Shown: piece by piece, positions 1 through 64,000 of the stretch | Position numbering within the stretch: the first letter of the stretch is position 1 | How the letters are laid out: each line of letters starts with the position of its first letter | From: Loktanella sp. SALINAS62 | Lineage (GTDB): Bacteria > Pseudomonadota > Alphaproteobacteria > Rhodobacterales > Rhodobacteraceae | Assembly (NCBI RefSeq): GCF_018263905.1 | Contig: NZ_JAAFZU010000030.1 | Coordinates: 1-64,000, forward strand | Reading direction: 5' to 3' | Length of the DNA: 64,000 bases | The notes under the pieces: model-generated | Seen by the model: the letters and a program-made list of their open reading frames with translations, nothing else | Databases searched by the model: none | What the model was told of the DNA's origin: nothing | Position numbers and translations under genes: made by a program

Positions 1-252
1 GCTTTATGCTTTGGGGAAAGGTTCACATGGCTCAGTTCTCAGTGAAAATAATGCGCCTTAACGGCTCAGTTCTGGGTGCAAATCAACATACGCGACTCTA
101 CGGCGGCTTGTTTCAAACACGAGCCAAGCTTCCACCGGTGCCTGACCCAGCACATAAGGTGCCTGACCCAGCACATAAAAACGGCCAAAGCCACAAGATG
201 TACAGATACGCGTTGGCATCGGCCAGGTCACGACAATGCCGGAAAAACCGCG
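1..252. other. Non-coding left edge with short repeats
   Basis: No convincing gene is visible before the DUF3299 gene that ends at 253. An 11-base word, GGCTCAGTTCT, occurs at 29-39 and again at 63-73, followed by a 21-base tandem repeat at 137-178. Closely spaced short repeats of this sort are found at the ends of some insertion sequences, so this could be a worn mobile-element end lying just past the zinc operon. That is only a guess, because no transposase fragment is visible. Confidence 0.35.
137..178. repeat. Perfect 2 x 21 bp tandem repeat
   Basis: Two adjacent identical copies (137-157 and 158-178) begin GGTGCCTGACCC and end AGCACATAA. There is no mismatch between the copies. The repeat lies outside any supported gene, about 75 bp beyond the 3' end of the zinc-linked operon. 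It may be an iteron-like protein site, an insertion-sequence end or a recent replication slip. Confidence 0.8.
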
Positions 253-765
253 TCAGGTGCGGTAAGGCGTGATGTCGTCAGCGGACAGCGCGTAACCGAC
301 CTCTGCCAGTTGGGTTTGTGTCGCGGCGGCGCCGAACATGCCTGTCACTGTGATCGGCGCAAACAGCCGGTCGGATTCGAACGGTCGTTCAGTCGTCACC
401 AGCACAAGCTGGTTTGCAGGGGGCGGCGGCACATGAATGCAGGCGCCGACAAACGGAACCAGCATGAAAACCGTGACCCCCTGACCATCGAAATCCAATG
501 GGATGATAAAACCGGACAGCCGCACAATGCGCCCGTTCCAATCCGACCGGATCCCTGACGACGCCGGCTGCTGGCTGGCCATCGCCGTTTCGTCATGCGG
601 TCCGAATCCCTGAAGTGCGGGCGGGATGTAGTCTTGATTCTCCGGCACCAAATCCCGCCATTGCAGGTCCACGATGTCGTCCGCGCGCAACCCGGTCGCT
701 CGCAAACCGGCCAGTCCAGCAAGTCCAAGGCACAGCCCGCGCCGGGTGATCGGCAGTGTCACCAT
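253..765 (-). CDS. DUF3299 exported protein, second copy
   Basis: 170 aa. The start chosen is the ATG at 763-765, which gives a twin-arginine-like leader (ITRRGLCLGLAGLAGL) and so an exported protein; the frame can be extended upstream but only through the neighbouring gene. The body carries the family hallmark GACIHVPPPPANQ near residue 115, shared almost exactly with the preceding gene, so the two are tandem paralogues. It is the last gene of a five-gene minus-strand operon and overlaps its upstream neighbour by 7 bases. In Vibrio cholerae a Zur-controlled zinc operon called zrgABCDE has, as I recall, the same make-up, with DUF3299 products at its end. The conserved Cys and His suggest metal or thiol handling in the periplasm; the exact role is unknown. 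Confidence 0.8.
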   Translation of the reverse strand: MVTLPITRRGLCLGLAGLAGLRATGLRADDIVDLQWRDLVPENQDYIPPALQGFGPHDETAMASQQPASSGIRSDWNGRIVRLSGFIIPLDFDGQGVTVFMLVPFVGACIHVPPPPANQLVLVTTERPFESDRLFAPITVTGMFGAAATQTQLAEVGYALSADDITPYRT

Positions 766-1274
766 TCGTAGATTTCGATGTTCAGGGCCGCCAGTTCGTA
801 ACCGATGTCGCCCAGATCGGTCGATCGCAGGTTGGTGGACATTTGCCCGGTGACCCAGATCGCGTCCCACAGGTTGTCGCTGGGCCATGGATTTTTGGCC
901 GTCACGAACACCAGCTGGTTGGGCGGCGGCGGTGGCACATGGATGCAGGCACCGACATAAGGCACCAGCACAAATTCCGTGACACCATCGGCCACGGTTT
1001 CGAGCGGAATGATATAACCCGGCATCCGGATCACCTGACCATTCAGCGCGGTGTTCAGCTTGACGCCGTTTTCGTCAAAAATCGGGGACCACGTGTCGTT
1101 GACTTCGTCCTTTTCGCCGTCGGCGATGATTTCCGAATACGGCACGCCGGGCGGGATCAGATCATCCCATGTGATTTCACGATAGGGCTGCGCAAATCCG
1201 CGCGCGGGTGCCACGATGCCGGCGGCGGCCAAAAGCCCGAAGTGCCGGCGCGTCAATGTAAGGTTTTTCATCAT
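759..1274 (-). CDS. DUF3299 exported protein, first copy
   Basis: 171 aa. Starts with a Tat-like signal (LTRRHFGLLAAAGIVAPARG) that predicts export in a folded state. The conserved core GACIHVPPPPPNQLVFV lies near residue 115. It overlaps the permease gene upstream by 4 bases (ATGA) and the second DUF3299 gene downstream by 7 bases, implying coupled translation. The family has no settled biochemical function. Its linkage here to ZrgA, an ABC ATPase and an FtsX-type permease, beside znuA and zur, points to zinc acquisition. Having two paralogues side by side suggests a hetero-pair, or two steps of one periplasmic task. Confidence 0.82.
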   Translation of the reverse strand: MMKNLTLTRRHFGLLAAAGIVAPARGFAQPYREITWDDLIPPGVPYSEIIADGEKDEVNDTWSPIFDENGVKLNTALNGQVIRMPGYIIPLETVADGVTEFVLVPYVGACIHVPPPPPNQLVFVTAKNPWPSDNLWDAIWVTGQMSTNLRSTDLGDIGYELAALNIEIYEW

Positions 1275-2518
1275 ATCCTCACCATCATGCCATCAGCGAG
1301 CGACAACCGATAGGCCCGTATTGCCGGAAACAGGCTAACAACAGCCGCAGCGACCATCACAATGCCGAGAACCCATGCCTCGCGCAATGTCGGCGGGGCA
1401 ATCGGCAGCCAGATGCCGAACGCGGCATCGATCCAAGGCTGGCCCACAAACAAGCTGACATACAGTAATATCAGGCCCAGCGCCCCACCCAGGGCCGCCA
1501 TCAACACAGCCTCTGTCACCAATAAGCCAAGGATCGTTGCGGGCCGCGCGCCCATCGCGCGCCAGATTGCCATTTCCCGGCGTCGTTCATTCAGACTGGA
1601 AAAGATCATCGCCATCATGCCGATCAGCGCGGTCACGACCACCAGCGCCGATACCCCGATCAGGGCGGTTTCCGCGATGCCCACGATCTGCCACAGTTCT
1701 TGCAGGGCGACACCGGGCAGCACGGCAAGCAACGGTTCTTCGGGATATTCGTTGATCCAGCGTTGCAGGCCAAAGATTTGCAATCGCGATTCCACACCGA
1801 CAAGGGCGGCGGTAATTGCGGTCGGTGTCAGGTCCATCTGGCGGATGACATCGACCGGGGTGCTGCGACCGGTGTTGCCGCCGTTCTGCCAATCAACGTG
1901 AATGGCCTCTATCGCCTGCAGCGTGACGATCACGGTGCGGTCCACGGGCGTTCCCGTCTTTGCGATGATCCCCGCCACCCGGAACGGCTGATCCGTGTGG
2001 TCGGTAAACGACGCCAGCCCGTGCGACACGATGATCGGATCACCCACGGCATACCCCAGTGTCGCCGCCACATCGGCACCGATCACCGCGTCGTACAGGT
2101 CGTCCAGCCCATGGCCTTCGGCAATGTCCAATGACCGCCCGCCGCGATACTGGTAGTGGTCGAAAAACGCAGGCGTCGTTCCCATCACCCGGAACTGACG
2201 ATGACTGTCCCCAAGCGAGATCGGGACAATCCAGTCCACCTGTGGCCGCGCGGCGATGTCCTGATAGCTTTCCCATGTCACGTTGTTGGTGGCATTGCCG
2301 ATCCGGAAGACCGAATACAGCAACAGTTGCACCGACCCCGACCGCGCGCCCACGATCAGATCAGTGCCCGAAATCGTATCGGCAAAGCTGGCCCGCGCAC
2401 CGGTGCGCACCTTTTCCACCCCCAGAAACAGCCCCACCGACAATGCGATGGCCAGAATGGTCATACCGACGGTCAGCGCGCGCGCCATCAGCGATTGGCT
2501 GGCAAGACGCAGGATCAT
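1271..2518 (-). CDS. FtsX/MacB-type ABC transporter permease (zinc-linked, ZrgC-like)
   Basis: 415 aa inner-membrane protein with the FtsX layout: one membrane segment near the N-terminus (about residues 15-35), a large periplasmic domain (about 40-270) and three further segments (about 280-305, 325-355 and 380-405). The motif RREMAIWRAMGA just after the second segment is typical of the family's coupling region. Such permeases usually work as mechanotransmitters or in lipoprotein/peptide handling rather than as small-ion pores. Its ATPase partner is the gene immediately upstream, overlapping by 4 bases. With ZrgA first in the operon, the likely job is energising a zinc-scavenging or zinc-release step in the envelope, but the substrate is inferred from context only. 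Confidence 0.85.
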   Translation of the reverse strand: MILRLASQSLMARALTVGMTILAIALSVGLFLGVEKVRTGARASFADTISGTDLIVGARSGSVQLLLYSVFRIGNATNNVTWESYQDIAARPQVDWIVPISLGDSHRQFRVMGTTPAFFDHYQYRGGRSLDIAEGHGLDDLYDAVIGADVAATLGYAVGDPIIVSHGLASFTDHTDQPFRVAGIIAKTGTPVDRTVIVTLQAIEAIHVDWQNGGNTGRSTPVDVIRQMDLTPTAITAALVGVESRLQIFGLQRWINEYPEEPLLAVLPGVALQELWQIVGIAETALIGVSALVVVTALIGMMAMIFSSLNERRREMAIWRAMGARPATILGLLVTEAVLMAALGGALGLILLYVSLFVGQPWIDAAFGIWLPIAPPTLREAWVLGIVMVAAAVVSLFPAIRAYRLSLADGMMVRI

Positions 2519-3210
2519 GCGGCGGTCCTTTGGGTTTTGATGATCTCTTCCAGCCGGATGACGCGGTCGAACCGCTGGCCCAGCCGTTCGTCGTGACTGA
2601 CCATCAACAGCGTGGACCCTGCCCTGGTCACCTGATCGAACAGAAGATCCAGAAAATTGCCCTGCGTCGCGGCGTCCAGCGCCGATGTCGGTTCATCCGC
2701 AACGATCAGCGCGGGCGCACCGATCAGCGCACGCGCCACGGCGACACGTTGCTGTTGCCCGACGCTGAGCCGTCCCGCCTGTGTCGTCAACACATCGACC
2801 GGCAGGCCAAGCGCCGCACACAGCCGGGCCGCCTCTGCACGGGGATCACCTGTGCGGGCGCGGCGCCCCGGCGCAAAGCGCAGGGGCAACAGAATGTTGT
2901 CGATCACGCGGGCATAGGGCAGCAGATTGAACTGCTGAAAAATCACGCCGATCCGTTCCGCACGAAGCCTGTCCCGCGCACCGGCCCGAAGGGCACCCAG
3001 ATCGTTGCCGTCGACCATGACCTGCCCCGATTGCGCCGTAGCGATCCCGCAGACCAACGACAGCAGCGTCGATTTACCGGACCCGCTGGCCCCCAGCAGC
3101 AGCACGCTTTGCCCCTGCGCGATCTGGAACGCCGGGCAATTCAGCGTAAACCCGCCCTGCCCCGGCCAGGTAAATGTCACATCGGTCAGGGCAAGGGCGG
3201 GTACGGTCAT
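2515..3210 (-). CDS. LolD/MacB-type ABC transporter ATP-binding protein (ZrgB-like)
   Basis: 231 aa. Walker A is GASGSGKS at residues 40-47, the signature LSVGQQQRV starts near 148 and Walker B LIVADEP is at 168-174, all intact. The sequence is of the LolD/MacB class that pairs with FtsX-type permeases, which matches the next gene. It overlaps ZrgA upstream and the permease downstream by 4 bases each, so the three are almost certainly made together. Cytoplasmic, membrane-associated. The substrate is not readable from the sequence; the zinc role is inferred from the adjacent zrgA, znuABC and zur genes. Confidence 0.88.
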   Translation of the reverse strand: MTVPALALTDVTFTWPGQGGFTLNCPAFQIAQGQSVLLLGASGSGKSTLLSLVCGIATAQSGQVMVDGNDLGALRAGARDRLRAERIGVIFQQFNLLPYARVIDNILLPLRFAPGRRARTGDPRAEAARLCAALGLPVDVLTTQAGRLSVGQQQRVAVARALIGAPALIVADEPTSALDAATQGNFLDLLFDQVTRAGSTLLMVSHDERLGQRFDRVIRLEEIIKTQRTAA

Positions 3211-3803
3211 GCGTCGTTCAACACCAGTTCTGCGGTATCACGGTCGATTTCGGCGGCACTGGCACCGGCATCGGTCACAAACTGCGCTTCGATTTCCTGC
3301 GCGTTCGGGAATTGATCGAAGAACGGCAGGCCGATGCGGGTCAATGCGGCAGGATCGCCGCAGTCAAAGCCATAGGTCGCATGAAATTCGGTGTGTTCAG
3401 CGCTGTCGGCGTTTTCAGCGTCGGCATTGTCATGATCGTCGTCGTGGTTATGCGCATCATCGCCATGGTCGTCATGGTGTTCATCGTCGTCAGCGTTCAA
3501 ATTCACCGCGACATCGGTCAGGCGACATTGCGCCGCGTCGGGCAAAGACACGATATTTTCGGTGACCAGCATGGCGCGGAGCGCTTGTGCAATGGCGTCC
3601 TTGTCCGCGTCGCTGCTTGCCGCGTATTCAAAGCCGACGATGTTCACGCCGGGCGATGTAAGCTCGATTTCAAGCCTGTCCCCTTCGACCACCAGCGTCA
3701 TGGTGCTGACACCATGCACATGGCTGTCCATTTCGCGGGTCTCCTGCGCCATCACGGGTGCTGCGGCCACAGCCGCCAGAATCGCGAGTCCATACGTTTT
3801 CAT
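3207..3803 (-). CDS. zrgA: ZrgA family (DUF2796) zinc-binding exported protein
   Basis: 198 aa. It has a signal peptide over about residues 1-19 (MKTYGLAILAAVAAAPVMAQ). The DUF2796 fold is broken by a very His/Asp-rich stretch at about residues 100-140 that contains repeated HHDDHGDD-type runs and should bind Zn2+ or other divalent metals. Members of this family are named ZrgA (zinc-regulated gene A) after a Vibrio cholerae zinc-uptake operon. It is the first gene of the five-gene minus-strand operon and lies 93 bases after znuA on the same strand. It may therefore be read through from the Zur-controlled znuA promoter, since no separate Zur-box-like sequence is visible upstream. Start: the ATG that gives the clean leader. 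Confidence 0.88.
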   Translation of the reverse strand: MKTYGLAILAAVAAAPVMAQETREMDSHVHGVSTMTLVVEGDRLEIELTSPGVNIVGFEYAASSDADKDAIAQALRAMLVTENIVSLPDAAQCRLTDVAVNLNADDDEHHDDHGDDAHNHDDDHDNADAENADSAEHTEFHATYGFDCGDPAALTRIGLPFFDQFPNAQEIEAQFVTDAGASAAEIDRDTAELVLNDA

Positions 3804-3840
3804 AATGATTCCCTTTATTCGTATCTGATCGTTGTTCAGA

Positions 3841-3874
3841 GGGCCAAGGCAACGCCTTTGCGCCGCATTGGCCC
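3841..3874 (-). other. Hairpin between znuA and zrgA
   Basis: GGGCCAA (3841-3847) can pair with TTGGCCC (3868-3874), with a competing inner stem AAGGC/GCCTT (3846-3850 and 3854-3858). There is no T-run, so it is more likely an RNA processing or attenuation structure than a full terminator. It lies in the only gap between znuA and the five-gene operon. Confidence 0.4.
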
Positions 3875-3896
3875 GATGTTCAAAGCTGAATGACCG

Positions 3897-4955
3897 TTAG
3901 AGACAATCCGCCAGAGCGGTCGCCAAATTCCGCAGCATGTCAGGATAGAGCGCGGCACCCGGTTCAAGGTCGGACCCCAACGGATCAAGCACACCGCTGC
4001 GCGCGGGAGACCCATCCATGACGGCGGCCATGATGCCAGGATTGAACTGTGGTTCTGACAGCACGCAGGTCACGTCTTGCTGTGCGACACGCGCCTGAAT
4101 TTCAGCAACCCGCGACGGACTGGGATCGGTCGCGTCCGACACGGAAATCGCGCCCGATGACGGGAAGTCGAATGCGTTTTCAAAATATTGAAAGGCATCA
4201 TGAAAGACGATGAACTGAGCGTCGCGCACAGGGGCCAGAATGGCGTCAATCTCTGCACGCAGGCTATCCAGTTCCTGCTGTCCCGCATCGGCGTTGGCGG
4301 TATAGGTCGCGGCATTTTCAGGGTCCGCATCAGACAAGGCCCGTGCGATCACATCCAGCCAGACCGACGCGTTGTCTGGGGATAGCCACGCATGCGGATC
4401 ATGGTCGCCGTGATCGTGTTCGGCGTCGTCACTGGCGTGATCATCTGCGTGGTCGTCATGACCTGCGGCGTGATCATCTGCGTCGCCTGCATGATCGTCA
4501 GTATGTTCGGCGTCATGATCATCATGATCGGCGTGATCTTCGCTGTGTTCGGCAGTGTCGTCGTTTTCATGCGCGTGGACTTCGAACAGGGCACCCTCGC
4601 GGACGGGCAGTTCTGTCGTGCCCTCTGTTTCCAGCAGTTCGAACACAGCCGCATTGGTGGCCAGCGTGCCGATCGCGTCACCCAACCAAGGCGTCAGGTC
4701 TGCGCTGACCCAAAATACAAGGTCAGCCCCCTGCAATGCTGCGGCTTCTGACGGGCGCAGGCTGTATTCATGCGGGGTTGCACCGGGGGCCACGATCAAC
4801 GACGGCGCACCGACACCATCCATGACGCGGGCCACCAGCGAATGAACCGGGGCGATATCGACCGCGACAGCGGGCGCATCCGCAAGCGCTGTTCCTGCCA
4901 GCAGCGCGGCCGCAGCAGTCAGGGGGGCAAGGTTTCTGGACAAGGGTGTCTCCAT
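3897..4955 (-). CDS. znuA: Zinc ABC transporter substrate-binding protein ZnuA
   Basis: 352 aa from the ATG at 4953-4955; a longer reading exists but would run through the promoter and Zur-box-like region. There is a hydrophobic leader of about 25 residues, then the cluster A-I metal-binding fold. Zinc ligands recognisable by position are His in ATPHEYSLRPS, His in DPHAWLSP and His in VFHDAFQYF. Between the first two is the ZnuA hallmark, an unusually long His/Asp-rich loop (about 65 residues, roughly 22 His). It delivers periplasmic Zn2+ to ZnuB. Divergent from zur, with the two ATGs 44 bases apart and the Zur-box-like site between. Confidence 0.95.
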   Translation of the reverse strand: METPLSRNLAPLTAAAALLAGTALADAPAVAVDIAPVHSLVARVMDGVGAPSLIVAPGATPHEYSLRPSEAAALQGADLVFWVSADLTPWLGDAIGTLATNAAVFELLETEGTTELPVREGALFEVHAHENDDTAEHSEDHADHDDHDAEHTDDHAGDADDHAAGHDDHADDHASDDAEHDHGDHDPHAWLSPDNASVWLDVIARALSDADPENAATYTANADAGQQELDSLRAEIDAILAPVRDAQFIVFHDAFQYFENAFDFPSSGAISVSDATDPSPSRVAEIQARVAQQDVTCVLSEPQFNPGIMAAVMDGSPARSGVLDPLGSDLEPGAALYPDMLRNLATALADCL

Positions 4956-4986
4956 GTGATTATATAACGTTACAAATTTCTTACAG

Positions 4987-5004
4987 GAAATGTAATAACA
5001 TGAC
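4987..5004. promoter_or_regulatory. Zur-box-like palindrome on the zur start codon
   Basis: The core ATGTAATAACAT (4990-5001) is a near-perfect dyad, with 5 of 6 bases per half matching, and the flanks GAA and GAC extend it. It resembles the alphaproteobacterial Zur operator as I recall it (ATGTTATAACAT core). It sits 32 bases before the znuA ATG and covers the ribosome-binding AGGAAA (4985-4990) and the ATG (5000-5002) of zur. One site could therefore repress both directions. Confidence 0.7.
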
Positions 5005-5518
5005 AAGCGGCACGGGAACCGGATCTTTGTCCCCTACCGATCCAGTCGGGTTCGACACGCATGATCACGATGACTGCATCAGCACCGCCGTCGCGTCGGC
5101 GGAGGCGTTTTGCACAGGTAACAGCCTGCGGTTTACCCCGGTGCGCCGCAAGGCGCTTGAAATCCTGTTGCAGGAACATCGTGCACTGGGCGCTTATGAA
5201 ATGCTGGACCGCTTGCGCGATGCGGGGTTCGGGTCACAGCCGCCCGTGGCCTACCGCGCGCTGGAATTTCTGGTGGCGAATGGCTTCGCCCACAAGATCG
5301 AACGCCTGAACGCCTTTATCGCCTGCGCCCATCCCGGCGCCAACCATTCCCCTGCCTTTCTGATCTGCCGGTCCTGTGACAACGTCGCAGAGGCACAATC
5401 CGCACCGGCCCGTGGCAGTCTGGGCGATGCCGCCCGCGCGGTCGGCTTTCAGATCGAACGCACCATGGTCGAAGCGGTGGGGCTGTGTCCCTCTTGCGCG
5501 AAATCGCCCACCCCATGA
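5000..5518 (+). CDS. zur: Zinc uptake regulator Zur (Fur family)
   Basis: 172 aa. The start is the ATG at 5000, preceded by AGGAAA at a 9-nt spacing. The N-terminal tail contains HDHDDC. A Fur-type winged helix follows (about residues 35-95, including LRFTPVRRKALEIL and the recognition region QPPVAYRALEFL). Two CxxC pairs, CRSC and CPSC, in the C-terminal half form the structural zinc site seen in Zur/Fur proteins. When zinc-loaded it represses zinc import genes. It is the first gene of zur-znuC-znuB and overlaps znuC by 4 bases, so the repressor is made with the transporter it controls. Fur is less likely than Zur given the znu context and the many Cys. Confidence 0.93.
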   Translation: MTSGTGTGSLSPTDPVGFDTHDHDDCISTAVASAEAFCTGNSLRFTPVRRKALEILLQEHRALGAYEMLDRLRDAGFGSQPPVAYRALEFLVANGFAHKIERLNAFIACAHPGANHSPAFLICRSCDNVAEAQSAPARGSLGDAARAVGFQIERTMVEAVGLCPSCAKSPTP

Positions 5519-6285
5519 ATCTGGTATCCGTTGAAAACATCAGCGTCGGCTACGGCGCGCAAAAGGTGTTGCGAAATGTATCCTTGGCCATCGCGCCGCG
5601 CGAGATCGTCACCATCGTCGGGCCGAACGGTTCCGGCAAGACAACGCTGCTGCGCGCCCTGATCGGTGCCGCACGCCCATCGCAGGGGCATATCCGCAAA
5701 AGAACCGGGTTGCGCGTCGGCTATGTGCCACAAAAGCTGCATATCGACCCGACGCTGCCCATCACCGTGGAACGGTTCCTGCGGCTGCCCGGTGGCATTG
5801 CACGCAGTGCCTGCGCACAGGCGTTGCGCCGCGCCGGTGTGCCGGACCTGTCGGGACGGCAGATGTCGGACCTGTCCGGGGGCCAGACGCAACGCGTCCT
5901 GCTGGCGCGCGCCCTGATCAACGAACCCGAACTGCTGCTGCTGGACGAGGCGACGCAAGGGTTGGATCAGCCCGGGTCAGCCGCATTCTACCGCCAGATC
6001 GAGGATGTGCGCCGGACCACCGGTTGTGCCATCCTGATGATCAGCCACGAATTGCACGTCGTGATGAGCGCGTCCGACAGGGTCATTTGCCTGAACGGTC
6101 ATGTCTGCTGCGAAGGGACGCCCGACATCGTATCGGCAGCCCCCGAATATCGCGCGCTGTTCGGCACCGGGACGGGCGGCGCGCTGGCGCTGTATCGTCA
6201 CGATCACGACCACGCCCATGACGACACCTGTGACCACGCCCACGGACATGATGCGCACGCGCATCCGACAAAGGCGGCTGAATGA
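5515..6285 (+). CDS. znuC: Zinc ABC transporter ATPase ZnuC
   Basis: 256 aa. Walker A GPNGSGKT is near residue 40, the signature LSGGQTQRV near 123 and Walker B LLLLDEAT near 143. The fold ends around residue 220, and a His/Asp-rich tail follows (HDHDHAHDDTCDHAHGHD-type) that could sense or buffer Zn2+ in the cytoplasm. The start overlaps the zur stop (ATGA); a start 30 bases earlier is possible but lies inside zur. It energises uptake through ZnuB. Confidence 0.95.
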   Translation: MNLVSVENISVGYGAQKVLRNVSLAIAPREIVTIVGPNGSGKTTLLRALIGAARPSQGHIRKRTGLRVGYVPQKLHIDPTLPITVERFLRLPGGIARSACAQALRRAGVPDLSGRQMSDLSGGQTQRVLLARALINEPELLLLDEATQGLDQPGSAAFYRQIEDVRRTTGCAILMISHELHVVMSASDRVICLNGHVCCEGTPDIVSAAPEYRALFGTGTGGALALYRHDHDHAHDDTCDHAHGHDAHAHPTKAAE

Positions 6286-7091
6286 TGCTGGATGATTTCA
6301 TGACCCGCGCCATGCTGGCGGGTGTCGGCGTGGCCTGTGCTGCCGCCCCGCTGGGCAGCTTTGTCGTTTGGCGGCGCATGGCCTATTTCGGGGATGCAAC
6401 GGCGCATGCCGCGATCCTTGGCGTTGCGTTGTCGCTGGCGCTGAACCTGTCGATCTTTGCGGGCGCGGTCGCTGTTGCACTGATCATGGCGCTGACAGTG
6501 ACGCTGCTGACCGGGCGCGGCTATGCAATGGATACGCTGCTGGGCGTCCTGGCCCATTCCGCATTGGCATTCGGGCTGGTGGCGGTGTCGTTCCTGTCGG
6601 GCGTCCGCATCGACCTGATGGCCTATCTGTTCGGTGACATTCTGGCCGTGTCGCGCGGGGATCTGGCCGTGATCTGGGCGGGTGCGGCACTTGTCGTCGG
6701 GTTGATCGCATGGCGTTGGTCCGCCCTGCTGACCGCCACCCTGAGCGAGGAACTGGCCTATGCCGACGGTATCGATCCGCGGCGCGAACAACTGGTTCTG
6801 ACCGTGGCGCTGGCGATCACGGTGGCCGTCGCGATCAAGGTTGTGGGCGTCTTGCTGATTGCCGCCATGCTGATCATTCCCGCCGCCGCAGCGCGCCCGC
6901 TGTCGCGCACGCCCGAACAGATGGCGCTGATTGCGGCGCTGATCGGTGCGGCGGCGGCGGTCGTGGGGCTGCGGGCGGCCTATACGTTTGACACGCCTGC
7001 CGGGCCGTCCATCGTCTGCGTCGCAGCGGTCGTGTTTCTGGCGACCAGTCTTTTGCGGACGCTGCAAACACGGGATCGCAAACCACGCTAG
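6282..7091 (+). CDS. znuB: Zinc ABC transporter permease ZnuB
   Basis: 269 aa, an ABC-3 family integral membrane protein with about eight hydrophobic segments spread over the whole length. Family features include WRRMAYFGDATAHAAILG near the N-terminus and the coupling region SEELAYADGID in the middle. The start overlaps the znuC stop by 4 bases. It forms the Zn2+ channel of ZnuABC. It is the last gene of the zur-znuCB operon; the next gene starts 143 bases on with its own leader. Confidence 0.95.
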   Translation: MMLDDFMTRAMLAGVGVACAAAPLGSFVVWRRMAYFGDATAHAAILGVALSLALNLSIFAGAVAVALIMALTVTLLTGRGYAMDTLLGVLAHSALAFGLVAVSFLSGVRIDLMAYLFGDILAVSRGDLAVIWAGAALVVGLIAWRWSALLTATLSEELAYADGIDPRREQLVLTVALAITVAVAIKVVGVLLIAAMLIIPAAAARPLSRTPEQMALIAALIGAAAAVVGLRAAYTFDTPAGPSIVCVAAVVFLATSLLRTLQTRDRKPR

Positions 7092-7234
7092 GCATATCGT
7101 CTAGCGGGGCAAAGGTCGCGCGATGTCTGATGGCACCTTGCGCGGCGGGCTTGCATGGGGTGGCGAAAACGACAACAACTGCCGGACCTGACACGGCCAA
7201 TGGCCGATCAACGCCTGACCAATGGACACCTGCC

Positions 7235-8746
7235 ATGGCCAACCCGCTTTATGACGCATTGTTCGGCCGCCATGCAGGCAGGGACACACCGTTTCTGCAT
7301 GTCCCCGATGGCAGCACGATCACGCATGACGCATTTCTGCGGCTTGCCGCGCGCTATGCCCATGCGATCACGGACGCGGGCCTGCGCCCCGGCGACAGGC
7401 TGGCGGCACAGATCGACAAATCACCACATGCCTTGGCCGTTTATGCCGCATGTGCCCAGTCCGGCGTTGTCTTTTTGCCATTGAACACCGACTACACACC
7501 CGCAGAGCTGGATTATTTCATCGGCAATTCCGGTGCCCGGCTGGTGCTGGGCACCACCCGCGCGGCGGACGCGCTGACACCGATCGCAACCGCCCATGAC
7601 GCAACCTTGATGGCACTGGACGCGGATGGATCAGGCAATTTCGCCGCCGCCGCCGCCCACCGGCCCGAAAGCTTTCCCACGGCAAAACGCAGCGGCGACG
7701 ATCTGGCGGCGTTGCTTTACACCTCTGGCACGACGGGGCGATCCAAAGGCGCAATGCTGAGCCAGGACAACCTGTTGTCGAATGCCCGTACCCTGACGGA
7801 TTATTGGCGTTTTACGGCGGACGACGTGCTGCTGCATGCCCTGCCGATCTTTCACACGCACGGGCTGTTCGTCGCCACCAACATCACGCTGCTGGCGGGC
7901 GGCGCGATGATATTCTTGCCGGGGTTCGATCTGGACCGGATGATCGCTGAACTGCCGCGCGCCACGGCGCTGATGGGTGTTCCGACATTCTACACCCGGC
8001 TGCTGGATGATCCCCGGTTCGACGCGGATCTGGTGGCAAACATGCGGCTGTTCATTTCCGGCTCTGCCCCGTTGCTGACTGAGACGCACATGCATTTCGA
8101 ACGCCGCACCGGGCACCGGATTCTGGAACGCTACGGCATGACCGAAACCAACATGAACACATCCAACCCCTATGATGGCGAACGGCGGGCGGGCACCGTG
8201 GGGTTCCCCCTGCCTGACGTCGCGCTGAAAATCACCGATCCCGCAACGGGCCAAACGCTGCCGCAGGGTGACATTGGCCAGATCGAGGTGCGTGGCCCCA
8301 ATGTGTTCCAAGGCTACTGGCAAATGCCCGACAAGACGGCAGAGGAACTACGCCCCGACGGGTTTTTCATCACCGGCGATCTGGGGCAAATCGATGCCGA
8401 CGGCTATGTGACCATCGTGGGCCGCAACAAGGATCTGATCATTTCGGGGGGATACAACGTCTATCCCAAAGAGGTCGAACAGGAACTGGATGCCCAGCCC
8501 GGCGTCCTGGAAAGTGCCGTGATCGGCGTGCCGCACCCCGATCTGGGCGAAGCCGTCGTTGGCGTGCTGGTCGCGCAACCGGGTCAAACCCTTGACCCTG
8601 ACGCGATCCGTAATGCCATCGGGGACCGGCTGGCGCGTTACAAACACCCCAAGCGGTTGATCCCGGTGACAACGCTGCCGCGCAATACGATGGGCAAGGT
8701 GCAGAAAAACCTGCTGCGCACCCAACATGCAGATCTGTTCACCTGA
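7235..8746 (+). CDS. matB: Malonyl-CoA synthetase, MatB family
   Basis: 503 aa. ANL superfamily adenylate-forming enzyme with the phosphate-binding loop YTSGTTGRSKGAM (about residue 160), ERYGMTETNM (about 300), TGDLG (about 375) and the C-terminal lysine region PRNTMGKVQKNLL. The N-terminal MANPLYDALF opening is a hallmark of the roseobacter/Rhizobium MatB group, which converts malonate (or methylmalonate), ATP and CoA to the CoA ester. The start was chosen by that motif; an upstream in-frame start would add 35 atypical residues. It heads a run of four plus-strand genes with small gaps. No malonyl-CoA decarboxylase is adjacent, so the link to its neighbours is open. Confidence 0.85.
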   Translation: MANPLYDALFGRHAGRDTPFLHVPDGSTITHDAFLRLAARYAHAITDAGLRPGDRLAAQIDKSPHALAVYAACAQSGVVFLPLNTDYTPAELDYFIGNSGARLVLGTTRAADALTPIATAHDATLMALDADGSGNFAAAAAHRPESFPTAKRSGDDLAALLYTSGTTGRSKGAMLSQDNLLSNARTLTDYWRFTADDVLLHALPIFHTHGLFVATNITLLAGGAMIFLPGFDLDRMIAELPRATALMGVPTFYTRLLDDPRFDADLVANMRLFISGSAPLLTETHMHFERRTGHRILERYGMTETNMNTSNPYDGERRAGTVGFPLPDVALKITDPATGQTLPQGDIGQIEVRGPNVFQGYWQMPDKTAEELRPDGFFITGDLGQIDADGYVTIVGRNKDLIISGGYNVYPKEVEQELDAQPGVLESAVIGVPHPDLGEAVVGVLVAQPGQTLDPDAIRNAIGDRLARYKHPKRLIPVTTLPRNTMGKVQKNLLRTQHADLFT

Positions 8747-8781
8747 CGCCCCGCCCCGTCACCATATCAGGACATAATGCC

Positions 8782-9636
8782 ATGCTGGACCCGATCCGGG
8801 ACTGGGACGATGCCTTTGCCAATATGGCGCATATACCGGGGTCGGATCGTTTGCCCGACCAGTGGACACAGGCGGCAGCGGCCTACCGTGCCAGCGGCGT
8901 GCGGATCGATCAGGGTATCGCCTATGGCAATGCCGAACGCGCACGGCTTGATCTGATATGGCCTGATGGTCCGCCGCTAGGGTTGGCGGTGTTCGTGCAT
9001 GGCGGCTACTGGATGCAGACCGACCGGCAGACATGGACCCATCTGGCGGCAGGCGCCGTGGCGCGCGGCTGGGCAGTCTGCCTGCCCGGCTACACACTTG
9101 CCCCTGACATAGCCATCGCAGGCATCACGCAACAGATTGGTGCAGCGATTGCCTGTGCTGCCGGGATGGTCACAGGGCCATTGCGGCTGGCGGGGCATTC
9201 TGCAGGCGGCCATCTGGTGACACGGATGATCTGCGACGATACCCCGCTGCCGCGCGCCGTGCTTGACCGGATTGCCGGGGTCGTGTCGATCAGCGGCGTC
9301 CACGATCTGCGCGCCCTGTGCCACACGCGGATGAACACGACATTGAAGCTTGATCAGGCCACAGCACAGGCCGAAAGCCCCGTGCTGCACCGCCCGGCCC
9401 GCGCTGTGCCATTGACCTGCTGGGTCGGTGGCGGCGAGCGGCCAGAGTTCATCCGCCAGTCGCGCCTGCTGGCGGCGATCTGGAACGGGCTGGACCTGCC
9501 GACGGATTGTATTCTGGACGGCAACCACGATCATTTCAGCGTATTGGATGGTCTTTGCACCCCTGACAGCGCGCTGGTGCGCCGCTGGTTGGCCGACGAC
9601 ACAGCCCCCACAGATACGCGAAAGGACACCGCATGA
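8782..9636 (+). CDS. Alpha/beta hydrolase (kynurenine formamidase/esterase-like)
   Basis: 284 aa. Alpha/beta hydrolase with the HGGYW oxyanion motif (about residue 73), the nucleophile elbow GHSAGG (about 139), an Asp in the C-terminal part and a catalytic His in GNHDHFSV (about 250), so the triad looks complete. This pattern (HGGYW plus GHSAGGHL) is shared by kynurenine formamidases of the hormone-sensitive-lipase type and related small esterases. No signal peptide, so cytoplasmic. It overlaps the next gene by 4 bases. No tryptophan-degradation genes are adjacent, so the substrate cannot be named. Confidence 0.78.
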   Translation: MLDPIRDWDDAFANMAHIPGSDRLPDQWTQAAAAYRASGVRIDQGIAYGNAERARLDLIWPDGPPLGLAVFVHGGYWMQTDRQTWTHLAAGAVARGWAVCLPGYTLAPDIAIAGITQQIGAAIACAAGMVTGPLRLAGHSAGGHLVTRMICDDTPLPRAVLDRIAGVVSISGVHDLRALCHTRMNTTLKLDQATAQAESPVLHRPARAVPLTCWVGGGERPEFIRQSRLLAAIWNGLDLPTDCILDGNHDHFSVLDGLCTPDSALVRRWLADDTAPTDTRKDTA

Positions 9637-10061
9637 CGACATTCGACGAAGATCTGTTCCTGAAGGGTCTGGAACGGCGCAGGGCCACACTGGGGGCCGA
9701 CTATGTCGACCGCAATCTGGCGGCTGCCGATGATTTCACGCGCCCCTTTCAGGACGCGATGACCGCATGGTGCTGGGGGTTCGGCTGGGGCGACGACGTG
9801 ATCGACGCCAAAACCCGCAGCATGATGAACCTGTCGATGATCGGCGCATTGGGCAAGATGCACGAATGGGAACTGCACTGTCGGGGGGCCATCGCCAACG
9901 GCGTGACCCGTGACGAGCTGCGTGCGATCATCCACGTGATCGGCATCTATTGCGGCGTGCCGCAAGCGCTGGAATGTTTCCGCGCCGCCCGCCGCGTGCT
10001 GGACGACATCCCGGCCAGTGACGCGCCCACACAAACGCCGCCTGACGCAACGGCGGACTGA
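9633..10061 (+). CDS. Carboxymuconolactone decarboxylase family protein (PcaC-like)
   Basis: 142 aa, all-alpha CMD fold. The motif MMNLSMIGALGKMHEWELH followed by AIANGVTRDELRAIIHVIGIYCGVPQALE matches PcaC-type members rather than AhpD-type members, as no CxxC redox pair is present. True gamma-carboxymuconolactone decarboxylase acts in protocatechuate breakdown, but no other pca gene is visible here, so the enzyme probably acts on another lactone or keto acid. It starts within the end of the hydrolase gene (4-base overlap), suggesting the two work in one pathway. Confidence 0.75.
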   Translation: MTTFDEDLFLKGLERRRATLGADYVDRNLAAADDFTRPFQDAMTAWCWGFGWGDDVIDAKTRSMMNLSMIGALGKMHEWELHCRGAIANGVTRDELRAIIHVIGIYCGVPQALECFRAARRVLDDIPASDAPTQTPPDATAD

Positions 10062-10131
10062 ACCGCGATGCATTGCGCCCATGCCGCTTCTGCGGTTTGC
10101 TGACCGCAGGTTTCGGGGGGGCACTGCAGGC

Positions 10132-11160
10132 ATGACACAGGATACGCAAACGCTGGATCTAGATGCGGTCGAACGCTATCTGACAACGCATCTGCCCGGC
10201 TTTCAGGGGCCGGTGGCGGCTGAAAAGTTTCAGGTCGGCCAGTCCAATCCGACGTTTCGGCTGGATACGCCGAAACGGCGTTATGTGCTGCGGCGCAAAC
10301 CCCCCGGCGTCTTGCTGAAATCGGCCCATGCGGTTGATCGCGAATTCAGGGTGCAGCGCGCGCTGGCCGATACCGATGTGCCGGTCGCGCAGGTGCATCT
10401 TTTGTGTCAGGATCCCGCAATCATCGGGTCCGATTTCTATGTGATGGACCATGTGGATGGGCGGAATTTCAACGAACCGACGCTGGACGGACTGACGCCG
10501 CCCGACAGGCGGGCGCTGATGGACGACTGGAACCGCGTGCTGGCTGCCCTTCACAACGTGGATATCAACGTGGTCGGGCTGGGCGACTACGGCCCGCCGG
10601 GCAATTATCTGGAACGCCAGATCGGGCGCTGGACGCAGCAGTACAAGGCGGCGGAAACAACCCCGCTGCCCGCAATGGATGCGTTGATCGCCGCGATGGC
10701 GGACCATCGTCCCGCCGACGACGGCCAACGCACGCTGGTCCACGGGGATTACCGTATCGACAACATGATGTTTGAACGGGACGGCACCCGTTGTCTGGCC
10801 GTGCTGGACTGGGAGCTGTCGACGACCGGCCACCCCTATGCCGACCTTGCTGCCGTTCTGATGCAATGGCAGATGCCCCCCGGCCCCGATACGCGTGGCC
10901 TGATGGGGGTGGACCGGGGCGCGCTTGGCCTGCCGTCGGACGACGAATTTGTTGCGCGATACTGCGAAGGCCGCGGGATCGCACGCATCGACAATCTGGG
11001 GTTCTACGTCGCCTTTTGCTTTTTCCGGATGGCCGCGATCCTGCAGGGTGTGTTCCGCCGGTCGCTGGATGGCAACGCGTCCAACCCCGAAGGCGGGCGG
11101 CGGGCAGAGCAACTGGTTCCGCAATTTGCCAAAGGCGGGCTAGCCGCGCTGGAAACCTAA
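10132..11160 (+). CDS. Aminoglycoside-phosphotransferase-fold kinase, ACAD10/11-like
   Basis: 342 aa from the ATG that opens MTQDTQTLDL; a longer in-frame reading is possible but looks like non-coding sequence. The kinase fold shows the N-lobe motif YVLRRKPPG, the catalytic HGDYRIDNMM and the metal-binding DWELSTTGHPYADLA. This pattern is typical of APH-family proteins related to the kinase domain of ACAD10/ACAD11, which phosphorylate 4-hydroxy-acyl-CoA, and they are common in alphaproteobacterial fatty-acid clusters. With MatB nearby, an acyl-CoA or hydroxy-acid substrate is plausible. Its TAA stop overlaps the stop of the convergent histidine kinase gene by 4 bases. Confidence 0.75.
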   Translation: MTQDTQTLDLDAVERYLTTHLPGFQGPVAAEKFQVGQSNPTFRLDTPKRRYVLRRKPPGVLLKSAHAVDREFRVQRALADTDVPVAQVHLLCQDPAIIGSDFYVMDHVDGRNFNEPTLDGLTPPDRRALMDDWNRVLAALHNVDINVVGLGDYGPPGNYLERQIGRWTQQYKAAETTPLPAMDALIAAMADHRPADDGQRTLVHGDYRIDNMMFERDGTRCLAVLDWELSTTGHPYADLAAVLMQWQMPPGPDTRGLMGVDRGALGLPSDDEFVARYCEGRGIARIDNLGFYVAFCFFRMAAILQGVFRRSLDGNASNPEGGRRAEQLVPQFAKGGLAALET

Positions 11161-12497
11161 TCCTGCGTCGCGCCACGCGGCAAAACCACGCTCACTTGCA
11201 AACCGCCGGTCGCGCGGTTGGCCAGCGTCACGGTGCCGCCGTGGGACAGGATGATATTGCGCGCAATCGACAGGCCAAGACCCGCCCCGCCGGTATCTGC
11301 GCTGCGGCTGTCATCGCCCCGCACGAACGGATCGAACATCGCGTCCAGCCGGTCGGGTGCGATCCCCGGACCGTCATCCGTGATCGTGACCGTGACCAAT
11401 TGCGCTGACGCATCGATGGCCACCGCTGCCGATCCCGCATAGCGCAGCGCGTTGTCGATCAGGTTGCCCAACGCACGGCCCAGCGCCACGGGACGCCCGC
11501 GCACCCGCACCGGGCCGGACGTGGTCAGCGTTGCACCGCGTTCGTCGGTCAGGCGGGTCAGCAGCGCCGACAGGTCCAGTGTCACGGTCTGTTCCGCCTC
11601 TGCCGATCCTTTGGCAAAGGCGACAAGACCGTCGGCCATCACTGTCATGTCGTTGAGCGTGCGGATCATCGGGGCCGCGTCGACGGGGTCCAGCATTTCG
11701 GCCCTGATCCGCAGCGACGTAATGGGCGTGCGCAGGTCGTGCCCGACGGCCCCCATCGTGCGCATCCGTTCCGCGTCGAAACGCGCGATGCTGGACTGCA
11801 TCGCGTTAAAGGCCGCCGCGACCTGCCGCAACTCGCGCGCGCCCTGCTCTGGCACACGGGCGCTGCGGTCACCGCGCCCGGCGGCGCGTGTGGCCGCCGC
11901 CAGATGTGACAAGGGTCGCGTCAGTCGGCGCAGAAACAGCGCGCTGACCCCCAGCGTCGACACCAGCGACAGGCCCAGCAGCATAAAGAACATCCGGTCA
12001 TCGAACCCCGGCGATCCCGGTGGCACGTTGCGGGTCGCAAGGTTCATCCACTGCCCCCCGCCACCGCCCAGACGGATCGAAATTGCAATGGCACCACCAC
12101 GGCGGTGCATTCCGTCACGCCCGTCACGCCCCAGCGGCAGGATCGCGCCCCGCACATCACGGTCCGGCAACCGTTCCGACAACGCGCGGGTCAACGCCTG
12201 TGCCTGCGGTGCACGTGCCGCGATGTCACCGACCAGCGGGACAGGCGTGACGCTGACGCGTGAAAACCGGGTCGAGGCGTCGCTTGCGATTGTCATACGC
12301 GCGGCAGGTGGCACAGCCTCCAGTGCCGGAACCAGCGACAGGACGCGTTCGATTTCACGATCGACAATGGCTGCCCGGTCCATCTTGTCGCGGTCCATCG
12401 CCAGCAGGATCAATGCCGCGACATTGGCCGCGATCAGTGCTGTCGCCAGCAACAACAGAAACCGTCCCGCCAGACCGTCGGGGATCAGGCGCATCAT
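11157..12497 (-). CDS. Two-component sensor histidine kinase
   Basis: 446 aa from the first of two adjacent ATGs (12492-12497). The order is an N-terminal membrane segment (about residues 5-30), a periplasmic domain of about 140 residues, a second membrane segment (about 165-190), a HAMP linker, HisKA with phospho-acceptor His in VGHDLRTPITSLR, and HATPase_c with N box NLIDNALRYA, TDDGPGIA and GGAGLGLSIA. This is the EnvZ-like class. The sensor part includes a Gly/Arg/His-rich segment (GRDGRDGMHRRGGA). It overlaps the response regulator by 4 bases (ATGA). The ligand is unknown; the divergent EF-hand gene suggests a cation or envelope signal. Confidence 0.9.
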   Translation of the reverse strand: MMRLIPDGLAGRFLLLLATALIAANVAALILLAMDRDKMDRAAIVDREIERVLSLVPALEAVPPAARMTIASDASTRFSRVSVTPVPLVGDIAARAPQAQALTRALSERLPDRDVRGAILPLGRDGRDGMHRRGGAIAISIRLGGGGGQWMNLATRNVPPGSPGFDDRMFFMLLGLSLVSTLGVSALFLRRLTRPLSHLAAATRAAGRGDRSARVPEQGARELRQVAAAFNAMQSSIARFDAERMRTMGAVGHDLRTPITSLRIRAEMLDPVDAAPMIRTLNDMTVMADGLVAFAKGSAEAEQTVTLDLSALLTRLTDERGATLTTSGPVRVRGRPVALGRALGNLIDNALRYAGSAAVAIDASAQLVTVTITDDGPGIAPDRLDAMFDPFVRGDDSRSADTGGAGLGLSIARNIILSHGGTVTLANRATGGLQVSVVLPRGATQD

Positions 12498-13210
12498 ACG
12501 GTGTCCACCGTGGCCACCAGACGGTAACCGCCGCCCCATTCCGTGACGATCAACGCAGGACGCGCAGGGTCGTCTTCCAATTTGCGGCGCAGGCGGCTGA
12601 CAGCGTTGTCGATGGCGCGGTCATAGGCCTTTGTATCGCGGCCTGCGGTCAGGTCCAGCAGGCGCGACCGGTTCAGGACAGTGCCGGGATGATCCAGAAA
12701 GATGCCAAGCAACCGGTTTTCCCCCGATGTCAGACCAACGGCACGTCCGTCTTGATGGATTAGCGACAGTGCGCCGGGGTCGTGCACCCAGCCTGCGAAC
12801 CGCCGCCGGTCGGTGGGCACCGCGGGCGCGGGTTCCGGCACACGGCGCAGCACCGCGCGGATGCGCGCCAGCAGCTCGCGCGGGTTGAACGGCTTTGTCA
12901 TATAGTCGTCGGCGCCCATCTCCAGCCCGACAATCTGGTCGGTGCCATCGGCCATCGCGGTCAACAGGATGATCGGCGGCCCCTTATGTTCGACCAGCCA
13001 GCGGCACAGGCTTAGCCCGTCTTCGCCCGGCATCATGACGTCCAGCACCACCAGCGCGATCCGCGAGTCGTCCAGCACGCGGCGCGCGTCACCGGCATTT
13101 GCGGCCAGTTGCGTGCGAAATCCCTGTTTGCGCAGATATTGCCCCAGCGGCTCGCGGATATCGCGGGCATCGTCCACGATCAGGATCTGGGGCGTCTCTG
13201 CGTCGCGCAT
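12494..13210 (-). CDS. OmpR-family response regulator
   Basis: About 238 aa. The receiver domain has acidic residues DD in LIVDDARDIREP, phospho-acceptor Asp in VVLDVMMPGEDG and Lys in MTKPFNPRELLARI. It is followed by a winged-helix output domain (SGENRLLGIFLDHP through RAIDNAVSRLRRKLEDD to TEWGGGYRL). The start at 13210 is preferred because a GGA lies 8 nt upstream; an ATG 9 bases earlier is possible. First gene of the operon, followed at once by its kinase. It is divergent from the EF-hand gene, with a large inverted repeat between them, so it may control both directions. Confidence 0.9.
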   Translation of the reverse strand: MRDAETPQILIVDDARDIREPLGQYLRKQGFRTQLAANAGDARRVLDDSRIALVVLDVMMPGEDGLSLCRWLVEHKGPPIILLTAMADGTDQIVGLEMGADDYMTKPFNPRELLARIRAVLRRVPEPAPAVPTDRRRFAGWVHDPGALSLIHQDGRAVGLTSGENRLLGIFLDHPGTVLNRSRLLDLTAGRDTKAYDRAIDNAVSRLRRKLEDDPARPALIVTEWGGGYRLVATVDTV

Positions 13211-13305
13211 GGCTGTCATCCGGTCTGGGTTGCCCCGTGATAGCGGGCTTGGCATGTCCCGATCCAGTGCCGAGTCGATCATTTCGCACGAAGTTTGTCG
13301 CAAGA

Positions 13306-13362
13306 TGTGTCAGCGTCCGATGTTGTGACAATTGGCGACAAAGACACCGGCGCGCTGACACA
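13306..13362. promoter_or_regulatory. Inverted repeat in the divergent regulator/EF-hand region
   Basis: TGTGTCAGCG (13306-13315) and CGCTGACACA (13353-13362) form a perfect 10-base inverted repeat 37 bases apart. They lie in the 234-base gap between the response regulator gene and the EF-hand gene. The arms could bind two dimers of the response regulator, or mark the two promoters. Nothing else is recognisable in this gap. Confidence 0.45.
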
Positions 13363-13444
13363 CATCAATGGTCATGGGTCGGTAAATCAGGGTCAGCGCG
13401 GGACAGATCGTCCCGGCGGACATCGATCTTGAAAGGATCACGCG

Positions 13445-13963
13445 ATGACACACACAAAACTTTTGCCGATGACATTTCTTGCCGTGGCCCTGGCGGCGAG
13501 TGGCGCGATGGTCGCCACCGCACAGGAAACCACACCCGATAGCCAGAGTGTGCAGACCGCCCCCGCCGCTGATGGCGTTCGTCACGCACGCCATGGCGGC
13601 GGTGGCAAAGCGGGCCACCGTGGGCGCATGGGTGGCGGTCGCGGCATGATGGGCGAAATCCTGATGCAGGCCGACGCCAACAGCGACGGCACGCTGACCG
13701 TGGACGAATTGCAGGCGTTCCGGGCGGCGCGTGTCGATGCCGCCGACACATCGGGCGACGGTAACCTGAACCTTGAAGAATTTCAGTCGCTTTACGCAGA
13801 AATGATGCGCAGCCGGATGGTTGACATGTTTCAGGAACTGGACGCCGACGGCGACGGGTCCGTCACTGCAGAGGAAATGGACACGCGCATGAACCTGATG
13901 ACACGCCGGATGGATCGTGACGGTGACGGCACCATCGACATGGGGCGCCACAACGGCGGTTAA
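13445..13963 (+). CDS. Exported EF-hand calcium-binding protein
   Basis: 172 aa. A signal peptide covers about residues 1-27 (LLPMTFLAVALAASGAMVATAQ region), followed by a short His/Gly/Arg-rich stretch and then four EF-hand-like loops: DANSDGTLTVDE, DTSGDGNLNLEE, DADGDGSVTAEE and DRDGDGTIDMGR. The first three are full calcium-binding loops and the last is cut short by the C-terminus. It is periplasmic or secreted. It is divergent from an OmpR-type two-component system, an arrangement suggesting that its expression is set by that system. Role inferred: calcium buffering or envelope sensing. Confidence 0.85.
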   Translation: MTHTKLLPMTFLAVALAASGAMVATAQETTPDSQSVQTAPAADGVRHARHGGGGKAGHRGRMGGGRGMMGEILMQADANSDGTLTVDELQAFRAARVDAADTSGDGNLNLEEFQSLYAEMMRSRMVDMFQELDADGDGSVTAEEMDTRMNLMTRRMDRDGDGTIDMGRHNGG

Positions 13964-13972
13964 GTCTGTGCC

Positions 13973-13997
13973 GGGGCGGTGCCACGTGGCCCGCCCC
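13973..13997. terminator. GC-rich hairpin between convergent genes
   Basis: GGGGCGG (13973-13979) pairs with CCGCCCC (13991-13997), with a further inner GCC/GGC. It lies between the convergent ends of the EF-hand gene and gbpR. There is no T-run on either side, so it may be a weak or factor-assisted terminator serving both directions. Confidence 0.4.
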
Positions 13998-14005
13998 AAA
14001 CCGCG

Positions 14006-14920
14006 CTACAGACGGCGCAGCACCTCTTGCAGCAGGCGCTGTGCGATTGGTGTCAACGGACGGTCCGCAGTCTGCAAGACAAGGAACGGTGATACGGTGA
14101 TCTCCTCTGCCACCTCTATGATGCCCAGACCGGAATTGCCCTGTGATAGCATCTGCGCCACTTCTTCGGTTTGCGGTGCAATCGCGTGAGAACTGGTAAT
14201 CAGACTGAGCGCGACCAGCAGGGACGAGCTGTTGGTCACCCGGTCGGGCGTCGGCAGACCGCTTTCCAGAAAGCTGCGTTCCAATGCTGTACGGATCGGT
14301 GATCCCGGCTCTTGGATCACGAAATCATAAGCCAGTGTGTCGGCCAGACCGACCTTGCGCCCGGCCAGCGGGTGATCGCGCCCGGCCAACAGCAAAATAC
14401 GTTCCGTGCGGCCGGAATGGGCGTGCAGATTACGCGGGTCGCGGTCGGCCCCGATCCGGGCAAGGACAAAATCAAAACGGCCTTCTTCCAATCCGCGCAA
14501 CAGCACGACGGACGGCGCGACCTCGACCGTGGGCTGGATGTCGGGGGCGATATCACGCACCGCCAGCAATGCCGGCACCAACGCGCTGACCGCAGGCCCC
14601 GTGACAGAGCCCACCCGCACAGTCCCGGCCTGCCCGCCTTGCAGCTTTGCGATGTTGTCCGACAACGCATCGAATTCGGACAGGATCACGCGGGCATGGC
14701 GTAAAAACGCATCGCCCAAAGGCGTCGCCGACATGCCGCGCGGCAACCGTTCGAACAGCGCGCCACCAATTTCCGACTCGATATCGGCCAGCAGTCGGGA
14801 CGCGGCTGGCTGGGACATGGCGACGGTTTCTGCCGCCAGTTGCAGTTTGCCGGTATCCTGAATCGCGCGGATCAGACGCAAATGGGCGGGCTTCAAACGA
14901 CTGGCGAATTGGAATGACAT
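14006..14920 (-). CDS. gbpR: LysR-type regulator of sugar uptake, GbpR-like
   Basis: 304 aa. N-terminal winged helix (LRLIRAIQDTGKLQLAAETV then MSQPAASRLLADIE), followed by a LysR co-inducer domain. It is divergent from chvE-gguAB, which is the classic arrangement of GbpR, the regulator of the galactose/arabinose-binding protein ChvE in Agrobacterium and Azospirillum. It likely senses L-arabinose, D-galactose or a related sugar and activates the operon opposite. Candidate operators lie in the 126-base gap. The family identity is certain; the GbpR name rests on context plus the opening SFQFASRLKPAHLRL. Confidence 0.85.
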   Translation of the reverse strand: MSFQFASRLKPAHLRLIRAIQDTGKLQLAAETVAMSQPAASRLLADIESEIGGALFERLPRGMSATPLGDAFLRHARVILSEFDALSDNIAKLQGGQAGTVRVGSVTGPAVSALVPALLAVRDIAPDIQPTVEVAPSVVLLRGLEEGRFDFVLARIGADRDPRNLHAHSGRTERILLLAGRDHPLAGRKVGLADTLAYDFVIQEPGSPIRTALERSFLESGLPTPDRVTNSSSLLVALSLITSSHAIAPQTEEVAQMLSQGNSGLGIIEVAEEITVSPFLVLQTADRPLTPIAQRLLQEVLRRL

Positions 14921-14928
14921 ACCGGACC

Positions 14929-14987
14929 CATATCATAATCTATATGCTTGTCGCACAAAAACGAATTGGAATGGTATCACAATTGTG
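14929..14987. promoter_or_regulatory. Candidate GbpR operators upstream of chvE
   Basis: Two dyads lie in the gap between gbpR and chvE. CATAT-N8-ATATG (14929-14946) abuts the gbpR start and has the spacing of a LysR T-N11-A site. CACAATTGTG (14978-14987) is a perfect 10-base palindrome. Either could bind GbpR; the second is at about -60 from the chvE ATG. Confidence 0.45.
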
Positions 14988-15046
14988 CTTATCCCATCGG
15001 CAGTAATCTGCGGCGGGGAACGCCCAGATCCCGGGAGGAGAAAACG

Positions 15047-16102
15047 ATGACCCTGAAATCTATCCTTGTCAGCACGGCACTGGTATCGACCTTGGCCACC
15101 GGCGCGATTGCCGAAGGTCTGGTTGGCATCGCAATGCCCACCAAATCATCCGCGCGTTGGATTTCCGACGGCGAGTCGATGGTGCAGCAGTTCGAAGAAG
15201 CAGGCTACGACACCATTTTGCAGTATGCCGAAGACGACATTCCAAACCAGTTGGCCCAGATCGAAAACATGATCACCAACGGCGTTGACGTGCTGGTGGT
15301 TGCGGCCATCGATGGCACGACCCTGTCGAATGCGCTGGAAAACGCCAGCTTTGCCGGGATCGAAGTCATTGCCTATGACCGCCTGATCCGTGACAGCGAG
15401 CATGTCAGCTATTACGCGACGTTCGACAACTTCCAGGTTGGTGTGCAGCAGGCCGAAACGCTGGTGTCGGGTCTGGAAGAACGCTTTGCCGATGCCGAAA
15501 CGTGGAACGTTGAATTGTTCGGCGGTTCGCCCGACGACAACAACGCCTATTTCTTCTACGATGGTGCGATGTCGGTGCTGCAACCACTGATCGACGATGG
15601 CCGCGTCAACATCGTGTCGGGTCAGACCGGCATGGATACGGTTGGCACGCTGCGTTGGGACGGTGCTGTTGCCCAGTCCCGCATGGATAACCTGCTGTCC
15701 GCCCATTACACCGATGCACAGGTGCACGGTGTGCTGTCGCCCTACGATGGTCTGTCCATCGGTATCCTGTCTTCGCTCAAGGGTGTGGGTTACGGTTCCG
15801 GTGATACACCGATGCCGATCGTGACCGGCCAGGACGCAGAAGTCCCGTCGGTCAAATCGATCCTTGCTGATGAACAGTATTCGACGATCTTTAAGGACAC
15901 CCGCGAACTGGCCCGCGTCACCGTAGGCATGGTAAATGCCGTGCTGGAAGGTAGCGAGCCAGAGATCAACGACACCGAAACCTATGACAACGGCGTCAAG
16001 GTCGTCCCGGCCTATCTGCTGGAACCGCTGAAGGTCACGAAGGACAACTGGGAAGAGCGTCTGATCGACACCGGTTACTACACGATGGACCAGATCCAGT
16101 AA
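15047..16102 (+). CDS. chvE: Multiple-sugar-binding periplasmic protein ChvE
   Basis: 351 aa from an ATG preceded by a strong GGGAGGAG at about 7 nt. The signal peptide covers about residues 1-22 ([22 protein letters not shown]). The remainder is a type 1 periplasmic-binding fold: [19 protein letters not shown], then [15 protein letters not shown] and [12 protein letters not shown]. ChvE binds L-arabinose, D-galactose, D-glucose and others for the GguAB transporter, and in plant-associated bacteria it also signals to sensor kinases. Here it heads the L-arabinose operon. A strong hairpin pair follows, which probably raises its mRNA level over the downstream genes. Confidence 0.93.
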
Positions 16103-16111
16103 AACATTGGC

Positions 16112-16171
16112 GCGGCGTCGTCTGACGCCGCCCACCGGCGGGCCGGTCCAACGTTTGGACAACGGCCCGCC
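16112..16171 (+). other. Two strong hairpins between chvE and gguA
   Basis: Hairpin 1: GCGGCGTC (16112-16119), loop GTCT, GACGCCGC (16124-16131). Hairpin 2: GGCGGGCCG (16137-16145) with CGGCCCGCC (16163-16171), and inside it GTCCAA/TTGGAC (16146-16151 and 16155-16160) separated by a 2-base bulge. No T-run follows. Such structures after a binding-protein gene typically protect its mRNA from 3' decay and give it excess over the transporter genes. Confidence 0.75.
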
Positions 16172-16217
16172 GCCTCGGCATTCGCCGTCAATCCATTCAA
16201 GTATCAAGGATGTTGCC

Positions 16218-17738
16218 GTGCAGGACATGCTGCTGGAAATGCGATCTATCACCAAGACCTTTCCGGGTGTTAAGGCGCTGGACGAGGTATCGCTCAAGGT
16301 GCGCGCTGGCGAAATCCACGCGATCTGTGGCGAAAACGGTGCGGGCAAATCCACCTTGATGAAGGTGCTGTCCGGTGTTTATCCGGCGGGATCATACGAA
16401 GGCGAAATCCACTATGACGGCAGCGTCGCCGCGTTCCGCAACATTTCAGACAGTGAAAAACGCGGAATCATCATCATTCATCAGGAACTGGCGCTGGTCC
16501 CGTTGCTGTCGATTGCCGAAAACCTGTTTTTGGGCAACGAAAACGCCAACAAGGGCGTGATCGACTGGCGCGAAACCAACCACCGCACTGAATCATTGCT
16601 GCGCAAGGTCGGGTTGAGCGATGCGCCGACCACGCTGGTCGACAAGCTGGGCGTGGGCAAACAGCAACTGGTGGAAATCGCCAAGGCCCTTGCCAAGGAC
16701 GTGCGCCTGCTGATCCTGGACGAACCGACGTCTGCCCTGTCGGAAAGCGACAGCCAGACCCTGCTGGATCTGATGCTGGAGCTGAAAGCCCAAGGCATCA
16801 CCCAGATCATCATCAGCCATAAACTGAACGAAATCAGAAAGATCGCGGACACAGTTACCGTCATCCGCGACGGACAGTCGGTGTCCAGCTTCGATACGAC
16901 CGACGGCATCACCGAAGATCGCATCGTGCGCGACATGGTCGGCCGGTCGATGGAAAACCGCTATCCCGTCCGCACGCCAAAGATCGGCGAGCGTATCATG
17001 CGCGTGACGAACTGGTCGGTGCATCACCCCGAACATGCCAACCGCCGCGTGATCCACGATATCGACTTTGACGTGCGCGCGGGTGAGGTCGTGGGAATCG
17101 CGGGCCTGATGGGGGCCGGGCGCACAGAACTTGCGATGTCGATCTTTGGTAAATCCTGGGGTCAGGGTATCAGCGGCCAGATCGAAATGAACGGCAAACC
17201 TGTGGATGTATCCACCGTCAGCCGCGCCATTGCCAACGGGCTGGCCTATGTGACCGAAGATCGCAAAAGCCTTGGCCTGATTCTGGATGACACCATCCAG
17301 CGCAACATCACATTGGCCAACCTGCGGGAAGTGTCGAACGGTGTCGTGCTGAACGAACATGCCGAAACGCGCGTGGCGGAAAAATACCGCACCGATCTGG
17401 CGATCCGCACGCCCGGCGTGTTCCAAAAGGTCGGCAACCTGTCGGGCGGCAACCAGCAAAAGGTCGTGCTGTCGAAATGGCTGTTCACCGCGCCAGAGGT
17501 GCTGATCCTGGATGAACCCACGCGCGGCATCGACGTCGGCGCGAAATACGAAATTTACGGCCTGATCAACGACCTTGCCGCAGCCGGTAAGGGCGTCGTG
17601 ATGATCTCGTCCGAAATGCCTGAACTGCTGGGCATGTGCGACCGGATCTATGTCATGAATGAAGGCGCCTTTGTCGGCGAAATGCCGGCGAAAGAGGCCA
17701 GTCAAGAGCGAATTATGTCGCTTATCGTCAATCACTAG
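16218..17738 (+). CDS. gguA: Multiple-sugar ABC transporter ATPase GguA
   Basis: 506 aa from a GTG at 16218, supported by AAGGA 7 nt upstream; the first ATG is 9 bases on. Two ATPase halves are fused. The first has Walker [10 protein letters not shown] (about residue 43), signature [15 protein letters not shown] and Walker [13 protein letters not shown]. The second has the degenerate P-loop GLMGAGRTE (about 300) but intact [14 protein letters not shown] and [19 protein letters not shown]. This is the layout of the GguA/XylG/AraG class. It powers sugar uptake with ChvE and GguB. Confidence 0.93.
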
Positions 17739-17753
17739 GGGGAGGCCCGCGGC

Positions 17754-18983
17754 ATGACCATCGCCGAAGACAAATTGGAAAGCCCGCAAGGCCGGGGCGG
17801 CATCGGTGCCTATCTGGCAGCCAACTTGCGCGAATACGGGCTGCTATTCGCCCTGATTGCCATCATGGCGTTCTTTCAGGTGGTCACGGGCGGCACGTTG
17901 CTGCGTCCGATCAACCTGACCAACCTGTTGTTGCAGAACAGCTATATCATCATCATGGCGCTGGGGATGCTGATTGTCATCGTCGCGGGCCATATCGACC
18001 TGTCTGTCGGGTCGGTGATGGGGTTTGTGGGTGCCCTGGCGGCCGTGATGATCGTCAATTTGGAATTTTCCATCGGGGTCACGATGGTCGCCTGCATCAT
18101 CGTCGGGGCCATTATCGGTGGCGCGCAGGGCTATTGGATCGCCTATTGGAAAATTCCGTCCTTCATCGTGACGCTGGCAGGGATGCTGGTATTTCGTGGT
18201 CTGTCATTGTGGCTGCTCGAAGGCCAATCCGTCGGCCCCTTTCCGCGCGAATTTCAGCTGATCGCAACCGGCTTCGTGCCCGATCTGCTGCCCGGTGGTG
18301 AAGCCTTGGCCGCCGTGCTGGATGTGCGCAACCTGAACATGCTGGCGCTGGCGACCGGGATCGTTGCCGCCGCATGGGTCATCTGGTCTGGGATGCGCCA
18401 ACGCGCGCGCAACCAGTCCTACGGGATCGAAGACGAGCCGCGCGCCTTTTTCATCGCCCGGATCGCCATCATCTCGCTGACGCTGGTTTTCATTCTGTAC
18501 AAACTGTCCACCTTCAGGGGACTGCCGAACGTGATGATCACGATGGGCGTGCTGACCGTGATCTATGCGTTTCTGACGGAACGCACCGTTGTCGGGCGCC
18601 GCATCTATGCGCTGGGTGGCAACGAAAAGGCCGCCAAGCTGTCGGGGATCAAAACCGAACGGTTGACGTTTCTGGCCTTTGTGAACATGGGCATCCTTGC
18701 AGCGATTGCCGGTCTGGTCTTTGCGGCTCGCCTGAACACGGCCACGCCAAAGGCCGGTTTCGCACTGGAACTTGACGTCATCGCTGCCGTGTTCATTGGC
18801 GGCGCATCCATGTCCGGTGGCGTCGGCAAGATCGTCGGCGCGGTCGTAGGTGCCTTTCTGATGGGGGTGCTGAACAACGGCATGTCGATCATGGGTATCG
18901 GCATTGATTACCAACAGATGATCAAGGGTCTGGTGCTTTTGGCTGCCGTGATCTTCGACGTCTACAATAAACAAAAGGGCTAA
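17754..18983 (+). CDS. gguB: Multiple-sugar ABC transporter permease GguB
   Basis: 409 aa, about ten hydrophobic segments. Contains the family sequence ALGMLIVIVAGHIDLSVGS in the first third and GGNEKAAKLSGIKTERLTF plus GGASMSGGVGKIVGA in the last third, all typical of the XylH/GguB/AraH branch (longer than RbsC because of an extra central loop). It forms the sugar channel and works with ChvE and GguA. It starts 15 bases after gguA and ends 4 bases before the dehydratase gene. Confidence 0.93.
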   Translation: MTIAEDKLESPQGRGGIGAYLAANLREYGLLFALIAIMAFFQVVTGGTLLRPINLTNLLLQNSYIIIMALGMLIVIVAGHIDLSVGSVMGFVGALAAVMIVNLEFSIGVTMVACIIVGAIIGGAQGYWIAYWKIPSFIVTLAGMLVFRGLSLWLLEGQSVGPFPREFQLIATGFVPDLLPGGEALAAVLDVRNLNMLALATGIVAAAWVIWSGMRQRARNQSYGIEDEPRAFFIARIAIISLTLVFILYKLSTFRGLPNVMITMGVLTVIYAFLTERTVVGRRIYALGGNEKAAKLSGIKTERLTFLAFVNMGILAAIAGLVFAARLNTATPKAGFALELDVIAAVFIGGASMSGGVGKIVGAVVGAFLMGVLNNGMSIMGIGIDYQQMIKGLVLLAAVIFDVYNKQKG

Positions 18984-18987
18984 CCGC

Positions 18988-20730
18988 ATGACATTCGAAC
19001 CCGCCCAATGGCCCCGCCGCCTGCGGTCGCAAGACTGGTACGAAGGTTCCAGCCGCGACGTGATCTATCACCGGGGCTGGATGAAAAATCAGGGCTATCC
19101 GCATGACAGCTTTGACGGGCGTCCGATCATCGGCATCCTGAACACGTGGTCGGACCTGACGCCCTGCAACGGGCACCTGCGTGAACTGGCCGAAAAGGTG
19201 CGCGCAGGTATTCTGGAAGCAGGTGGTTTCCCGGTCGAAGTGCCCGTGTTTTCGGCGTCCGAAAACACGTTCCGCCCAACCGCGATGATGTACCGCAATC
19301 TGGCTGCCATGGCGACGGAAGAGGCCATTCGCGGCCAGCCGATGGACGGCTGTGTTCTGTTGGTGGGCTGCGACAAGACCACGCCCAGCCTGATGATGGC
19401 CGCCGCATCCTGCGATCTGCCATCCATCGTGGTGACCGGCGGTCCGATGCTGAACGGCTATTTCCGTGGCGAACGCGTCGGGTCCGGCACGCACCTGTGG
19501 AAATTTTCCGAAGCCGTCAAAGCCGGAGAAATGAGCCCGGAGGATTTCCTTGAAGCAGAGGCGTCGATGTCGCGGTCCACGGGCACCTGCAACACGATGG
19601 GCACCGCCAGCACGATGGCCAGCATGGCCGAAGCACTGGGCATGTCCCTGTCGGGCAATGCGGCAATCCCTGCTGTCGACAGTCGCCGCCGCGTGATGGC
19701 GCAGATGTCGGGCCGCCGCATCGTGCAGATGGTCAAGGACGATCTGAAACCGTCCGACGTGATGACGAAACCCGCGTTTGAAAACGCGATCCGCACCAAT
19801 GCCGCCATCGGCGGGTCGACCAATGCGGTTGTGCATCTGCTGGCGATGGCCGGACGTGTTGGGCTGGATCTGACGCTGGACGACTGGGACCGCTGCGGAC
19901 GCGACGTGCCGACGATCGTCAACCTGATGCCGTCTGGCAAGTATCTGATGGAAGAATTCTATTACGCCGGTGGTCTGCCCGTCGTGCTGAAACGTCTGGG
20001 CGATGCGGATCTGCTGCACAAGGACGCGCTGACGGTGTCGGGTGGGCCGATCTGGGACGAGGTAAAGAACGTCCAGAACCACAACGAAGACGTGATCCTG
20101 CCCGCCGCAAAGGCACTGACCCAATCGGGTGGTATCGTGGTGCTGCGTGGCAACCTTGCCCCCAGCGGTGCGGTGCTGAAACCGTCCGCCGCGACGCCCG
20201 CGCTGATGCAGCACAAGGGCCGCGCCGTGGTGTTCGAAGATATCGACGACTACAAGGCGCGGATCAACGACGATGCGCTGGATATCGACGAAACCTGCGT
20301 CATGGTCCTGAAAAACTGCGGGCCAAAAGGCTATCCCGGCATGGCAGAGGTCGGCAACATGGGCCTGCCGCCCAAGATCCTGAAAAAAGGGATCACCGAC
20401 ATGGTCCGCATTTCCGATGCGCGCATGTCCGGCACCGCCTATGGCACTGTCGTCCTGCACACCTCGCCAGAGGCGGCGGCAGGTGGGCCGTTGGCTGTCG
20501 TGCAATCGGGCGACATGATCGAATTGGACGTGGCGAACCGCCGTCTGCATCTGGATATCTCTGATGCGGAACTGGCCGAACGGCTGGCGGCATGGGCCCC
20601 ATCGCACGAAGTGGCGACATCCGGTTACCTGATGTTGCACCAGACCCATGTCGAAGGCGCCGACACGGGCGCCGATCTTGATTTCCTCAAAGGATGCCGC
20701 GGCGCACCCGTCGGAAAGGACAGCCATTGA
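18988..20730 (+). CDS. araC: L-arabonate dehydratase (IlvD/Edd family)
   Basis: 580 aa. IlvD/Edd iron-sulfur dehydratase with the three cluster cysteines in DLTPCNGHL, VGCDKTTPS and STGTCNTMG, and the active-site serine region ARMSGTAYG near residue 480. The length and the opening RSQDWYEGSSRDVIYHRGWM closely match L-arabonate dehydratases of Rhizobium and Azospirillum, which convert L-arabonate to L-2-keto-3-deoxyarabonate. The symbol araC in this pathway is unrelated to the E. coli regulator. D-xylonate or D-fuconate are possible side substrates. The context (dehydrogenase, KDA dehydratase and semialdehyde dehydrogenase following) supports the L-arabinose role. Confidence 0.88.
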   Translation: MTFEPAQWPRRLRSQDWYEGSSRDVIYHRGWMKNQGYPHDSFDGRPIIGILNTWSDLTPCNGHLRELAEKVRAGILEAGGFPVEVPVFSASENTFRPTAMMYRNLAAMATEEAIRGQPMDGCVLLVGCDKTTPSLMMAAASCDLPSIVVTGGPMLNGYFRGERVGSGTHLWKFSEAVKAGEMSPEDFLEAEASMSRSTGTCNTMGTASTMASMAEALGMSLSGNAAIPAVDSRRRVMAQMSGRRIVQMVKDDLKPSDVMTKPAFENAIRTNAAIGGSTNAVVHLLAMAGRVGLDLTLDDWDRCGRDVPTIVNLMPSGKYLMEEFYYAGGLPVVLKRLGDADLLHKDALTVSGGPIWDEVKNVQNHNEDVILPAAKALTQSGGIVVLRGNLAPSGAVLKPSAATPALMQHKGRAVVFEDIDDYKARINDDALDIDETCVMVLKNCGPKGYPGMAEVGNMGLPPKILKKGITDMVRISDARMSGTAYGTVVLHTSPEAAAGGPLAVVQSGDMIELDVANRRLHLDISDAELAERLAAWAPSHEVATSGYLMLHQTHVEGADTGADLDFLKGCRGAPVGKDSH

Positions 20731-21653
20731 TGAAGATCGCACTCGTCGGGATCGGCAAGATCGCGTTGGATCAGCACGTGCCCGCCATTGCAGCCAGCCC
20801 CGATTGGGAACTGGCCGCCACGGTCAGTCGCCACGGGTCCGTCGACGGTGTCGACGCCTATACCGATCTGGGCGACATGCTGACGGCGCGTCCCGATATC
20901 CGGGTCGTGTCGCTGTGCCTGCCACCCGTCCCCCGCTATGCCTATGCGATGCAGGCGCTGGCGGCAGGCCGTCACGTGATGCTGGAAAAACCGCCCGGCG
21001 CCACGCTGGCCGAATGCCACGCCCTGACCGCCAAGGCGCGTGCCGACGGTCTGTCACTGTATGCGACATGGCATTCGCGGCAGGCCGATATGGTTGGCGC
21101 GGCCAAAAACTGGCTAGCGGACAAGACCCTGAAAAGCCTTCAGGTCACGTGGAAAGAAGACGTGCGCCGCTGGCACCCCGGTCAGGACTGGATCTGGGAA
21201 CCGGGCGGGCTGGGCGTGTTCGATCCGGGCATCAATGCGCTGTCCATTGTGACCGAAATCCTGCCGCACGACATCCACGTCACCGGCGCCACACTGAAGG
21301 TGCCGGAAAATCGCCAGACCCCCATCGCCGTCGACATGACGTTCCACCATCCGCAGGGCGCGCAGGTCGGTGCTGTCTTTGACTGGCGGCAAGAGGGCGA
21401 CCAGATCTGGACGATCGAGGCAGAGACCGATGCAGGAACCCTGTCGCTGACCGATGGCGGTGCCCGCATGCAGATCAACGGCGAAACCACGGGTACCGCA
21501 GCCCCGCTGGGCGGTGAATATCCACGTCTATATGCGCAGATGGCGCAGCTGGTCCATGCAGGCGGCGTTGATATGGACCTGCGGCCGATGACGTTGGTGG
21601 CCGATGCCTATACCTTGGGCCGCCGCACGACCGTCGCCGCTTTTGAATCCTGA
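20730..21653 (+). CDS. L-arabinose/D-galactose 1-dehydrogenase (Gfo/Idh/MocA family)
   Basis: 307 aa from the ATG that shares one base with the upstream stop (TGATG). The N-terminal Rossmann motif is IALVGIGKIALDQHVPAIA, the conserved Lys lies in LEKPPGATLAE and a Gfo/Idh C-terminal beta-sheet domain follows (with GGLGVFDPGINALSIVTEI). Closely resembles the NAD(P)-dependent aldose 1-dehydrogenases that oxidise L-arabinose and D-galactose to their lactones as step 1 of the non-phosphorylative route. No lactonase gene is visible beside it, so lactone opening is either spontaneous or encoded elsewhere. Confidence 0.85.
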   Translation: MKIALVGIGKIALDQHVPAIAASPDWELAATVSRHGSVDGVDAYTDLGDMLTARPDIRVVSLCLPPVPRYAYAMQALAAGRHVMLEKPPGATLAECHALTAKARADGLSLYATWHSRQADMVGAAKNWLADKTLKSLQVTWKEDVRRWHPGQDWIWEPGGLGVFDPGINALSIVTEILPHDIHVTGATLKVPENRQTPIAVDMTFHHPQGAQVGAVFDWRQEGDQIWTIEAETDAGTLSLTDGGARMQINGETTGTAAPLGGEYPRLYAQMAQLVHAGGVDMDLRPMTLVADAYTLGRRTTVAAFES

Positions 21654-21686
21654 AATAATGACGCGGTCCCACCGCAAGGAGACACG

Positions 21687-22604
21687 ATGAAAACCCCATT
21701 GACCGGAATACTGCCCGTCGCCCCCACCCCGTTCCATGACAATGGCGCGGTGGACGAAGACGGGATGCGTCGCGTGCTGGACTGCATGATCGATCAAGGC
21801 GTCGATGCGATCTGCATTCTGGCCAATTATTCCGAACAATTCGTCCTGTCGGACGCCGAACGCGACGCGCTGACCCGCGTGTCGCTGGAACATGTTGCAG
21901 GCCGGGTGCCTGTCATTGTCACCGTCAGCCATTTCAGCACACAGATCGTCGTGGACCGCGCCCGTGCTGCCCGCGACATGGGTGCTGCGATGCTGATGAT
22001 GATGCCGCCCTATCACGGTGTCGGCCTTGCCCCGGCAGAAGCGGGCGTTTTTGAACATTTTGCCGCTGTGTCTGACGCCATTGATATTCCGATCATGGTA
22101 CAGGATGCACCGCTGTCTGGCGTCACGCTGCCTGTGCCGCTGCTGGTGCGCATGGCCCGCGAAATCGAGAACGTCAGTTATTTCAAGATGGAGATGCCAT
22201 TTGCAGCCGATAAGCTGGCGGCCCTGATCGACGCGGGCGGCAGCGATATCGTCGGCCCCTTCGATGGCGAAGAAGCGGCGACGCTGCTGGCGGATCTGGA
22301 TGCCGGCTGCACCGGCACCATGACGTCGGCGCTGCAACCCGAATTGATCCGGCCCATCGTGATGAACTATTTGGCAGGCGACATCGACGCGGCCCTGTCG
22401 GGCTGGCGCGATGCGCTGCCGCTGATCAACCACGAAAACCGCCAGTGTGGCCTGCGCGCCGCCAAGGTGGTGATGAAGGAAGGCGGCGTGATCGGGTCCG
22501 ATCACGTGCGTCATCCGCTGAAACCCATGACACAACGCACCCGCGACCGCCTGCTGCAACTTGCGGCGGAACGTGACGTGATCGCGCTGCGTTGGGGCAA
22601 ATAA
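21687..22604 (+). CDS. araD: L-2-keto-3-deoxyarabonate dehydratase (DapA family)
   Basis: 305 aa. DHDPS/NAL-superfamily TIM barrel with TGILPVAPTPFHDNGAVDE at the start, the region ICILANYSEQF and the Schiff-base Lys in VSYFKMEMPF (about residue 167). In this pathway the family member dehydrates L-2-keto-3-deoxyarabonate to 2-oxoglutarate semialdehyde. It is followed 11 bases later by the matching semialdehyde dehydrogenase. The symbol follows the Azospirillum naming and should not be confused with E. coli ribulose-phosphate epimerase. An aldolase role (glycolaldehyde route) is less likely, because the semialdehyde dehydrogenase is present. Confidence 0.85.
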   Translation: MKTPLTGILPVAPTPFHDNGAVDEDGMRRVLDCMIDQGVDAICILANYSEQFVLSDAERDALTRVSLEHVAGRVPVIVTVSHFSTQIVVDRARAARDMGAAMLMMMPPYHGVGLAPAEAGVFEHFAAVSDAIDIPIMVQDAPLSGVTLPVPLLVRMAREIENVSYFKMEMPFAADKLAALIDAGGSDIVGPFDGEEAATLLADLDAGCTGTMTSALQPELIRPIVMNYLAGDIDAALSGWRDALPLINHENRQCGLRAAKVVMKEGGVIGSDHVRHPLKPMTQRTRDRLLQLAAERDVIALRWGK

Positions 22605-22615
22605 GGAGAATTACA

Positions 22616-24127
22616 ATGACTTACACACCACACGGCAAGCACCTGATCGCAGGTGAATGGGTCGGCAGCGATGATACGTTTACGTCCCAGCCTGTCACGG
22701 GTGACGCTGTCACCTATGCCTCTGGCGGCGCGGCAGAGGTCGACCGCGCGGTCACAGCCGCAGAGAATGCATTCACGACATATGGCTGGACCACGCGCGA
22801 GGATCGCGCGGCGTTTCTGAACACCATCGCTGACGAAATCGACGCCCGCGGCGATGATATTACGCGTCTGGGCTGCGCCGAAACCGGCCTGCCAGAAGCC
22901 CGCCTGCAAGGCGAGCGGGGCCGTACCACCGGCCAGTTGCGTATGTTCGCGGATCACATCCGCAAGGGCGATTACCTTGACCGCCGCCATGATGCGGCCC
23001 TGCCCGACCGCGCGCCACTGCCCCGCCCCGATCTGAAGATGGTGCAACGTCCCATCGGTCCGGTCGCGGTCTTTGGTGCGTCGAACTTTCCGTTGGCGTT
23101 TTCGACCGCAGGCGGCGACACCGCAGCGGCCCTGGCGGCAGGCTGTCCCGTCGTGGTCAAGGGCCACCCGGCCCACCCCGCGACAGGCGAAATCGTGGCC
23201 GATGCGATTCATGCCGCAATCCAGAAATGCGGGATGCCAGCCGGGACGTTTTCCCTGATCCAGGGCACGAGTCACAATCTGGGCGGTGCGCTGGTGAAAC
23301 ATCCGCTGATGCAGGCCGTCGGCTTTACCGGATCGCTGGGGGCCGGTCGTGCGCTATACGATCTGTGCGCCGCGCGCCCGACACCGATCCCGTTCTATGG
23401 CGAACTGGGATCGATCAACCCGGTGTTCGTCATGCCTGCCGCGCTGTCCGCACGCGGCGCCGATCTGGGCACCGCTTGGGCCGGGTCGCTGACCATGGGC
23501 GTCGGTCAGTTCTGCACCAATCCCGGCGTTGTCGTAGCGCAGGCCGGGGATGATCTGGAAAGCTTTGCACAGGCCGCGACCGATGCGCTGTCTGGCGCGG
23601 GTGAGGCGGTGATGCTGAGCGAAGGCATCGCCGACGCCTACCGCAAGGGGGTCGCACAGGTCGCAGCGGCGAATGGTGTGCAGGAACTTGTCGCCGCCAC
23701 CTGCGACCGCCGGAACGCGTCGCCCGCGGTCTACCGCGTCAGTGCAGAAGACTGGCTGGCCAACGACAATCTGGCGGAAGAGGTCTTTGGTCCGTTGGGG
23801 ATCATCGTGTCCGCCTCTGGTCCTGATCAGATGCTGGACATCGCGCGCCATCTGCACGGGCAATTGACCGCGACCTTGCAGATGGACGACGCCGATACCG
23901 AAGCGGCAAAGCCATTCGTGCCGGTGCTGGAACGCAAGGCGGGTCGTTTGCTGGTCAACGGGTTCCCCACCGGGGTCGAAGTTGCGGACGCAATGGTCCA
24001 CAGCGGCCCCTACCCTGCGTCCACGAATTTTGGTGCGACATCAGTCGGCACGCTGGCGATCCGTCGCTTTACCCGGCCTGTCTGCTATCAGAACATGCCC
24101 GACGCGCTGTTGCCCGTCGATCTGTAA
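22616..24127 (+). CDS. araE: 2-oxoglutarate semialdehyde dehydrogenase
   Basis: 503 aa. NADP-type aldehyde dehydrogenase with FGASNFPLAFS, the general base in FYGELGSINPVFV (about residue 265) and the nucleophilic Cys in VGQFCTNPG (about 302). The C-terminal half has EEVFGPLGIIV. This branch of the family (KGSADH/AldH) is the usual last enzyme of the non-phosphorylative pentose route, oxidising the semialdehyde to 2-oxoglutarate. The start is the ATG after AAGGAG. Last gene of the eight-gene plus-strand arabinose unit, followed by a clear terminator. Confidence 0.88.
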   Translation: MTYTPHGKHLIAGEWVGSDDTFTSQPVTGDAVTYASGGAAEVDRAVTAAENAFTTYGWTTREDRAAFLNTIADEIDARGDDITRLGCAETGLPEARLQGERGRTTGQLRMFADHIRKGDYLDRRHDAALPDRAPLPRPDLKMVQRPIGPVAVFGASNFPLAFSTAGGDTAAALAAGCPVVVKGHPAHPATGEIVADAIHAAIQKCGMPAGTFSLIQGTSHNLGGALVKHPLMQAVGFTGSLGAGRALYDLCAARPTPIPFYGELGSINPVFVMPAALSARGADLGTAWAGSLTMGVGQFCTNPGVVVAQAGDDLESFAQAATDALSGAGEAVMLSEGIADAYRKGVAQVAAANGVQELVAATCDRRNASPAVYRVSAEDWLANDNLAEEVFGPLGIIVSASGPDQMLDIARHLHGQLTATLQMDDADTEAAKPFVPVLERKAGRLLVNGFPTGVEVADAMVHSGPYPASTNFGATSVGTLAIRRFTRPVCYQNMPDALLPVDL

Positions 24128-24151
24128 GCGCGTCAACACTGCAGGTACGAA

Positions 24152-24177
24152 AAACGCCGCCCTTCGGGGCGGCGTTT
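24152..24177. terminator. Bidirectional intrinsic-type terminator
   Basis: AAACGCCGCCC (24152-24162), loop TTCG and GGGCGGCGTTT (24167-24177) make an 11-bp perfect stem with a stable tetraloop. A/T-rich ends on both sides let it serve araE on plus and the ABC ATPase gene on minus. It separates the two converging halves of the arabinose island. Confidence 0.88.
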
Positions 24178-24199
24178 GGCGTTTTACGACCTTGCGTGG

Positions 24200-25270
24200 C
24201 TATTTGGCGTGGTGCGCGATGCCATCCGCATCGAACAGGTGCAACTGGGTGGTGTCGAAATCCAGATGCACCGTGTCGCCCGACCGGATCTGTGACCGCC
24301 CGCTGTCCAGCGCGACCAGCGCGCTGCCGTCATCCAGATGCAAATGCACCAATGTGCGATCGCCCAGCCGTTCCACGACCGCCGCCTTGCCCGTCGTCGC
24401 GGCAGGTGTCTGGCTGACCTGTACCGCCTCTGGCCGGATGCCCAGTTCATAGGTGCCGGGCGGCAGGTCGATCTGCAACGCGACTTTGGACCCGTTGCCC
24501 AACGTGGCCACCTGCTGCTCCCCCTCGCCCGATAGTTCGGCCTTGATGAAATTCATGCCCGGACTGCCGACAAACCCCGCCACGAACCGCGACGCGGGTT
24601 TCAGGTAGACGTCCATCGGCGAACCGATTTGTTCGATACGGCAGTTGTTCAGGATCACGATACGGTCAGCCAGCGTCATCGCTTCCGTCTGGTCGTGGGT
24701 GACGTAGATCATCGTGGATTGCATACGCTGGTGCAGTTCGGCCAGTTCGACCCGCGTGCGGACCCGCAGGGCTGCATCAAGGTTCGACAGCGGTTCGTCG
24801 AACAGGAACGCCGCGGGTTCCTTGACGATGGCGCGCCCGATGGCGACCCGCTGGCGCTGACCGCCCGAAAGCTGCGCCGGGCGCCGGTCCAGCAGCGCAT
24901 CCATTTCCAGGATACGCGCCGCATCCTGCACCCGGCGCGCGATCTGCGCCTTGTCCATGCGGATGTTTTTCAGGCCGAACGCCATGTTGTCGCGCACGGT
25001 CATATGCGGGTAAAGCGCATAGTTCTGGAACACCATCGCCACGTCGCGCTGACCGGGGGCCAGATGTTCGGACCGTTTGCCGCCGATGGTCAGGCTGCCT
25101 TCGTCGATGGTTTCCAGCCCTGCAATCATGCGCAGCAACGTCGATTTTCCGGACCCCGATGGCCCAAGGAACACGACAAATTCACCCGATGGCACATCAA
25201 GCGATATGCCGTCGATGACCCTGACGCCGCCAAAGGACTTTGACACGGAATTGAGCACAATATCAGACAT
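24200..25270 (-). CDS. UgpC/MsmK-type sugar ABC transporter ATPase
   Basis: 356 aa. Walker A GPSGSGKST near residue 38, signature LSGGQRQRVAIGRA near 134, Walker B FLFDEPLSNLDAALR near 155, switch His in THDQTEA. A C-terminal TOBE/regulatory domain (about 240-356) is typical of the MalK/UgpC class. It is the last gene of the minus-strand arabino-oligosaccharide importer, 30 bases after the second permease gene. It couples ATP hydrolysis to MalFG-type permeases. One such ATPase may serve several importers. Confidence 0.92.
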   Translation of the reverse strand: MSDIVLNSVSKSFGGVRVIDGISLDVPSGEFVVFLGPSGSGKSTLLRMIAGLETIDEGSLTIGGKRSEHLAPGQRDVAMVFQNYALYPHMTVRDNMAFGLKNIRMDKAQIARRVQDAARILEMDALLDRRPAQLSGGQRQRVAIGRAIVKEPAAFLFDEPLSNLDAALRVRTRVELAELHQRMQSTMIYVTHDQTEAMTLADRIVILNNCRIEQIGSPMDVYLKPASRFVAGFVGSPGMNFIKAELSGEGEQQVATLGNGSKVALQIDLPPGTYELGIRPEAVQVSQTPAATTGKAAVVERLGDRTLVHLHLDDGSALVALDSGRSQIRSGDTVHLDFDTTQLHLFDADGIAHHAK

Positions 25271-25300
25271 CGTCTGCCCCTTTGGTCGTTGGCTGGGCGG

Positions 25301-26143
25301 TCATCCCTTGATTCCCGCGCTCAGCGTGATGGCCTGCGTGACGCGACGCTGGAACAGCAGATAGGCCAGTGCCACGGGCACGCCCGCCAAGACCGCTGCC
25401 GACAGCTGCCGCGCATAATAGACACCGAAAGCATCGAACACCTGCGTGATGCCCACGGTGATCGTCATCATTTCCGTCCGTGTGACGGCCAGAAACGGCC
25501 ACAGGAACGCGTTCCAGGCCCAGATAAAGGTCACGATGGACAGGGCCGTGGTCACGCCCCAGTTCATCGGGATGTAGATCTTGAACAGCACGTTCCATTC
25601 GCTGGCGTTGTCCATTGCCGCAGCTTCACGGTAATCCTTTGGCACCTGATCGAAGAACTGTTTGTAGACGATGATGATGACCGGGTGGATCAACTGCGGC
25701 AGGATGATCCCGGCCCAGCTGTTCAGCAGGCTCATGTTCGCCATCAGCACGAAATGGTTGATGATCAGCACCTGCGTCGGGACCATGAAACTGGCCAGGA
25801 TCAGCCACCACAGGACCGTGCGGCCCGGAAATCGTAGTTGCGACAGGGCATATCCCGCGAACATGGACGTCGAAACCGTCAGGACCGTCACACCCAGCGA
25901 TGTCACGATGGAATTGATATACCATGTGCCGATCTGCGTCTCGGTCAGCGCGAACCAGTAATGTTCAAAGGTCAGGGTGTCGGGCCACAGTTCGATGTAG
26001 GGGCGCACGACCTCGTTCTCGGGCTTCAGCGAACTGATGATCCCCCAATACAGCGGGAACGCCCAGATCACTGCGATCACAACGGTCAGGACAGTCACGA
26101 TACCGCCCGCCCAGTTGATGCGTTTGATGGTGTTCGGTGTCAT
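25301..26143 (-). CDS. Sugar ABC transporter permease, MalG type
   Basis: 280 aa, about six membrane segments. The cytoplasmic EAA loop is EAAAMDNASEWNVLFKIYIP, the docking site for the ATPase. It starts within the end of the MalF-type gene (4-base overlap). With that protein it forms the channel for a polymer fragment, most likely arabino-oligosaccharides given the GH51 enzyme three genes upstream. Confidence 0.92.
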   Translation of the reverse strand: MTPNTIKRINWAGGIVTVLTVVIAVIWAFPLYWGIISSLKPENEVVRPYIELWPDTLTFEHYWFALTETQIGTWYINSIVTSLGVTVLTVSTSMFAGYALSQLRFPGRTVLWWLILASFMVPTQVLIINHFVLMANMSLLNSWAGIILPQLIHPVIIIVYKQFFDQVPKDYREAAAMDNASEWNVLFKIYIPMNWGVTTALSIVTFIWAWNAFLWPFLAVTRTEMMTITVGITQVFDAFGVYYARQLSAAVLAGVPVALAYLLFQRRVTQAITLSAGIKG

Positions 26144-27021
26144 TTGCGTCGCTCCGACATGCGCATCAGTTGAAAGTTCAGCGCCGCGATGATGATGACC
26201 ATGATGAACAGCACCACGGCGATGGCCGCCGCCCGGCCACCCTGATTGTTCACAAAAGCGCGCTGAAAGATGTAGTAAACCATGACAAGGTTATCGTTCG
26301 GGCGTCCGCCCTGACTGAACAGATAGACCTGATCGAAAATCTTGAGCTGCAGGATCAACTGGATCGTCAGCACCAGCGCCGTGATCGGCCACAGCAGCGG
26401 CCATGTGATATGCCGAAAGGTCCGCCAGCCCGACGTGTTGTCCAGCGATGCGGCCTCGTAGATGTCCTGCGGTATGGCACGCAGTCCGGCCAGAAACAGC
26501 AGCACGGAAAAACCGCAGGTCCACCAGATCGTGACAAAGGCCACGGCAGGCATGAACCATGTGCTGGTCTGGAACACCGGCACGCGGTCGATCCCCAATG
26601 TATCAAGGACGTGCATGGCGATCCCGAACTGGAAATTCATCGTCCAGTCCCAGATGCGGTAAACCACGGACACCGGCAGGATGTAGGGCAGGAAAAACAG
26701 CGCAAGCACCAGCGACTGGATGCGCCCCGACAACCGCGTGACACCCATCGCGATGCCAAGTGCGACAAACGTTCCGGGAATGACGGTCAGCACAACAAAA
26801 TAGACGGTGTTCCAAAAAGCGGTATCAAAACGCCGATCGCTTGGCAGCCGGGTATAGTTATCAACCCCGACATATGTCCCCGCACCGATCAGCGGCGCGT
26901 CCTGAAACGACAACAGGAACATGTCGATGGTCGGATAGACAAAGATCAGCCCGTAAATCGCGACAAAGGGCGCGACCAGAATATAGCCGATCAGCCATTC
27001 TTTCTTGGTATTCCGCAGCAC
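26140..27021 (-). CDS. Sugar ABC transporter permease, MalF type
   Basis: 293 aa, about six membrane segments, with the EAA loop in YEAASLDNTSGWRTFRHITW (about residue 200). The start is a GTG at 27019-27021, preceded by AAGGG at about 8 nt; the next in-frame ATG is far inside the first membrane segment. It follows the binding-protein gene after a 70-base gap holding a strong hairpin, and overlaps the MalG-type gene by 4 bases. Confidence 0.9.
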   Translation of the reverse strand: MLRNTKKEWLIGYILVAPFVAIYGLIFVYPTIDMFLLSFQDAPLIGAGTYVGVDNYTRLPSDRRFDTAFWNTVYFVVLTVIPGTFVALGIAMGVTRLSGRIQSLVLALFFLPYILPVSVVYRIWDWTMNFQFGIAMHVLDTLGIDRVPVFQTSTWFMPAVAFVTIWWTCGFSVLLFLAGLRAIPQDIYEAASLDNTSGWRTFRHITWPLLWPITALVLTIQLILQLKIFDQVYLFSQGGRPNDNLVMVYYIFQRAFVNNQGGRAAAIAVVLFIMVIIIAALNFQLMRMSERRK

Positions 27022-27047
27022 AACGCAATCCCTTTTTACCCCAAATT

Positions 27048-27080
27048 GACCGGGGCGCGCGTATCACGCCCGCCCCGGTC
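27048..27080 (-). other. Strong hairpin after the binding-protein gene
   Basis: GACCGGGGCG (27048-27057) pairs perfectly with CGCCCCGGTC (27071-27080) around a 13-base loop. It lies just after the stop of the solute-binding protein gene and before the first permease gene. It parallels the chvE-gguA hairpins and probably gives binding protein in excess through partial termination or 3'-end protection. Confidence 0.7.
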
Positions 27081-27091
27081 GATCCGCCAGC

Positions 27092-28348
27092 TTACATGTC
27101 GTTGAGTTCGAGAACGATTTCCTCGACCGCTTCGGCCGGGTCCATTTCGCCGTTCAACGTCGGGACAAAGTAGGTCGACATCACGTCAAACATCGGACCG
27201 GCGACACCTGCCATCGGCGTCTTGGGGTCGTAGATCATGTTTGCGGTCAGCGACGAATAGGTCGCATTGGGTTCCATGGATTGGTATTCGTCCATCGCGG
27301 TGATGTTGCTGTTCGCCGGGATGTGGCCTGCGGTCGCCCAGAACAAAGAGTTCTTCGACATCCACGACATCACTTCCAGCACCGCCGCGCGCTTTTCTTC
27401 GGTCATGTCGTTGCCTTCGGGAATGGCAAAGACATGGCTGTCCGAATAGGTCGCGGGACGGTCAAAGATCACCGGCAGTTCCACAGCACCCCATTCGAAC
27501 AGGTTACCGTTTTCCTGAAGGTCGATCATTGTCGGGACTTCCCAGACACCGTTGATCATCATGGCCGCTTCACCGTTGGTGAACAGCGCGACCGTGGCCG
27601 GATAATCGGTATAGGTCGATTGCAGGCCTTCGTTCGTCCATTCCTGCAAGACCGACAGTGCGTTTTCCAGCTTGGCGGGATTGTCACCGGCCAGGAATTC
27701 GCCGTCGGTCATCAATTCCCCGTCCTGCTGACCCATCAGCGAATAAATGGTGCGGAACATGAAATTGCCGTCCGCCGTCACCGATGCCAGCGGGAAGTTC
27801 ACGGCATCGCTTTCTTTGAGCGTTTGAAGCGTTTCGGTAAAGCCTTCACGCGAATCAAGACCCATCGGCACGCCGTCTTCGGTCAGCAGGCCAGCTTCGG
27901 CCAGGATGTCTTTGTTGTAGTACAGGACGATGGGGTGCGTATCCAACGGCACGCCATACTGTGCGCCGTCCGCCGTGACAGAATCCCAGATCGACGGGGC
28001 AAAGTCATCCTCGCCCAGACCCATCGCGGCGAAATCGTCTGCCGTCAATTCCTGCAACAGGTTCTGCTGGACCCCCAGCGGGATACGACTGGCGTGATAG
28101 GTCATCACGTCGGGCGCTTCTCCTACCGCGACAGAGGTCTGCACTTTGGTATAGAACGGCACGCCCCATTCCAGCGTCGTGCCGTCGATGACGATTTCGC
28201 CTTCGTGTTCGGCGTTGAAATCGGAAATCATCTGTTTCATGCGCACGCCGTCACCGCCGGCAAGAAAATCCCACCAAACGACAGTTTCCTGCGCCTGCGC
28301 TGTGGACGCCACGATGCTGGCCGCCACGATTGCTACGAACTTATTCAT
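27092..28348 (-). CDS. Sugar ABC transporter solute-binding protein (family 1)
   Basis: 418 aa. A signal peptide covers about residues 1-19 (MNKFVAIVAASIVASTAQAQ). The mature part opens ETVVWWDFLAGGDGVRMKQM and has NGEAAMMINGVWEVP in the middle, both typical of MalE/UgpB-like family 1 binding proteins for oligosaccharides. The start was placed at the ATG after GGAGGAAATAAC; an upstream ATG would add five residues. It sits between the arabinofuranosidase gene and the permeases, so its ligand is probably an arabinose-containing oligosaccharide. Confidence 0.9.
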   Translation of the reverse strand: MNKFVAIVAASIVASTAQAQETVVWWDFLAGGDGVRMKQMISDFNAEHEGEIVIDGTTLEWGVPFYTKVQTSVAVGEAPDVMTYHASRIPLGVQQNLLQELTADDFAAMGLGEDDFAPSIWDSVTADGAQYGVPLDTHPIVLYYNKDILAEAGLLTEDGVPMGLDSREGFTETLQTLKESDAVNFPLASVTADGNFMFRTIYSLMGQQDGELMTDGEFLAGDNPAKLENALSVLQEWTNEGLQSTYTDYPATVALFTNGEAAMMINGVWEVPTMIDLQENGNLFEWGAVELPVIFDRPATYSDSHVFAIPEGNDMTEEKRAAVLEVMSWMSKNSLFWATAGHIPANSNITAMDEYQSMEPNATYSSLTANMIYDPKTPMAGVAGPMFDVMSTYFVPTLNGEMDPAEAVEEIVLELNDM

Positions 28349-28425
28349 GTTATTTCCTCCCATGTGTTGGCCCTCCCAGACCGTCTTTAAAGCTACACGC
28401 TCAGGCGATTCGCACCAAGATAATA

Positions 28426-28435
28426 CTGATACGTA
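28426..28435. promoter_or_regulatory. Candidate ArsR-type operator upstream of the binding-protein gene
   Basis: CTGATACGTA lies in the 108-base gap between the GH51 gene and the binding-protein gene. Related words occur before the GH51 gene (29989-29998) and before the ArsR gene (31011-31020), which are exactly the three places where a local regulator would be expected to act. Confidence 0.4.
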
Positions 28436-28456
28436 CCCGACATATGGATATGAACG

Positions 28457-29965
28457 TCAAAGCTGAACATTGAACATCGAATAGCTGTAGGGCGGCAAGG
28501 TCAGCGTCAGCTTGCCGTCGTCCAGCCGCGCGCCGTCACCGTTTTTCGGCGTCACAGTGTTCGGTGCCGCCTGCGTGTTCACAGCGTTCAGATCGTCGTG
28601 TTTGATCAGCGTATGCGTGACCGATTTGACCGTTCCAAACCCATCAATGGCGACGTCGACATCCAGCGCTTCATCGCCATGACGGTTGATCGCAAAGAAC
28701 GTCAGCGTTCCGGCATCCGCATTGTGCACGCCAGAAATGTCCAGATAGGACACATTACTGGCGACGTCCGACGCATAGCCCGCGCAGTCGACATCCAGCC
28801 GCAGCGCCGTGCCACGCCCGTGCGCCGATGCAAACTGGAACGGATAGAAAATCGTCTGCCGCCACGCGTCCCCGTTAGGCGCGGTCATGATAGGGGCGAT
28901 CACATTGACCAACTGTGCAATGCAGGCCACCCGCACCACATCGGACCGACGGATAAACGTGTTCAGGATGCAACCGACCTGCAGCACGTCTTCAAAGTTG
29001 TAGACATCTTCCAACAGGGGCGGCGCAAACGGCCAGTCCCAAGTGGACAGCTTTTCCATGTCGTCCTTGCGGTTGTGATACCAGACGTTCCATTCGTCGA
29101 ACGAGATTTTGACGTCGTTCTTGGCGCGGTTCTTTGACTTGATGAAATCAATGACGCCCGAAATCGTGCCGATGTAGCTGTCCAGCTTTTCAGGCAGGGC
29201 CAGATATTCCGCCGTGTTCTTTTCATAGTTTTCGAAATACATATGCAGCGAAATCAGATCGACGTTTTCATAGGTGTGTTCCAGCACCGTCGATTCCCAC
29301 TGGGGATAGGTCGACATGCCCGGCCCCGACGATCCGCAAACCACCAGTTCAAGGTCTTTTTGATACCCGCGCATCGCTTTGGCGACTTCGTTCGCAAGAT
29401 GCCCATATTGATCGGCTGTCTTGTGGCCAACCTGCCAGGGGCCATCCATTTCGTTCCCCAGACACCATGTTTTCACGTTCCACGGCTCCGCGCGGCCATT
29501 GTCGCGGCGCAGGTCCGACCAATAGGTGCCGCCCGGATGGTTGACATATTCCAGAAAAGCCCGCGCTTCATCCAGCCCGCGCGAGCCTAGGTTCACGGCC
29601 AGCATCATTTCGGTGTTGGCTTTTTCGGCCCAGTCCGCGAATTCGTGAATGCCAACCTGATTGGATTCACTGGTACGCCAGGCCAGATCCAGACGCGTCG
29701 GGCGCTGGTCCTTTGGGCCGATCCCGTCTTCCCAGTTGTAGGCGGACACGAAATTGCCGCCAGGATAGCGACAGATCGGTGTATCCAGTTCGCGCACCAG
29801 TTCCAGCACGTCCTGACGCATCCCTGTGTCGTCCGCCTGCGGATGGCCCGGTTCGTAAATTCCGGTATAGACCGCCCGCCCCATATGTTCGAGGAACGAA
29901 CCGTAAAGCCGCTTGTCGATATCCGCGATAATATAGCGCGCGTGCGCTGTGACCTTGGCCTTCAT
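28457..29965 (-). CDS. abfA: Alpha-N-arabinofuranosidase, GH51
   Basis: 502 aa. GH51 retaining arabinofuranosidase: RLYGSFLEHMGRAVYTGIYE at the start, acid/base Glu172 in CLGNEMDGPW and nucleophile Glu291 in ISFDEWNVWYH, both intact, followed by the C-terminal beta-sandwich. No signal peptide, so it acts in the cytoplasm on imported arabino-oligosaccharides and releases L-arabinose. It is preceded by the ArsR-type regulator and followed by the importer, all on minus, and it feeds the L-arabinose pathway encoded opposite. The length is normal for the family. Confidence 0.93.
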   Translation of the reverse strand: MKAKVTAHARYIIADIDKRLYGSFLEHMGRAVYTGIYEPGHPQADDTGMRQDVLELVRELDTPICRYPGGNFVSAYNWEDGIGPKDQRPTRLDLAWRTSESNQVGIHEFADWAEKANTEMMLAVNLGSRGLDEARAFLEYVNHPGGTYWSDLRRDNGRAEPWNVKTWCLGNEMDGPWQVGHKTADQYGHLANEVAKAMRGYQKDLELVVCGSSGPGMSTYPQWESTVLEHTYENVDLISLHMYFENYEKNTAEYLALPEKLDSYIGTISGVIDFIKSKNRAKNDVKISFDEWNVWYHNRKDDMEKLSTWDWPFAPPLLEDVYNFEDVLQVGCILNTFIRRSDVVRVACIAQLVNVIAPIMTAPNGDAWRQTIFYPFQFASAHGRGTALRLDVDCAGYASDVASNVSYLDISGVHNADAGTLTFFAINRHGDEALDVDVAIDGFGTVKSVTHTLIKHDDLNAVNTQAAPNTVTPKNGDGARLDDGKLTLTLPPYSYSMFNVQL

Positions 29966-29988
29966 GACCTCTCCCCCCTGTTCATACC

Positions 29989-29998
29989 CGTATATCAG
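29989..29998. promoter_or_regulatory. Candidate ArsR-type operator upstream of abfA
   Basis: On the minus strand this reads CTGATATACG, a variant of the word found at 28426-28435 and 31011-31020. It lies 24 bases before the abfA ATG in a stretch rich in ATACC/GGTAT half-sites (29984-30020). Confidence 0.4.
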
Positions 29999-30057
29999 AT
30001 TTATACCGGACTTATGGGTATCCTTATCCTTCGGGGGCCACCTGTCAATGACGAAGT

Positions 30058-30981
30058 TCAGGTGCGCAGACGCATGACGATCTCTTGGTCATAGTTGCCG
30101 AAACCACGGCCAAAGATGTTGATGCCGCCGGGATGATCGGCATCAGGGCGCACGCCGATCCGCATCCGGATGGACCGATGATCGTCGATGCCAAGATCAT
30201 CGAGCGTGACGTCGGACACCCGCACACCATCAACGAAACTGCCTGTTCCGTTGATGCGCCAGTTCTTTAGCTTGCCATATTGCGACCCGCTCAGCTTCCA
30301 CCAGTCTGGGGTGAATACACCGCGCTTGTCGCCAAAATCACCAGGAGAGGTCCAGGTAGCGACGTCGATCCCGTTGACCGACAGGGAAATATCGGACGGC
30401 CAGTCGGCGCTGGTGCCCGGCACCTCTGATGACAGTTCCAGCGAAAATTCCAGCGCGCTGGGTTTCTGGCCCGAAATCTTGAGGTTGTTGGGAAACTGGT
30501 ATTCGACAAACCCCCGCGTGAACCACAAAAGCCCAGCTTTCATGCGGTCGGGTTCCAGAAATGTATCGGGCACGTCCAGCAGACCGATCACACCGTCGGG
30601 GCTGCACAGGCCGCAGGGGGCAGACACCTCGCACCGGGTATATAGCCCGATCGGCATCGACACCTCGACACTGTTGTCTTCGCGTTCGGCTTGTAAGTCA
30701 TTGAATGCAATCAGGATTTCAGAAAACATCGACCGGCATATCTTTTGGCTGCCCTTGCGAGCCTTTTCTGTATGCGTCTTGACCAGATTGACCTTTTCCA
30801 GAATCTGCAGGTTTGCAGAAATCGTCGACTGTGGCAGCGACAACTCCTCTGCGATCCGGTTGACGTTCAGCGGTCCCTTGGTTTCCAAAAGCCGGATGAT
30901 CCGCACCCGCACCTCACTGGCCAGCCCCTTGATGACGTCGAGTTGGTTCACAGGGTCGAGAACCAAGAATTTATTCGGCAT
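30058..30981 (-). CDS. ArsR-type regulator with a large C-terminal domain (arabinoside control)
   Basis: 307 aa. Residues about 1-75 form an ArsR/SmtB winged helix (LDVIKGLASEVRVRIIRLLE then LSLPQSTISANLQILEK). A usual ArsR protein ends near residue 110; this one continues for about 200 residues with a Trp- and Gly-rich part that looks like a beta-sandwich. It also has a cysteine cluster C-x5-C-x2-C (RCEVSAPCGLC) near residue 120. The gene lies directly upstream of abfA and the importer. I infer a repressor whose extra domain binds an arabinose-containing sugar. The classic ArsR metal motif (ELCVCDL) is absent, so metal sensing through it is unlikely. Confidence 0.8.
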   Translation of the reverse strand: MPNKFLVLDPVNQLDVIKGLASEVRVRIIRLLETKGPLNVNRIAEELSLPQSTISANLQILEKVNLVKTHTEKARKGSQKICRSMFSEILIAFNDLQAEREDNSVEVSMPIGLYTRCEVSAPCGLCSPDGVIGLLDVPDTFLEPDRMKAGLLWFTRGFVEYQFPNNLKISGQKPSALEFSLELSSEVPGTSADWPSDISLSVNGIDVATWTSPGDFGDKRGVFTPDWWKLSGSQYGKLKNWRINGTGSFVDGVRVSDVTLDDLGIDDHRSIRMRIGVRPDADHPGGINIFGRGFGNYDQEIVMRLRT

Positions 30982-31010
30982 GAACAGTCTAACCCTATTG
31001 TGTGGTTAGA

Positions 31011-31020
31011 TGCGTATCAG
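31011..31020. promoter_or_regulatory. Candidate operator upstream of the ArsR gene
   Basis: On the minus strand this reads CTGATACGCA, 30 bases before the regulator ATG, close to a GGTTAGA/TCTAACC inverted pair (30988-31010). It matches the words at 28426-28435 and 29989-29998 and would allow autoregulation. Confidence 0.4.
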
Positions 31021-31094
31021 AATATCGGGTATGGAAAAACGAAAATCTTTCGCCGTGCAGTGACCGCCGCGCAGGATGATTGAATCCGCGCGGA

Positions 31095-31379
31095 TCAGCG
31101 CTGCTGCAAATAATCTTCGGCCACATATCCAGTCAGGCTGCGATGATCGCGCAACGCGACGTTGCACCAGCGCTGACCCAGTTCGGTGACGCAGTCGCGC
31201 CGCGTCAGCGCGGTCCCGTCGGGAATCCCGACGATCACCGCATAACCCAGACCCGGCCCTGCACGCAGCTTCAGCAGATCATCTGATCCGACGCCGCGGA
31301 CGACCGTGGATGCGCCGGACATTGCGCAGCCTGCCAATAGCAGGGCCATAAAACCGACGATGGCTGCATTTCTAAACAT
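31095..31379 (-). CDS. SH3-domain lipoprotein
   Basis: 94 aa from the ATG at 31377-31379. A lipoprotein signal with lipobox LLAGC ends at Cys21, followed by a short linker and one bacterial SH3 fold (LKLRAGPGLGYAVIVGIPDG, then GYVAEDYLQQR). Such small lipoproteins bind peptidoglycan or other envelope parts. It stands alone on minus between the ArsR gene and the ECHDC3-like gene opposite; the link to its neighbours is unclear. A longer in-frame start exists but would remove the signal. Confidence 0.85.
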   Translation of the reverse strand: MFRNAAIVGFMALLLAGCAMSGASTVVRGVGSDDLLKLRAGPGLGYAVIVGIPDGTALTRRDCVTELGQRWCNVALRDHRSLTGYVAEDYLQQR

Positions 31380-31569
31380 GGGTGCGCCCTTTGGTTGTTT
31401 GTTCTTATGTGTCAGCCGCAACGGGCAAGCGCAACACGCGCGCCCCATGACGTCGGGCGCTGTGGCCGATACGTCGTGGATGTTGCAGCCTGCCGGTCCA
31501 GAAACCATTATCGCTGAACAGCACAACGATAGCGTCATCCACACCGGGTTTTTTATAGGAATCGATCAC

Positions 31570-32364
31570 ATGGGCAGCATTCTTCTTCGCGATCTGGACA
31601 CGGACGGCGTCTTGCGCCTGACGCTGAACGACCCCGGCAAACGCAATGCCCTGTCCGAAGCGATGCTGACAGCGCTGGGGGATGCAGTCACGCAGGCCGG
31701 AACGGATACGGCCGTGCGGGTTATTGTGCTGGCGGCCAATGGTCCCGCGTTCTGCGCGGGTCACGACCTGAAAGAGATGACCGCCGGACGGCAAGGACCG
31801 GACCGGGGGCGCGCCTATTTCACACGGGTCATGACGCAATGTTCCGGGGTGATGCAGGCCATCGTGAATTGCCCGAAACCCGTCATCGCCGAAGTCACCG
31901 GCGTTGCCACAGCCGCTGGCTGCCAGTTAGTCGCAAGCTGCGATCTGGCCGTCGCCGCCGACACCGCAAGGTTCAGCACGCCGGGGGTGCATATCGGGCT
32001 GTTCTGTTCCACCCCGATGGTGGCCCTGTCGCGGAATGTGGCAGCTAAACACGCGATGGAAATGCTGCTGACAGGCGATATGGTCCCTGCCCCGCGTGCG
32101 GCTGAAATGGGCCTGATCAATCAGGCCGTCCCGGTGGATGATCTGCACAAAACGGTGATGGATATGGCACGCAAGATCGCGTCGAAATCCGCCATGACGC
32201 TCGCAACCGGTAAGCGCGCTTTTTATGCCCAGCGCGACATGGATCTCGCGGATGCCTATGCCTATGCAAGTCAGGTGATGGTGGACAATATGCTGGCCCA
32301 CGACGCCGAAGAGGGAATCGGTGCCTTTATCGAAAAACGCGCGCCGCGCTGGCAGGATTCCTGA
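31570..32364 (+). CDS. Enoyl-CoA hydratase-like protein, ECHDC3 type
   Basis: 264 aa. Crotonase fold with the CoA-binding AFCAGHDLKEM (about residue 63) and TAAGCQLVASCDLAVA (about 115). The two glutamates that catalyse hydration in true enoyl-CoA hydratases are absent: the first is Gln (GCQLV) and the second position lies in STPGVHIGLF with no Glu. This exact pattern, followed by FCSTPMVAL, is that of the ECHDC3 subgroup, whose reaction is poorly known. It is followed 3 bases later by an acyl-CoA ligase gene, so it acts on, or binds, a CoA ester. The start at 31570 fits the family N-terminus. Confidence 0.82.
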   Translation: MGSILLRDLDTDGVLRLTLNDPGKRNALSEAMLTALGDAVTQAGTDTAVRVIVLAANGPAFCAGHDLKEMTAGRQGPDRGRAYFTRVMTQCSGVMQAIVNCPKPVIAEVTGVATAAGCQLVASCDLAVAADTARFSTPGVHIGLFCSTPMVALSRNVAAKHAMEMLLTGDMVPAPRAAEMGLINQAVPVDDLHKTVMDMARKIASKSAMTLATGKRAFYAQRDMDLADAYAYASQVMVDNMLAHDAEEGIGAFIEKRAPRWQDS

Positions 32365-32367
32365 ACG

Positions 32368-34008
32368 ATGACAAACCCTTATAACATCGACCTTGACCGC
32401 AATCCGGCCAATCACCAGCCGCTGACCCCGCTTGGGTTTCTGGAACGTGCCGCCAGCGTGTTTCCGGATCATGTGGCCATCGTGCACGGCCCGCTACGGC
32501 ATGATTATGCCAAGTTCTATCGGCGGTCGCGGCAGTTGGCGTCCGCGTTGACCCAGTCAGGCATTGCGCGTGGCGATACCGTATCCGCGTTGCTGGCGAA
32601 TACGCCCGCGATGCTGGAATGCCATTACGGCGTGCCGATGTGCGGTGCGGTGCTGCATTCGATCAACACACGGCTGGATGCGGCCATCATCGCGTTCCAG
32701 CTGGATCACGCCCGATCGCGGCTGGTCATCGTGGACCGCGAATTTCTGCCGCTGTTGCAGGATGCGTTGCAGATCGCGACCTGCACCCCCACCGTGATCC
32801 AGTATGACGATCCGATGTTTACCGATGCCCCTGCCCCCACTGATGCGGGTTTCACGGACTATGACGCTTTTGTCGCGTCGGGTGATCCCGATTTTGCATG
32901 GCTGATGCCGCAGGACGAATGGGACGCCATTTCGATCAACTACACCTCTGGCACAACAGGCGACCCCAAAGGCGTCGTATCGCACCACCGTGGCGCCTAT
33001 CTGCTGGCGCAGGGCAATGCGCTGACCATGTCGATGCGCAAACATGCGGTGTATCTTTGGACCTTGCCAATGTTCCATTGCAACGGCTGGTGCTTTCCGT
33101 GGACGTTGTCCGCGATCATCGGCACGCATGTCTGTCTGCGACAGGTCCGCGCCGAACCGATTTGGGCGGCATTGGCCGACGAAGGTGTCACCCACCTGTG
33201 CGGTGCACCCATCGTGATGTCGCTGATGATTTCCGCCCCCGCGGCGGTAAAGCGCGATCTGGATCATGCGGTGCAGTTTCTGACCGCTGCCGCTCCGCCC
33301 CCCGAAAAACTGCTGGCCGACATGAAAACCGCAGGCTTTGACGTCACGCACCTGTACGGGCTGACCGAAACCTATGGGCCTGCCGTGGTCAACGACTGGC
33401 ATGACGATTGGTCCAGTCTGGATTCGGCCGCACAGGCCCGGCTGAAGGCACGACAAGGCGTGCGTTATCTGCCGCTGGAAGGTCTGGACGTGCTGGACCC
33501 CGACACCATGATCCCCGTGCCCCGCGATGGCACCACAATGGGAGAGGTCATGTTTCGCGGCAACGTCGTGATGAAAGGCTATTTTCGTAACCCGACGGCC
33601 ACGCAAACAGCTTTTGCGGGTGGCTGGTTTCATTCCGGCGATCTGGGGGTCATCCATCCCGACGGCTACATCCAGCTCAAAGACCGGTCCAAGGACGTGA
33701 TCATTTCGGGCGGCGAAAACATCTCCTCTATCGAGGTCGAGGAGGTGCTTTATGCCCATCCCGCCGTGGCTGTGGTGGCCGTTGTCGCAATGCCGCATGA
33801 CCGCTGGGGCGAAACGCCCTGCGCCTTTGTCGAATGTGCCGATGGGGTGCAGGTGGATGCCGATGACTTGCGGGACTGGTGCCGGGACCGGCTGGCGCGG
33901 TACAAGGTGCCAGCGACCTTTGTGTTTGCGCCGATCCCGCGCACATCGACGGGCAAAATCCAGAAATTCGTTCTACGCGAACAGGCACGCGTCATGGCGG
34001 GCGAATGA
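32368..34008 (+). CDS. Acyl-CoA synthetase (DmdB-like AMP-forming ligase)
   Basis: 546 aa. ANL ligase with YTSGTTGDPKGVVSHHRG (about residue 195), HLYGLTETYGPA (about 330), SGDLGVI (about 425), KDRSKDVIISGGENISSIEVEE and the C-terminal Lys in RTSTGKIQKFVLRE. The opening PLTPLGFLERAASVFPDHVA is typical of the medium/short-chain ligase group that includes DmdB, the 3-methylmercaptopropionate-CoA ligase of marine roseobacters. No other dmd genes are here, so the substrate is left open. Likely co-transcribed with the ECHDC3-like gene upstream. Confidence 0.85.
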   Translation: MTNPYNIDLDRNPANHQPLTPLGFLERAASVFPDHVAIVHGPLRHDYAKFYRRSRQLASALTQSGIARGDTVSALLANTPAMLECHYGVPMCGAVLHSINTRLDAAIIAFQLDHARSRLVIVDREFLPLLQDALQIATCTPTVIQYDDPMFTDAPAPTDAGFTDYDAFVASGDPDFAWLMPQDEWDAISINYTSGTTGDPKGVVSHHRGAYLLAQGNALTMSMRKHAVYLWTLPMFHCNGWCFPWTLSAIIGTHVCLRQVRAEPIWAALADEGVTHLCGAPIVMSLMISAPAAVKRDLDHAVQFLTAAAPPPEKLLADMKTAGFDVTHLYGLTETYGPAVVNDWHDDWSSLDSAAQARLKARQGVRYLPLEGLDVLDPDTMIPVPRDGTTMGEVMFRGNVVMKGYFRNPTATQTAFAGGWFHSGDLGVIHPDGYIQLKDRSKDVIISGGENISSIEVEEVLYAHPAVAVVAVVAMPHDRWGETPCAFVECADGVQVDADDLRDWCRDRLARYKVPATFVFAPIPRTSTGKIQKFVLREQARVMAGE

Positions 34009-34034
34009 TATGCCGCACTGACGCGCCGCGCGGT

Positions 34035-34673
34035 TCACCAGCGCAACAGGATGCTGCCAGCGACAGCCCCGACAACGGCGACCCCGATGATCGCAAGGCT
34101 ATACCAAATGCCGTAAAATAAGGCAGAGTTTTCAACGCAGTAAAGCGAATAGATCGTGGTCGCAAAGCCTGCCGCAGCCAGTCCCCCCACCGCGCCGCAT
34201 GTTGCGGGGTGTTCCGGCGCACCGCGTCGCAGGGCCAGCAGGATCAGGGCAAGGATCGGGGCCGACAACAGCGGGATCGACAGCAGGCAGGTCGTGATGG
34301 ATTTCCCCATGATCGCCATCTGCCATCCCGCGCTGGGTGTGACGATCAGGGTCGCCAGCATATAAATTGCCAGCACGGCGGGCACCAGCCAGATCGCGCG
34401 GCCTGCCCGACTGCGCCCCGCCGGACGCGCCTTGGCCAAGGTCAAAGCCAAGGCCGCCAGCCCCAACGCCAGTGGCAGCACCGATTTGGCAAACAAGGAT
34501 ACGTCCTGAAGGATCACACCGGGGTCGGACCGGATACCCCAGAACAGCCCGAACGATGCAAGCGCCGCGACACAGCCGCCGCCCAGTGCCAACAGAACAC
34601 CGTTGGTCAGTTGACCCTGTCGCACAGGCGTCAGTTCAGACCCCAAGCCGGTAATCAGATCATCCGTATTCAT
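34035..34673 (-). CDS. nrsF: NrsF-type membrane anti-sigma factor (DUF1109)
   Basis: 212 aa, six predicted membrane segments (about residues 25-50, 65-80, 95-110, 125-150, 160-180 and 185-210). This topology, the opening TDDLITGLGSELTPVR and the location immediately after an ECF sigma gene (4-base overlap) identify the NrsF/DUF1109 family. In Caulobacter NrsF holds SigF at the membrane until metal or oxidative stress releases it. Cysteines in the loops (for example TTCLLS and LYCVENS) are candidates for sensing. It is encoded opposite the bufferin operon. Confidence 0.88.
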   Translation of the reverse strand: MNTDDLITGLGSELTPVRQGQLTNGVLLALGGGCVAALASFGLFWGIRSDPGVILQDVSLFAKSVLPLALGLAALALTLAKARPAGRSRAGRAIWLVPAVLAIYMLATLIVTPSAGWQMAIMGKSITTCLLSIPLLSAPILALILLALRRGAPEHPATCGAVGGLAAAGFATTIYSLYCVENSALFYGIWYSLAIIGVAVVGAVAGSILLRW

Positions 34674-35260
34674 TTTCTGGCCTTCTTCTTGTTCTGGGTC
34701 TTGTTTTGGGTCGATTGTTGCCTGTCATGCGTCACCAGTGCGGTCAGCCGTCCCAGCGCACGATGCAACGCCACGCGGATGGCACCGGGGGTCATCCCCA
34801 CTTGATCGCCAACCTCTTCGGCGGTTGACCCATGCAGCTTGATCTGGCGGACGATCGTGGCCGATGTGGTGTCCAGTTGATCCAGCAGGCGTTCCAGATC
34901 GCCCACGACGGTTGGATCATGCACTGTGTCGTCCGGGTATTCAGTTTCCGCACCATCAAAAGCCACCAGACGGCTGCGCCCGGTCTTGCGCAGCGCATCG
35001 ACGGTTTTGTACCGCGCAATCGCATAAACCCACGCCGTTGCCGGTTCCGTGTCGCGCCACGTGTGCCGTTTTTCATGGATGGCAATCAGGACGTTTTGCA
35101 AGATGTCTTCGCATTCGCTGTTCTGGCCGCCACTGCGCGCGACAATGACGCCACGCAGGACAGGCGCGATTTCTTTCAAAAAGACGACATAGGCTTTGCG
35201 GTCGCCACCATTGGCTTTGCGCAGCAGCTCCGACCACCGGATGTCTTTTGTCGATCTCAT
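34670..35260 (-). CDS. sigF: ECF sigma factor, SigF-like
   Basis: 196 aa from the ATG at 35258-35260. Region 2 includes EDILQNVLIAIHEKRHTWR and AWVYAIARYKTVDALRK; region 4 has TAEEVGDQVGMTPGAIRVALHRALGRL. The tail is Lys/Gln-rich. A longer ATG 9 bases upstream overlaps the predicted -10 element, so the shorter start is preferred; it then lies 7 nt from that element and the message could be leaderless. It is paired with NrsF and divergent from bufA1, as expected for the SigF copper/oxidative stress circuit known from Caulobacter. Confidence 0.9.
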   Translation of the reverse strand: MRSTKDIRWSELLRKANGGDRKAYVVFLKEIAPVLRGVIVARSGGQNSECEDILQNVLIAIHEKRHTWRDTEPATAWVYAIARYKTVDALRKTGRSRLVAFDGAETEYPDDTVHDPTVVGDLERLLDQLDTTSATIVRQIKLHGSTAEEVGDQVGMTPGAIRVALHRALGRLTALVTHDRQQSTQNKTQNKKKARK

Positions 35261-35267
35261 GTTGTCC

Positions 35268-35295
35268 AATTCGCCACGCCCACCGCTTTCGTTAC
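35268..35295 (-). promoter_or_regulatory. SigF-type promoter of sigF-nrsF
   Basis: Reading the minus strand, -35 is GTAACG (35295-35290), then 16 bases, then -10 CGAATT (35273-35268). This is identical in both boxes and spacing to the promoter in front of bufA1, and it agrees with GTAACC-N16-CGAA as I recall it for Caulobacter SigF. It implies autoregulation. The start codon of sigF follows 7 nt after the -10. Confidence 0.82.
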
Positions 35296-35383
35296 ACCGC
35301 CCCCGAAAGAAAAATCATGCAAAGCGGACAGGGACGAAAACAAAATCAGTTTTATGTCAGGACTTCACGAAAACGCGAGCCTT

Positions 35384-35411
35384 GTAACGGAACCGCAGGC
35401 CACGGCGAATT
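35384..35411 (+). promoter_or_regulatory. SigF-type promoter of the bufferin operon
   Basis: -35 GTAACG (35384-35389), 16-base spacer (35390-35405), -10 CGAATT (35406-35411). The transcript would start near 35418, leaving a leader of about 45 nt with GGAG (35451-35454) 8 nt before the bufA1 ATG. It matches the divergent sigF promoter letter for letter in both boxes. Confidence 0.85.
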
Positions 35412-35462
35412 GCCTAGCATCGGACGCCAACACGGTGCCGACTGCCAACAGGAGAATTTGAA

Positions 35463-35756
35463 ATGACAAGCAAGACAACCACCCTCGCCCTTGCCATCTT
35501 TGGCGCATGTGCCGCCGTGACCAGCGCCAGCGCGCAGGACATGGAAAAATGTTTCGGCGTGGCACTTGCAGGCGAAAACGGGTGTGCCGCTGGCCCCGGC
35601 ACGACCTGCGCCGGCACGTCGACCATCGATTATCAGGGCAACGCATGGTCGCTGGTCCCCGCAGGCACCTGTGAAGATATGGCTGTTCCCGCCGCTGCTG
35701 ACGGCACCGAGCGTATGGGTTCGCTGGAAGAGCTGGACCGCGACATCCCGGCCTGA
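35463..35756 (+). CDS. bufA1: Bufferin precursor BufA1 (DUF2282 RiPP)
   Basis: 97 aa. A Sec-type signal covers about residues 1-25 ([18 protein letters not shown] region). The mature part has four cysteines at 30, 41, 49 and 70 in the family pattern [19 protein letters not shown] and [13 protein letters not shown]2282 proteins of this kind are bufferins: exported peptides whose cysteines are converted by an MNIO enzyme to thiooxazole groups that bind copper in the periplasm. The maturase genes bufB and bufC follow. The precursor has an unusual acidic C-terminal tail ([12 protein letters not shown]). Transcription is predicted from a SigF-type promoter, and a hairpin follows the stop. Confidence 0.9.
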
Positions 35757-35765
35757 TCCACGTCC

Positions 35766-35793
35766 GCACCGCGTGGCCCTGTCCGCGCGGTGC
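35766..35793 (+). other. Hairpin between bufA1 and bufB
   Basis: GCACCGCG (35766-35773) and CGCGGTGC (35786-35793) form a perfect 8-bp stem with a 12-base loop in the 65-base gap. There is no T-run, and AAGGAG for bufB follows about 20 bases on. It likely lets the precursor message outlast or outnumber the enzyme message. Confidence 0.6.
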
Positions 35794-35821
35794 ATCCCAT
35801 ACCGCAAAAAGGAGCCATCCC

Positions 35822-36667
35822 ATGACACAGCTTCCGGATACTGTCGGAATCGGTTTCAAGCGCAGTCATTACGATGCGTTGCGGACGACCCCGAACAGGT
35901 TGGGTTTTATCGAAGTTCATGCCGAAAATTACATGGGCGACGGCGGCCCGCCGCATGCCCAATTGGACGCATTGCGCCGTGACTATGCGCTATCGGTCCA
36001 CGGTGTCGGCCTGTCCATTGGTGGCGCAGGCCCGCTTGATACCGACCATCTGGCCCGCCTGAAGCGTGTGTGTGACCGCTATGACCCCGAAAGCTTTTCC
36101 GAGCATCTGGCATGGTCCAGCCATAACGATGCGTTCCTGAACGATCTGTTGCCGTTACCCTATGACGATCAGACACTTGCGACGGTCTGCGACCATATCG
36201 ACAGGTTACAGGACGTCATCGGTCGCCGGATGCTGCTGGAAAACCCGTCGACCTATGTGACATTCGAAAGCTCGACCCTTGCGGAAACCGATTTCCTGCA
36301 CGCCATCGTGGGCCGGACCGGCTGCGGTCTGCTGCTGGACGTGAACAATGTCTTTGTCAGTTGCACCAATCACCGGGCCGATCCACGCGCCTATCTGGCA
36401 GACTTCCCACTCGCGGCGGTCGGTGAAATCCATCTGGGCGGTCACGATGCCGAAGATTTGCCATCCGGCCCGCTGCTGATCGATTCCCATGGCGCTGCGG
36501 TGGCAGATCCTGTCTGGACGCTTTACGCCGAAACGGTCGCCATGACAGGCCCGCGCCCGACGTTGATCGAATGGGACAATGATGTGCCGGACCTGCCCGT
36601 TCTGCTGGCAGAGGCTGACCGCGCCGCGACCATTCTGGACGGGGTGCGCCATGCCCGGGCATCTTGA
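35822..36667 (+). CDS. bufB1: Multinuclear non-heme iron oxidative enzyme BufB (DUF692/MNIO)
   Basis: 281 aa. DUF692 TIM-barrel. The family's metal-binding signatures are present in order: [11 protein letters not shown] with [60 protein letters not shown] and [11 protein letters not shown]. These supply the His/Asp/Glu ligands for two or three irons. MNIO enzymes oxidise precursor cysteines; for bufferins the product is a 5-thiooxazole. The ATG has AAGGAG 8 nt upstream. It overlaps bufC by 17 bases, fitting a BufB-BufC complex. Cytoplasmic, so modification precedes export of BufA1. Confidence 0.92.
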
Positions 36668-37391
36668 AACACAGACCGCTTTCCGTGCGGCACTCAATAG
36701 CCGGGATTTGCCACCCGGCATCACCGCAGTCGGTGATCTGGACCGCCGGTTTTCCGTTTATCGCAACACGGTTGCGCATACTTTGTCAGACGCATTGGCC
36801 CAGCGGTTTCCGGCCGTTCAGCGCATCGTGGGCAAGGCATTTTTTCGCCAGACCGCGCGGATCTTCGTGGCGGACAACCCACCGCGTTCGCCGGTTTTGC
36901 AAGATTACGGCACAGAATTTCCGGCGTTTCTGGCAGATTTCCCGCCTGCCGCATCGCTGCCCTATCTGGCGGATGTCGCCTTGATCGAAATGGCTCGCGG
37001 TCAGGCATATCACGCCGCCGATGCCGAGCCGCTTTCCCCGGCCGCGGTCATGTCCCGCATCGGTGCCGCGCCCGACACGGCGCAAGTGACGCTCCATCCG
37101 TCGGTGCGGATGGTCAGTTCACCACATGCGGCTGTGTCGATCTGGCGGATGAACCAACCGGGTGCCGCGGCGACACCGCCACCACCGGGTCCGGAAACCG
37201 CACTGATCTTTCGGCGAGACGATGCATCCGTCGTCCTGCCCATCCCGCCGGATATCGCGCGCACCGTCACGCAGATGCAATCCGGCACGCCGCTGGGTGC
37301 CCTTGGTCATGTTGCTGATGCCGACACTGTCGGAACCGCGTTTTCAACGCTTTTGCAAAACCGGCTGATCGTCGGCCTTTGCCACATCTAG
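36651..37391 (+). CDS. bufC1: BufC, DUF2063 partner of the MNIO enzyme
   Basis: 246 aa from the ATG of [11 protein letters not shown]. The N-terminal DUF2063 domain (about residues 1-105) contains [19 protein letters not shown] and FPAVQRIVG, typical of MNIO partner proteins that bind and present the precursor. The C-terminal half (about 120-246) resembles the RiPP-recognition-like region of such partners, with [16 protein letters not shown] in the middle. It begins inside the end of bufB (17-base overlap), so the two are translated together. Its stop precedes the DoxX gene by 13 bases. Confidence 0.88.
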
Positions 37392-37404
37392 GAAAGAGAA
37401 CCCC

Positions 37405-37881
37405 ATGTCACAGACCATCGCCCATTCCCGTGCCGATTCACGCCTTGCCGGGTTGCGCCGCATGGTCCGTATGGTGAACGACATGTTCGGACGCCTGCCT
37501 TGGGCTGTGCCTGCCCTGATGGCGCGACTGATCCCGGCATGGGTCTTTTGGGCGTCCGCCCGCACAAAGGTTGACGGGTTCGCCATCGCGGACAGCACGT
37601 GGTGGCTGTTTGAAAATGAATACGCACTGCCGATCATTCCCGCCGCCGCTGCCGCCGTTCTGGCCACAGTGGCAGAGCATGTCTTTGCCGTTACGCTGGC
37701 ACTTGGGTTTTTTACACGCCTGCCAGCGGCAGCTTTGTTGGGCATGACAATCGTCATTCAGGTGTTCGTCTACCCAACCGCATGGGTGACGCATGGGCTG
37801 TGGGCGGCCTGTTTTCTTGTGATCGTCGCGCGTGGACCCGGATGGCTTTCGCTGGATCGCCTGCTGCGGCTGGATCGCTGA
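37405..37881 (+). CDS. DoxX family membrane protein of the bufferin operon
   Basis: 158 aa, four hydrophobic segments (about residues 25-45, 60-85, 90-110 and 115-140). The sequence is DoxX-like: [18 protein letters not shown], then [20 protein letters not shown]. DoxX proteins regularly form the fourth gene of bufferin operons; the function is unproved but may be quinone-linked redox support or export. Follows bufC with AGGAAAGAG before the ATG. Confidence 0.86.
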
Positions 37882-38047
37882 CAAACCTGTCACGGGATGC
37901 GACCTGCGGTCACGGTGGCCGCCCGTTATTGCAGGCCGCGGTGACTGGCCAATATGCGTCATATCCCCGCCAGCAGTGGAATAATCGGTGCCGAGGACGG
38001 AACCCGCATTTTTCAGGGCGCGTTTGTCGCCATTGAAAGGTGTTGTG

Positions 38048-38647
38048 ATGAAAAAAGAAAACGGCGCACTGACGGACGTCATCGACGAGCTGAAAAAGGC
38101 GTCGCAAGGCGCGGATCATGTCCAGGTCGGGCACCTGATCGACGCGCTGGATTATCGCGGCTACGGTCCGGCATTGGCAGCCCTGCCGTTGATGGAACTG
38201 ACGCCCATCGGGGGCATTCCCGGTTTTCCAACACTGCTGGCGCTGACGCTTGCCATTTTGGTGATCCGGCTTTTGCTGGGGTATGAACATTTCTGGGCGC
38301 CAGACTGGCTGCGGCGACGCACGCTTGATTCCGGCAGGGTCATAAAGTCCGTTGAATGGCTAAAACCGATCTCGCAGCGGATCGATGCAAAGCTGCACAA
38401 ACGCTTTTCAGTCTTCGCGGGCGCGGCTGGCCGCCGGGCGGCCTGCTTCGTGATCTTGGGGCTTCTTCTGACCGTGCCACCGCTTGAGGTCGTGCCGTTT
38501 GCGACATCTGGCCCGATGATCGTGATCGCCACCTTCGGTCTTGGACTGCTTTATTGCGACGGCTTGCTGATGTTGCTGGGCTTTATCGGTGCGGGCGTCG
38601 CACTTGCCGGTGGTATGTGGGGTTTGCTTGCGTCAGGTGGATCATAA
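38048..38647 (+). CDS. ExoD family membrane protein
   Basis: 199 aa from the ATG that opens MKKENGALTDVIDEL. An N-terminal soluble helix (about residues 1-40), then hydrophobic segments around 45-80, 145-165 and 175-195, with the ExoD pattern PLMELTPIGGIPGFPTLLAL. ExoD of Sinorhizobium affects exopolysaccharide and alkali tolerance; the biochemical role is unknown. It is separated from the DoxX gene by 166 bases, so it is probably its own unit, though read-through is possible. Confidence 0.8.
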   Translation: MKKENGALTDVIDELKKASQGADHVQVGHLIDALDYRGYGPALAALPLMELTPIGGIPGFPTLLALTLAILVIRLLLGYEHFWAPDWLRRRTLDSGRVIKSVEWLKPISQRIDAKLHKRFSVFAGAAGRRAACFVILGLLLTVPPLEVVPFATSGPMIVIATFGLGLLYCDGLLMLLGFIGAGVALAGGMWGLLASGGS

Positions 38648-38792
38648 CATCCATGGCGCTGCCTGCTTGCGAATACCAATGGCGGAGTCGGTTTCCAATT
38701 ACTTTAAACTGACGCAAGAATACAAAAACTCGCTGGAACAAATATTGAATCAGTCCCGTTTCTTTTCCAACCGAAGCAACAGGAGAAACAAC

Positions 38793-39275
38793 ATGACACG
38801 ACTGACAACTTCAACGCTCGCCCTCGCACTTGCTGCCAGTTCTGCAGGGATCGCACATGCCGAAACGCACATGATGTCGGAACCCGGCACATATAGCGGT
38901 GTCGTCGACAACGAATTGAGCAATCAGTTCATCCGCGCCGAAAGCATCATTGGCGCAGATATCCATACACAGTATATGGAATACGACGAAACCGCCTGGG
39001 CCGAAACCAGCTATTACAATGAAATAGATTCCGATTGGGAAGAAATTGGCGAAGTGTCCGATATCGTCATTTCCCGCGACGGCCAGATTGTCGGCGTCAT
39101 TGCCGAAGTCGGCGGCTGGCTTGATATCGGTGATGCTGACGTCGTGATCGACATCGCTGATTTGAAAACGGTTGGTGGCACCGTCGACAACAACTTTGGC
39201 GACCTGTCTTTCGTCACACCACTGTCGGAAGAACAGCTTGAATCCCGTCAAGAAGTCGACAGCGGCTGGTGGTAA
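38793..39275 (+). CDS. Exported PRC-barrel domain protein
   Basis: 160 aa from the ATG after AGGAGAAACAAC. The signal peptide covers about residues 1-23 (LALALAASSAGIAHAE). The PRC-barrel part begins around residue 38 (FIRAESIIGADIHT), with EIGEVSDIVISRDGQIVGVI at its centre, and the C-terminus is acidic. Periplasmic PRC-barrel proteins are common in this group and are often stress-linked. The gap before it (38648-38792) holds no recognisable site, and a clear terminator follows. Confidence 0.85.
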   Translation: MTRLTTSTLALALAASSAGIAHAETHMMSEPGTYSGVVDNELSNQFIRAESIIGADIHTQYMEYDETAWAETSYYNEIDSDWEEIGEVSDIVISRDGQIVGVIAEVGGWLDIGDADVVIDIADLKTVGGTVDNNFGDLSFVTPLSEEQLESRQEVDSGWW

Positions 39276-39284
39276 ACCCGGCAC

Positions 39285-39314
39285 ACGGCGGCCTGCGCTT
39301 GCGCAGGCCGCCGT
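39285..39314. terminator. Strong bidirectional hairpin terminator
   Basis: ACGGCGGCCTGCGC (39285-39298) pairs with GCGCAGGCCGCCGT (39301-39314); the inner pairs open to give a practical 12-bp stem with a six-base loop. It lies between the convergent ends of the PRC-barrel gene and cydB and is followed by TTC on plus. A good terminator for both. Confidence 0.78.
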
Positions 39315-39333
39315 TTCAGCAGCGTCGCTGGCA

Positions 39334-40344
39334 TCAATCGTAACGCAGTTCCGTCGCCTTACCGCGAAAAATGTAATACGACAGGACTGTATAACCAAGG
39401 ATCGCAGGCAGCACGAACAGCGTGCCGACAAGGATGATCAACAGGCTTTCCGGTGCGGATGCGGCTTCGTAGATCGTGATCTGTTCGGGCACGACATAGG
39501 GGTAGAACGAATAGGCCATACCCCCAAAGGCCAGCACGAAAAGGGCTGTCGCGGACACGAACGGCGACCAGGCCCAGCGGTCGTTTTCACGTGGCAGACG
39601 CCGTAATTTCCACCACAGAAAACCGATCAATGTCGCTGACAGCACGGGAAATGGCAGCAGATACAACATCTGCGGCATGCCGAACCACTTGTCGAAAATC
39701 CGTGCACTGACAAACGGTGTTGCAAGCGAAATTGCACCGATCCCCATGATCAGGCCCCAGATACCGCCTTTTGCCCACCGGATCGCATGGGATTGCAATG
39801 CGCCATCGGTCTTCAGTATCAGCCACGTCGCCCCGATAAAGCTGTAGCCAACGGTCAGAAACACGGCCGTCAGCATGGCAAACGCCACATTGGACCGCGT
39901 CCATTCCAATCCCATGACATACATGCCCAGCATAAACCCCTGCGACAGGGCCGCCAACAGCGACCCGGCAAAGAATGACGCGTTCCACATGTTCTTTTGG
40001 CGCGGCGGCGCCTTGGCCCGCAATTCGAACGACACACCCCGCAGGATCAGACCGATCAGCATAAAAAACACCGGCAGATACAGGGATGTCAGAATGAGCC
40101 CATGTGCGGGCGGAAAGGCCACCAAAAGTATCCCGATCGCCAGCACGAGCCATGTTTCGTTTGCATCCCAGAACGGCCCGATCGAGGCGACCAGCATGTC
40201 TTTTTCACGGGCATCGGCCAGCGGCATCAGCAGACCGACGCCCAGATCGAAACCGTCCAGCACGACATAAATCAGGATCGACAGGCCCATCAGCGCCGCG
40301 AATGTCCACGGCAGCCAGACGGCAGGGTCCGAAAAAAGCGACAT
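39334..40344 (-). CDS. cydB: Cytochrome bd-type quinol oxidase subunit II
   Basis: 336 aa, about eight membrane segments. Opens SLFSDPAVWLPWTFAALMGL and contains LDGFDLGVGLLMPLA and the conserved WDANETWLV, the hallmarks of CydB/CioB. The start is the second ATG (40342-40344), because GGGAG lies about 7 nt upstream of it but overlaps the first ATG. It follows cydA directly. No cydX-like small gene is seen after it. Subunit II scaffolds the haem-bearing CydA. Confidence 0.93.
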   Translation of the reverse strand: MSLFSDPAVWLPWTFAALMGLSILIYVVLDGFDLGVGLLMPLADAREKDMLVASIGPFWDANETWLVLAIGILLVAFPPAHGLILTSLYLPVFFMLIGLILRGVSFELRAKAPPRQKNMWNASFFAGSLLAALSQGFMLGMYVMGLEWTRSNVAFAMLTAVFLTVGYSFIGATWLILKTDGALQSHAIRWAKGGIWGLIMGIGAISLATPFVSARIFDKWFGMPQMLYLLPFPVLSATLIGFLWWKLRRLPRENDRWAWSPFVSATALFVLAFGGMAYSFYPYVVPEQITIYEAASAPESLLIILVGTLFVLPAILGYTVLSYYIFRGKATELRYD

Positions 40345-40346
40345 GG

Positions 40347-41735
40347 TCATTCTCCCGGCTGCAACATGGCAGGTGCGGCGGCGCCGGCTGTCGGGTAATC
40401 GCGCGTTGGCAGCCGATCACCATGCGTCGCCTTGCGTGCAAGATAGGTGATGACCCCGATATAGGCGATGATCAGTGCGGCATAGATCACGAGGTAGCCC
40501 ACCAGCGTCGTCCAGACCATGCCAGAGGACACGTCGCTGACGGCGTCTTTTGTCGCCAGCACGCCCTGCACCAGCCACGGCTGGCGACCGATTTCGGTCG
40601 TGTACCACCCGGCGAGTGTTGCGATCCAACCGCTGAAACTCATCCCGGCAAAGACGTACAATGCCAGTTTCGGCATGTTGCCCGCCCCATAGCGCCGCAG
40701 CAGAACAAGCCCGCCCCAAGACAGCGCCAGCATGGCCATGCCGGTGCCCACCATCACGCGAAATCCATAAAAGACGGGTGCGACACGCGGATGCATGATC
40801 TCTCCGTCTTCGCTGACGAAATCGTTCAGGCCGGGCACGACGCCGTCCGCCGAATGTTTCAGGATCAACGACGCACCGTTGGGGATCGCGACCTCGAAAT
40901 CATTGCTGCGCGTTTGCTGGTTCGGGACGGCAAACAGCACCAGCGGGACGTTCGGTCCGGTTTCCCAGTTGCCTTCCATCGCGGCGACCTTGGCGGGTTG
41001 GTATTCCAGCGTATTCAGACCGTGCATGTCACCGGCAAGGATTTGCAGCGGGATCAGGCCAGCGCCGGCAATGATACCGACCCGCAGCGTTGATTTCACC
41101 GCCTCACTGCGGTCTCCCCACAGCAGACGCAAGGCCGAGACACCTGCGATCAGAAAAGCCACGGTCAGGCCAGATGCCAGCATCATGTGGACAAAGCGGT
41201 AGGGCATCGACGGGTTAAAGATGATCTGCAACCAATCGGTCGCATGCACCACACCGTCGCGCAATTCAAAGCCCTGCGGCGTGTGCATCCATGAATTGAG
41301 CACGATAATCCAGAACGTCGACATGGTCGTGCCAAAGGCCACCAGAAACGTCGCCATCGTATGCACCCAGGGTTTCACCCGCGATGCACCGAACAGCATG
41401 ATCCCCAGAAACACCGCTTCAAGAAAAAAGGCGGTCATGATCTCATACGCCAAAAGCGGCCCTGCGACGTTTCCGACCGTTTCCATGAACCCCGGCCAGT
41501 TGGTGCCGAACTGAAACGACATCGTGATCCCCGACACGACACCCATGGCAAAGCTCAGGGCAAATATCTTTACCCAGAACATATAGGCGTCCATCCATTT
41601 TCGGTCCCCGGTCGCGTTGAACCGCAGCTTGAAAAACAGCAGCATCCAGCCCAGCGCAATCGTCATTGTGGGGAAAAGGATATGGAACGAAATGTTCGCG
41701 CCAAACTGAATACGGGAGAGAAGAAGGGTGTCCAC
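40347..41735 (-). CDS. cydA: Cytochrome bd-type quinol oxidase subunit I
   Basis: 462 aa from a GTG at 41733-41735, supported by GGAG six nt upstream and by alignment of VDTLLLSRIQFGAN with the family opening. The haem ligands are recognisable: His in ISFHILFP, His in FVHMMLASG and Met in FYGFRVMVG. EIMTAFFLEAVFLGIM and GRQPWLVQG are also present. The Q-loop is short, as in the cyanide-insensitive CIO branch. Inner membrane: it reduces O2 with ubiquinol without proton pumping, useful under low O2 or copper stress, when copper haem oxidases fail. Confidence 0.93.
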   Translation of the reverse strand: MDTLLLSRIQFGANISFHILFPTMTIALGWMLLFFKLRFNATGDRKWMDAYMFWVKIFALSFAMGVVSGITMSFQFGTNWPGFMETVGNVAGPLLAYEIMTAFFLEAVFLGIMLFGASRVKPWVHTMATFLVAFGTTMSTFWIIVLNSWMHTPQGFELRDGVVHATDWLQIIFNPSMPYRFVHMMLASGLTVAFLIAGVSALRLLWGDRSEAVKSTLRVGIIAGAGLIPLQILAGDMHGLNTLEYQPAKVAAMEGNWETGPNVPLVLFAVPNQQTRSNDFEVAIPNGASLILKHSADGVVPGLNDFVSEDGEIMHPRVAPVFYGFRVMVGTGMAMLALSWGGLVLLRRYGAGNMPKLALYVFAGMSFSGWIATLAGWYTTEIGRQPWLVQGVLATKDAVSDVSSGMVWTTLVGYLVIYAALIIAYIGVITYLARKATHGDRLPTRDYPTAGAAAPAMLQPGE

Positions 41736-41956
41736 CGAAGGCTCCGAAATTAAACCAGTATATGAAGTCTGTGCACCGGATATATGACTGGCACCAGATA
41801 ACTGCATCGTGATGCGACAATTCGCGCTGGACCCTGATGCACAGGGTGGAACTGGACCTGCGTGGCGTTGCACCCAAGGGGCGCATGTCATCGTGCCACA
41901 TTGAAAAACCTGATTTTTCCATCAATTTCGCACCACATCAAACCAAGGCGGAATAG

Positions 41957-43174
41957 ATGACAGACTGGACCCCGACCCGCGCCGAGGGCGAAAAACGTCT
42001 TGCAGCCTTTACCCCCCGCATGGGGCGACGCTATGCCAATGGGCGCAACACAGATCACGGATCCGGTGCCCACAAGGCGGTGTCGGTGCTGTCACCGTAT
42101 ATCCGGCGCAGGCTGGTGTTGGAATCCGATGTGGTGGCCGCCGCATTGGCCGCACACGGACCAGAGGCGGCCGAAAAGTTCGTGCAGGAAGTCATCTGGC
42201 GCGGCTATTTCAAGGGTTGGCTGGAACGCCGCCCGCACGTCTGGGACAGCTATGTCACCGGGCTGGACGCCGATCTGGCCACCCTTGACCGCGACCGTCG
42301 CCTGCGCCGCGACGTCGTCCGCGCCATGGCGGGCCAAACGGGTCTGGCGTGCTTCGATGCCTGGGCCAGTGAGCTTGTGGACACCGGATATTTACACAAC
42401 CACGCACGGATGTGGTTCGCGTCGATCTGGATTTTCACGCTGCAACTGCCGTGGCGGTTGGGGGCCGATTTCTTTTACCGTCATCTGCTCGATGGCGATG
42501 CGGCGTCGAACACGCTGGGCTGGCGCTGGGTTGCGGGGCTACACACGCGCGGCAAACCCTATCCAGCCGACGCGCTAAACATCACCACTTTTACGGCCGG
42601 TCGGTTCACCCCGCGCCGCAGCGATCTGGCAGAGGTGACCGAAGGGCTGGAGGCATCAGAGCCTGACGGCCTGCCGTCTGTTCTGCCGCTTCGGGTGTTC
42701 ACGCCACCGCAACCCGGCAGGCCAACCGCCTTGCTGATCACGGATGAGGACTGCCGGGTCGAGGATTTCAACCTCCAGACGCTGGATATCCGCACCGCGG
42801 CGACGCTGGCCACCAGCCACCTGCGATCCCCCCTTCCTGTTTCCGATCTGGTTTCAGGGTTCGAGGCTGGCGCGCTTGCCGATACCGCCATGCGGTCGGG
42901 TGTTGCATCCGTGGCGTTGCGCGCGGACGACCCGGACAGCCTTGCCGCATGGGCCGCAGACGCGGGTGCCACCCAGATCGTGACGCCATATGTCACACGC
43001 GGCCCGTTGTACGATTGGCTGGGTCAGGCTGCACCATCCCTCGCCAAGCACGGGATGACATTGTGCGAATGGCGGCGCGATTGGGACGCTGCGATCTGGC
43101 CGCACAGCACGGCCGGGTTTTTCAAGGTTAAAAAGAACATTCCCCATATCCTTGATCAGGTCGTGCCCGGATGA
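41957..43174 (+). CDS. Photolyase/cryptochrome-like FAD-binding protein with swapped domain order
   Basis: 405 aa. Residues about 1-215 match the helical FAD-binding domain of photolyases: SVLSPYIRRRLVLE, FVQEVIWRGYFKGWL, YLHNHARMWFASIW and GADFFYRHLLDGDAASNTLGWRW. In ordinary photolyases this domain ends the protein, and a Rossmann-like antenna domain comes first. Here the Rossmann-like part appears to follow: TALLITDEDCRVEDF, ATSHLRSPLPV and QIVTPYVTRGP, ending WPHSTAGFFKVKKNIP, which resembles the end of the canonical antenna domain. DNA repair or blue-light sensing is inferred. It overlaps the next gene by 4 bases. Confidence 0.78.
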   Translation: MTDWTPTRAEGEKRLAAFTPRMGRRYANGRNTDHGSGAHKAVSVLSPYIRRRLVLESDVVAAALAAHGPEAAEKFVQEVIWRGYFKGWLERRPHVWDSYVTGLDADLATLDRDRRLRRDVVRAMAGQTGLACFDAWASELVDTGYLHNHARMWFASIWIFTLQLPWRLGADFFYRHLLDGDAASNTLGWRWVAGLHTRGKPYPADALNITTFTAGRFTPRRSDLAEVTEGLEASEPDGLPSVLPLRVFTPPQPGRPTALLITDEDCRVEDFNLQTLDIRTAATLATSHLRSPLPVSDLVSGFEAGALADTAMRSGVASVALRADDPDSLAAWAADAGATQIVTPYVTRGPLYDWLGQAAPSLAKHGMTLCEWRRDWDAAIWPHSTAGFFKVKKNIPHILDQVVPG

Positions 43175-43995
43175 CGCTGGATGACCCCCGCATCGCCCGA
43201 CTGCTGACGTTGATCCGCGCGGCATTACGCCCGCCCGCAGGTGCGGGGCGGATTGCACTGGCCCTGACGCTTGGAACGCTGTGCCATGCAGTTTTCGCGC
43301 TGGGGGTTCTGGCCATGATCGTGGCGATGTTCTTTGGCCTGAGCGAAAGTCTGGGCCACGTGCCGTGGCCGTGGGCATTGCTGGCCAATGCCGCATTGAT
43401 CGTCCAGTTTCCACTGACCCATTCGGCACTGCTGACCGGGCCCGGTGGGCGGTTTCTGGCCCGGTTGATCCCCGGACCGCATGCCCAAACGCTGGCCACG
43501 ACGACCTATGCGACCATCGCGTCAGTGCAACTTTTGGCGCTGTTCACGCTCTGGACGCCGACGGGCATCGTCTGGTGGCGGGCAGAGGGGGCGATGTTCT
43601 GGGCGATCTCGGCAGCCTATGCCGCAAGCTGGCTGATCCTGCTGAAGGCCAGTTTCGACGCGGGCGCAGAGGTGCAATCCGGTGCGCTTGGCTGGATGTC
43701 GCTTTTGGCGCGCAAACGGCCAGTGTTCCCCGACATGCCGACACAGGGGCTGTTTCGCCTGATCCGCCAGCCGATCTATGTGGCCTTTGCGCTTACGCTA
43801 TGGACGCCGCCGGTCTGGACGCCGGATCAACTGGCGCTGGCGATCAGCTTTACCGCCTATTGCCTGCTGGCCCCGCGCCTGAAAGAACGCCGCTTTGCCA
43901 CCCGCTATGGCCCCCGTTTCAGCCAGTATCGCAGAACGGTGCCCTATGCCGTGCCCCGTCTGACCCATCCCAAGGACCAGCCAGATGCGCAATGA
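43171..43995 (+). CDS. Isoprenylcysteine-methyltransferase-like membrane protein
   Basis: 274 aa, six or seven membrane segments. The C-terminal region RLIRQPIYVAFALTLWTPPVW, then LAPRLKERRFATRYGPRFSQY, is the ICMT/PEMT-type membrane methyltransferase signature that binds S-adenosylmethionine. The substrate is unknown; a lipid or prenyl compound is likely given the membrane setting. It overlaps the photolyase-like gene by 4 bases and the UbiG-like gene by 11 bases, so the three are co-translated. Confidence 0.72.
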   Translation: MTLDDPRIARLLTLIRAALRPPAGAGRIALALTLGTLCHAVFALGVLAMIVAMFFGLSESLGHVPWPWALLANAALIVQFPLTHSALLTGPGGRFLARLIPGPHAQTLATTTYATIASVQLLALFTLWTPTGIVWWRAEGAMFWAISAAYAASWLILLKASFDAGAEVQSGALGWMSLLARKRPVFPDMPTQGLFRLIRQPIYVAFALTLWTPPVWTPDQLALAISFTAYCLLAPRLKERRFATRYGPRFSQYRRTVPYAVPRLTHPKDQPDAQ

Positions 43996-44686
43996 CCTGA
44001 CGATTTACGACACCGTGGCGGACCATTGGTGGTCCGACGATATCCGCTGGGTGCGCACGCTGAAGAACCTTGTGCCCGGACGGCTGGCCTGGTTTGACCG
44101 ACAGATCGACTGGCAGGGCAAAACGGTGATGGATCTGGGCTGCGCCGGGGGGTTCATGGCCGAAGCGTTGGCACAGCGCGGGGCCACTGTGACCGGCATC
44201 GACCCCGCCACCGAAGCGATCAACGCCGCCCGTGCCCACGCCCGCGAAACTGGTTTGCACATCGGATACGATGTCGGCGTCGGAGAGGCGCTGCCGTATG
44301 ACGATGCCAGCTTTGATGCCGTCGTCTGCGTCGATGTGCTGGAACACGTGGCGGACCTGCCCAAGGTTCTGGCCGAGGTCACCCGCACGCTACGCCCCGG
44401 CGGCATGTTCCTGTTCGACACCATCAACCGCAACCCTGTGGCCCGGCTGGCCACGATCACGATCGCCGAAGACGTGCTGCGCCTGCTGCCGCGCGGCACG
44501 CATGATCCGGCAATGTTCATCAAGCCCGCAGAATTGCGCGCAGTGATGCAGGGCGTTGGATTGGTGCCGGGTGCGACCACCGGTCTGGGGCCACGCGGCG
44601 TCAACCGGCGGTTGGACCTGATTTTTGGCCCGCTGCCCTTTACCACGATCCTGTACATGGGGAGCGCGCGAAAACCATCCGCCTGA
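43985..44686 (+). CDS. UbiG-like SAM methyltransferase
   Basis: 233 aa. Class I methyltransferase: VMDLGCAGGFMAEALA (about residue 42), VTGIDPATEAI, CVDVLEHVADLPKVLAEV and the UbiG-type region LFDTINRNPVARL with EDVLRLLPRGTHDP. UbiG methylates two hydroxyl groups in ubiquinone synthesis. It may be the cell's UbiG or a paralogue serving another quinone or phenol. Its ATG lies 11 bases inside the upstream gene. No other ubi genes are near. Confidence 0.78.
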   Translation: MRNDLTIYDTVADHWWSDDIRWVRTLKNLVPGRLAWFDRQIDWQGKTVMDLGCAGGFMAEALAQRGATVTGIDPATEAINAARAHARETGLHIGYDVGVGEALPYDDASFDAVVCVDVLEHVADLPKVLAEVTRTLRPGGMFLFDTINRNPVARLATITIAEDVLRLLPRGTHDPAMFIKPAELRAVMQGVGLVPGATTGLGPRGVNRRLDLIFGPLPFTTILYMGSARKPSA

Positions 44687-44724
44687 CGCGTCGCCTGATG
44701 GACCTGCCCTGCGAAATTGCAGGC

Positions 44725-46674
44725 CTACCCCGTTCCCCGGCTGTCCGTCGGGGTAAGAGACAGAACTGATTTCCGAGATGACTTGAGACGGATTTTACGA
44801 TTCCGGATCAGGGAAAACACCAGCGCTTTGAAACCTTCGGTCGCGCCGACGATGCGCGTTGCCCGATCGGCATTGGTTCCCTTTAACGCCCCTGCCCCCT
44901 TGTTGTGATAGAGTTGCAGCAGCGACGCGCTGGAAATCAGCGACAAATGCGTAAAGGCCTGTGGAAAGTTGCCAAGGAAGGCCCCGGTTTTACGGTCCAC
45001 TTCTTCCGCGTATAGACCCACGTCGTTTGCCCGCGACAGAAGCTGCTCGAACAGATCACTGGCCTCTTCTGCCCGACCGACCAACAGTAACGCCTCGACA
45101 AGCCAAAAACTGGTAATGAAAAAAGCGCCCTCGTCACCATCAAGGCCGTCGGTTCCGCGGTAACGGTCAACAAGGTCGTCAGCGCGCAATTCCCGCTCGA
45201 CCTCTTTCACCGTTCTTTCAAGCAGTTCGGGTGAGAGTGGCAGACCCAGAAGCGGGATCTGAAGAAGTGCTGCGTCCATTGTTTTGGCCCCGTAGGATTG
45301 AACCAGATGCGGAGGATTCCCGGTGCAGCCCTTGTCGATCATCTCTTGCAGGATCAGGTCACGGTTTTCGCGCCAGTGCGGTTTGTCACCAAAAAGACGG
45401 ATGGCCCTGTCAAGCGTCACCCACGCCATCGCCTTGCCTTGGGTAAAGTGCCGCGGCTCGGTGCGCATTTCCCAGATGCCATGATCCGGAATCTGCCATG
45501 TCTTGCAGACATGATCCGCAACCGCGCACATCAGTGCCCGATCGTCCGCGTTCAGCCGCGACCCAAGGGCGGCGCGCAGATCGGCCCAATCGAGCAGTTC
45601 GCCAAAGATGTCGAGCTGGCGCTGATCGGCGGCTTCATTCCCGACGCGGACCGGTCGGCTGTCGCGGTATCCCGAAAGATGCGAGAGGCATTTTTCATCG
45701 AGGAACGGTTTACCGTCGATCCCATACATGATCCGAAGTGTGGACCCTTCACGCAGGCAAAACCGCGACAGAAAATCCGAAAACCGGGACGCTTCGGCGC
45801 TGTAGCCGAGGACCGAGAGCGAAAATAACGCAAAGGTTGCATCCCTGACCCAGCAAAAGCGGTAGTCCCAGTTTCGTTGCCCCCCTATTTTCTCTGGCAA
45901 GGACGTCGTGGGCGCAGCCACGATCGCACCCGTTGGCGCGTAGGTAAGCAGTTTCAACGCCAGTGCGCTACGCAAGACCACGTCATGATAAGGACCTATG
46001 TAACGCGAATATTCACACCACTCTGTCCAATAGGCGTGCGTGACATCATAAAGCAGGTCGGACTGATCCCTTGGGTCCATGAGCGGCGGGACGCTTGTCA
46101 TCACACTTGTCTGAATTTCACCGTTCTGAAGAACGACCCGAACCGAAGCGCCGTCTTGCTCAAGCTGCGCCTCTCCGTCGCACCACAGCGTGGTCCCGTT
46201 CGCGCAGTCGATCCGGCCATCTTTCAATTCCAGATCCAGCGGCTCTGTCGAAAATGCCGATCCTCGGGGGCAGAAGCGGACTGTCAAATCGACATGGCCG
46301 GACGTGCAGCGCATCCGGCGCACGACCCAGCCAGGCGCGTTGAGCGTGACGTAGTCGTGAACCTTTGCCGTGCGCGTGCGACCGACCGGCATGAAATCAA
46401 TCAGTTCAAGGGTGCCTGTCTCGGTTTCGAACTGGGTGCGCAGGATGTTCGTCCGTTTGATGTAGCCCCGTGATATCCGTATCACGCCTTTCGGCTCCAC
46501 GCTCCAGCGTCCACCGCTGTCAGCATCAAGCAAGCCAAAAAAGATCGGGTCCGCGTCAAAGCGAAGTGGCGTGCACCAGTCGATGCTGCCTGCGCTCGAA
46601 ACCAGAGCGGCTCCGTGGCAATCACCGATTAACGCATAGTCCTCGATCGGTCGTTGCCGCTCTTGTTCAGTCAA
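44725..46674 (-). CDS. Glycoside hydrolase family 15 protein (glucoamylase/trehalase-like)
   Basis: 649 aa from a TTG at 46672-46674, supported by AAGGA 7 nt upstream; there is no in-frame ATG or GTG before the upstream stop. The N-terminal beta-domain (about residues 1-220, opening IEDYALIGDCHGAALVSSAG) is typical of bacterial GH15. The (alpha/alpha)6 barrel has WDYRFCWVRDATFAL, IWEMRTEPRHFTQGKAMAW (first catalytic Glu) and GDEGAFFITSFWLVEAL (second). No signal peptide, so cytoplasmic. Bacterial members cleave maltodextrins, trehalose or related alpha-glucosides. It is monocistronic as far as can be seen. Confidence 0.9.
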   Translation of the reverse strand: MTEQERQRPIEDYALIGDCHGAALVSSAGSIDWCTPLRFDADPIFFGLLDADSGGRWSVEPKGVIRISRGYIKRTNILRTQFETETGTLELIDFMPVGRTRTAKVHDYVTLNAPGWVVRRMRCTSGHVDLTVRFCPRGSAFSTEPLDLELKDGRIDCANGTTLWCDGEAQLEQDGASVRVVLQNGEIQTSVMTSVPPLMDPRDQSDLLYDVTHAYWTEWCEYSRYIGPYHDVVLRSALALKLLTYAPTGAIVAAPTTSLPEKIGGQRNWDYRFCWVRDATFALFSLSVLGYSAEASRFSDFLSRFCLREGSTLRIMYGIDGKPFLDEKCLSHLSGYRDSRPVRVGNEAADQRQLDIFGELLDWADLRAALGSRLNADDRALMCAVADHVCKTWQIPDHGIWEMRTEPRHFTQGKAMAWVTLDRAIRLFGDKPHWRENRDLILQEMIDKGCTGNPPHLVQSYGAKTMDAALLQIPLLGLPLSPELLERTVKEVERELRADDLVDRYRGTDGLDGDEGAFFITSFWLVEALLLVGRAEEASDLFEQLLSRANDVGLYAEEVDRKTGAFLGNFPQAFTHLSLISSASLLQLYHNKGAGALKGTNADRATRIVGATEGFKALVFSLIRNRKIRLKSSRKSVLSLTPTDSRGTG

Positions 46675-46827
46675 GCAGTGATCCTTTTCGTCATTTAATG
46701 AAGAGAATACACATATAGACGGGAATGAAATCAGGGCGACATTTATGCGTCAAAAATTCGTTATGACGCCCAGACATTCATGATCGACGCCGCAGCCCCC
46801 AGATCGGCAAAGGCCACCCTGTCGCGG

Positions 46828-47319
46828 TCATGACCCGTCACCGTTGGCCTTTACCGCGGCCTGAAACCCACGTTCGCGTTCGGGCCATGTGCTTTTAATA
46901 AAGGCCAGCACGGCGGCAATTTCGCCGTCGCTCAGGATGCCTTCGAACGCGGGCATGTCGCTTTCATAGCCCGGAACGATGGCACTGACGCCCAGCTTCG
47001 TGATCGTGAACAACTGCCGGTCGGCATGGTGCCACGTGTGACCGCTGGCATCATGCGGCGGCGCGGGCATGCGACCGTTTTCGTTCCGGCTGCGCCAGTC
47101 CGGCTGACCTTCAAGGTTGGCCCCATGACAGGACGCGCAATTGGCGGCGTATAGATCCTGGCCAAGCGCGATCTGTTCACCCGTCACCGGCGCACCCATA
47201 AAGGTCAGCCCCTCTGGGGTGTCCGCTGGCTCAGCCGGCACGGCCCAGGCCACCACGCCTGCGACCAGTACGATAGCGCCCCCAACGATCCCCAGTGTGA
47301 TGGCAAGGTGCCTTTTCAT
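46828..47319 (-). CDS. Membrane-anchored cytochrome c
   Basis: 163 aa. An uncleaved N-terminal anchor (about residues 5-25, LAITLGIVGGAIVLVAGVVAW), then a monohaem c domain with CASCH (about residue 61), the axial Met in YESDMPAFEG and the end ILSDGEIAAVLAFIKSTWP. The start is the ATG after AAAGGAA. It lies 219 bases after cueR on the same strand. Such small cytochromes near copper genes can shuttle electrons to copper oxidases, but linkage to copA-cueR is only positional. The gap of 153 bases to the GH15 gene shows nothing. Confidence 0.86.
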   Translation of the reverse strand: MKRHLAITLGIVGGAIVLVAGVVAWAVPAEPADTPEGLTFMGAPVTGEQIALGQDLYAANCASCHGANLEGQPDWRSRNENGRMPAPPHDASGHTWHHADRQLFTITKLGVSAIVPGYESDMPAFEGILSDGEIAAVLAFIKSTWPERERGFQAAVKANGDGS

Positions 47320-47538
47320 GATTGATGTTCCTTTCTCATAAATCCGCAACAGGCGCGACCGGACCCGCTCATCCGTCCGAGCCGTCTGTCGTCAAGCACC
47401 CGGATCATATGGCGGTCCACGCGGGGCGCAGGGACATTGCAACGCCATCCGCAGCGCTACGGGCCGGAAAGCCGCGACGCGACAGCCCCGCCACCTGTCG
47501 CGCGGCAACGATCCGGCCTGTGGGACATACGGCTTGCA
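47320..47538. other. Gap between cueR and the cytochrome c gene
   Basis: 219 bases without a gene. It presumably holds the cytochrome promoter. No terminator hairpin, repeat or regulator site could be supported. Confidence 0.3.
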
Positions 47539-47943
47539 TCAGCCACTCTTTGTTTGTGACGACACAGACAGGCCTTCGAGGATCGGACAATCTGGCCGGT
47601 GATCGCCCGCGCAACTCTCGCTCAGGTGACCGAGCGCGGTGCGCATCGCCTTCAGTTCGGCGATTTTCACGTCGATCAGCGCCAGATGATGCTGCGCGAT
47701 CTGTTTTACATCCGCGCTGGCGCGGTCCTTGTCTTCGTACAAAGCCAGAAGAGCACGGCAATCTTCAATGGTGAAGCCAAGCGATCTGGCGCGTCCGATA
47801 AACCCCAGCTTGTGCACGTCGCTATCGTTGAAACGGCGATACGCGTTGTCATCGCGTGCCGGATTTACCAGACCGATATCTTCGTAATAGCGTATCGTCT
47901 TGGCGGGCAGTTTCGTGATCCGCGCGATATCCCCGATATTCAT
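47539..47943 (-). CDS. cueR: Copper-responsive MerR-type regulator CueR
   Basis: 134 aa. MerR winged helix (IGDIARITKLPAKTIRYYEDIGLV, then YRRFNDSDVHKLGFI), a long dimer helix and the metal loop with the two cysteines spaced C-x7-C (CAGDHRPDC near residue 112) that bind Cu(I) in CueR. It follows copA by 10 bases, so the activator is made together with the pump it controls. The expected operator is present upstream of copA (50501-50531). Ag(I) or Au(I) could also activate it. Confidence 0.92.
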   Translation of the reverse strand: MNIGDIARITKLPAKTIRYYEDIGLVNPARDDNAYRRFNDSDVHKLGFIGRARSLGFTIEDCRALLALYEDKDRASADVKQIAQHHLALIDVKIAELKAMRTALGHLSESCAGDHRPDCPILEGLSVSSQTKSG

Positions 47944-47953
47944 GGCGAGTCTC

Positions 47954-50467
47954 CTATTCTGCCGGGGCGGGTTGCGCTGTGCGCGTATTCCTTGATGCGC
48001 TGGCGCGTTTGCCTTCGTCCATCGCAGGGCGCAACCGGCGCAGACGCAGCGCGTTCGTCAGCACAAAGACAGAGCTGAGCGCCATCGCCCCTGCCGCCAG
48101 AACTGGCGACAGGAGCAGCCCGAAGGCCGGGTAAAGCACACCCGCCGCCACCGGGATAAGCGCGGTATTGTAGCCAAAGGCCCAGAACAGGTTCTGCCGG
48201 ATGTTGCGCATCGTATGGCGGGACACCTGAACCGCGTTCACAACGCCGCGCAGGTCGCCCGACATCAGCACAACGTCGGCGGATTCGATGGCCACGTCAG
48301 TCCCGGTGCCGATGGCAATGCCCACATCCGCATGGGCCAGTGCAGGCGCATCATTGATGCCGTCACCGACAAAAGCCACACGCGCCCCACCCTCGCGCAA
48401 CATGTCAAGCGCGGCCACCTTGCCATCCGGCAGCACACCCGCGATCACCGTATCGATCCCGACCTCATGCGCGATGGCTGCGGCTGTTTCGCGCTTGTCG
48501 CCGGTAATCATCGCCACGCGCAGGCCCATGCTGCGCAGGGCGCGGATCGCTTGGGCGCTGGTGGATTTGACCGGATCGGCCACGGCAATGACGGCGGCAA
48601 CCCGCCCGTCAATCGCGGCATAAAGCGCGGTGCGGCCCCTTGCAGCAAGGTCAGCCTCCGCCTTGGTCAGGCCGCCGGGGTCCAGCCCCTCGCGCGCCAT
48701 CAAACGGTCCGCCCCGACCAACACGTCATGTCCCGATACACGGGCCCGCACACCGTAGCCAGTGATCGATTCGAATTGGTCCGCTTCAGCGCGCCCGACC
48801 CCTTCGGACTGTGCTGCACGAACAATCGCCTCGGCAACGGGATGCTCGGACTGGCTCTCGACCGCGGCGATCAACGACAGTACTTCGTTGCGCGCAAACC
48901 CGTCGGCCAGCACCAGATCGGTCATTTCAGGGCGTCCCTCTGTCACCGTGCCCGTCTTGTCGAGCGCGACAACATCGACAGAGGCCAGCGCCTGCAGCGC
49001 GTCGCCCTTGCGAAACAGCACACCCATTTCCGCAGCGCGCCCGGTGCCCACCATGATCGAGGTTGGCGTCGCAAGCCCCATGGCGCAGGGACAGGCGATG
49101 ATCAGCACCGACACCCCGGCCACAAGCGCCATCGTCACGGCGGGGTCAGGCCCGACCGTCAGCCATATCGCCACGGTGATCGCGGCCACGGTCATGACGA
49201 CCGGCACGAACCACAAGGTGATCCTGTCAACCAACCCCTGTATCGGCAATTTGGCGCCCTGCGCCTCTTCGACCATGCGGATAATCTGCGCCAGCGTCGT
49301 ATCCGCGCCCACCCGCGTCGCGCGGATGTGCAGGCTGCCCGATCCGTTGACCGTGCCGCCTGTCACCGCATCGCCCGCGGCCTTGGCCACTGGCACGGGT
49401 TCACCGGTGATCATGCTCTCGTCAACATAGGCTTCGCCGCTCAGAACCTCGCCGTCCAGCGCAATGCGTTCGCCGGGGCGCACCAGCAGGGTGTCGCCAA
49501 CAACAACGTCGTCAATATCGACATCCGCTGCCGCGCCATCGCGGATCACCCGCGCGGTGCGGGCCTGCATCCCCAGCAGCCGTGCAATCGCCGCGCCGGT
49601 CCGGCCCTTGGCGCGGGCTTCGAGCCAGCGACCCAGAAGGATCAGCACGACGATCACCGCAGCCGCCTCGAAATAGACGGCGCGCACGGTCTGTGGCAAA
49701 AGCCCCGGTAGAAAGGTCGCCACCACCGAATAGCTCCAGGCCGCGCCCGTGCCGACCGCGACCAGACTGTTCATGTCCGGTGCCCCGCGCAGCAGCGCGG
49801 GAATGCCCTTGGCAAAGAACACCCGCCCCGGCCCCGCAAGGATGATCGTCGTCAGTACGAATTGGATATACCAGCTTGCCTGATGTCCGATCGTCCCTGC
49901 GATCAGGTCATGCACGCCGGGGATCAGATGACTGCCCATTTCGATCACAAAGACCGGCAGCGCAAGCAGCGCCGCGATCAGGGTCTTGCGGGCAATCAGG
50001 CGGGCGTCTTCTTCCTTGCGGGCCACCGCCGACAGGCCCTCGTCCGTCTCCGCAAGCTTTGCTGGATAGCCAGCCGTGCGTGTCACGGCCAAAATACTCT
50101 GCGGGGTCACAGCTCCGTCGGCAATCGTCACCACCGCGCTTTCAGAGGCGAGGTTCACGTTGACGTCCAGAACGCCGGGCAGCGCGCCAATCGCGCGATC
50201 CACCCGGCCGACACAGGATGCACAGGACATCGACGTCAGGATCAGCTTTACGGTCCGTCTGCGCAGGGGATAGCCAAGGTCCGCAAGCGCCGTGGCGATC
50301 TGACTGAAATCGGCATCTTTCGTGATATCGAATTGCGCGGATTCGCTGGCAAGGTTGACCGAAACGTTTTTAACCCCGTTCACATCCGTCAGCGTTCTTT
50401 CGACCCGACCCACACAAGACGCGCAGGTCATGCCCTCAATAGCGATCTTTATGTGCTGCGTGTCCAT
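47954..50467 (-). CDS. copA: Cu(I)-exporting P1B-type ATPase CopA
   Basis: 837 aa from the ATG of [13 protein letters not shown]. Two N-terminal HMA domains with GMTCASC (about residue 12) and SMSCASC (about 78), eight membrane segments, the actuator TGEP, the channel motif CPC in [12 protein letters not shown], the phosphorylation site DKTGT and the nucleotide region [11 protein letters not shown]. It exports Cu(I) to the periplasm. It forms an operon with cueR. A longer reading is open but would overlap the CueR-type promoter. Confidence 0.95.
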
Positions 50468-50500
50468 GATTCCGACCTTCCATGTTGCGAGGTTCTCTCT

Positions 50501-50531
50501 CACATAGGGGTTCCTGTAACTGGAAGGTCAA
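50501..50531 (-). promoter_or_regulatory. CueR/MerR-type promoter of copA
   Basis: On minus: -35 TTGACC (50531-50526), a 19-base spacer and -10 TATGTG (50506-50501). The over-long 19-bp spacer and the central dyad CCTTCCAG-N-TTACAGGAACC are the marks of MerR-family activation, in which the regulator twists the DNA. A second, weaker dyad (ACCTTCC...GCGAGGT, about 50475-50493) lies between promoter and ATG. Confidence 0.88.
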
Positions 50532-50811
50532 GACGGCACGGAAAATACTTTGGCGCGCGGACCAGATAGGCTTCGACCTTCTCTTGGTGTCTATGCGGGC
50601 GCCGCAATCGCATCGGTGGCGGAACTGGCCAATCCACGCCTCTGCCACACATGACATGCGATGCGCGATGATCCTGCCGCACCGCATGGGGTCGAAAGTC
50701 CCCGAAAGCAGCAAACTTATTGAACCAGAAACTCTTTGGTAAGCCCGTGGCGGTTCACAAAGAGCAGTGGCGCCAACAGCGATCACACGTTCAAAACCGG
50801 CCTTGCTCTGT
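50532..50811. other. Gap between the giant gene and copA
   Basis: 280 bases without a supported gene. Past the stop of the giant gene, AGAGCA (50761-50766) can pair with TGCTCT (50804-50809) across a 37-base gap, a weak terminator candidate. Short open frames on the plus strand here lack ribosome sites and recognisable sequence. Confidence 0.35.
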
Positions 50812-53800
50812 TCAAGCGATCCGAAGCCAACCCTTTAGCTTGCTTCCAAGGCTTTGCGGCGGGGACTGCGGGTCTCCTTGCTTTGCAGCGACCACGTTCT
50901 GGTTTGCGCGGCCTTTTTGTGCCGCAACGGCGGCGACGCTTCCAAAGGCCGCGATTTGAATGATCTTGGCCGTCTCGCTCGGTGCTGCCATTTCATAGCG
51001 CGCAAAGAGCAATTCAGCCTCGTCTGCCGGAACCAGGGACCCGGTCATTGGATCAAAGACCAACCCGTCGCTGAGTGCCGCATTGCGGTTGCCCTTTCCG
51101 CCGCCTTTGGTCGGGGTTTTGTCATCAACAGGCTCTGAAACCGGCGTCGATGGTTCTTCAACCGTATCAGTGGGCGCGGGTTCCACGATCGCAATGCGTT
51201 CGCCAGCGTCGATTTCACCGGACATGATCGTAAGCTCGTTATGCTCGAATCCCAGCAGGTGACCGATTTCGTGACGCAGCACCGACAAAAGATCGACGCC
51301 TTGCACCGTCCCTTCGAATTCGTCGTCGGTTTCGGGATCGGGATCAAGATACCAACCCACTCCCGCTGCATCGACATCGATCTGGATGACGCCGTCCTGC
51401 GTGGCGCTGGCCAGCGTATTACCGGTGAGGTCCACCACCGCGAAGCTAGCCGAGATCGCGGCCAGCTCGGCTTCGGTGACAAGACCGCTTTCGGCCCAGT
51501 CAGCCAGTGCCGCGTCAAAGATCGCAGCGACATCATCCGTGGTCAGGCTGCGCGTCGTCGTCACTTGGCTGTCAGAAACAGTGGCATCAGTTGACCCTGT
51601 CTGGTCGCTTGTGGCCAAGGACGTCTCGGACTGGTCCACGGACACGGCTTCTGCGTCGTCGTAGGGCGCCGATGTCTGCAAGGTCGCGCCACCAAGACGC
51701 ATGGTGTCGGCGAATGCATCATCGTTGGTCGCGACCCGCAAATTGTCAAACGCCACCATGCCGTCCAGAACGATGACACCGAACTGACCGTCTACTGTGA
51801 CGGCGTTAAAGGCGTAATCACCCAGCTTCACACCGTCCACGCGGATTTCCATGCCTGCGCCTTTGAAGGTCACTTGCAGGTTGTGCCCCGTCTTGCCGGT
51901 CAGAACGACGTTCTGGCTGTGATCGATGACGATGCCGTCGTCGGACGTGGCATGACCGACAATGATACGACCAAAGGCCGCATCCAGGGCCACGAATTTA
52001 TAGTTTTCAGCATCGTAGCTGTCGAAAATCAGCCCGCCTTGGCCCGATCCGTCGATATCGACGGCAAGTTCAAGATAGCTGTTGGCGGCAATCTGGCTGC
52101 CAAGATCAATCAGGTTGATCGCAGGCTGCAAGCCCTGTGCGATGCCGGCCAGCGTGCCACCCTGCTGGGCCCAGTCGCCGGATTGAACCGTCTGGGTCAG
52201 CTCGTCGACCACGCCTTCGAAATCGTCCGTTTCATCCAGCGTCCATTCGGGCGGTAGAATCTGCACCTTGAAGTTGTCAAAGGTGCCGCGACTGCCATCC
52301 ATCGCAATACCCACCATTCCGGCATTCATCGGAATGATCTCGCCCGCAATATCGTAGCGTGGATCGTAATCGTGGGTGAACCAGTTCACCCCTTCGACCA
52401 CCAAGGTGACGTTGTTGTCGTTGACCGCGACCAGCACATCGTAATTTGCACCCGGCTTGATCCGAACCGGCTTTTTCGACTGTACGGTATAGTGCCAGCC
52501 AGCGGCGTCGACATAACCCATTTCGATCTTGTTGGTGGACACGTTGATGCCCGCAAACTTGAAATCCTGATCGGAATAATAGTCGAAAATGATGTAACCG
52601 TTGGCTTTCCATCCGCCTGTCGGCTTGTCGAGATTAAAGGTCGTCTGCACCTCGTAGTAGCGCGGCAGGTAGCGGTCCACGATCATCACTGCGGTTGCGG
52701 TGGATGCGCCATCGTCGGCGGTTACGGCCATGCGGCCCCCGGTGGGCGTGAAGGCCCCGGTATCGGTGGCAAATCCGTTGCCCTTGCGATCGTTGAAATC
52801 TGCCGTGCGCAACACGTCCCGCGCGCCGCCGGGGATGTTGCCCGCCTGCGGATCGCTTGGCGCACCTGTCTGGTCCTGCCACAGCCCCTTGTCACGCTGA
52901 GTCACCAGACCCAGTTCACCGTCTGGGTCGCCCATAAAGCCCGCTACGTTGGAATAGCGCGAGCGCGAGTTGCTTTGCCCGGTATCCGCCGTGCGCGTCA
53001 TGTCGACGCCGTCGCTGGCCGCCTGCGCCCAGAGGAAGTCGAACAGTGCGGGCGGAACCTGACGGCTGACCGTCGCGATCCCAAACGGGGCGAACGGCAC
53101 GATGTATGAATTGAATTCGCCCACCCAGTCAATCAGGCGGTCGCCACCGGTGTTGCCGATCAGGATATCCAGCCCGGCGCCACCATAGATGCGGTCCTCG
53201 TACGACACATGCGTATCGGTGCTGTCGTTGCGACCGCTGTAGGCGTCATAGTTGGCACCGTTCGGATTGGCGCCGCCCATCACGTCGTCACCGTTCATCA
53301 GGTCGTTGCCGAAGCCACCGTAGATGTGGTCGCGCCCGGTGCCACCGACCAGCCAGTCGTTACCAACGTCGCCAAAGATGCGATCGTCACCGTCGCTTTC
53401 ACGGGCCACCATCTCGCCGATCGGCGTGCCGTTGTTTTCAAAATCGATATAGCCCAGTTCTGTGCGGCCTTCGTTGTCAGCGAGGTTAAGGAAGAACTGC
53501 TTATAGTCCAATGGGTTGTCATCGCCCTTCCAGACTGTGCCATCGTCTGCGAACAGGATCACCCGGCGTGGATCATATTCGTCATACAGCAGGAATTCAC
53601 CAAGCCGCGTGCGGATGTTCTGGGGGTCGTTCCACGGATCGGTGTCCGCGCCAAAGTTCAGAATATTGCCCCGTTCGGGGTTCCAAGGACGCGAGAAGTC
53701 AGTTCGCACCAAGCCGTCGGGGATGGCGTCGCCGTCGTCCAGATAAAGCTGAACATAGCTTTCCGTCAAAGCCTCTCCGCCAGCGATGGCGTCGTCGCCA

Positions 53801-56800
53801 GATCCACCGTGGATAAAGTCGTCGCCCAGACCGCCAAAGATCACATCATCCGCAAACATCGGGTTATGCGCATTCGGATCAGCCTGAAGGGCGCTGTCGG
53901 GATCGACGTTATACGGCGTCAAATCGACGGATTTCAGCAGCTCGCCCGCGACGTTGATTGTCTCGGTCTGCACCCGTCCCGGCGAATAGATGAATTCGTT
54001 GATGACGTTGCCCTGGCTTGTGCGGCTGTCAGGATCGGTCGCCAGCAGCTTGAACACGCCATAAAGGCTTTCGGCAAAAGCACTGCCGTAGTCCTGCCCG
54101 CGCTCCAGTGCGGTGTTGCGGCTGGTCATGATCCGACCGTCGTCGCCGACGATCCCGTCGATACCGGTGCCGCCGGAAATCCAGTCGCTGCCCCAGTTGC
54201 CGTAGATGTCGTCGTTGTCCGCATCACCAAAGCCGATATCCGCACCGCCGCCAAGGTAGATCACGTCGTCGCCGGTCTCGCCGTGGACCTCGTCGTTGCC
54301 GAACACGTCGTTGTTCCAGCCATCAAGTTGCAGGTCGGGCCCAGCGGGGGTGTAGTCTAGCAGGCTGACGCCGCGCACGATGATCTTTTCATCTGCGTTA
54401 TAGGCGTCAGTGTCGTAAGCAAAGTGCAGGTAATCCTGCGCCCCTCCCGTCAAACTCTGGACGTCCGTGCCGTTCACACCGACAAGGCGGACGATGTTGC
54501 CATTGTCAGCCACGATGACATCCGCATCGTGCGCGTGTCGGTTGTGTTGTGCTGCCGGATCGCCGGGCAGGTCGTCGTCGTTGCGGTCGATTTGCACACC
54601 GGTACCGCCAAAGATCATGTCTTTGCCATCTGGCCGCATATTTCTGTCGGTCAGGCTGAAAAAGCTGGACGATCCGCCGATCAGGTCATCCTGTCCCAGC
54701 CCACCGAATATGACGTCACAGCCGCCGCCGCCTTCGATATAGTCTTCTCCGTCCTGCGTTAGATCGGTCGCGACGATATCCACGGCAATCACCGTCAGCG
54801 GGCCAATCGGATCGTGATCGCCCTGTGGGTCGCGGGCCGCGCCGACGCGGCGGGTGTCCACGTCCACACCGTCGATCAGCGCCTGAATTTCGGCAGCGTC
54901 CAGGATCGTGCCCTGAACAGTACCGTCACCCTGGATGACATCGTTGCCCAACTGACCAAATATCTGATCGTTACCTTGGCCACCGGCGATGTAGTCATTT
55001 CCAAAGCTGCCCGCCCCAACGCGACCCGCTGCCATTTCCATCGTATGCTGCAACGCGTAGTCGATGGTATATTCGTTCCACCAGCTTGGCCCGTTCGGAT
55101 CGCGGTAGTCGCGCGCAATCGGTTTGTCTTTCTCGTTTAGCGAAACCATAAGCACGCCGCTTGTGTCCTCGCCAGCGACCTCTTCACCGTAACCGGCAGA
55201 GGTGGCGCGGTCACTGCGCGAATACATCAGTGTTCCCGCAAGTGTCTGATACCGCAGGCTGGCAATATCGTCCGTCAGGTTCGTGTCACCGGCAGGACCC
55301 ATCCGCGTCAGCGTCACGTTGTCGCCAAAGATCAGGTCATCGCCCGCACCGCCGTCGATGATGTCATGTCCGGCGCCACCGATCAGGATGTCTTCCATGC
55401 CACCCGCGATCAGGATATCGTCACCACCATTCTGCAGCTCGACCGCCTCGATCACCAAAACGGACTCTAGCAGGGTCGTCTGGATCTTTTGTAGAATCTG
55501 GACACCAGCAGGTGCACCCACGTCGGGCAGGTTCGGGTCCTGCACGTTTTGCGTGACGACCCCATGATCGCCAAAGATGATATCGGGCGTCATGTCGAAC
55601 CCGGTCGCACCGCTGCCGTCGCCGATGATCGTATCCCGACCGGCAGTCAGATGATCCAGCACCTTCGACGCAACCGGCGAGAAGGTCGATTCAGTCCGCG
55701 GAAAGTTCTTGATCGCCGTGGGTTCGGGACTGTTGTCCGACGTGGCGATATCCAGCGCGCGGGTGAAGATGTTCACATTCACGCCGCTGTCGCCATAAAT
55801 GTGGTCCACGCCCCGCTGACCGATGATCGTATCATCGCCAGAGCCACCTGCCAGATGGTCACCGACCTGGCTGCCGATCAACAGATCGTTGCCCGGACCG
55901 CCGTAGGCCACCAACCCGACGGTCACCACCTTGCCATCCGCATCGCGCGGCAGCCCGTCAGCGCCATAGGTCACATCGGCGAAAAGACCGCTGGCATCGA
56001 TGACATCGTTGCCAAAGTTCTTGAACCAGTTTGCGACCGGAAAAATCCACTCGTCGTCCTCGTTTTCGGCATCGGGAAGCTCTGGGAACGGGTCGAACGG
56101 CTTTTCACCCAATTCGATACCCAGCGGATTGCTCGGCTCGCCGCTGTACCACATGCCGTCCTGGCTGGTGTCACCATAGATGACCAACGGGCTGTCGGGC
56201 CCGGCCCCGCCTGTGACGACAAAATGGTCGCCGCCGATGCTGGCGCCGGTCGAGGTGGTGATATCGGTGCGCGTCAGCGTCACCGTCACCGGGCCATCGT
56301 CACAGGGATCAAGTGCGGCATTGCCGACAGTCAGAACATTGCCATTGATGGCAGTGATTTCGAACTGTCCCGGCTGCCCGGCGATTTCGATAAAGTCACC
56401 GGCGACAAATCCGGTCCAATCGGTTCCATCGGTCCGAACCAGACGATCCACGCGAATGTCCACGTTTTCGACCAGTGTTGTCGTAACGGTCGCCGTCGCC
56501 AAGCTTAGATCGGCATCAACGGCACCGCCGGTGCCCCAATCAATCGCCCCGCCTGCCAGCGGATCGGACAGGACAAGCTGCGCATCCCTGCCCCAGCTCG
56601 TAAAGCCGTCTGCGATGCCGTAATCCGACGCTGTCGCATCGCGTATTTCCAGAATTTGGCGTGTATGGCTTTCGCCCGCCAGCTGGACCAGCTGGCCAAC
56701 CGCGAACCGATTATCGGCAAAGCTGCGCCCGTCCAAACGGGTCGCGATGTTTTCACCGTCGACCGTCCGCAAATCAAAGCTGCCGCTGGTATCGACAACC

Positions 56801-59800
56801 AGATTGCCACCGCCGTGCAGAACGGTCAGCCCCCCGTGTGCGCCCTGAACCCAGAAGAAATCAGTCAGGGTGGCAGGCAGGTCGTTCAGATCGTCACCCT
56901 TGACGGTCAAGATCAGCCCGTCGTCGGAAATATCGACGATCCGCAGTTCGGACCTGTTGTCGCCAATACCGATTTGCAGCAGATGACCGGCAAGAAATCC
57001 GGACTCCGCCCAGTTGCCCGCGGATCGCGTGATCAGCCCACCGCTGATGCTGACTGTCACCTCTTCAAGAACCGGTTTATCTGTCGCGACCAGTTTGGCC
57101 TCGCCCGTTATCGCGGGGAAGTCGTTGCCCGACAGGATCAGCAGCGAATTGTCGCTGGGGTCGCGGTAGGGTTCGTCGGTTTCGGGGTTGATGATTGGCG
57201 TCGTGCCGTCAGCTTCGAAGTATTCGATCGCGTCTTCGATGCCGATGATGGTCCAGCTTTGGCCCGCCACGCCTTCGATGGTCACGGTCTGCCCGACAAG
57301 AAAGCCTTCGGCTTTCCAGTTGAAACCCTCTCGGCTGATCACCTGGGCGTTCTTGAATTCGGGATTCTGGGTGTAGAGGAAATTGTAGTTGCCGTCGCTC
57401 CACCCGTTGATAAAGGTAAATTCGTTTTGCGCTGACACGAATTCAGCCGGGTTCAGCGTACCGAGTACGTCAAGATAGTCGTTGCCTTCGCCCATCATGA
57501 AATTGAACACTTCGATGGTGCTGTCCGCGCCATCCGTGCCCACGCCAGATACGCCAAAATTGACCTTTCCAAAGCTTAGACCGCCTGCATAGACCAAATC
57601 CTGCGGGACAGCGCCCTCGGTGCCTTCGCCAAAGATCGGGCCGCTCACGTCCGGAAAGACAAGGTCATCGGCCATGCCGAAACCACGCAGCGTCGTGTCG
57701 TCCAGAACGCCGGTGCCATCAGCCAGACTGCTGTCGTTAAAGATATTCAGCACATCGATCTGCTGGCTTTCCGGCGCCTGCGCCGCAATCGCGATCAGAA
57801 AGTCGTCGCGCTCACCCGCCAGCTTGATGCCGTTGGTCAACGACCTGTCGGCACCGGCAGGGCCACCTTCGACGGCCAGTGGGCCCTGTAGGTCAGACAG
57901 GCGATGCGCCTTGACCGCAAAGATTTTAACACCGTCACGGGTGCTCGGGACCTCGTAGTAGATGTCAGCCTTTAGCGTGATCTTCTGTTCGTCGTAAAAG
58001 TTTGCGTCGGTAAAGGTCGCAACGACCGCGATGCGGTTGACCTCGACCATGGTGGCCGATCCATTCGACAGCCATCCCGCATCCGAGAAAGCGTCATCGG
58101 ACATTGGGTCGAGTGTGAACTGTAACTTGTCGTCCTGCGTGTCGTTGTCGCCGCGGATGATTGCGATCTTGGCATCGACAAAATCGTCGGTGCCGACATT
58201 CGTGATCCGCACGCGCTGTCCTTCAAGGAACCCCTCGCGGAGCCACCCCTGAACAGCCGCATCCAATTGGTTGCCAGTGGCATCGGTGCGGATCAGACGG
58301 GTGGATTGATCACCGGTCAGCGGATCGGTTTCGGTCGCAAGCTTTGCATAGCCGGTCCAGACGTCGCGTTCGTTCAAAAGCGACAGGATCACGGTATCGA
58401 CCTGGGTGGCCGTGGGCGACGCATCGGCATCGGTCGTGGTCAGCGTGATCGTCTGCGTCGTGACGCTTTCGATGGCGTAATCACCGTTCACGTCCGCGCC
58501 ACTGACATCCGTGCCAGCAATGCGGATCAGGTCACCCGTGATCCAGCCGTCGGCCACAAAATCGCCAAAGTCAGCGCCGGGGCCACGGGTCAGGGTCAGC
58601 TTGCCACCGATCTCTTCAAAGACGATGGCGCCCGCAAATTTCTGCGTGGCGCGCACACCGCCGATGGTCTCATAGGTGGCCATTTTATCGCCGATTGCGA
58701 CGACATCGGCAAGACCGTCGGTCAGAACCGCGACATTGACGTCCGACGTCGGCTGCTTGGTCAGACGCAACGTGTAGTCTTTGGTGTCGCTACCATCGGG
58801 GATCAGGACGGTCGATCCACCGGACTGCTGCACCAGTGATCCAGCTGTTTCATTGTCCAGCACCGTGACAGGCAACAGACCGCTGCCCGACCGCAGGTTC
58901 GGAAAGACAAAGTCGGGGTCCGTGGTGTCGATCCCACGGGCAAAGCCGATGGTCGCGGTCTGCGGGTCTTCGCGCACCGCATCATCGCGGGCTTCCAGCC
59001 CGATATTGATCGGGGTGTCCCACGTCAGATCGGTAAAGGTTGCCGTGCCGACGACAAGGTCGCCATCCCCATTGATATAGCGCTCCGCCGTCAGAAGGAT
59101 TTTCAGGTCTGGGTTGCTGTCGATATTGACCAGACGCAACGCCCGGTCGGACAGATCGTTCAGCGTCAGCTCGACAACAACAGTTCCAGCGGGTTTTTTC
59201 GCCAGATCGATCTGGATGATGTCAGTCAGCCCCGTGGTTTCGTCGCCTTCGATCAATATGGTGCGACCATCCTCGACCAAGGTACTGTCGACCTGACGGA
59301 TGTTGATGCCCGGCGTATCATTGTCTTTGACCTGTACTTCGACGTTGGCCACGTCGATGGCGTCATAGGCGGCACTGTTCGAAATGACCGAATGCTGCAT
59401 GACGACCACGCGGTCGCCTTCGGCGCGGGTGTCATCCACCGCGTAAAGCGAGACGGTCTGCGCCTGATCGTAGTTGGTGTGATCGAACCGCAGCACAACG
59501 GCGCGGTTCTCGATCACGTCATGCAGATCGACGACGCCATCGCCGTTGATATCGAACCCGGCATTGCGGGTAAAGTCACTGGGCACAGCGGCACCTGCCA
59601 CCGTGGACAGCCAGAACGTATCGCCCGGTCCGTTGGGCAACGGCGCGGGATTGATCAGCGTGTCGTTCCGCTCTTCCTCGGGCGAACGCGCCGCCGACAC
59701 GGTCACATAGACAACCTCGCCCTCCGCCAGCGCCTGCGCCAGCCGCACCGTATAGCTGTCGACCGCATCCGGCCCGCCTTCTCGAACGGCGGTAAAGCCG

Positions 59801-62800
59801 TCGGGGCCTTCGTCGATGACGACCAGACCCTCGCCTTCTGTGGCGACGTTGTAGTTGAACCCATCGATCAGCAGACCGTCATAAAGGGTGTCATCAGATG
59901 TCACCAGATGATCGACGGCACCAGATACGCCCTCCAGCTCACGGGTCACGATATCCTCTGTCACGTCGCCTGCGACATTGATTGTATCCGACCCCAGACC
60001 GCCGATCACGCGGTAGGCCACGCCAAACGCGGTGGAGCGGATAAAGAACTCATCATCGCCTTCAAGGCCATCGACCTCGACCACTTCCATCGTGGAATAG
60101 CGGACATTCAGACCGGCACCAAAGATACCCTGCGCTGTGATCACGATGTCATCGGCAAATTCGGTGCCAAGGATCACCAGCTTGTCAAAGCCCGTGCCGC
60201 CATCGACCGAAACCGGCGCGTTGACGTTGTAGCGCACTTCGTCCTGACCGCCACCCGCGCGGATATCAGGTGCTTGACCGATCGAGAATCCGAGCCCGAT
60301 TTGCGGCACGGCCACACCTTTGTCGTCCAGCACGATCTCGTCGTCGGTCACATCATCAGGCGTCAGCAACAGGTCGGTAAAGTTGATGTTGCCGTCACCA
60401 TTGGTGTCAAAGAGGTAATCCGTCCCGCCAGATGTCACGGTGCGCAGAGAAGCGCGCAACGCGGCGCGATAATCATCGTCCGGTCCGGCCAAACCAAAGA
60501 CCGAGGTCGCCATCAGCGCGTTGATGGCGGCGTCGGCAGTCAGGCCACCCGTCTGCAGGTCCCGAAGTTCCGACAGAACCACGACACCGGCATCCAGATC
60601 GTCCTGTGTGTAGGCACCGTCATGGTTCCAGTCAAAGTCGATGGTCGCGGCCAGTGCAAACGCGCGGATGATGAACAGATCATTGTCGTCATCGCCTTCA
60701 AGCCGCAACTCGGACTGATTGGAATAGACCCGGAATTCATCGTTGCCTGTGCCACCCTGCGCCAGCAGCGGCGAAGATGACCCCGCGCTCAACCAGCCCC
60801 GTGACGTGGCAACCAGTTCGGGGAAAACGTCCTGCGCCAAAAGATTGCCTTCGGACACGTTGCGCTTTTCGCCAAAGATCTGGCCGATCTGGAACGTGTC
60901 GTCATCGGCCCCGCCGTCCAGCGTGGTGATGACTGTGGTGTCATCGGTAAAGAACGCGTCGTTGCCGCCACGACCTTCGACGACCAGACGACCGTTGATG
61001 CCGGTATCGTAGGCAATCCGCTGGACCTTGGTGCTTTCCTCGTTGTTGTAGATCACGTCCTGATAGCCGTCGATCTGACCGTGCAGGATCGCCACGTATC
61101 CCGGACGGTCCGCTGTCTCTCCCGGCAGGAAATTGGCGGCCCGCAGTAGAAAGATATCGTCCGTCTTGCCGTCGTTGGTGCCGTCATTGCCAAAGATCGA
61201 CAGTTGATCGGCGCCGTCATCTTCTGCGCCGGTATCCAGCACGTTGATGATATAATTGCGCTCATCGCCTTGGCTGCCCAGCGAATAAACGCTGTAGAAA
61301 TCAAGGTCCGACTGACCGTCGAGTGTCAGCGTATGCTCGGCGACGACCTCGTGACCCGGCGCGAGATTGCCCTTCGCATCCACAGCGTTCGGTCCGGTCT
61401 GCGGCGATGTCTGTGTCGCCGTATCCTGTAGGTAATAGACCGCAAACCGGTCTTCACCGTCGTCAACGTCATTGGCCACATCGGGTGTCGCCCCGCCATG
61501 GACGCGCGTCTTTGATCCCAGCTTGATATAGCCGTCCATCCCACGCACCGTGGTCCCGGCCACGCCGCTGGTGTCGCCAAACTGGAAGAAATCGACATCG
61601 GAACCGCCGAAAACCTGCGTCAACCGTGCTTCAAAGTCATCGTCCGTACGCAACGGCGCCCGCGTCAGGTTCGGCGAAGAGGTGCCAATCGGGGTCCCGC
61701 CGTTACGTTGACCTGCAACGTCCAGAATTGCCCCCGCCATGATGACACCGCGCAGAACCATCGTAGTCCCGATATTTACATCCCTATCGCCATAATCACC
61801 GCGAATGATGATCCCTTCGCCCGCGATGATCCCGGCATTGTCGTCAAGGGTCACGTCGTCGCCGACACGCAGTTCGACCGCGCCCAGTTCCGCGTAGACC
61901 AGTCCTTCGGCAATGATCCGGTCGGCATCCGCATGGTTGCCCGGTGCAATGCTGTTGCCTTCGGCAAACCGGGCCGATCCGCTTTCGATCAGTTCGAAAT
62001 TCTCGCTGGTCGAGGTCGAACCGGTGGCCTCGCGAACGGTCAGCCGGATATCTCCGACATAGCTGTGTGCCAGTACCAGACGCAGTTCTTCGGCGACCTC
62101 TGTCAACCAGATGCTACCGTCCGCTTCGAGCGCCACATCGTCGGAATCAACCTCTAGGCCAACCGGGGTCAGGCCGTTGCGGCTGTCGATTTCAAGATCG
62201 TCACCGACCTCACCAATGGTGGAACCGACGCCGTTGGCATCAAGATCGATGCTCAACCCGATGATATTGGCCGCATCGTCATTGCGTGCATCGACAATGG
62301 AACCGCCCGTCGTCCGCAGGGATACGTCCGAAATCGAATGAACGGTGTGGATGTGCAGATCGCCAATCACCTCGTCGATGAAAATGCCATCGCTGGTCGT
62401 CGCGGTGTTATCAAACGCCCGCAGCACGCCCGTCCCAGCCAGAGTCACGCTGCTGCGATCAACGTCGATTTCAAGGAAATTGGACGCATAGCCGATCCCG
62501 CCGCCGAAACCGCTGGCACCGATGGTCGGCGTTTCGACCTCTCCGTCGGTACCCTGAATGTCGTCCGCGTCGGGATTCACGAAACCCGATGCCGCAATCA
62601 GGGTGATGTTGAAACCGGCGATGTCGGCATCCGCCTGATTGTTGACACCCTGCGCATCCACAAAGCTTCGCGGCGCATACAGCAGCACATCGTCGTCGGT
62701 GGATGTGATCGTGCCGACCCGGAAATCCCCGGTCAGCTCTGTCATCGCGATCCAACCGTTCGTCAGCGCAGAAACATGGCCCGCGCCCGTGGCATTGCCG

Positions 62801-64000
62801 GTGGTATCGGTTTCCGTCAGTGCGAGGATGTTGATCCGCACATCGCCTGGGGCAGAATTTGCCGCCGCGACCACGATGTTGCCCGTGCCAGACACAGCGC
62901 CCGCCTGCAAACCGGCAAGGGTCCGCAGTTGTGTGACGGGGTCGATACCACGGAAATCAAATGTCGTTTCGGGTGTCGATGAAATGCCTTCGGCAAACGC
63001 ACCGCGATCCGTCTTGTTGGCTTTCTGATCGATGTCATCGAAAAACACCTCATAGGTGTTGTCCGCAGGCGCCGTATTGTTCTGGGGGTGCTTGACGATC
63101 ACGCCGCCACCGCCGCCCAGTCCGTCCTGCAGCCATGTTGCCTGCAACAGCACGTCGGCGGTGTTGCCCGCCGCCACGCGATCAATGTTGACCAGATAGG
63201 CACCGTCCGCCTTTTCGACATTCGCAAGGTCCTGCCGCAGCAGCGCGCGCACGTCGAGATAGGCATCGTTGCCGGCATCCACGGTGATCACTTCGACGGC
63301 TGTCAGCGTGTGACCGTCAGTCAATGTGCCGCCTCCGGTCAGGTCGACCGCAGTTCCGCCTTCGACCAGCGACAGGGTTGCTGCGTTTCCGTCAGCACTC
63401 AGACGGATGTAATAAAGATCGCCATCGGTCAGACCGCCCAACGCTGCCGAACCAGAGTCCGTATCATAGCGCACAAGTTGGCCGTCAAAGAACTTGTTGC
63501 CCAGCCCCAGGAATATCTGGTTCGACAGGGCACCGACTTGCGCCGTGGTAAAGCTGAACGCTTCAGGTGTGCCCACGGAATCGACCAGGTCGATGACGAT
63601 ACGCTGACCATACCGGCCCGCATCCTGTGCCGCATCGACGTTGATGATCTGGCTGCGCACGACCGACGTGTCACGCGACTGCGTGCCCAAGATAGAGCCT
63701 TGGGTGTTTTCGATCGTGGTCACACCGATCGGATTGTTGATATCACCGTTCAATTCGATATCGCTGTTACCGGTGTTCCGAATCGACACCAGTGTCGGTG
63801 CGACATCGGTCACGATGTTAAATGTGAGCGTCCGATTGCCTGCGGCCTGGTTCGTCGGCGCCAATACGACAACGGGCGGCTTTTCCCCGAAGACATTGAT
63901 ATCATTGATCTGAATGGTCTTGTCGGACTCGTTCAGGATCGTGATCCGTTGCAGCGAATTGCGGAACGTCCACGTGCCGCCCGATCCCGCGATGCTGTCA
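50812..64000 (-). CDS. Giant RTX-type secreted protein, 5' end beyond the window
   Basis: At least 4,395 residues. The frame stays open to the right edge, so the TTG at 63862-63864 is not the start. Visible parts, N to C: beta-rich repeats without a clear family (64000-60700); dockerin-like loops DWNHDGAYTQDD, DTNGDGNINFTD and DINGDGVVDLHD; Calx-beta-like segments (about 59400-58750); six copies of a W..GF..GQ module (about 58600-56300); about eight clusters of RTX nonapeptides such as GGSGDDTIIG (55920-53130); two LamG-like domains (about 52700-51700); and a terminal domain with the zinc-protease motif HEIGHLLGFEH. No known C-terminal anchor is seen. RTX repeats imply calcium-dependent folding after type I secretion. 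Likely an adhesin or a cell-surface enzyme; function open. Confidence 0.85.
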   Translation of the reverse strand, partial: DSIAGSGGTWTFRNSLQRITILNESDKTIQINDINVFGEKPPVVVLAPTNQAAGNRTLTFNIVTDVAPTLVSIRNTGNSDIELNGDINNPIGVTTIENTQGSILGTQSRDTSVVRSQIINVDAAQDAGRYGQRIVIDLVDSVGTPEAFSFTTAQVGALSNQIFLGLGNKFFDGQLVRYDTDSGSAALGGLTDGDLYYIRLSADGNAATLSLVEGGTAVDLTGGGTLTDGHTLTAVEVITVDAGNDAYLDVRALLRQDLANVEKADGAYLVNIDRVAAGNTADVLLQATWLQDGLGGGGGVIVKHPQNNTAPADNTYEVFFDDIDQKANKTDRGAFAEGISSTPETTFDFRGIDPVTQLRTLAGLQAGAVSGTGNIVVAAANSAPGDVRINILALTETDTTGNATGAGHVSALTNGWIAMTELTGDFRVGTITSTDDDVLLYAPRSFVDAQGVNNQADADIAGFNITLIAASGFVNPDADDIQGTDGEVETPTIGASGFGGGIGYASNFLEIDVDRSSVTLAGTGVLRAFDNTATTSDGIFIDEVIGDLHIHTVHSISDVSLRTTGGSIVDARNDDAANIIGLSIDLDANGVGSTIGEVGDDLEIDSRNGLTPVGLEVDSDDVALEADGSIWLTEVAEELRLVLAHSYVGDIRLTVREATGSTSTSENFELIESGSARFAEGNSIAPGNHADADRIIAEGLVYAELGAVELRVGDDVTLDDNAGIIAGEGIIIRGDYGDRDVNIGTTMVLRGVIMAGAILDVAGQRNGGTPIGTSSPNLTRAPLRTDDDFEARLTQVFGGSDVDFFQFGDTSGVAGTTVRGMDGYIKLGSKTRVHGGATPDVANDVDDGEDRFAVYYLQDTATQTSPQTGPNAVDAKGNLAPGHEVVAEHTLTLDGQSDLDFYSVYSLGSQGDERNYIINVLDTGAEDDGADQLSIFGNDGTNDGKTDDIFLLRAANFLPGETADRPGYVAILHGQIDGYQDVIYNNEESTKVQRIAYDTGINGRLVVEGRGGNDAFFTDDTTVITTLDGGADDDTFQIGQIFGEKRNVSEGNLLAQDVFPELVATSRGWLSAGSSSPLLAQGGTGNDEFRVYSNQSELRLEGDDDNDLFIIRAFALAATIDFDWNHDGAYTQDDLDAGVVVLSELRDLQTGGLTADAAINALMATSVFGLAGPDDDYRAALRASLRTVTSGGTDYLFDTNGDGNINFTDLLLTPDDVTDDEIVLDDKGVAVPQIGLGFSIGQAPDIRAGGGQDEVRYNVNAPVSVDGGTGFDKLVILGTEFADDIVITAQGIFGAGLNVRYSTMEVVEVDGLEGDDEFFIRSTAFGVAYRVIGGLGSDTINVAGDVTEDIVTRELEGVSGAVDHLVTSDDTLYDGLLIDGFNYNVATEGEGLVVIDEGPDGFTAVREGGPDAVDSYTVRLAQALAEGEVVYVTVSAARSPEEERNDTLINPAPLPNGPGDTFWLSTVAGAAVPSDFTRNAGFDINGDGVVDLHDVIENRAVVLRFDHTNYDQAQTVSLYAVDDTRAEGDRVVVMQHSVISNSAAYDAIDVANVEVQVKDNDTPGINIRQVDSTLVEDGRTILIEGDETTGLTDIIQIDLAKKPAGTVVVELTLNDLSDRALRLVNIDSNPDLKILLTAERYINGDGDLVVGTATFTDLTWDTPINIGLEARDDAVREDPQTATIGFARGIDTTDPDFVFPNLRSGSGLLPVTVLDNETAGSLVQQSGGSTVLIPDGSDTKDYTLRLTKQPTSDVNVAVLTDGLADVVAIGDKMATYETIGGVRATQKFAGAIVFEEIGGKLTLTRGPGADFGDFVADGWITGDLIRIAGTDVSGADVNGDYAIESVTTQTITLTTTDADASPTATQVDTVILSLLNERDVWTGYAKLATETDPLTGDQSTRLIRTDATGNQLDAAVQGWLREGFLEGQRVRITNVGTDDFVDAKIAIIRGDNDTQDDKLQFTLDPMSDDAFSDAGWLSNGSATMVEVNRIAVVATFTDANFYDEQKITLKADIYYEVPSTRDGVKIFAVKAHRLSDLQGPLAVEGGPAGADRSLTNGIKLAGERDDFLIAIAAQAPESQQIDVLNIFNDSSLADGTGVLDDTTLRGFGMADDLVFPDVSGPIFGEGTEGAVPQDLVYAGGLSFGKVNFGVSGVGTDGADSTIEVFNFMMGEGNDYLDVLGTLNPAEFVSAQNEFTFINGWSDGNYNFLYTQNPEFKNAQVISREGFNWKAEGFLVGQTVTIEGVAGQSWTIIGIEDAIEYFEADGTTPIINPETDEPYRDPSDNSLLILSGNDFPAITGEAKLVATDKPVLEEVTVSISGGLITRSAGNWAESGFLAGHLLQIGIGDNRSELRIVDISDDGLILTVKGDDLNDLPATLTDFFWVQGAHGGLTVLHGGGNLVVDTSGSFDLRTVDGENIATRLDGRSFADNRFAVGQLVQLAGESHTRQILEIRDATASDYGIADGFTSWGRDAQLVLSDPLAGGAIDWGTGGAVDADLSLATATVTTTLVENVDIRVDRLVRTDGTDWTGFVAGDFIEIAGQPGQFEITAINGNVLTVGNAALDPCDDGPVTVTLTRTDITTSTGASIGGDHFVVTGGAGPDSPLVIYGDTSQDGMWYSGEPSNPLGIELGEKPFDPFPELPDAENEDDEWIFPVANWFKNFGNDVIDASGLFADVTYGADGLPRDADGKVVTVGLVAYGGPGNDLLIGSQVGDHLAGGSGDDTIIGQRGVDHIYGDSGVNVNIFTRALDIATSDNSPEPTAIKNFPRTESTFSPVASKVLDHLTAGRDTIIGDGSGATGFDMTPDIIFGDHGVVTQNVQDPNLPDVGAPAGVQILQKIQTTLLESVLVIEAVELQNGGDDILIAGGMEDILIGGAGHDIIDGGAGDDLIFGDNVTLTRMGPAGDTNLTDDIASLRYQTLAGTLMYSRSDRATSAGYGEEVAGEDTSGVLMVSLNEKDKPIARDYRDPNGPSWWNEYTIDYALQHTMEMAAGRVGAGSFGNDYIAGGQGNDQIFGQLGNDVIQGDGTVQGTILDAAEIQALIDGVDVDTRRVGAARDPQGDHDPIGPLTVIAVDIVATDLTQDGEDYIEGGGGCDVIFGGLGQDDLIGGSSSFFSLTDRNMRPDGKDMIFGGTGVQIDRNDDDLPGDPAAQHNRHAHDADVIVADNGNIVRLVGVNGTDVQSLTGGAQDYLHFAYDTDAYNADEKIIVRGVSLLDYTPAGPDLQLDGWNNDVFGNDEVHGETGDDVIYLGGGADIGFGDADNDDIYGNWGSDWISGGTGIDGIVGDDGRIMTSRNTALERGQDYGSAFAESLYGVFKLLATDPDSRTSQGNVINEFIYSPGRVQTETINVAGELLKSVDLTPYNVDPDSALQADPNAHNPMFADDVIFGGLGDDFIHGGSGDDAIAGGEALTESYVQLYLDDGDAIPDGLVRTDFSRPWNPERGNILNFGADTDPWNDPQNIRTRLGEFLLYDEYDPRRVILFADDGTVWKGDDNPLDYKQFFLNLADNEGRTELGYIDFENNGTPIGEMVARESDGDDRIFGDVGNDWLVGGTGRDHIYGGFGNDLMNGDDVMGGANPNGANYDAYSGRNDSTDTHVSYEDRIYGGAGLDILIGNTGGDRLIDWVGEFNSYIVPFAPFGIATVSRQVPPALFDFLWAQAASDGVDMTRTADTGQSNSRSRYSNVAGFMGDPDGELGLVTQRDKGLWQDQTGAPSDPQAGNIPGGARDVLRTADFNDRKGNGFATDTGAFTPTGGRMAVTADDGASTATAVMIVDRYLPRYYEVQTTFNLDKPTGGWKANGYIIFDYYSDQDFKFAGINVSTNKIEMGYVDAAGWHYTVQSKKPVRIKPGANYDVLVAVNDNNVTLVVEGVNWFTHDYDPRYDIAGEIIPMNAGMVGIAMDGSRGTFDNFKVQILPPEWTLDETDDFEGVVDELTQTVQSGDWAQQGGTLAGIAQGLQPAINLIDLGSQIAANSYLELAVDIDGSGQGGLIFDSYDAENYKFVALDAAFGRIIVGHATSDDGIVIDHSQNVVLTGKTGHNLQVTFKGAGMEIRVDGVKLGDYAFNAVTVDGQFGVIVLDGMVAFDNLRVATNDDAFADTMRLGGATLQTSAPYDDAEAVSVDQSETSLATSDQTGSTDATVSDSQVTTTRSLTTDDVAAIFDAALADWAESGLVTEAELAAISASFAVVDLTGNTLASATQDGVIQIDVDAAGVGWYLDPDPETDDEFEGTVQGVDLLSVLRHEIGHLLGFEHNELTIMSGEIDAGERIAIVEPAPTDTVEEPSTPVSEPVDDKTPTKGGGKGNRNAALSDGLVFDPMTGSLVPADEAELLFARYEMAAPSETAKIIQIAAFGSVAAVAAQKGRANQNVVAAKQGDPQSPPQSLGSKLKGWLRIA
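51241..51273 (-). other. Metzincin zinc-binding motif in the giant protein
   Basis: HEIGHLLGFEH fits HExxHxxGxxH: three zinc ligands and the catalytic Glu. A Met-turn candidate, LTIMSGE, follows within a few residues. The preceding DVDAAGVGWYLDPDPETDD is typical of terminal domains of giant marine bacterial proteins. The domain is short (about 110 residues), so full protease activity is uncertain. Confidence 0.75.
53130..55920 (-). repeat. RTX (hemolysin-type) calcium-binding repeat region
   Basis: About eight clusters of the nonapeptide GGxGxDxLx, for example GGPGNDLLIG, GGAGHDIIDGGAGDDLIFG, GGQGNDQIFG and GGTGRDHIYGGFGNDLMNG, separated by spacers of 50-150 residues. Each cluster should form a calcium-bound beta-roll outside the cell. 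Confidence 0.9.
56300..58600 (-). repeat. Six copies of an unassigned beta module in the giant protein
   Basis: Modules share x-W-x3-G-F-[LV]-x-G-[QDH]-x-[LIV]-x-[IL] followed by a Gly/Ala turn, then I..I....ITL. Examples: GFVAGDFIEIAGQPGQFEI, GFLVGQTVTIEGVAGQSW, GFLAGHLLQIGIGDN, RFAVGQLVQLAGES, GWITGDLIRIAGTDV and GFLEGQRVRITNVGTDD. The copies are well diverged and separated by 50-150 residues. I do not recognise a named family. Confidence 0.7.

Follow-up and report, generated by a model that had tools for sequence, protein, structure and literature searches.

The closest described counterpart of the locus analyzed here is the sigF-nrsF / CC3254-CC3257 bufferin-1 locus of Caulobacter vibrioides, whose six genes show the same divergent arrangement (PMC3511200). 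The sigF regulon of Caulobacter is induced by copper and needed for copper tolerance, and the sigF mutant is copper-sensitive (PMC8224329). The same regulon is also induced by chromate and cadmium, and its basal expression rises when Cys131 and Cys181 of NrsF are replaced (PMC3511200). In the bufferins themselves the central cysteines are modified and the outer two are joined in a disulfide (PMC12452194). The oxazolin/fontiphorin (EGKCG) and methanobactin systems are alike in that an MNIO enzyme and a partner modify cysteines for copper binding (PMC13097082, PMC12452194), but they act on precursors other than BufA.

We analyzed a 64,000-nucleotide stretch of DNA from Loktanella sp. SALINAS62 (the window), in which nrsF and sigF lie on the minus strand and bufA-bufB-bufC-doxX on the plus strand, with the following features.

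34035..34673, minus strand: nrsF, putative membrane anti-sigma factor (Pfam NrsF, 169 bits, cut-off 26.8)
34670..35260, minus strand: sigF, ECF sigma factor, from ATG (Sigma70_r2 and Sigma70_r4 above the Pfam cut-offs; promoter and ATG positions)
35270..35296, minus strand: SigF-type promoter of sigF, TGTAAC-N16-GCGAA (pattern scan)
35365..35378, plus strand: palindrome TCACG-AAAA-CGCGA, 4 bp before the bufA -35 element, predicted operator for a second regulator (conserved position)
35383..35409, plus strand: SigF-type promoter of bufA, TGTAAC-N16-GCGAA (pattern scan)
35463..35756, plus strand: bufA, bufferin-1 precursor of 97 aa (DUF2282, 81 bits, cut-off 22.4)
35766..35793, plus strand: GC-rich hairpin with an 11-bp stem and without a T tract, in the bufA/bufB gap
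35822..36667, plus strand: bufB, MNIO maturase (MbnB_TglH_ChrH, 352 bits, cut-off 25; MNIO_BufB)
about 36651..37391, plus strand: bufC, DUF2063 partner of the MNIO enzyme (DUF2063, 89 bits, cut-off 27.2)
37405..37881, plus strand: DoxX-family membrane protein, final gene of the operon (Pfam DoxX, 54.5 bits, cut-off 23.6)

All six proteins match the named Pfam families. An earlier note on this DNA had read the minus-strand genes as an ECF sigma factor and a DUF1109 protein, and the plus-strand genes as a 97-aa DUF2282 precursor with mature cysteines at 30, 41, 49 and 70, a DUF692/MNIO enzyme, a DUF2063 partner and a DoxX protein. This gene set is borne out in full, and the HMM search that the note had proposed for DUF2282, DUF692 and DUF2063 returned a match for each of the three proteins. 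The window shares with the Caulobacter locus the promoter type (GTAACC-N16-CGAA) and both NrsF cysteines. Whereas Caulobacter has a second DUF2282/MNIO cluster and msrPQ under SigF, a profile search of the Loktanella genome finds MNIO, DUF2282 and NrsF proteins once each. We consider it highly probable that the locus holds a type-1 bufferin operon in complete form, regulated by a SigF/NrsF switch of its own, a judgment that takes in the working proposed below; the operon is a fresh, Loktanella-type example of the already known bufferin-1 kind. DUF2282 is present in 140 of the 198 genomes sampled from the family Rhodobacteraceae.

For comparison we used 144 loci, the window's own included, after removal of 7 duplicates. 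A divergent sigF accompanies 58 of these loci, 6 have sigF elsewhere nearby and 80 are without sigF, proportions that are not natural frequencies because the 80 named loci were picked by similarity to the window's BufB; for 30 loci (7 of them dropped or replaced) the flanks extend to 1.5 kb only, and a downstream sigF may be missed there. The label 'Rhodobacterales-like' was assigned from record titles and family codes, and includes the otherwise-labelled L126, L147, L160 and L183.

The BufA precursor carries cysteines 30, 41, 49 and 70, plus Cys16 within a signal peptide whose cleavage site, read by eye, is SASA/QD; NCBIfam gives no match for this protein. Cys16 is preceded by a lipobox-like stretch in three Loktanella-type BufAs (IFGAC, ILGAC and LIGAC), as would be expected if BufA of this genus were a lipoprotein processed at that residue, and the bufferin thus anchored in the membrane. 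We regard this as very unlikely, since a canonical signal peptidase I site (ASA/QD) lies further on, a stricter lipobox pattern is satisfied by two of these proteins but not by the window's own, and other relatives carry a cysteine at this position after residues unsuited to a lipobox. The reading of BufA as an exported bufferin is consistent with the four mature cysteines, which are retained in 142 of 144 BufAs, the window's own among them. In genome G130 the DUF2282 protein L098 keeps the first and last cysteines only, and an MNIO match is absent there; we count this natural experiment in favor of the bufferin reading. The acidic C-terminal tail had been put forward in the earlier note as a possible feature of this lineage. 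This part does not hold: a tail of the RD type is found in 97 of 115 non-Hyphomicrobiales BufAs, compared with 4 of 29 from Hyphomicrobiales, and judged by this distribution it is an order-wide trait, not one special to the genus.

BufB passes the NCBIfam model 'MNIO family bufferin maturase' (MNIO_BufB; 380.7 bits, cut-off 310), whereas its scores with the HvfB, MbnB and ChrH models lie far under their cut-offs. It is the sole PF05114 match in its genome, retains 27 His, Asp, Glu and Asn residues whose conservation across 140 BufBs is 97% or higher, and aligns with solved MNIO structures, namely 3BWW (E 9e-44) and the MbnB entries. The bufC gene overlaps the end of bufB; its start at about 36651 is our choice, the longest open reading frame opening at 36579. 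The NCBIfam cut-offs for HvfC and HvfX are missed by BufC (46 of 142 bits) and the DoxX protein (44 of 80 bits), respectively. The words 'hairpin' and 'stem-loop' have no occurrence in the main text of PMC12452194.

Two divergent SigF-type promoters lie between sigF and bufA and are the sole exact matches genome-wide. Within the window the pattern YGTAAC-N17-CGAA has two occurrences, each of them in this gap; shuffled sequences gave a mean of 0.21 occurrences, and 2 of 100 shuffles reached two. The hexamer here, GTAACG, is one base off the GTAACC of Caulobacter. The -10 element of the bufA promoter ends 53 nt before the bufA ATG, and that of the sigF promoter 9 nt before the sigF ATG. The positions of this promoter and ATG set the start of sigF; TTG 35269, the start in a mechanical open reading frame, adjoins the -10 element and was rejected in favor of the ATG. 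The sigF mRNA is predicted to be near-leaderless, a layout seen in 30 of 35 loci of the comparative set, and this feature and the RD-type tail are the window's side of its difference from Caulobacter. A loose promoter search of the genome, allowing up to two mismatches, gives 337 and 304 matches, fewer than the 461 and 450 obtained with the reversed pattern. As this shows no enrichment, we name no SigF targets beyond the two divergent units. In NrsF, Cys129 and Cys179 stand 50 residues apart, are invariant in all 62 aligned NrsFs and match Caulobacter Cys131 and Cys181 by spacing, while the NCBIfam equivalog model for NrsF is missed (92 of 300 bits). By these features the regulatory pair is of the SigF/NrsF type, and the control suggested in the earlier note is supported by the conserved cysteine pair and by SigF-type promoters facing both transcription units.

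An NrsF match is absent from 116 of the 140 DUF2282 genomes sampled in the family, and the SigF/NrsF switch therefore cannot explain bufferin control in most of them. Features that the SigF-less Rhodobacterales bufferin-1 operons have in common with the window are the bufABC core, the hairpin separating bufA from bufB, an RD-type tail and related CACG-N4-CGTGA half-sites. These operons differ in having no adjacent sigF/nrsF and in carrying a longer motif, with two CACG-N4-CGTGA-type palindromes about 80 nt before bufA (58 of 78 loci, up to three mismatches), and they occupy mostly a separate half of the BufB tree, from which 4 of 144 rows without an open BufB match of at least 200 aa were left out. 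In a search of 61 whole genomes the longer motif occurs at 27 places, spread over 20 of them, compared with 6 for the reversed pattern, and by coordinate comparison 14 of the 27 lie directly upstream of a DUF2282 match. No regulator is among the recurrent neighbors of the SigF-less loci; the upstream neighbor in 47 of 60 is presumably a threonyl-tRNA synthetase.

A SigF-type bufA promoter, with up to one mismatch, is present in 44 Rhodobacterales-like and 7 Hyphomicrobiales loci. In 35 of the 44, the palindrome TCACG-N4-CGYGA precedes the bufA -35 element by exactly 4 bp (0.17% in shuffles). This fixed distance would suit a palindrome that merely extends the SigF promoter and binds no second protein. 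We think that improbable: the site is missing at offset 4 of the sigF-side promoters (0 of 35) and rare at Hyphomicrobiales bufA promoters (1 of 7), and related half-sites are present, with up to one mismatch, in 57 of 72 SigF-less bufA promoters, in a family where most DUF2282 genomes have no NrsF match. The palindromes seen at other distances on the sigF side (7 of 35, up to one mismatch) arise because the divergent regions overlap.

The palindrome and its related half-sites suggest a second regulator of bufA. We propose that Rhodobacterales bufferin operons are probably under a second regulator recognizing CACG-N4-CGTGA, with or without SigF, and perhaps acting also at msrP; in the SigF type the single palindrome 4 bp before the -35 element would let bufA integrate two signals, and in the SigF-less type two palindromes would take its place. 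The Loktanella genome contains 11 matches to TCACG-N4-CGYGA compared with 15 to the reversed pattern, without genome-wide enrichment, and one of the 11 sits upstream of msrP. Half of the palindrome is enriched at msrP in the family (13 of 30 upstream regions, up to one mismatch), mostly in inexact form, and is the weaker part of this proposal. The E. coli CusR/HprR box at msrPQ (CATTACAAAATTGTAATG), TTACA-N4-TGTAA, belongs to an operon that answers copper and HOCl and has the layout of TCACG-N4-CGTGA (PMC9302797), but its bases differ, and the likeness is one of analogy only. As a first guess, the palindrome-binding protein would be a CusR/HprR-like response regulator. In the Loktanella genome, the protein that comes closest to the CopR/SilR response-regulator model scores 250.5 of 279.2 bits. 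The genes for this protein and its kinase do not regularly adjoin buf or msrP loci (5 hit lines in 180 loci), so that a role for it at the palindrome is a guess.

With sensing, chemistry and copper binding taken from studies of relatives, we propose that envelope metal stress would act on the two conserved cysteines of NrsF and release SigF. From the two divergent promoters SigF would then drive transcription both of bufABC-doxX and of the near-leaderless operon in which it is itself encoded. BufA would be made in excess over its enzymes, possibly aided by the hairpin 3' of bufA. BufB and BufC would convert the central Cys41 and Cys49 into thiooxazoles, Cys30 and Cys70 would form a disulfide, and the exported BufA would hold surplus periplasmic copper. 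The copper role is assigned by homology only, and an operon that is a bufferin operon by descent could mainly answer another stress, such as chromate, cadmium, gold or oxidants hitting periplasmic methionines, with copper secondary. Besides the induction of the Caulobacter regulon by chromate and cadmium, this would fit the mention of gold-induced homologous operons (PMC8224329, PMC12452194), the membership of msrP, a periplasmic methionine sulfoxide reductase, in the Caulobacter SigF regulon (PMC3511200, PMC8224329) and the half-palindromes at msrP. However, loss of sigF in Caulobacter impaired growth in copper while sensitivity to chromate and cadmium was similar (PMC8224329), and we hold a mainly non-copper role to be unlikely.

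Taken together, the findings extend a widespread family of copper-stress RiPPs by a Loktanella-type operon, whose bufA-bufB hairpin offers a testable route by which the precursor may outnumber its enzyme. A description of the palindrome was not found in the literature searched, mostly without full texts or subscription journals, and a palindromic control site at bufA, common among related bacteria, has apparently not yet been described. This palindrome provides a concrete bait for catching the putative regulator.

Profile searches recovered the six genes of the bufferin operon proposed in the earlier note at the positions it gave, and all six match the families it named.

Features of the operon (window coordinates)
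34035-34673, minus: nrsF
34670-35260, minus: sigF
35365-35378: palindrome TCACGAAAACGCGA, of the TCACG-N4-CGYGA type, at a constant 4-bp distance from bufA's SigF -35 element
35463-35756, plus: bufA
35766-35793: conserved GC-rich hairpin without a T tract, between bufA and bufB
35822-36667, plus: bufB, also above the cut-off of the curated NCBI model 'MNIO family bufferin maturase' (380.7 bits against 310)
about 36651-37391, plus: bufC
37405-37881, plus: doxX

The four cysteines claimed for the mature part of BufA (30, 41, 49 and 70) can be read directly from the sequence. An additional one, Cys16 (35508-35510), lies inside the signal peptide, in a lipobox-like stretch common to three Loktanella-type BufAs. 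In the own genome (3.83 Mb, 101 contigs), DUF2282, MNIO and NrsF each have a single match, and all three lie at this locus. An ExoD-family gene (38049-38647) follows doxX on the same strand after a 167-nt gap, and we did not count it in the operon.

The gene order equals that of the Caulobacter sigF locus, which the sections of PMC3511200 used here give as nrsF (CC3252), sigF (CC3253), DUF2282 (CC3254), DUF692 (CC3255), DUF2063 (CC3256) and DoxX (CC3257), with GTAACC-N16-CGAA promoters and induction by chromate and cadmium. Excerpts of PMC8224329 describe the Caulobacter regulon as copper-induced and a sigF mutant as copper-sensitive. Bufferins are defined in PMC12452194, whose consulted sections give DUF2282, MNIO, DUF2063 and DoxX as the core, record Buf1 clusters with genes for a sigma factor and NrsF, and describe the central cysteines as modified and the outer ones as disulphide-bonded. 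With these counterparts in the literature, the operon therefore belongs to an already known kind of system, and it is a typical one for its family; of the 198 Rhodobacteraceae genomes sampled, its own included, 140 have a DUF2282 match. The reading as a copper-buffering stress system holds along with the observation, the copper function being a probable one by homology.

The closest relatives found are Loktanella salsilacus (85% in BufB) and Loktanella sp. 3ANDIMAR09 (81%). Six proteins encoded beside the window's cassette had no matches in the few-kb flanks of these two loci, and the cassette therefore lies at different places in the three genomes. One genome of the set (G130) encodes a DUF2282 protein (locus L098, about 3932-4201) that lacks both central cysteines and keeps the outer two, and no MNIO match was found anywhere in that genome. 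This natural knock-out fits the view that the MNIO may be why the central cysteines are kept. The same genome has sigF and nrsF elsewhere.

The own genome has exactly two copies of TGTAAC-N16-GCGAA, one on minus at 35270-35296 and one on plus at 35383-35409, as two SigF-type promoters diverging toward sigF and bufA. Within the window, the looser YGTAAC-N17-CGAA finds these two sites and no others (shuffled mean 0.21; 2/100 shuffles reach two). Allowing up to two mismatches, SigF-type matches showed no enrichment across the own genome, and we therefore claim no wider regulon. Among 144 bufferin loci, 58 have a divergent sigF, and with at most one mismatch the promoter is present on the bufA side in 42/58 of these and on the sigF side in 42/58. 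The first ATG or GTG of sigF falls 5-14 nt past the -10 element in 30 of 35 divergent Rhodobacterales-like loci (sorted by record title and family code), window included; given a start site some nucleotides past the -10, the sigF mRNA is predicted to have almost no leader. Shine-Dalgarno-like strings lie between the -10 and the sigF start in 16/35, so a leaderless sigF need not apply to all. In NrsF, the predicted sensor residues Cys129 and Cys179 are kept in all 62 aligned proteins, with the 50-residue spacing of C131/C181 in Caulobacter (PMC3511200, in part); the remaining two cysteines of the window's NrsF are not conserved in this alignment.

NrsF matches occur in 30/198 family genomes (29 above cut-off), and comparison of the two lists gives 24 of 140 DUF2282 genomes with and 116 without one. 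On a FastTree tree of 140 BufBs, one half, which includes the window, holds 52 divergent-sigF, 6 sigF-elsewhere and 11 sigF-less rows, and the other 66 sigF-less and 5 divergent-sigF rows; the sigF label changes 10 times against a shuffled mean near 45. In one genome (G175) nrsF and bufA lie some 0.57 Mb apart, the nrsF place also holds a sigma gene with a SigF-type promoter, and bufA has a CGTAAC-N17-CGAA promoter 51 nt before its start; as judged from these sites, it shows a putative SigF action at a distance on bufA. Many Rhizobium-type loci (Rhizobiaceae, L128-L172) have two successive BufA matches; the second is preceded by a TGTAAC-N17-CGTA promoter at a distance of about 360 nt.

In 54/58 divergent-sigF, 6/6 sigF-elsewhere and 64/75 sigF-less loci, the bufA-bufB gap contains a GC-rich stem of 8 bp or longer; 5/144 loci were left out because of their gap length. 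The controls gave such stems in 8-13% of shuffles and in 5 and 10 of 138 stretches taken from within genes. A T-rich, terminator-like tail follows in 3 loci only. Folding energies are less striking, with z below -2 in 33/58, 4/6 and 42/75, respectively, and -2.75 in the window. The hairpin may help to keep the precursor mRNA above the enzyme mRNA.

Among the 44 Rhodobacterales-like loci whose bufA has a SigF-type promoter, TCACG-N4-CGTGA lies within 45 bp upstream (at most one mismatch) in 36, and in 35 it is separated from the -35 hexamer by exactly 4 bp (at most two mismatches); dinucleotide shuffles give 0.17% for each measure. At this offset it is absent from sigF-side promoters (0/35 Rhodobacterales-like, 0/23 Hyphomicrobiales) and nearly absent from Hyphomicrobiales bufA promoters (1/7). 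Most half-site positions carry about 1 bit of column information or more, the spacer and the sequence upstream almost none. A wider scan for CACG-N4-CGTGA (at most one mismatch, 160 nt upstream) matched 37/41 SigF-type Rhodobacterales-like and 57/72 SigF-less bufA genes, 2/23 and 1/6 in Hyphomicrobiales, 13/30 msrP upstream regions, 0/144 stretches inside the operon and 1.7-3.7% of shuffles. SigF-less bufA genes carry a full doubled motif, CGTGA-NN-CACG-N5-GTGA-N-TGG, about 80 nt before the gene (at most three mismatches: 58/78 SigF-less loci against 9/780 mononucleotide shuffles; 1/58 divergent-sigF loci). The palindrome is not enriched across the own genome (11 matches against 15 for the reversed pattern). 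Upstream of the own-genome msrP (L212 1480-1641, contig C15), CGTGA is repeated at a 10-bp spacing, and the repeats end in CGTGAATGG, a feature shared with SigF-less bufA promoters.

We read the palindrome as the predicted site of a regulator common to SigF-type and SigF-less operons. Its layout equals that given for the CusR/HprR box at E. coli msrPQ in PMC9302797, which is why our guess is that this regulator may be a response regulator. The own genome encodes a response regulator nearest the CopR/SilR model (L227, contig C78); by reading, a kinase-like gene follows it and an HtrA/DegP-like protease gene precedes it. What merits follow-up in this operon is the palindrome and how widely it is spread.
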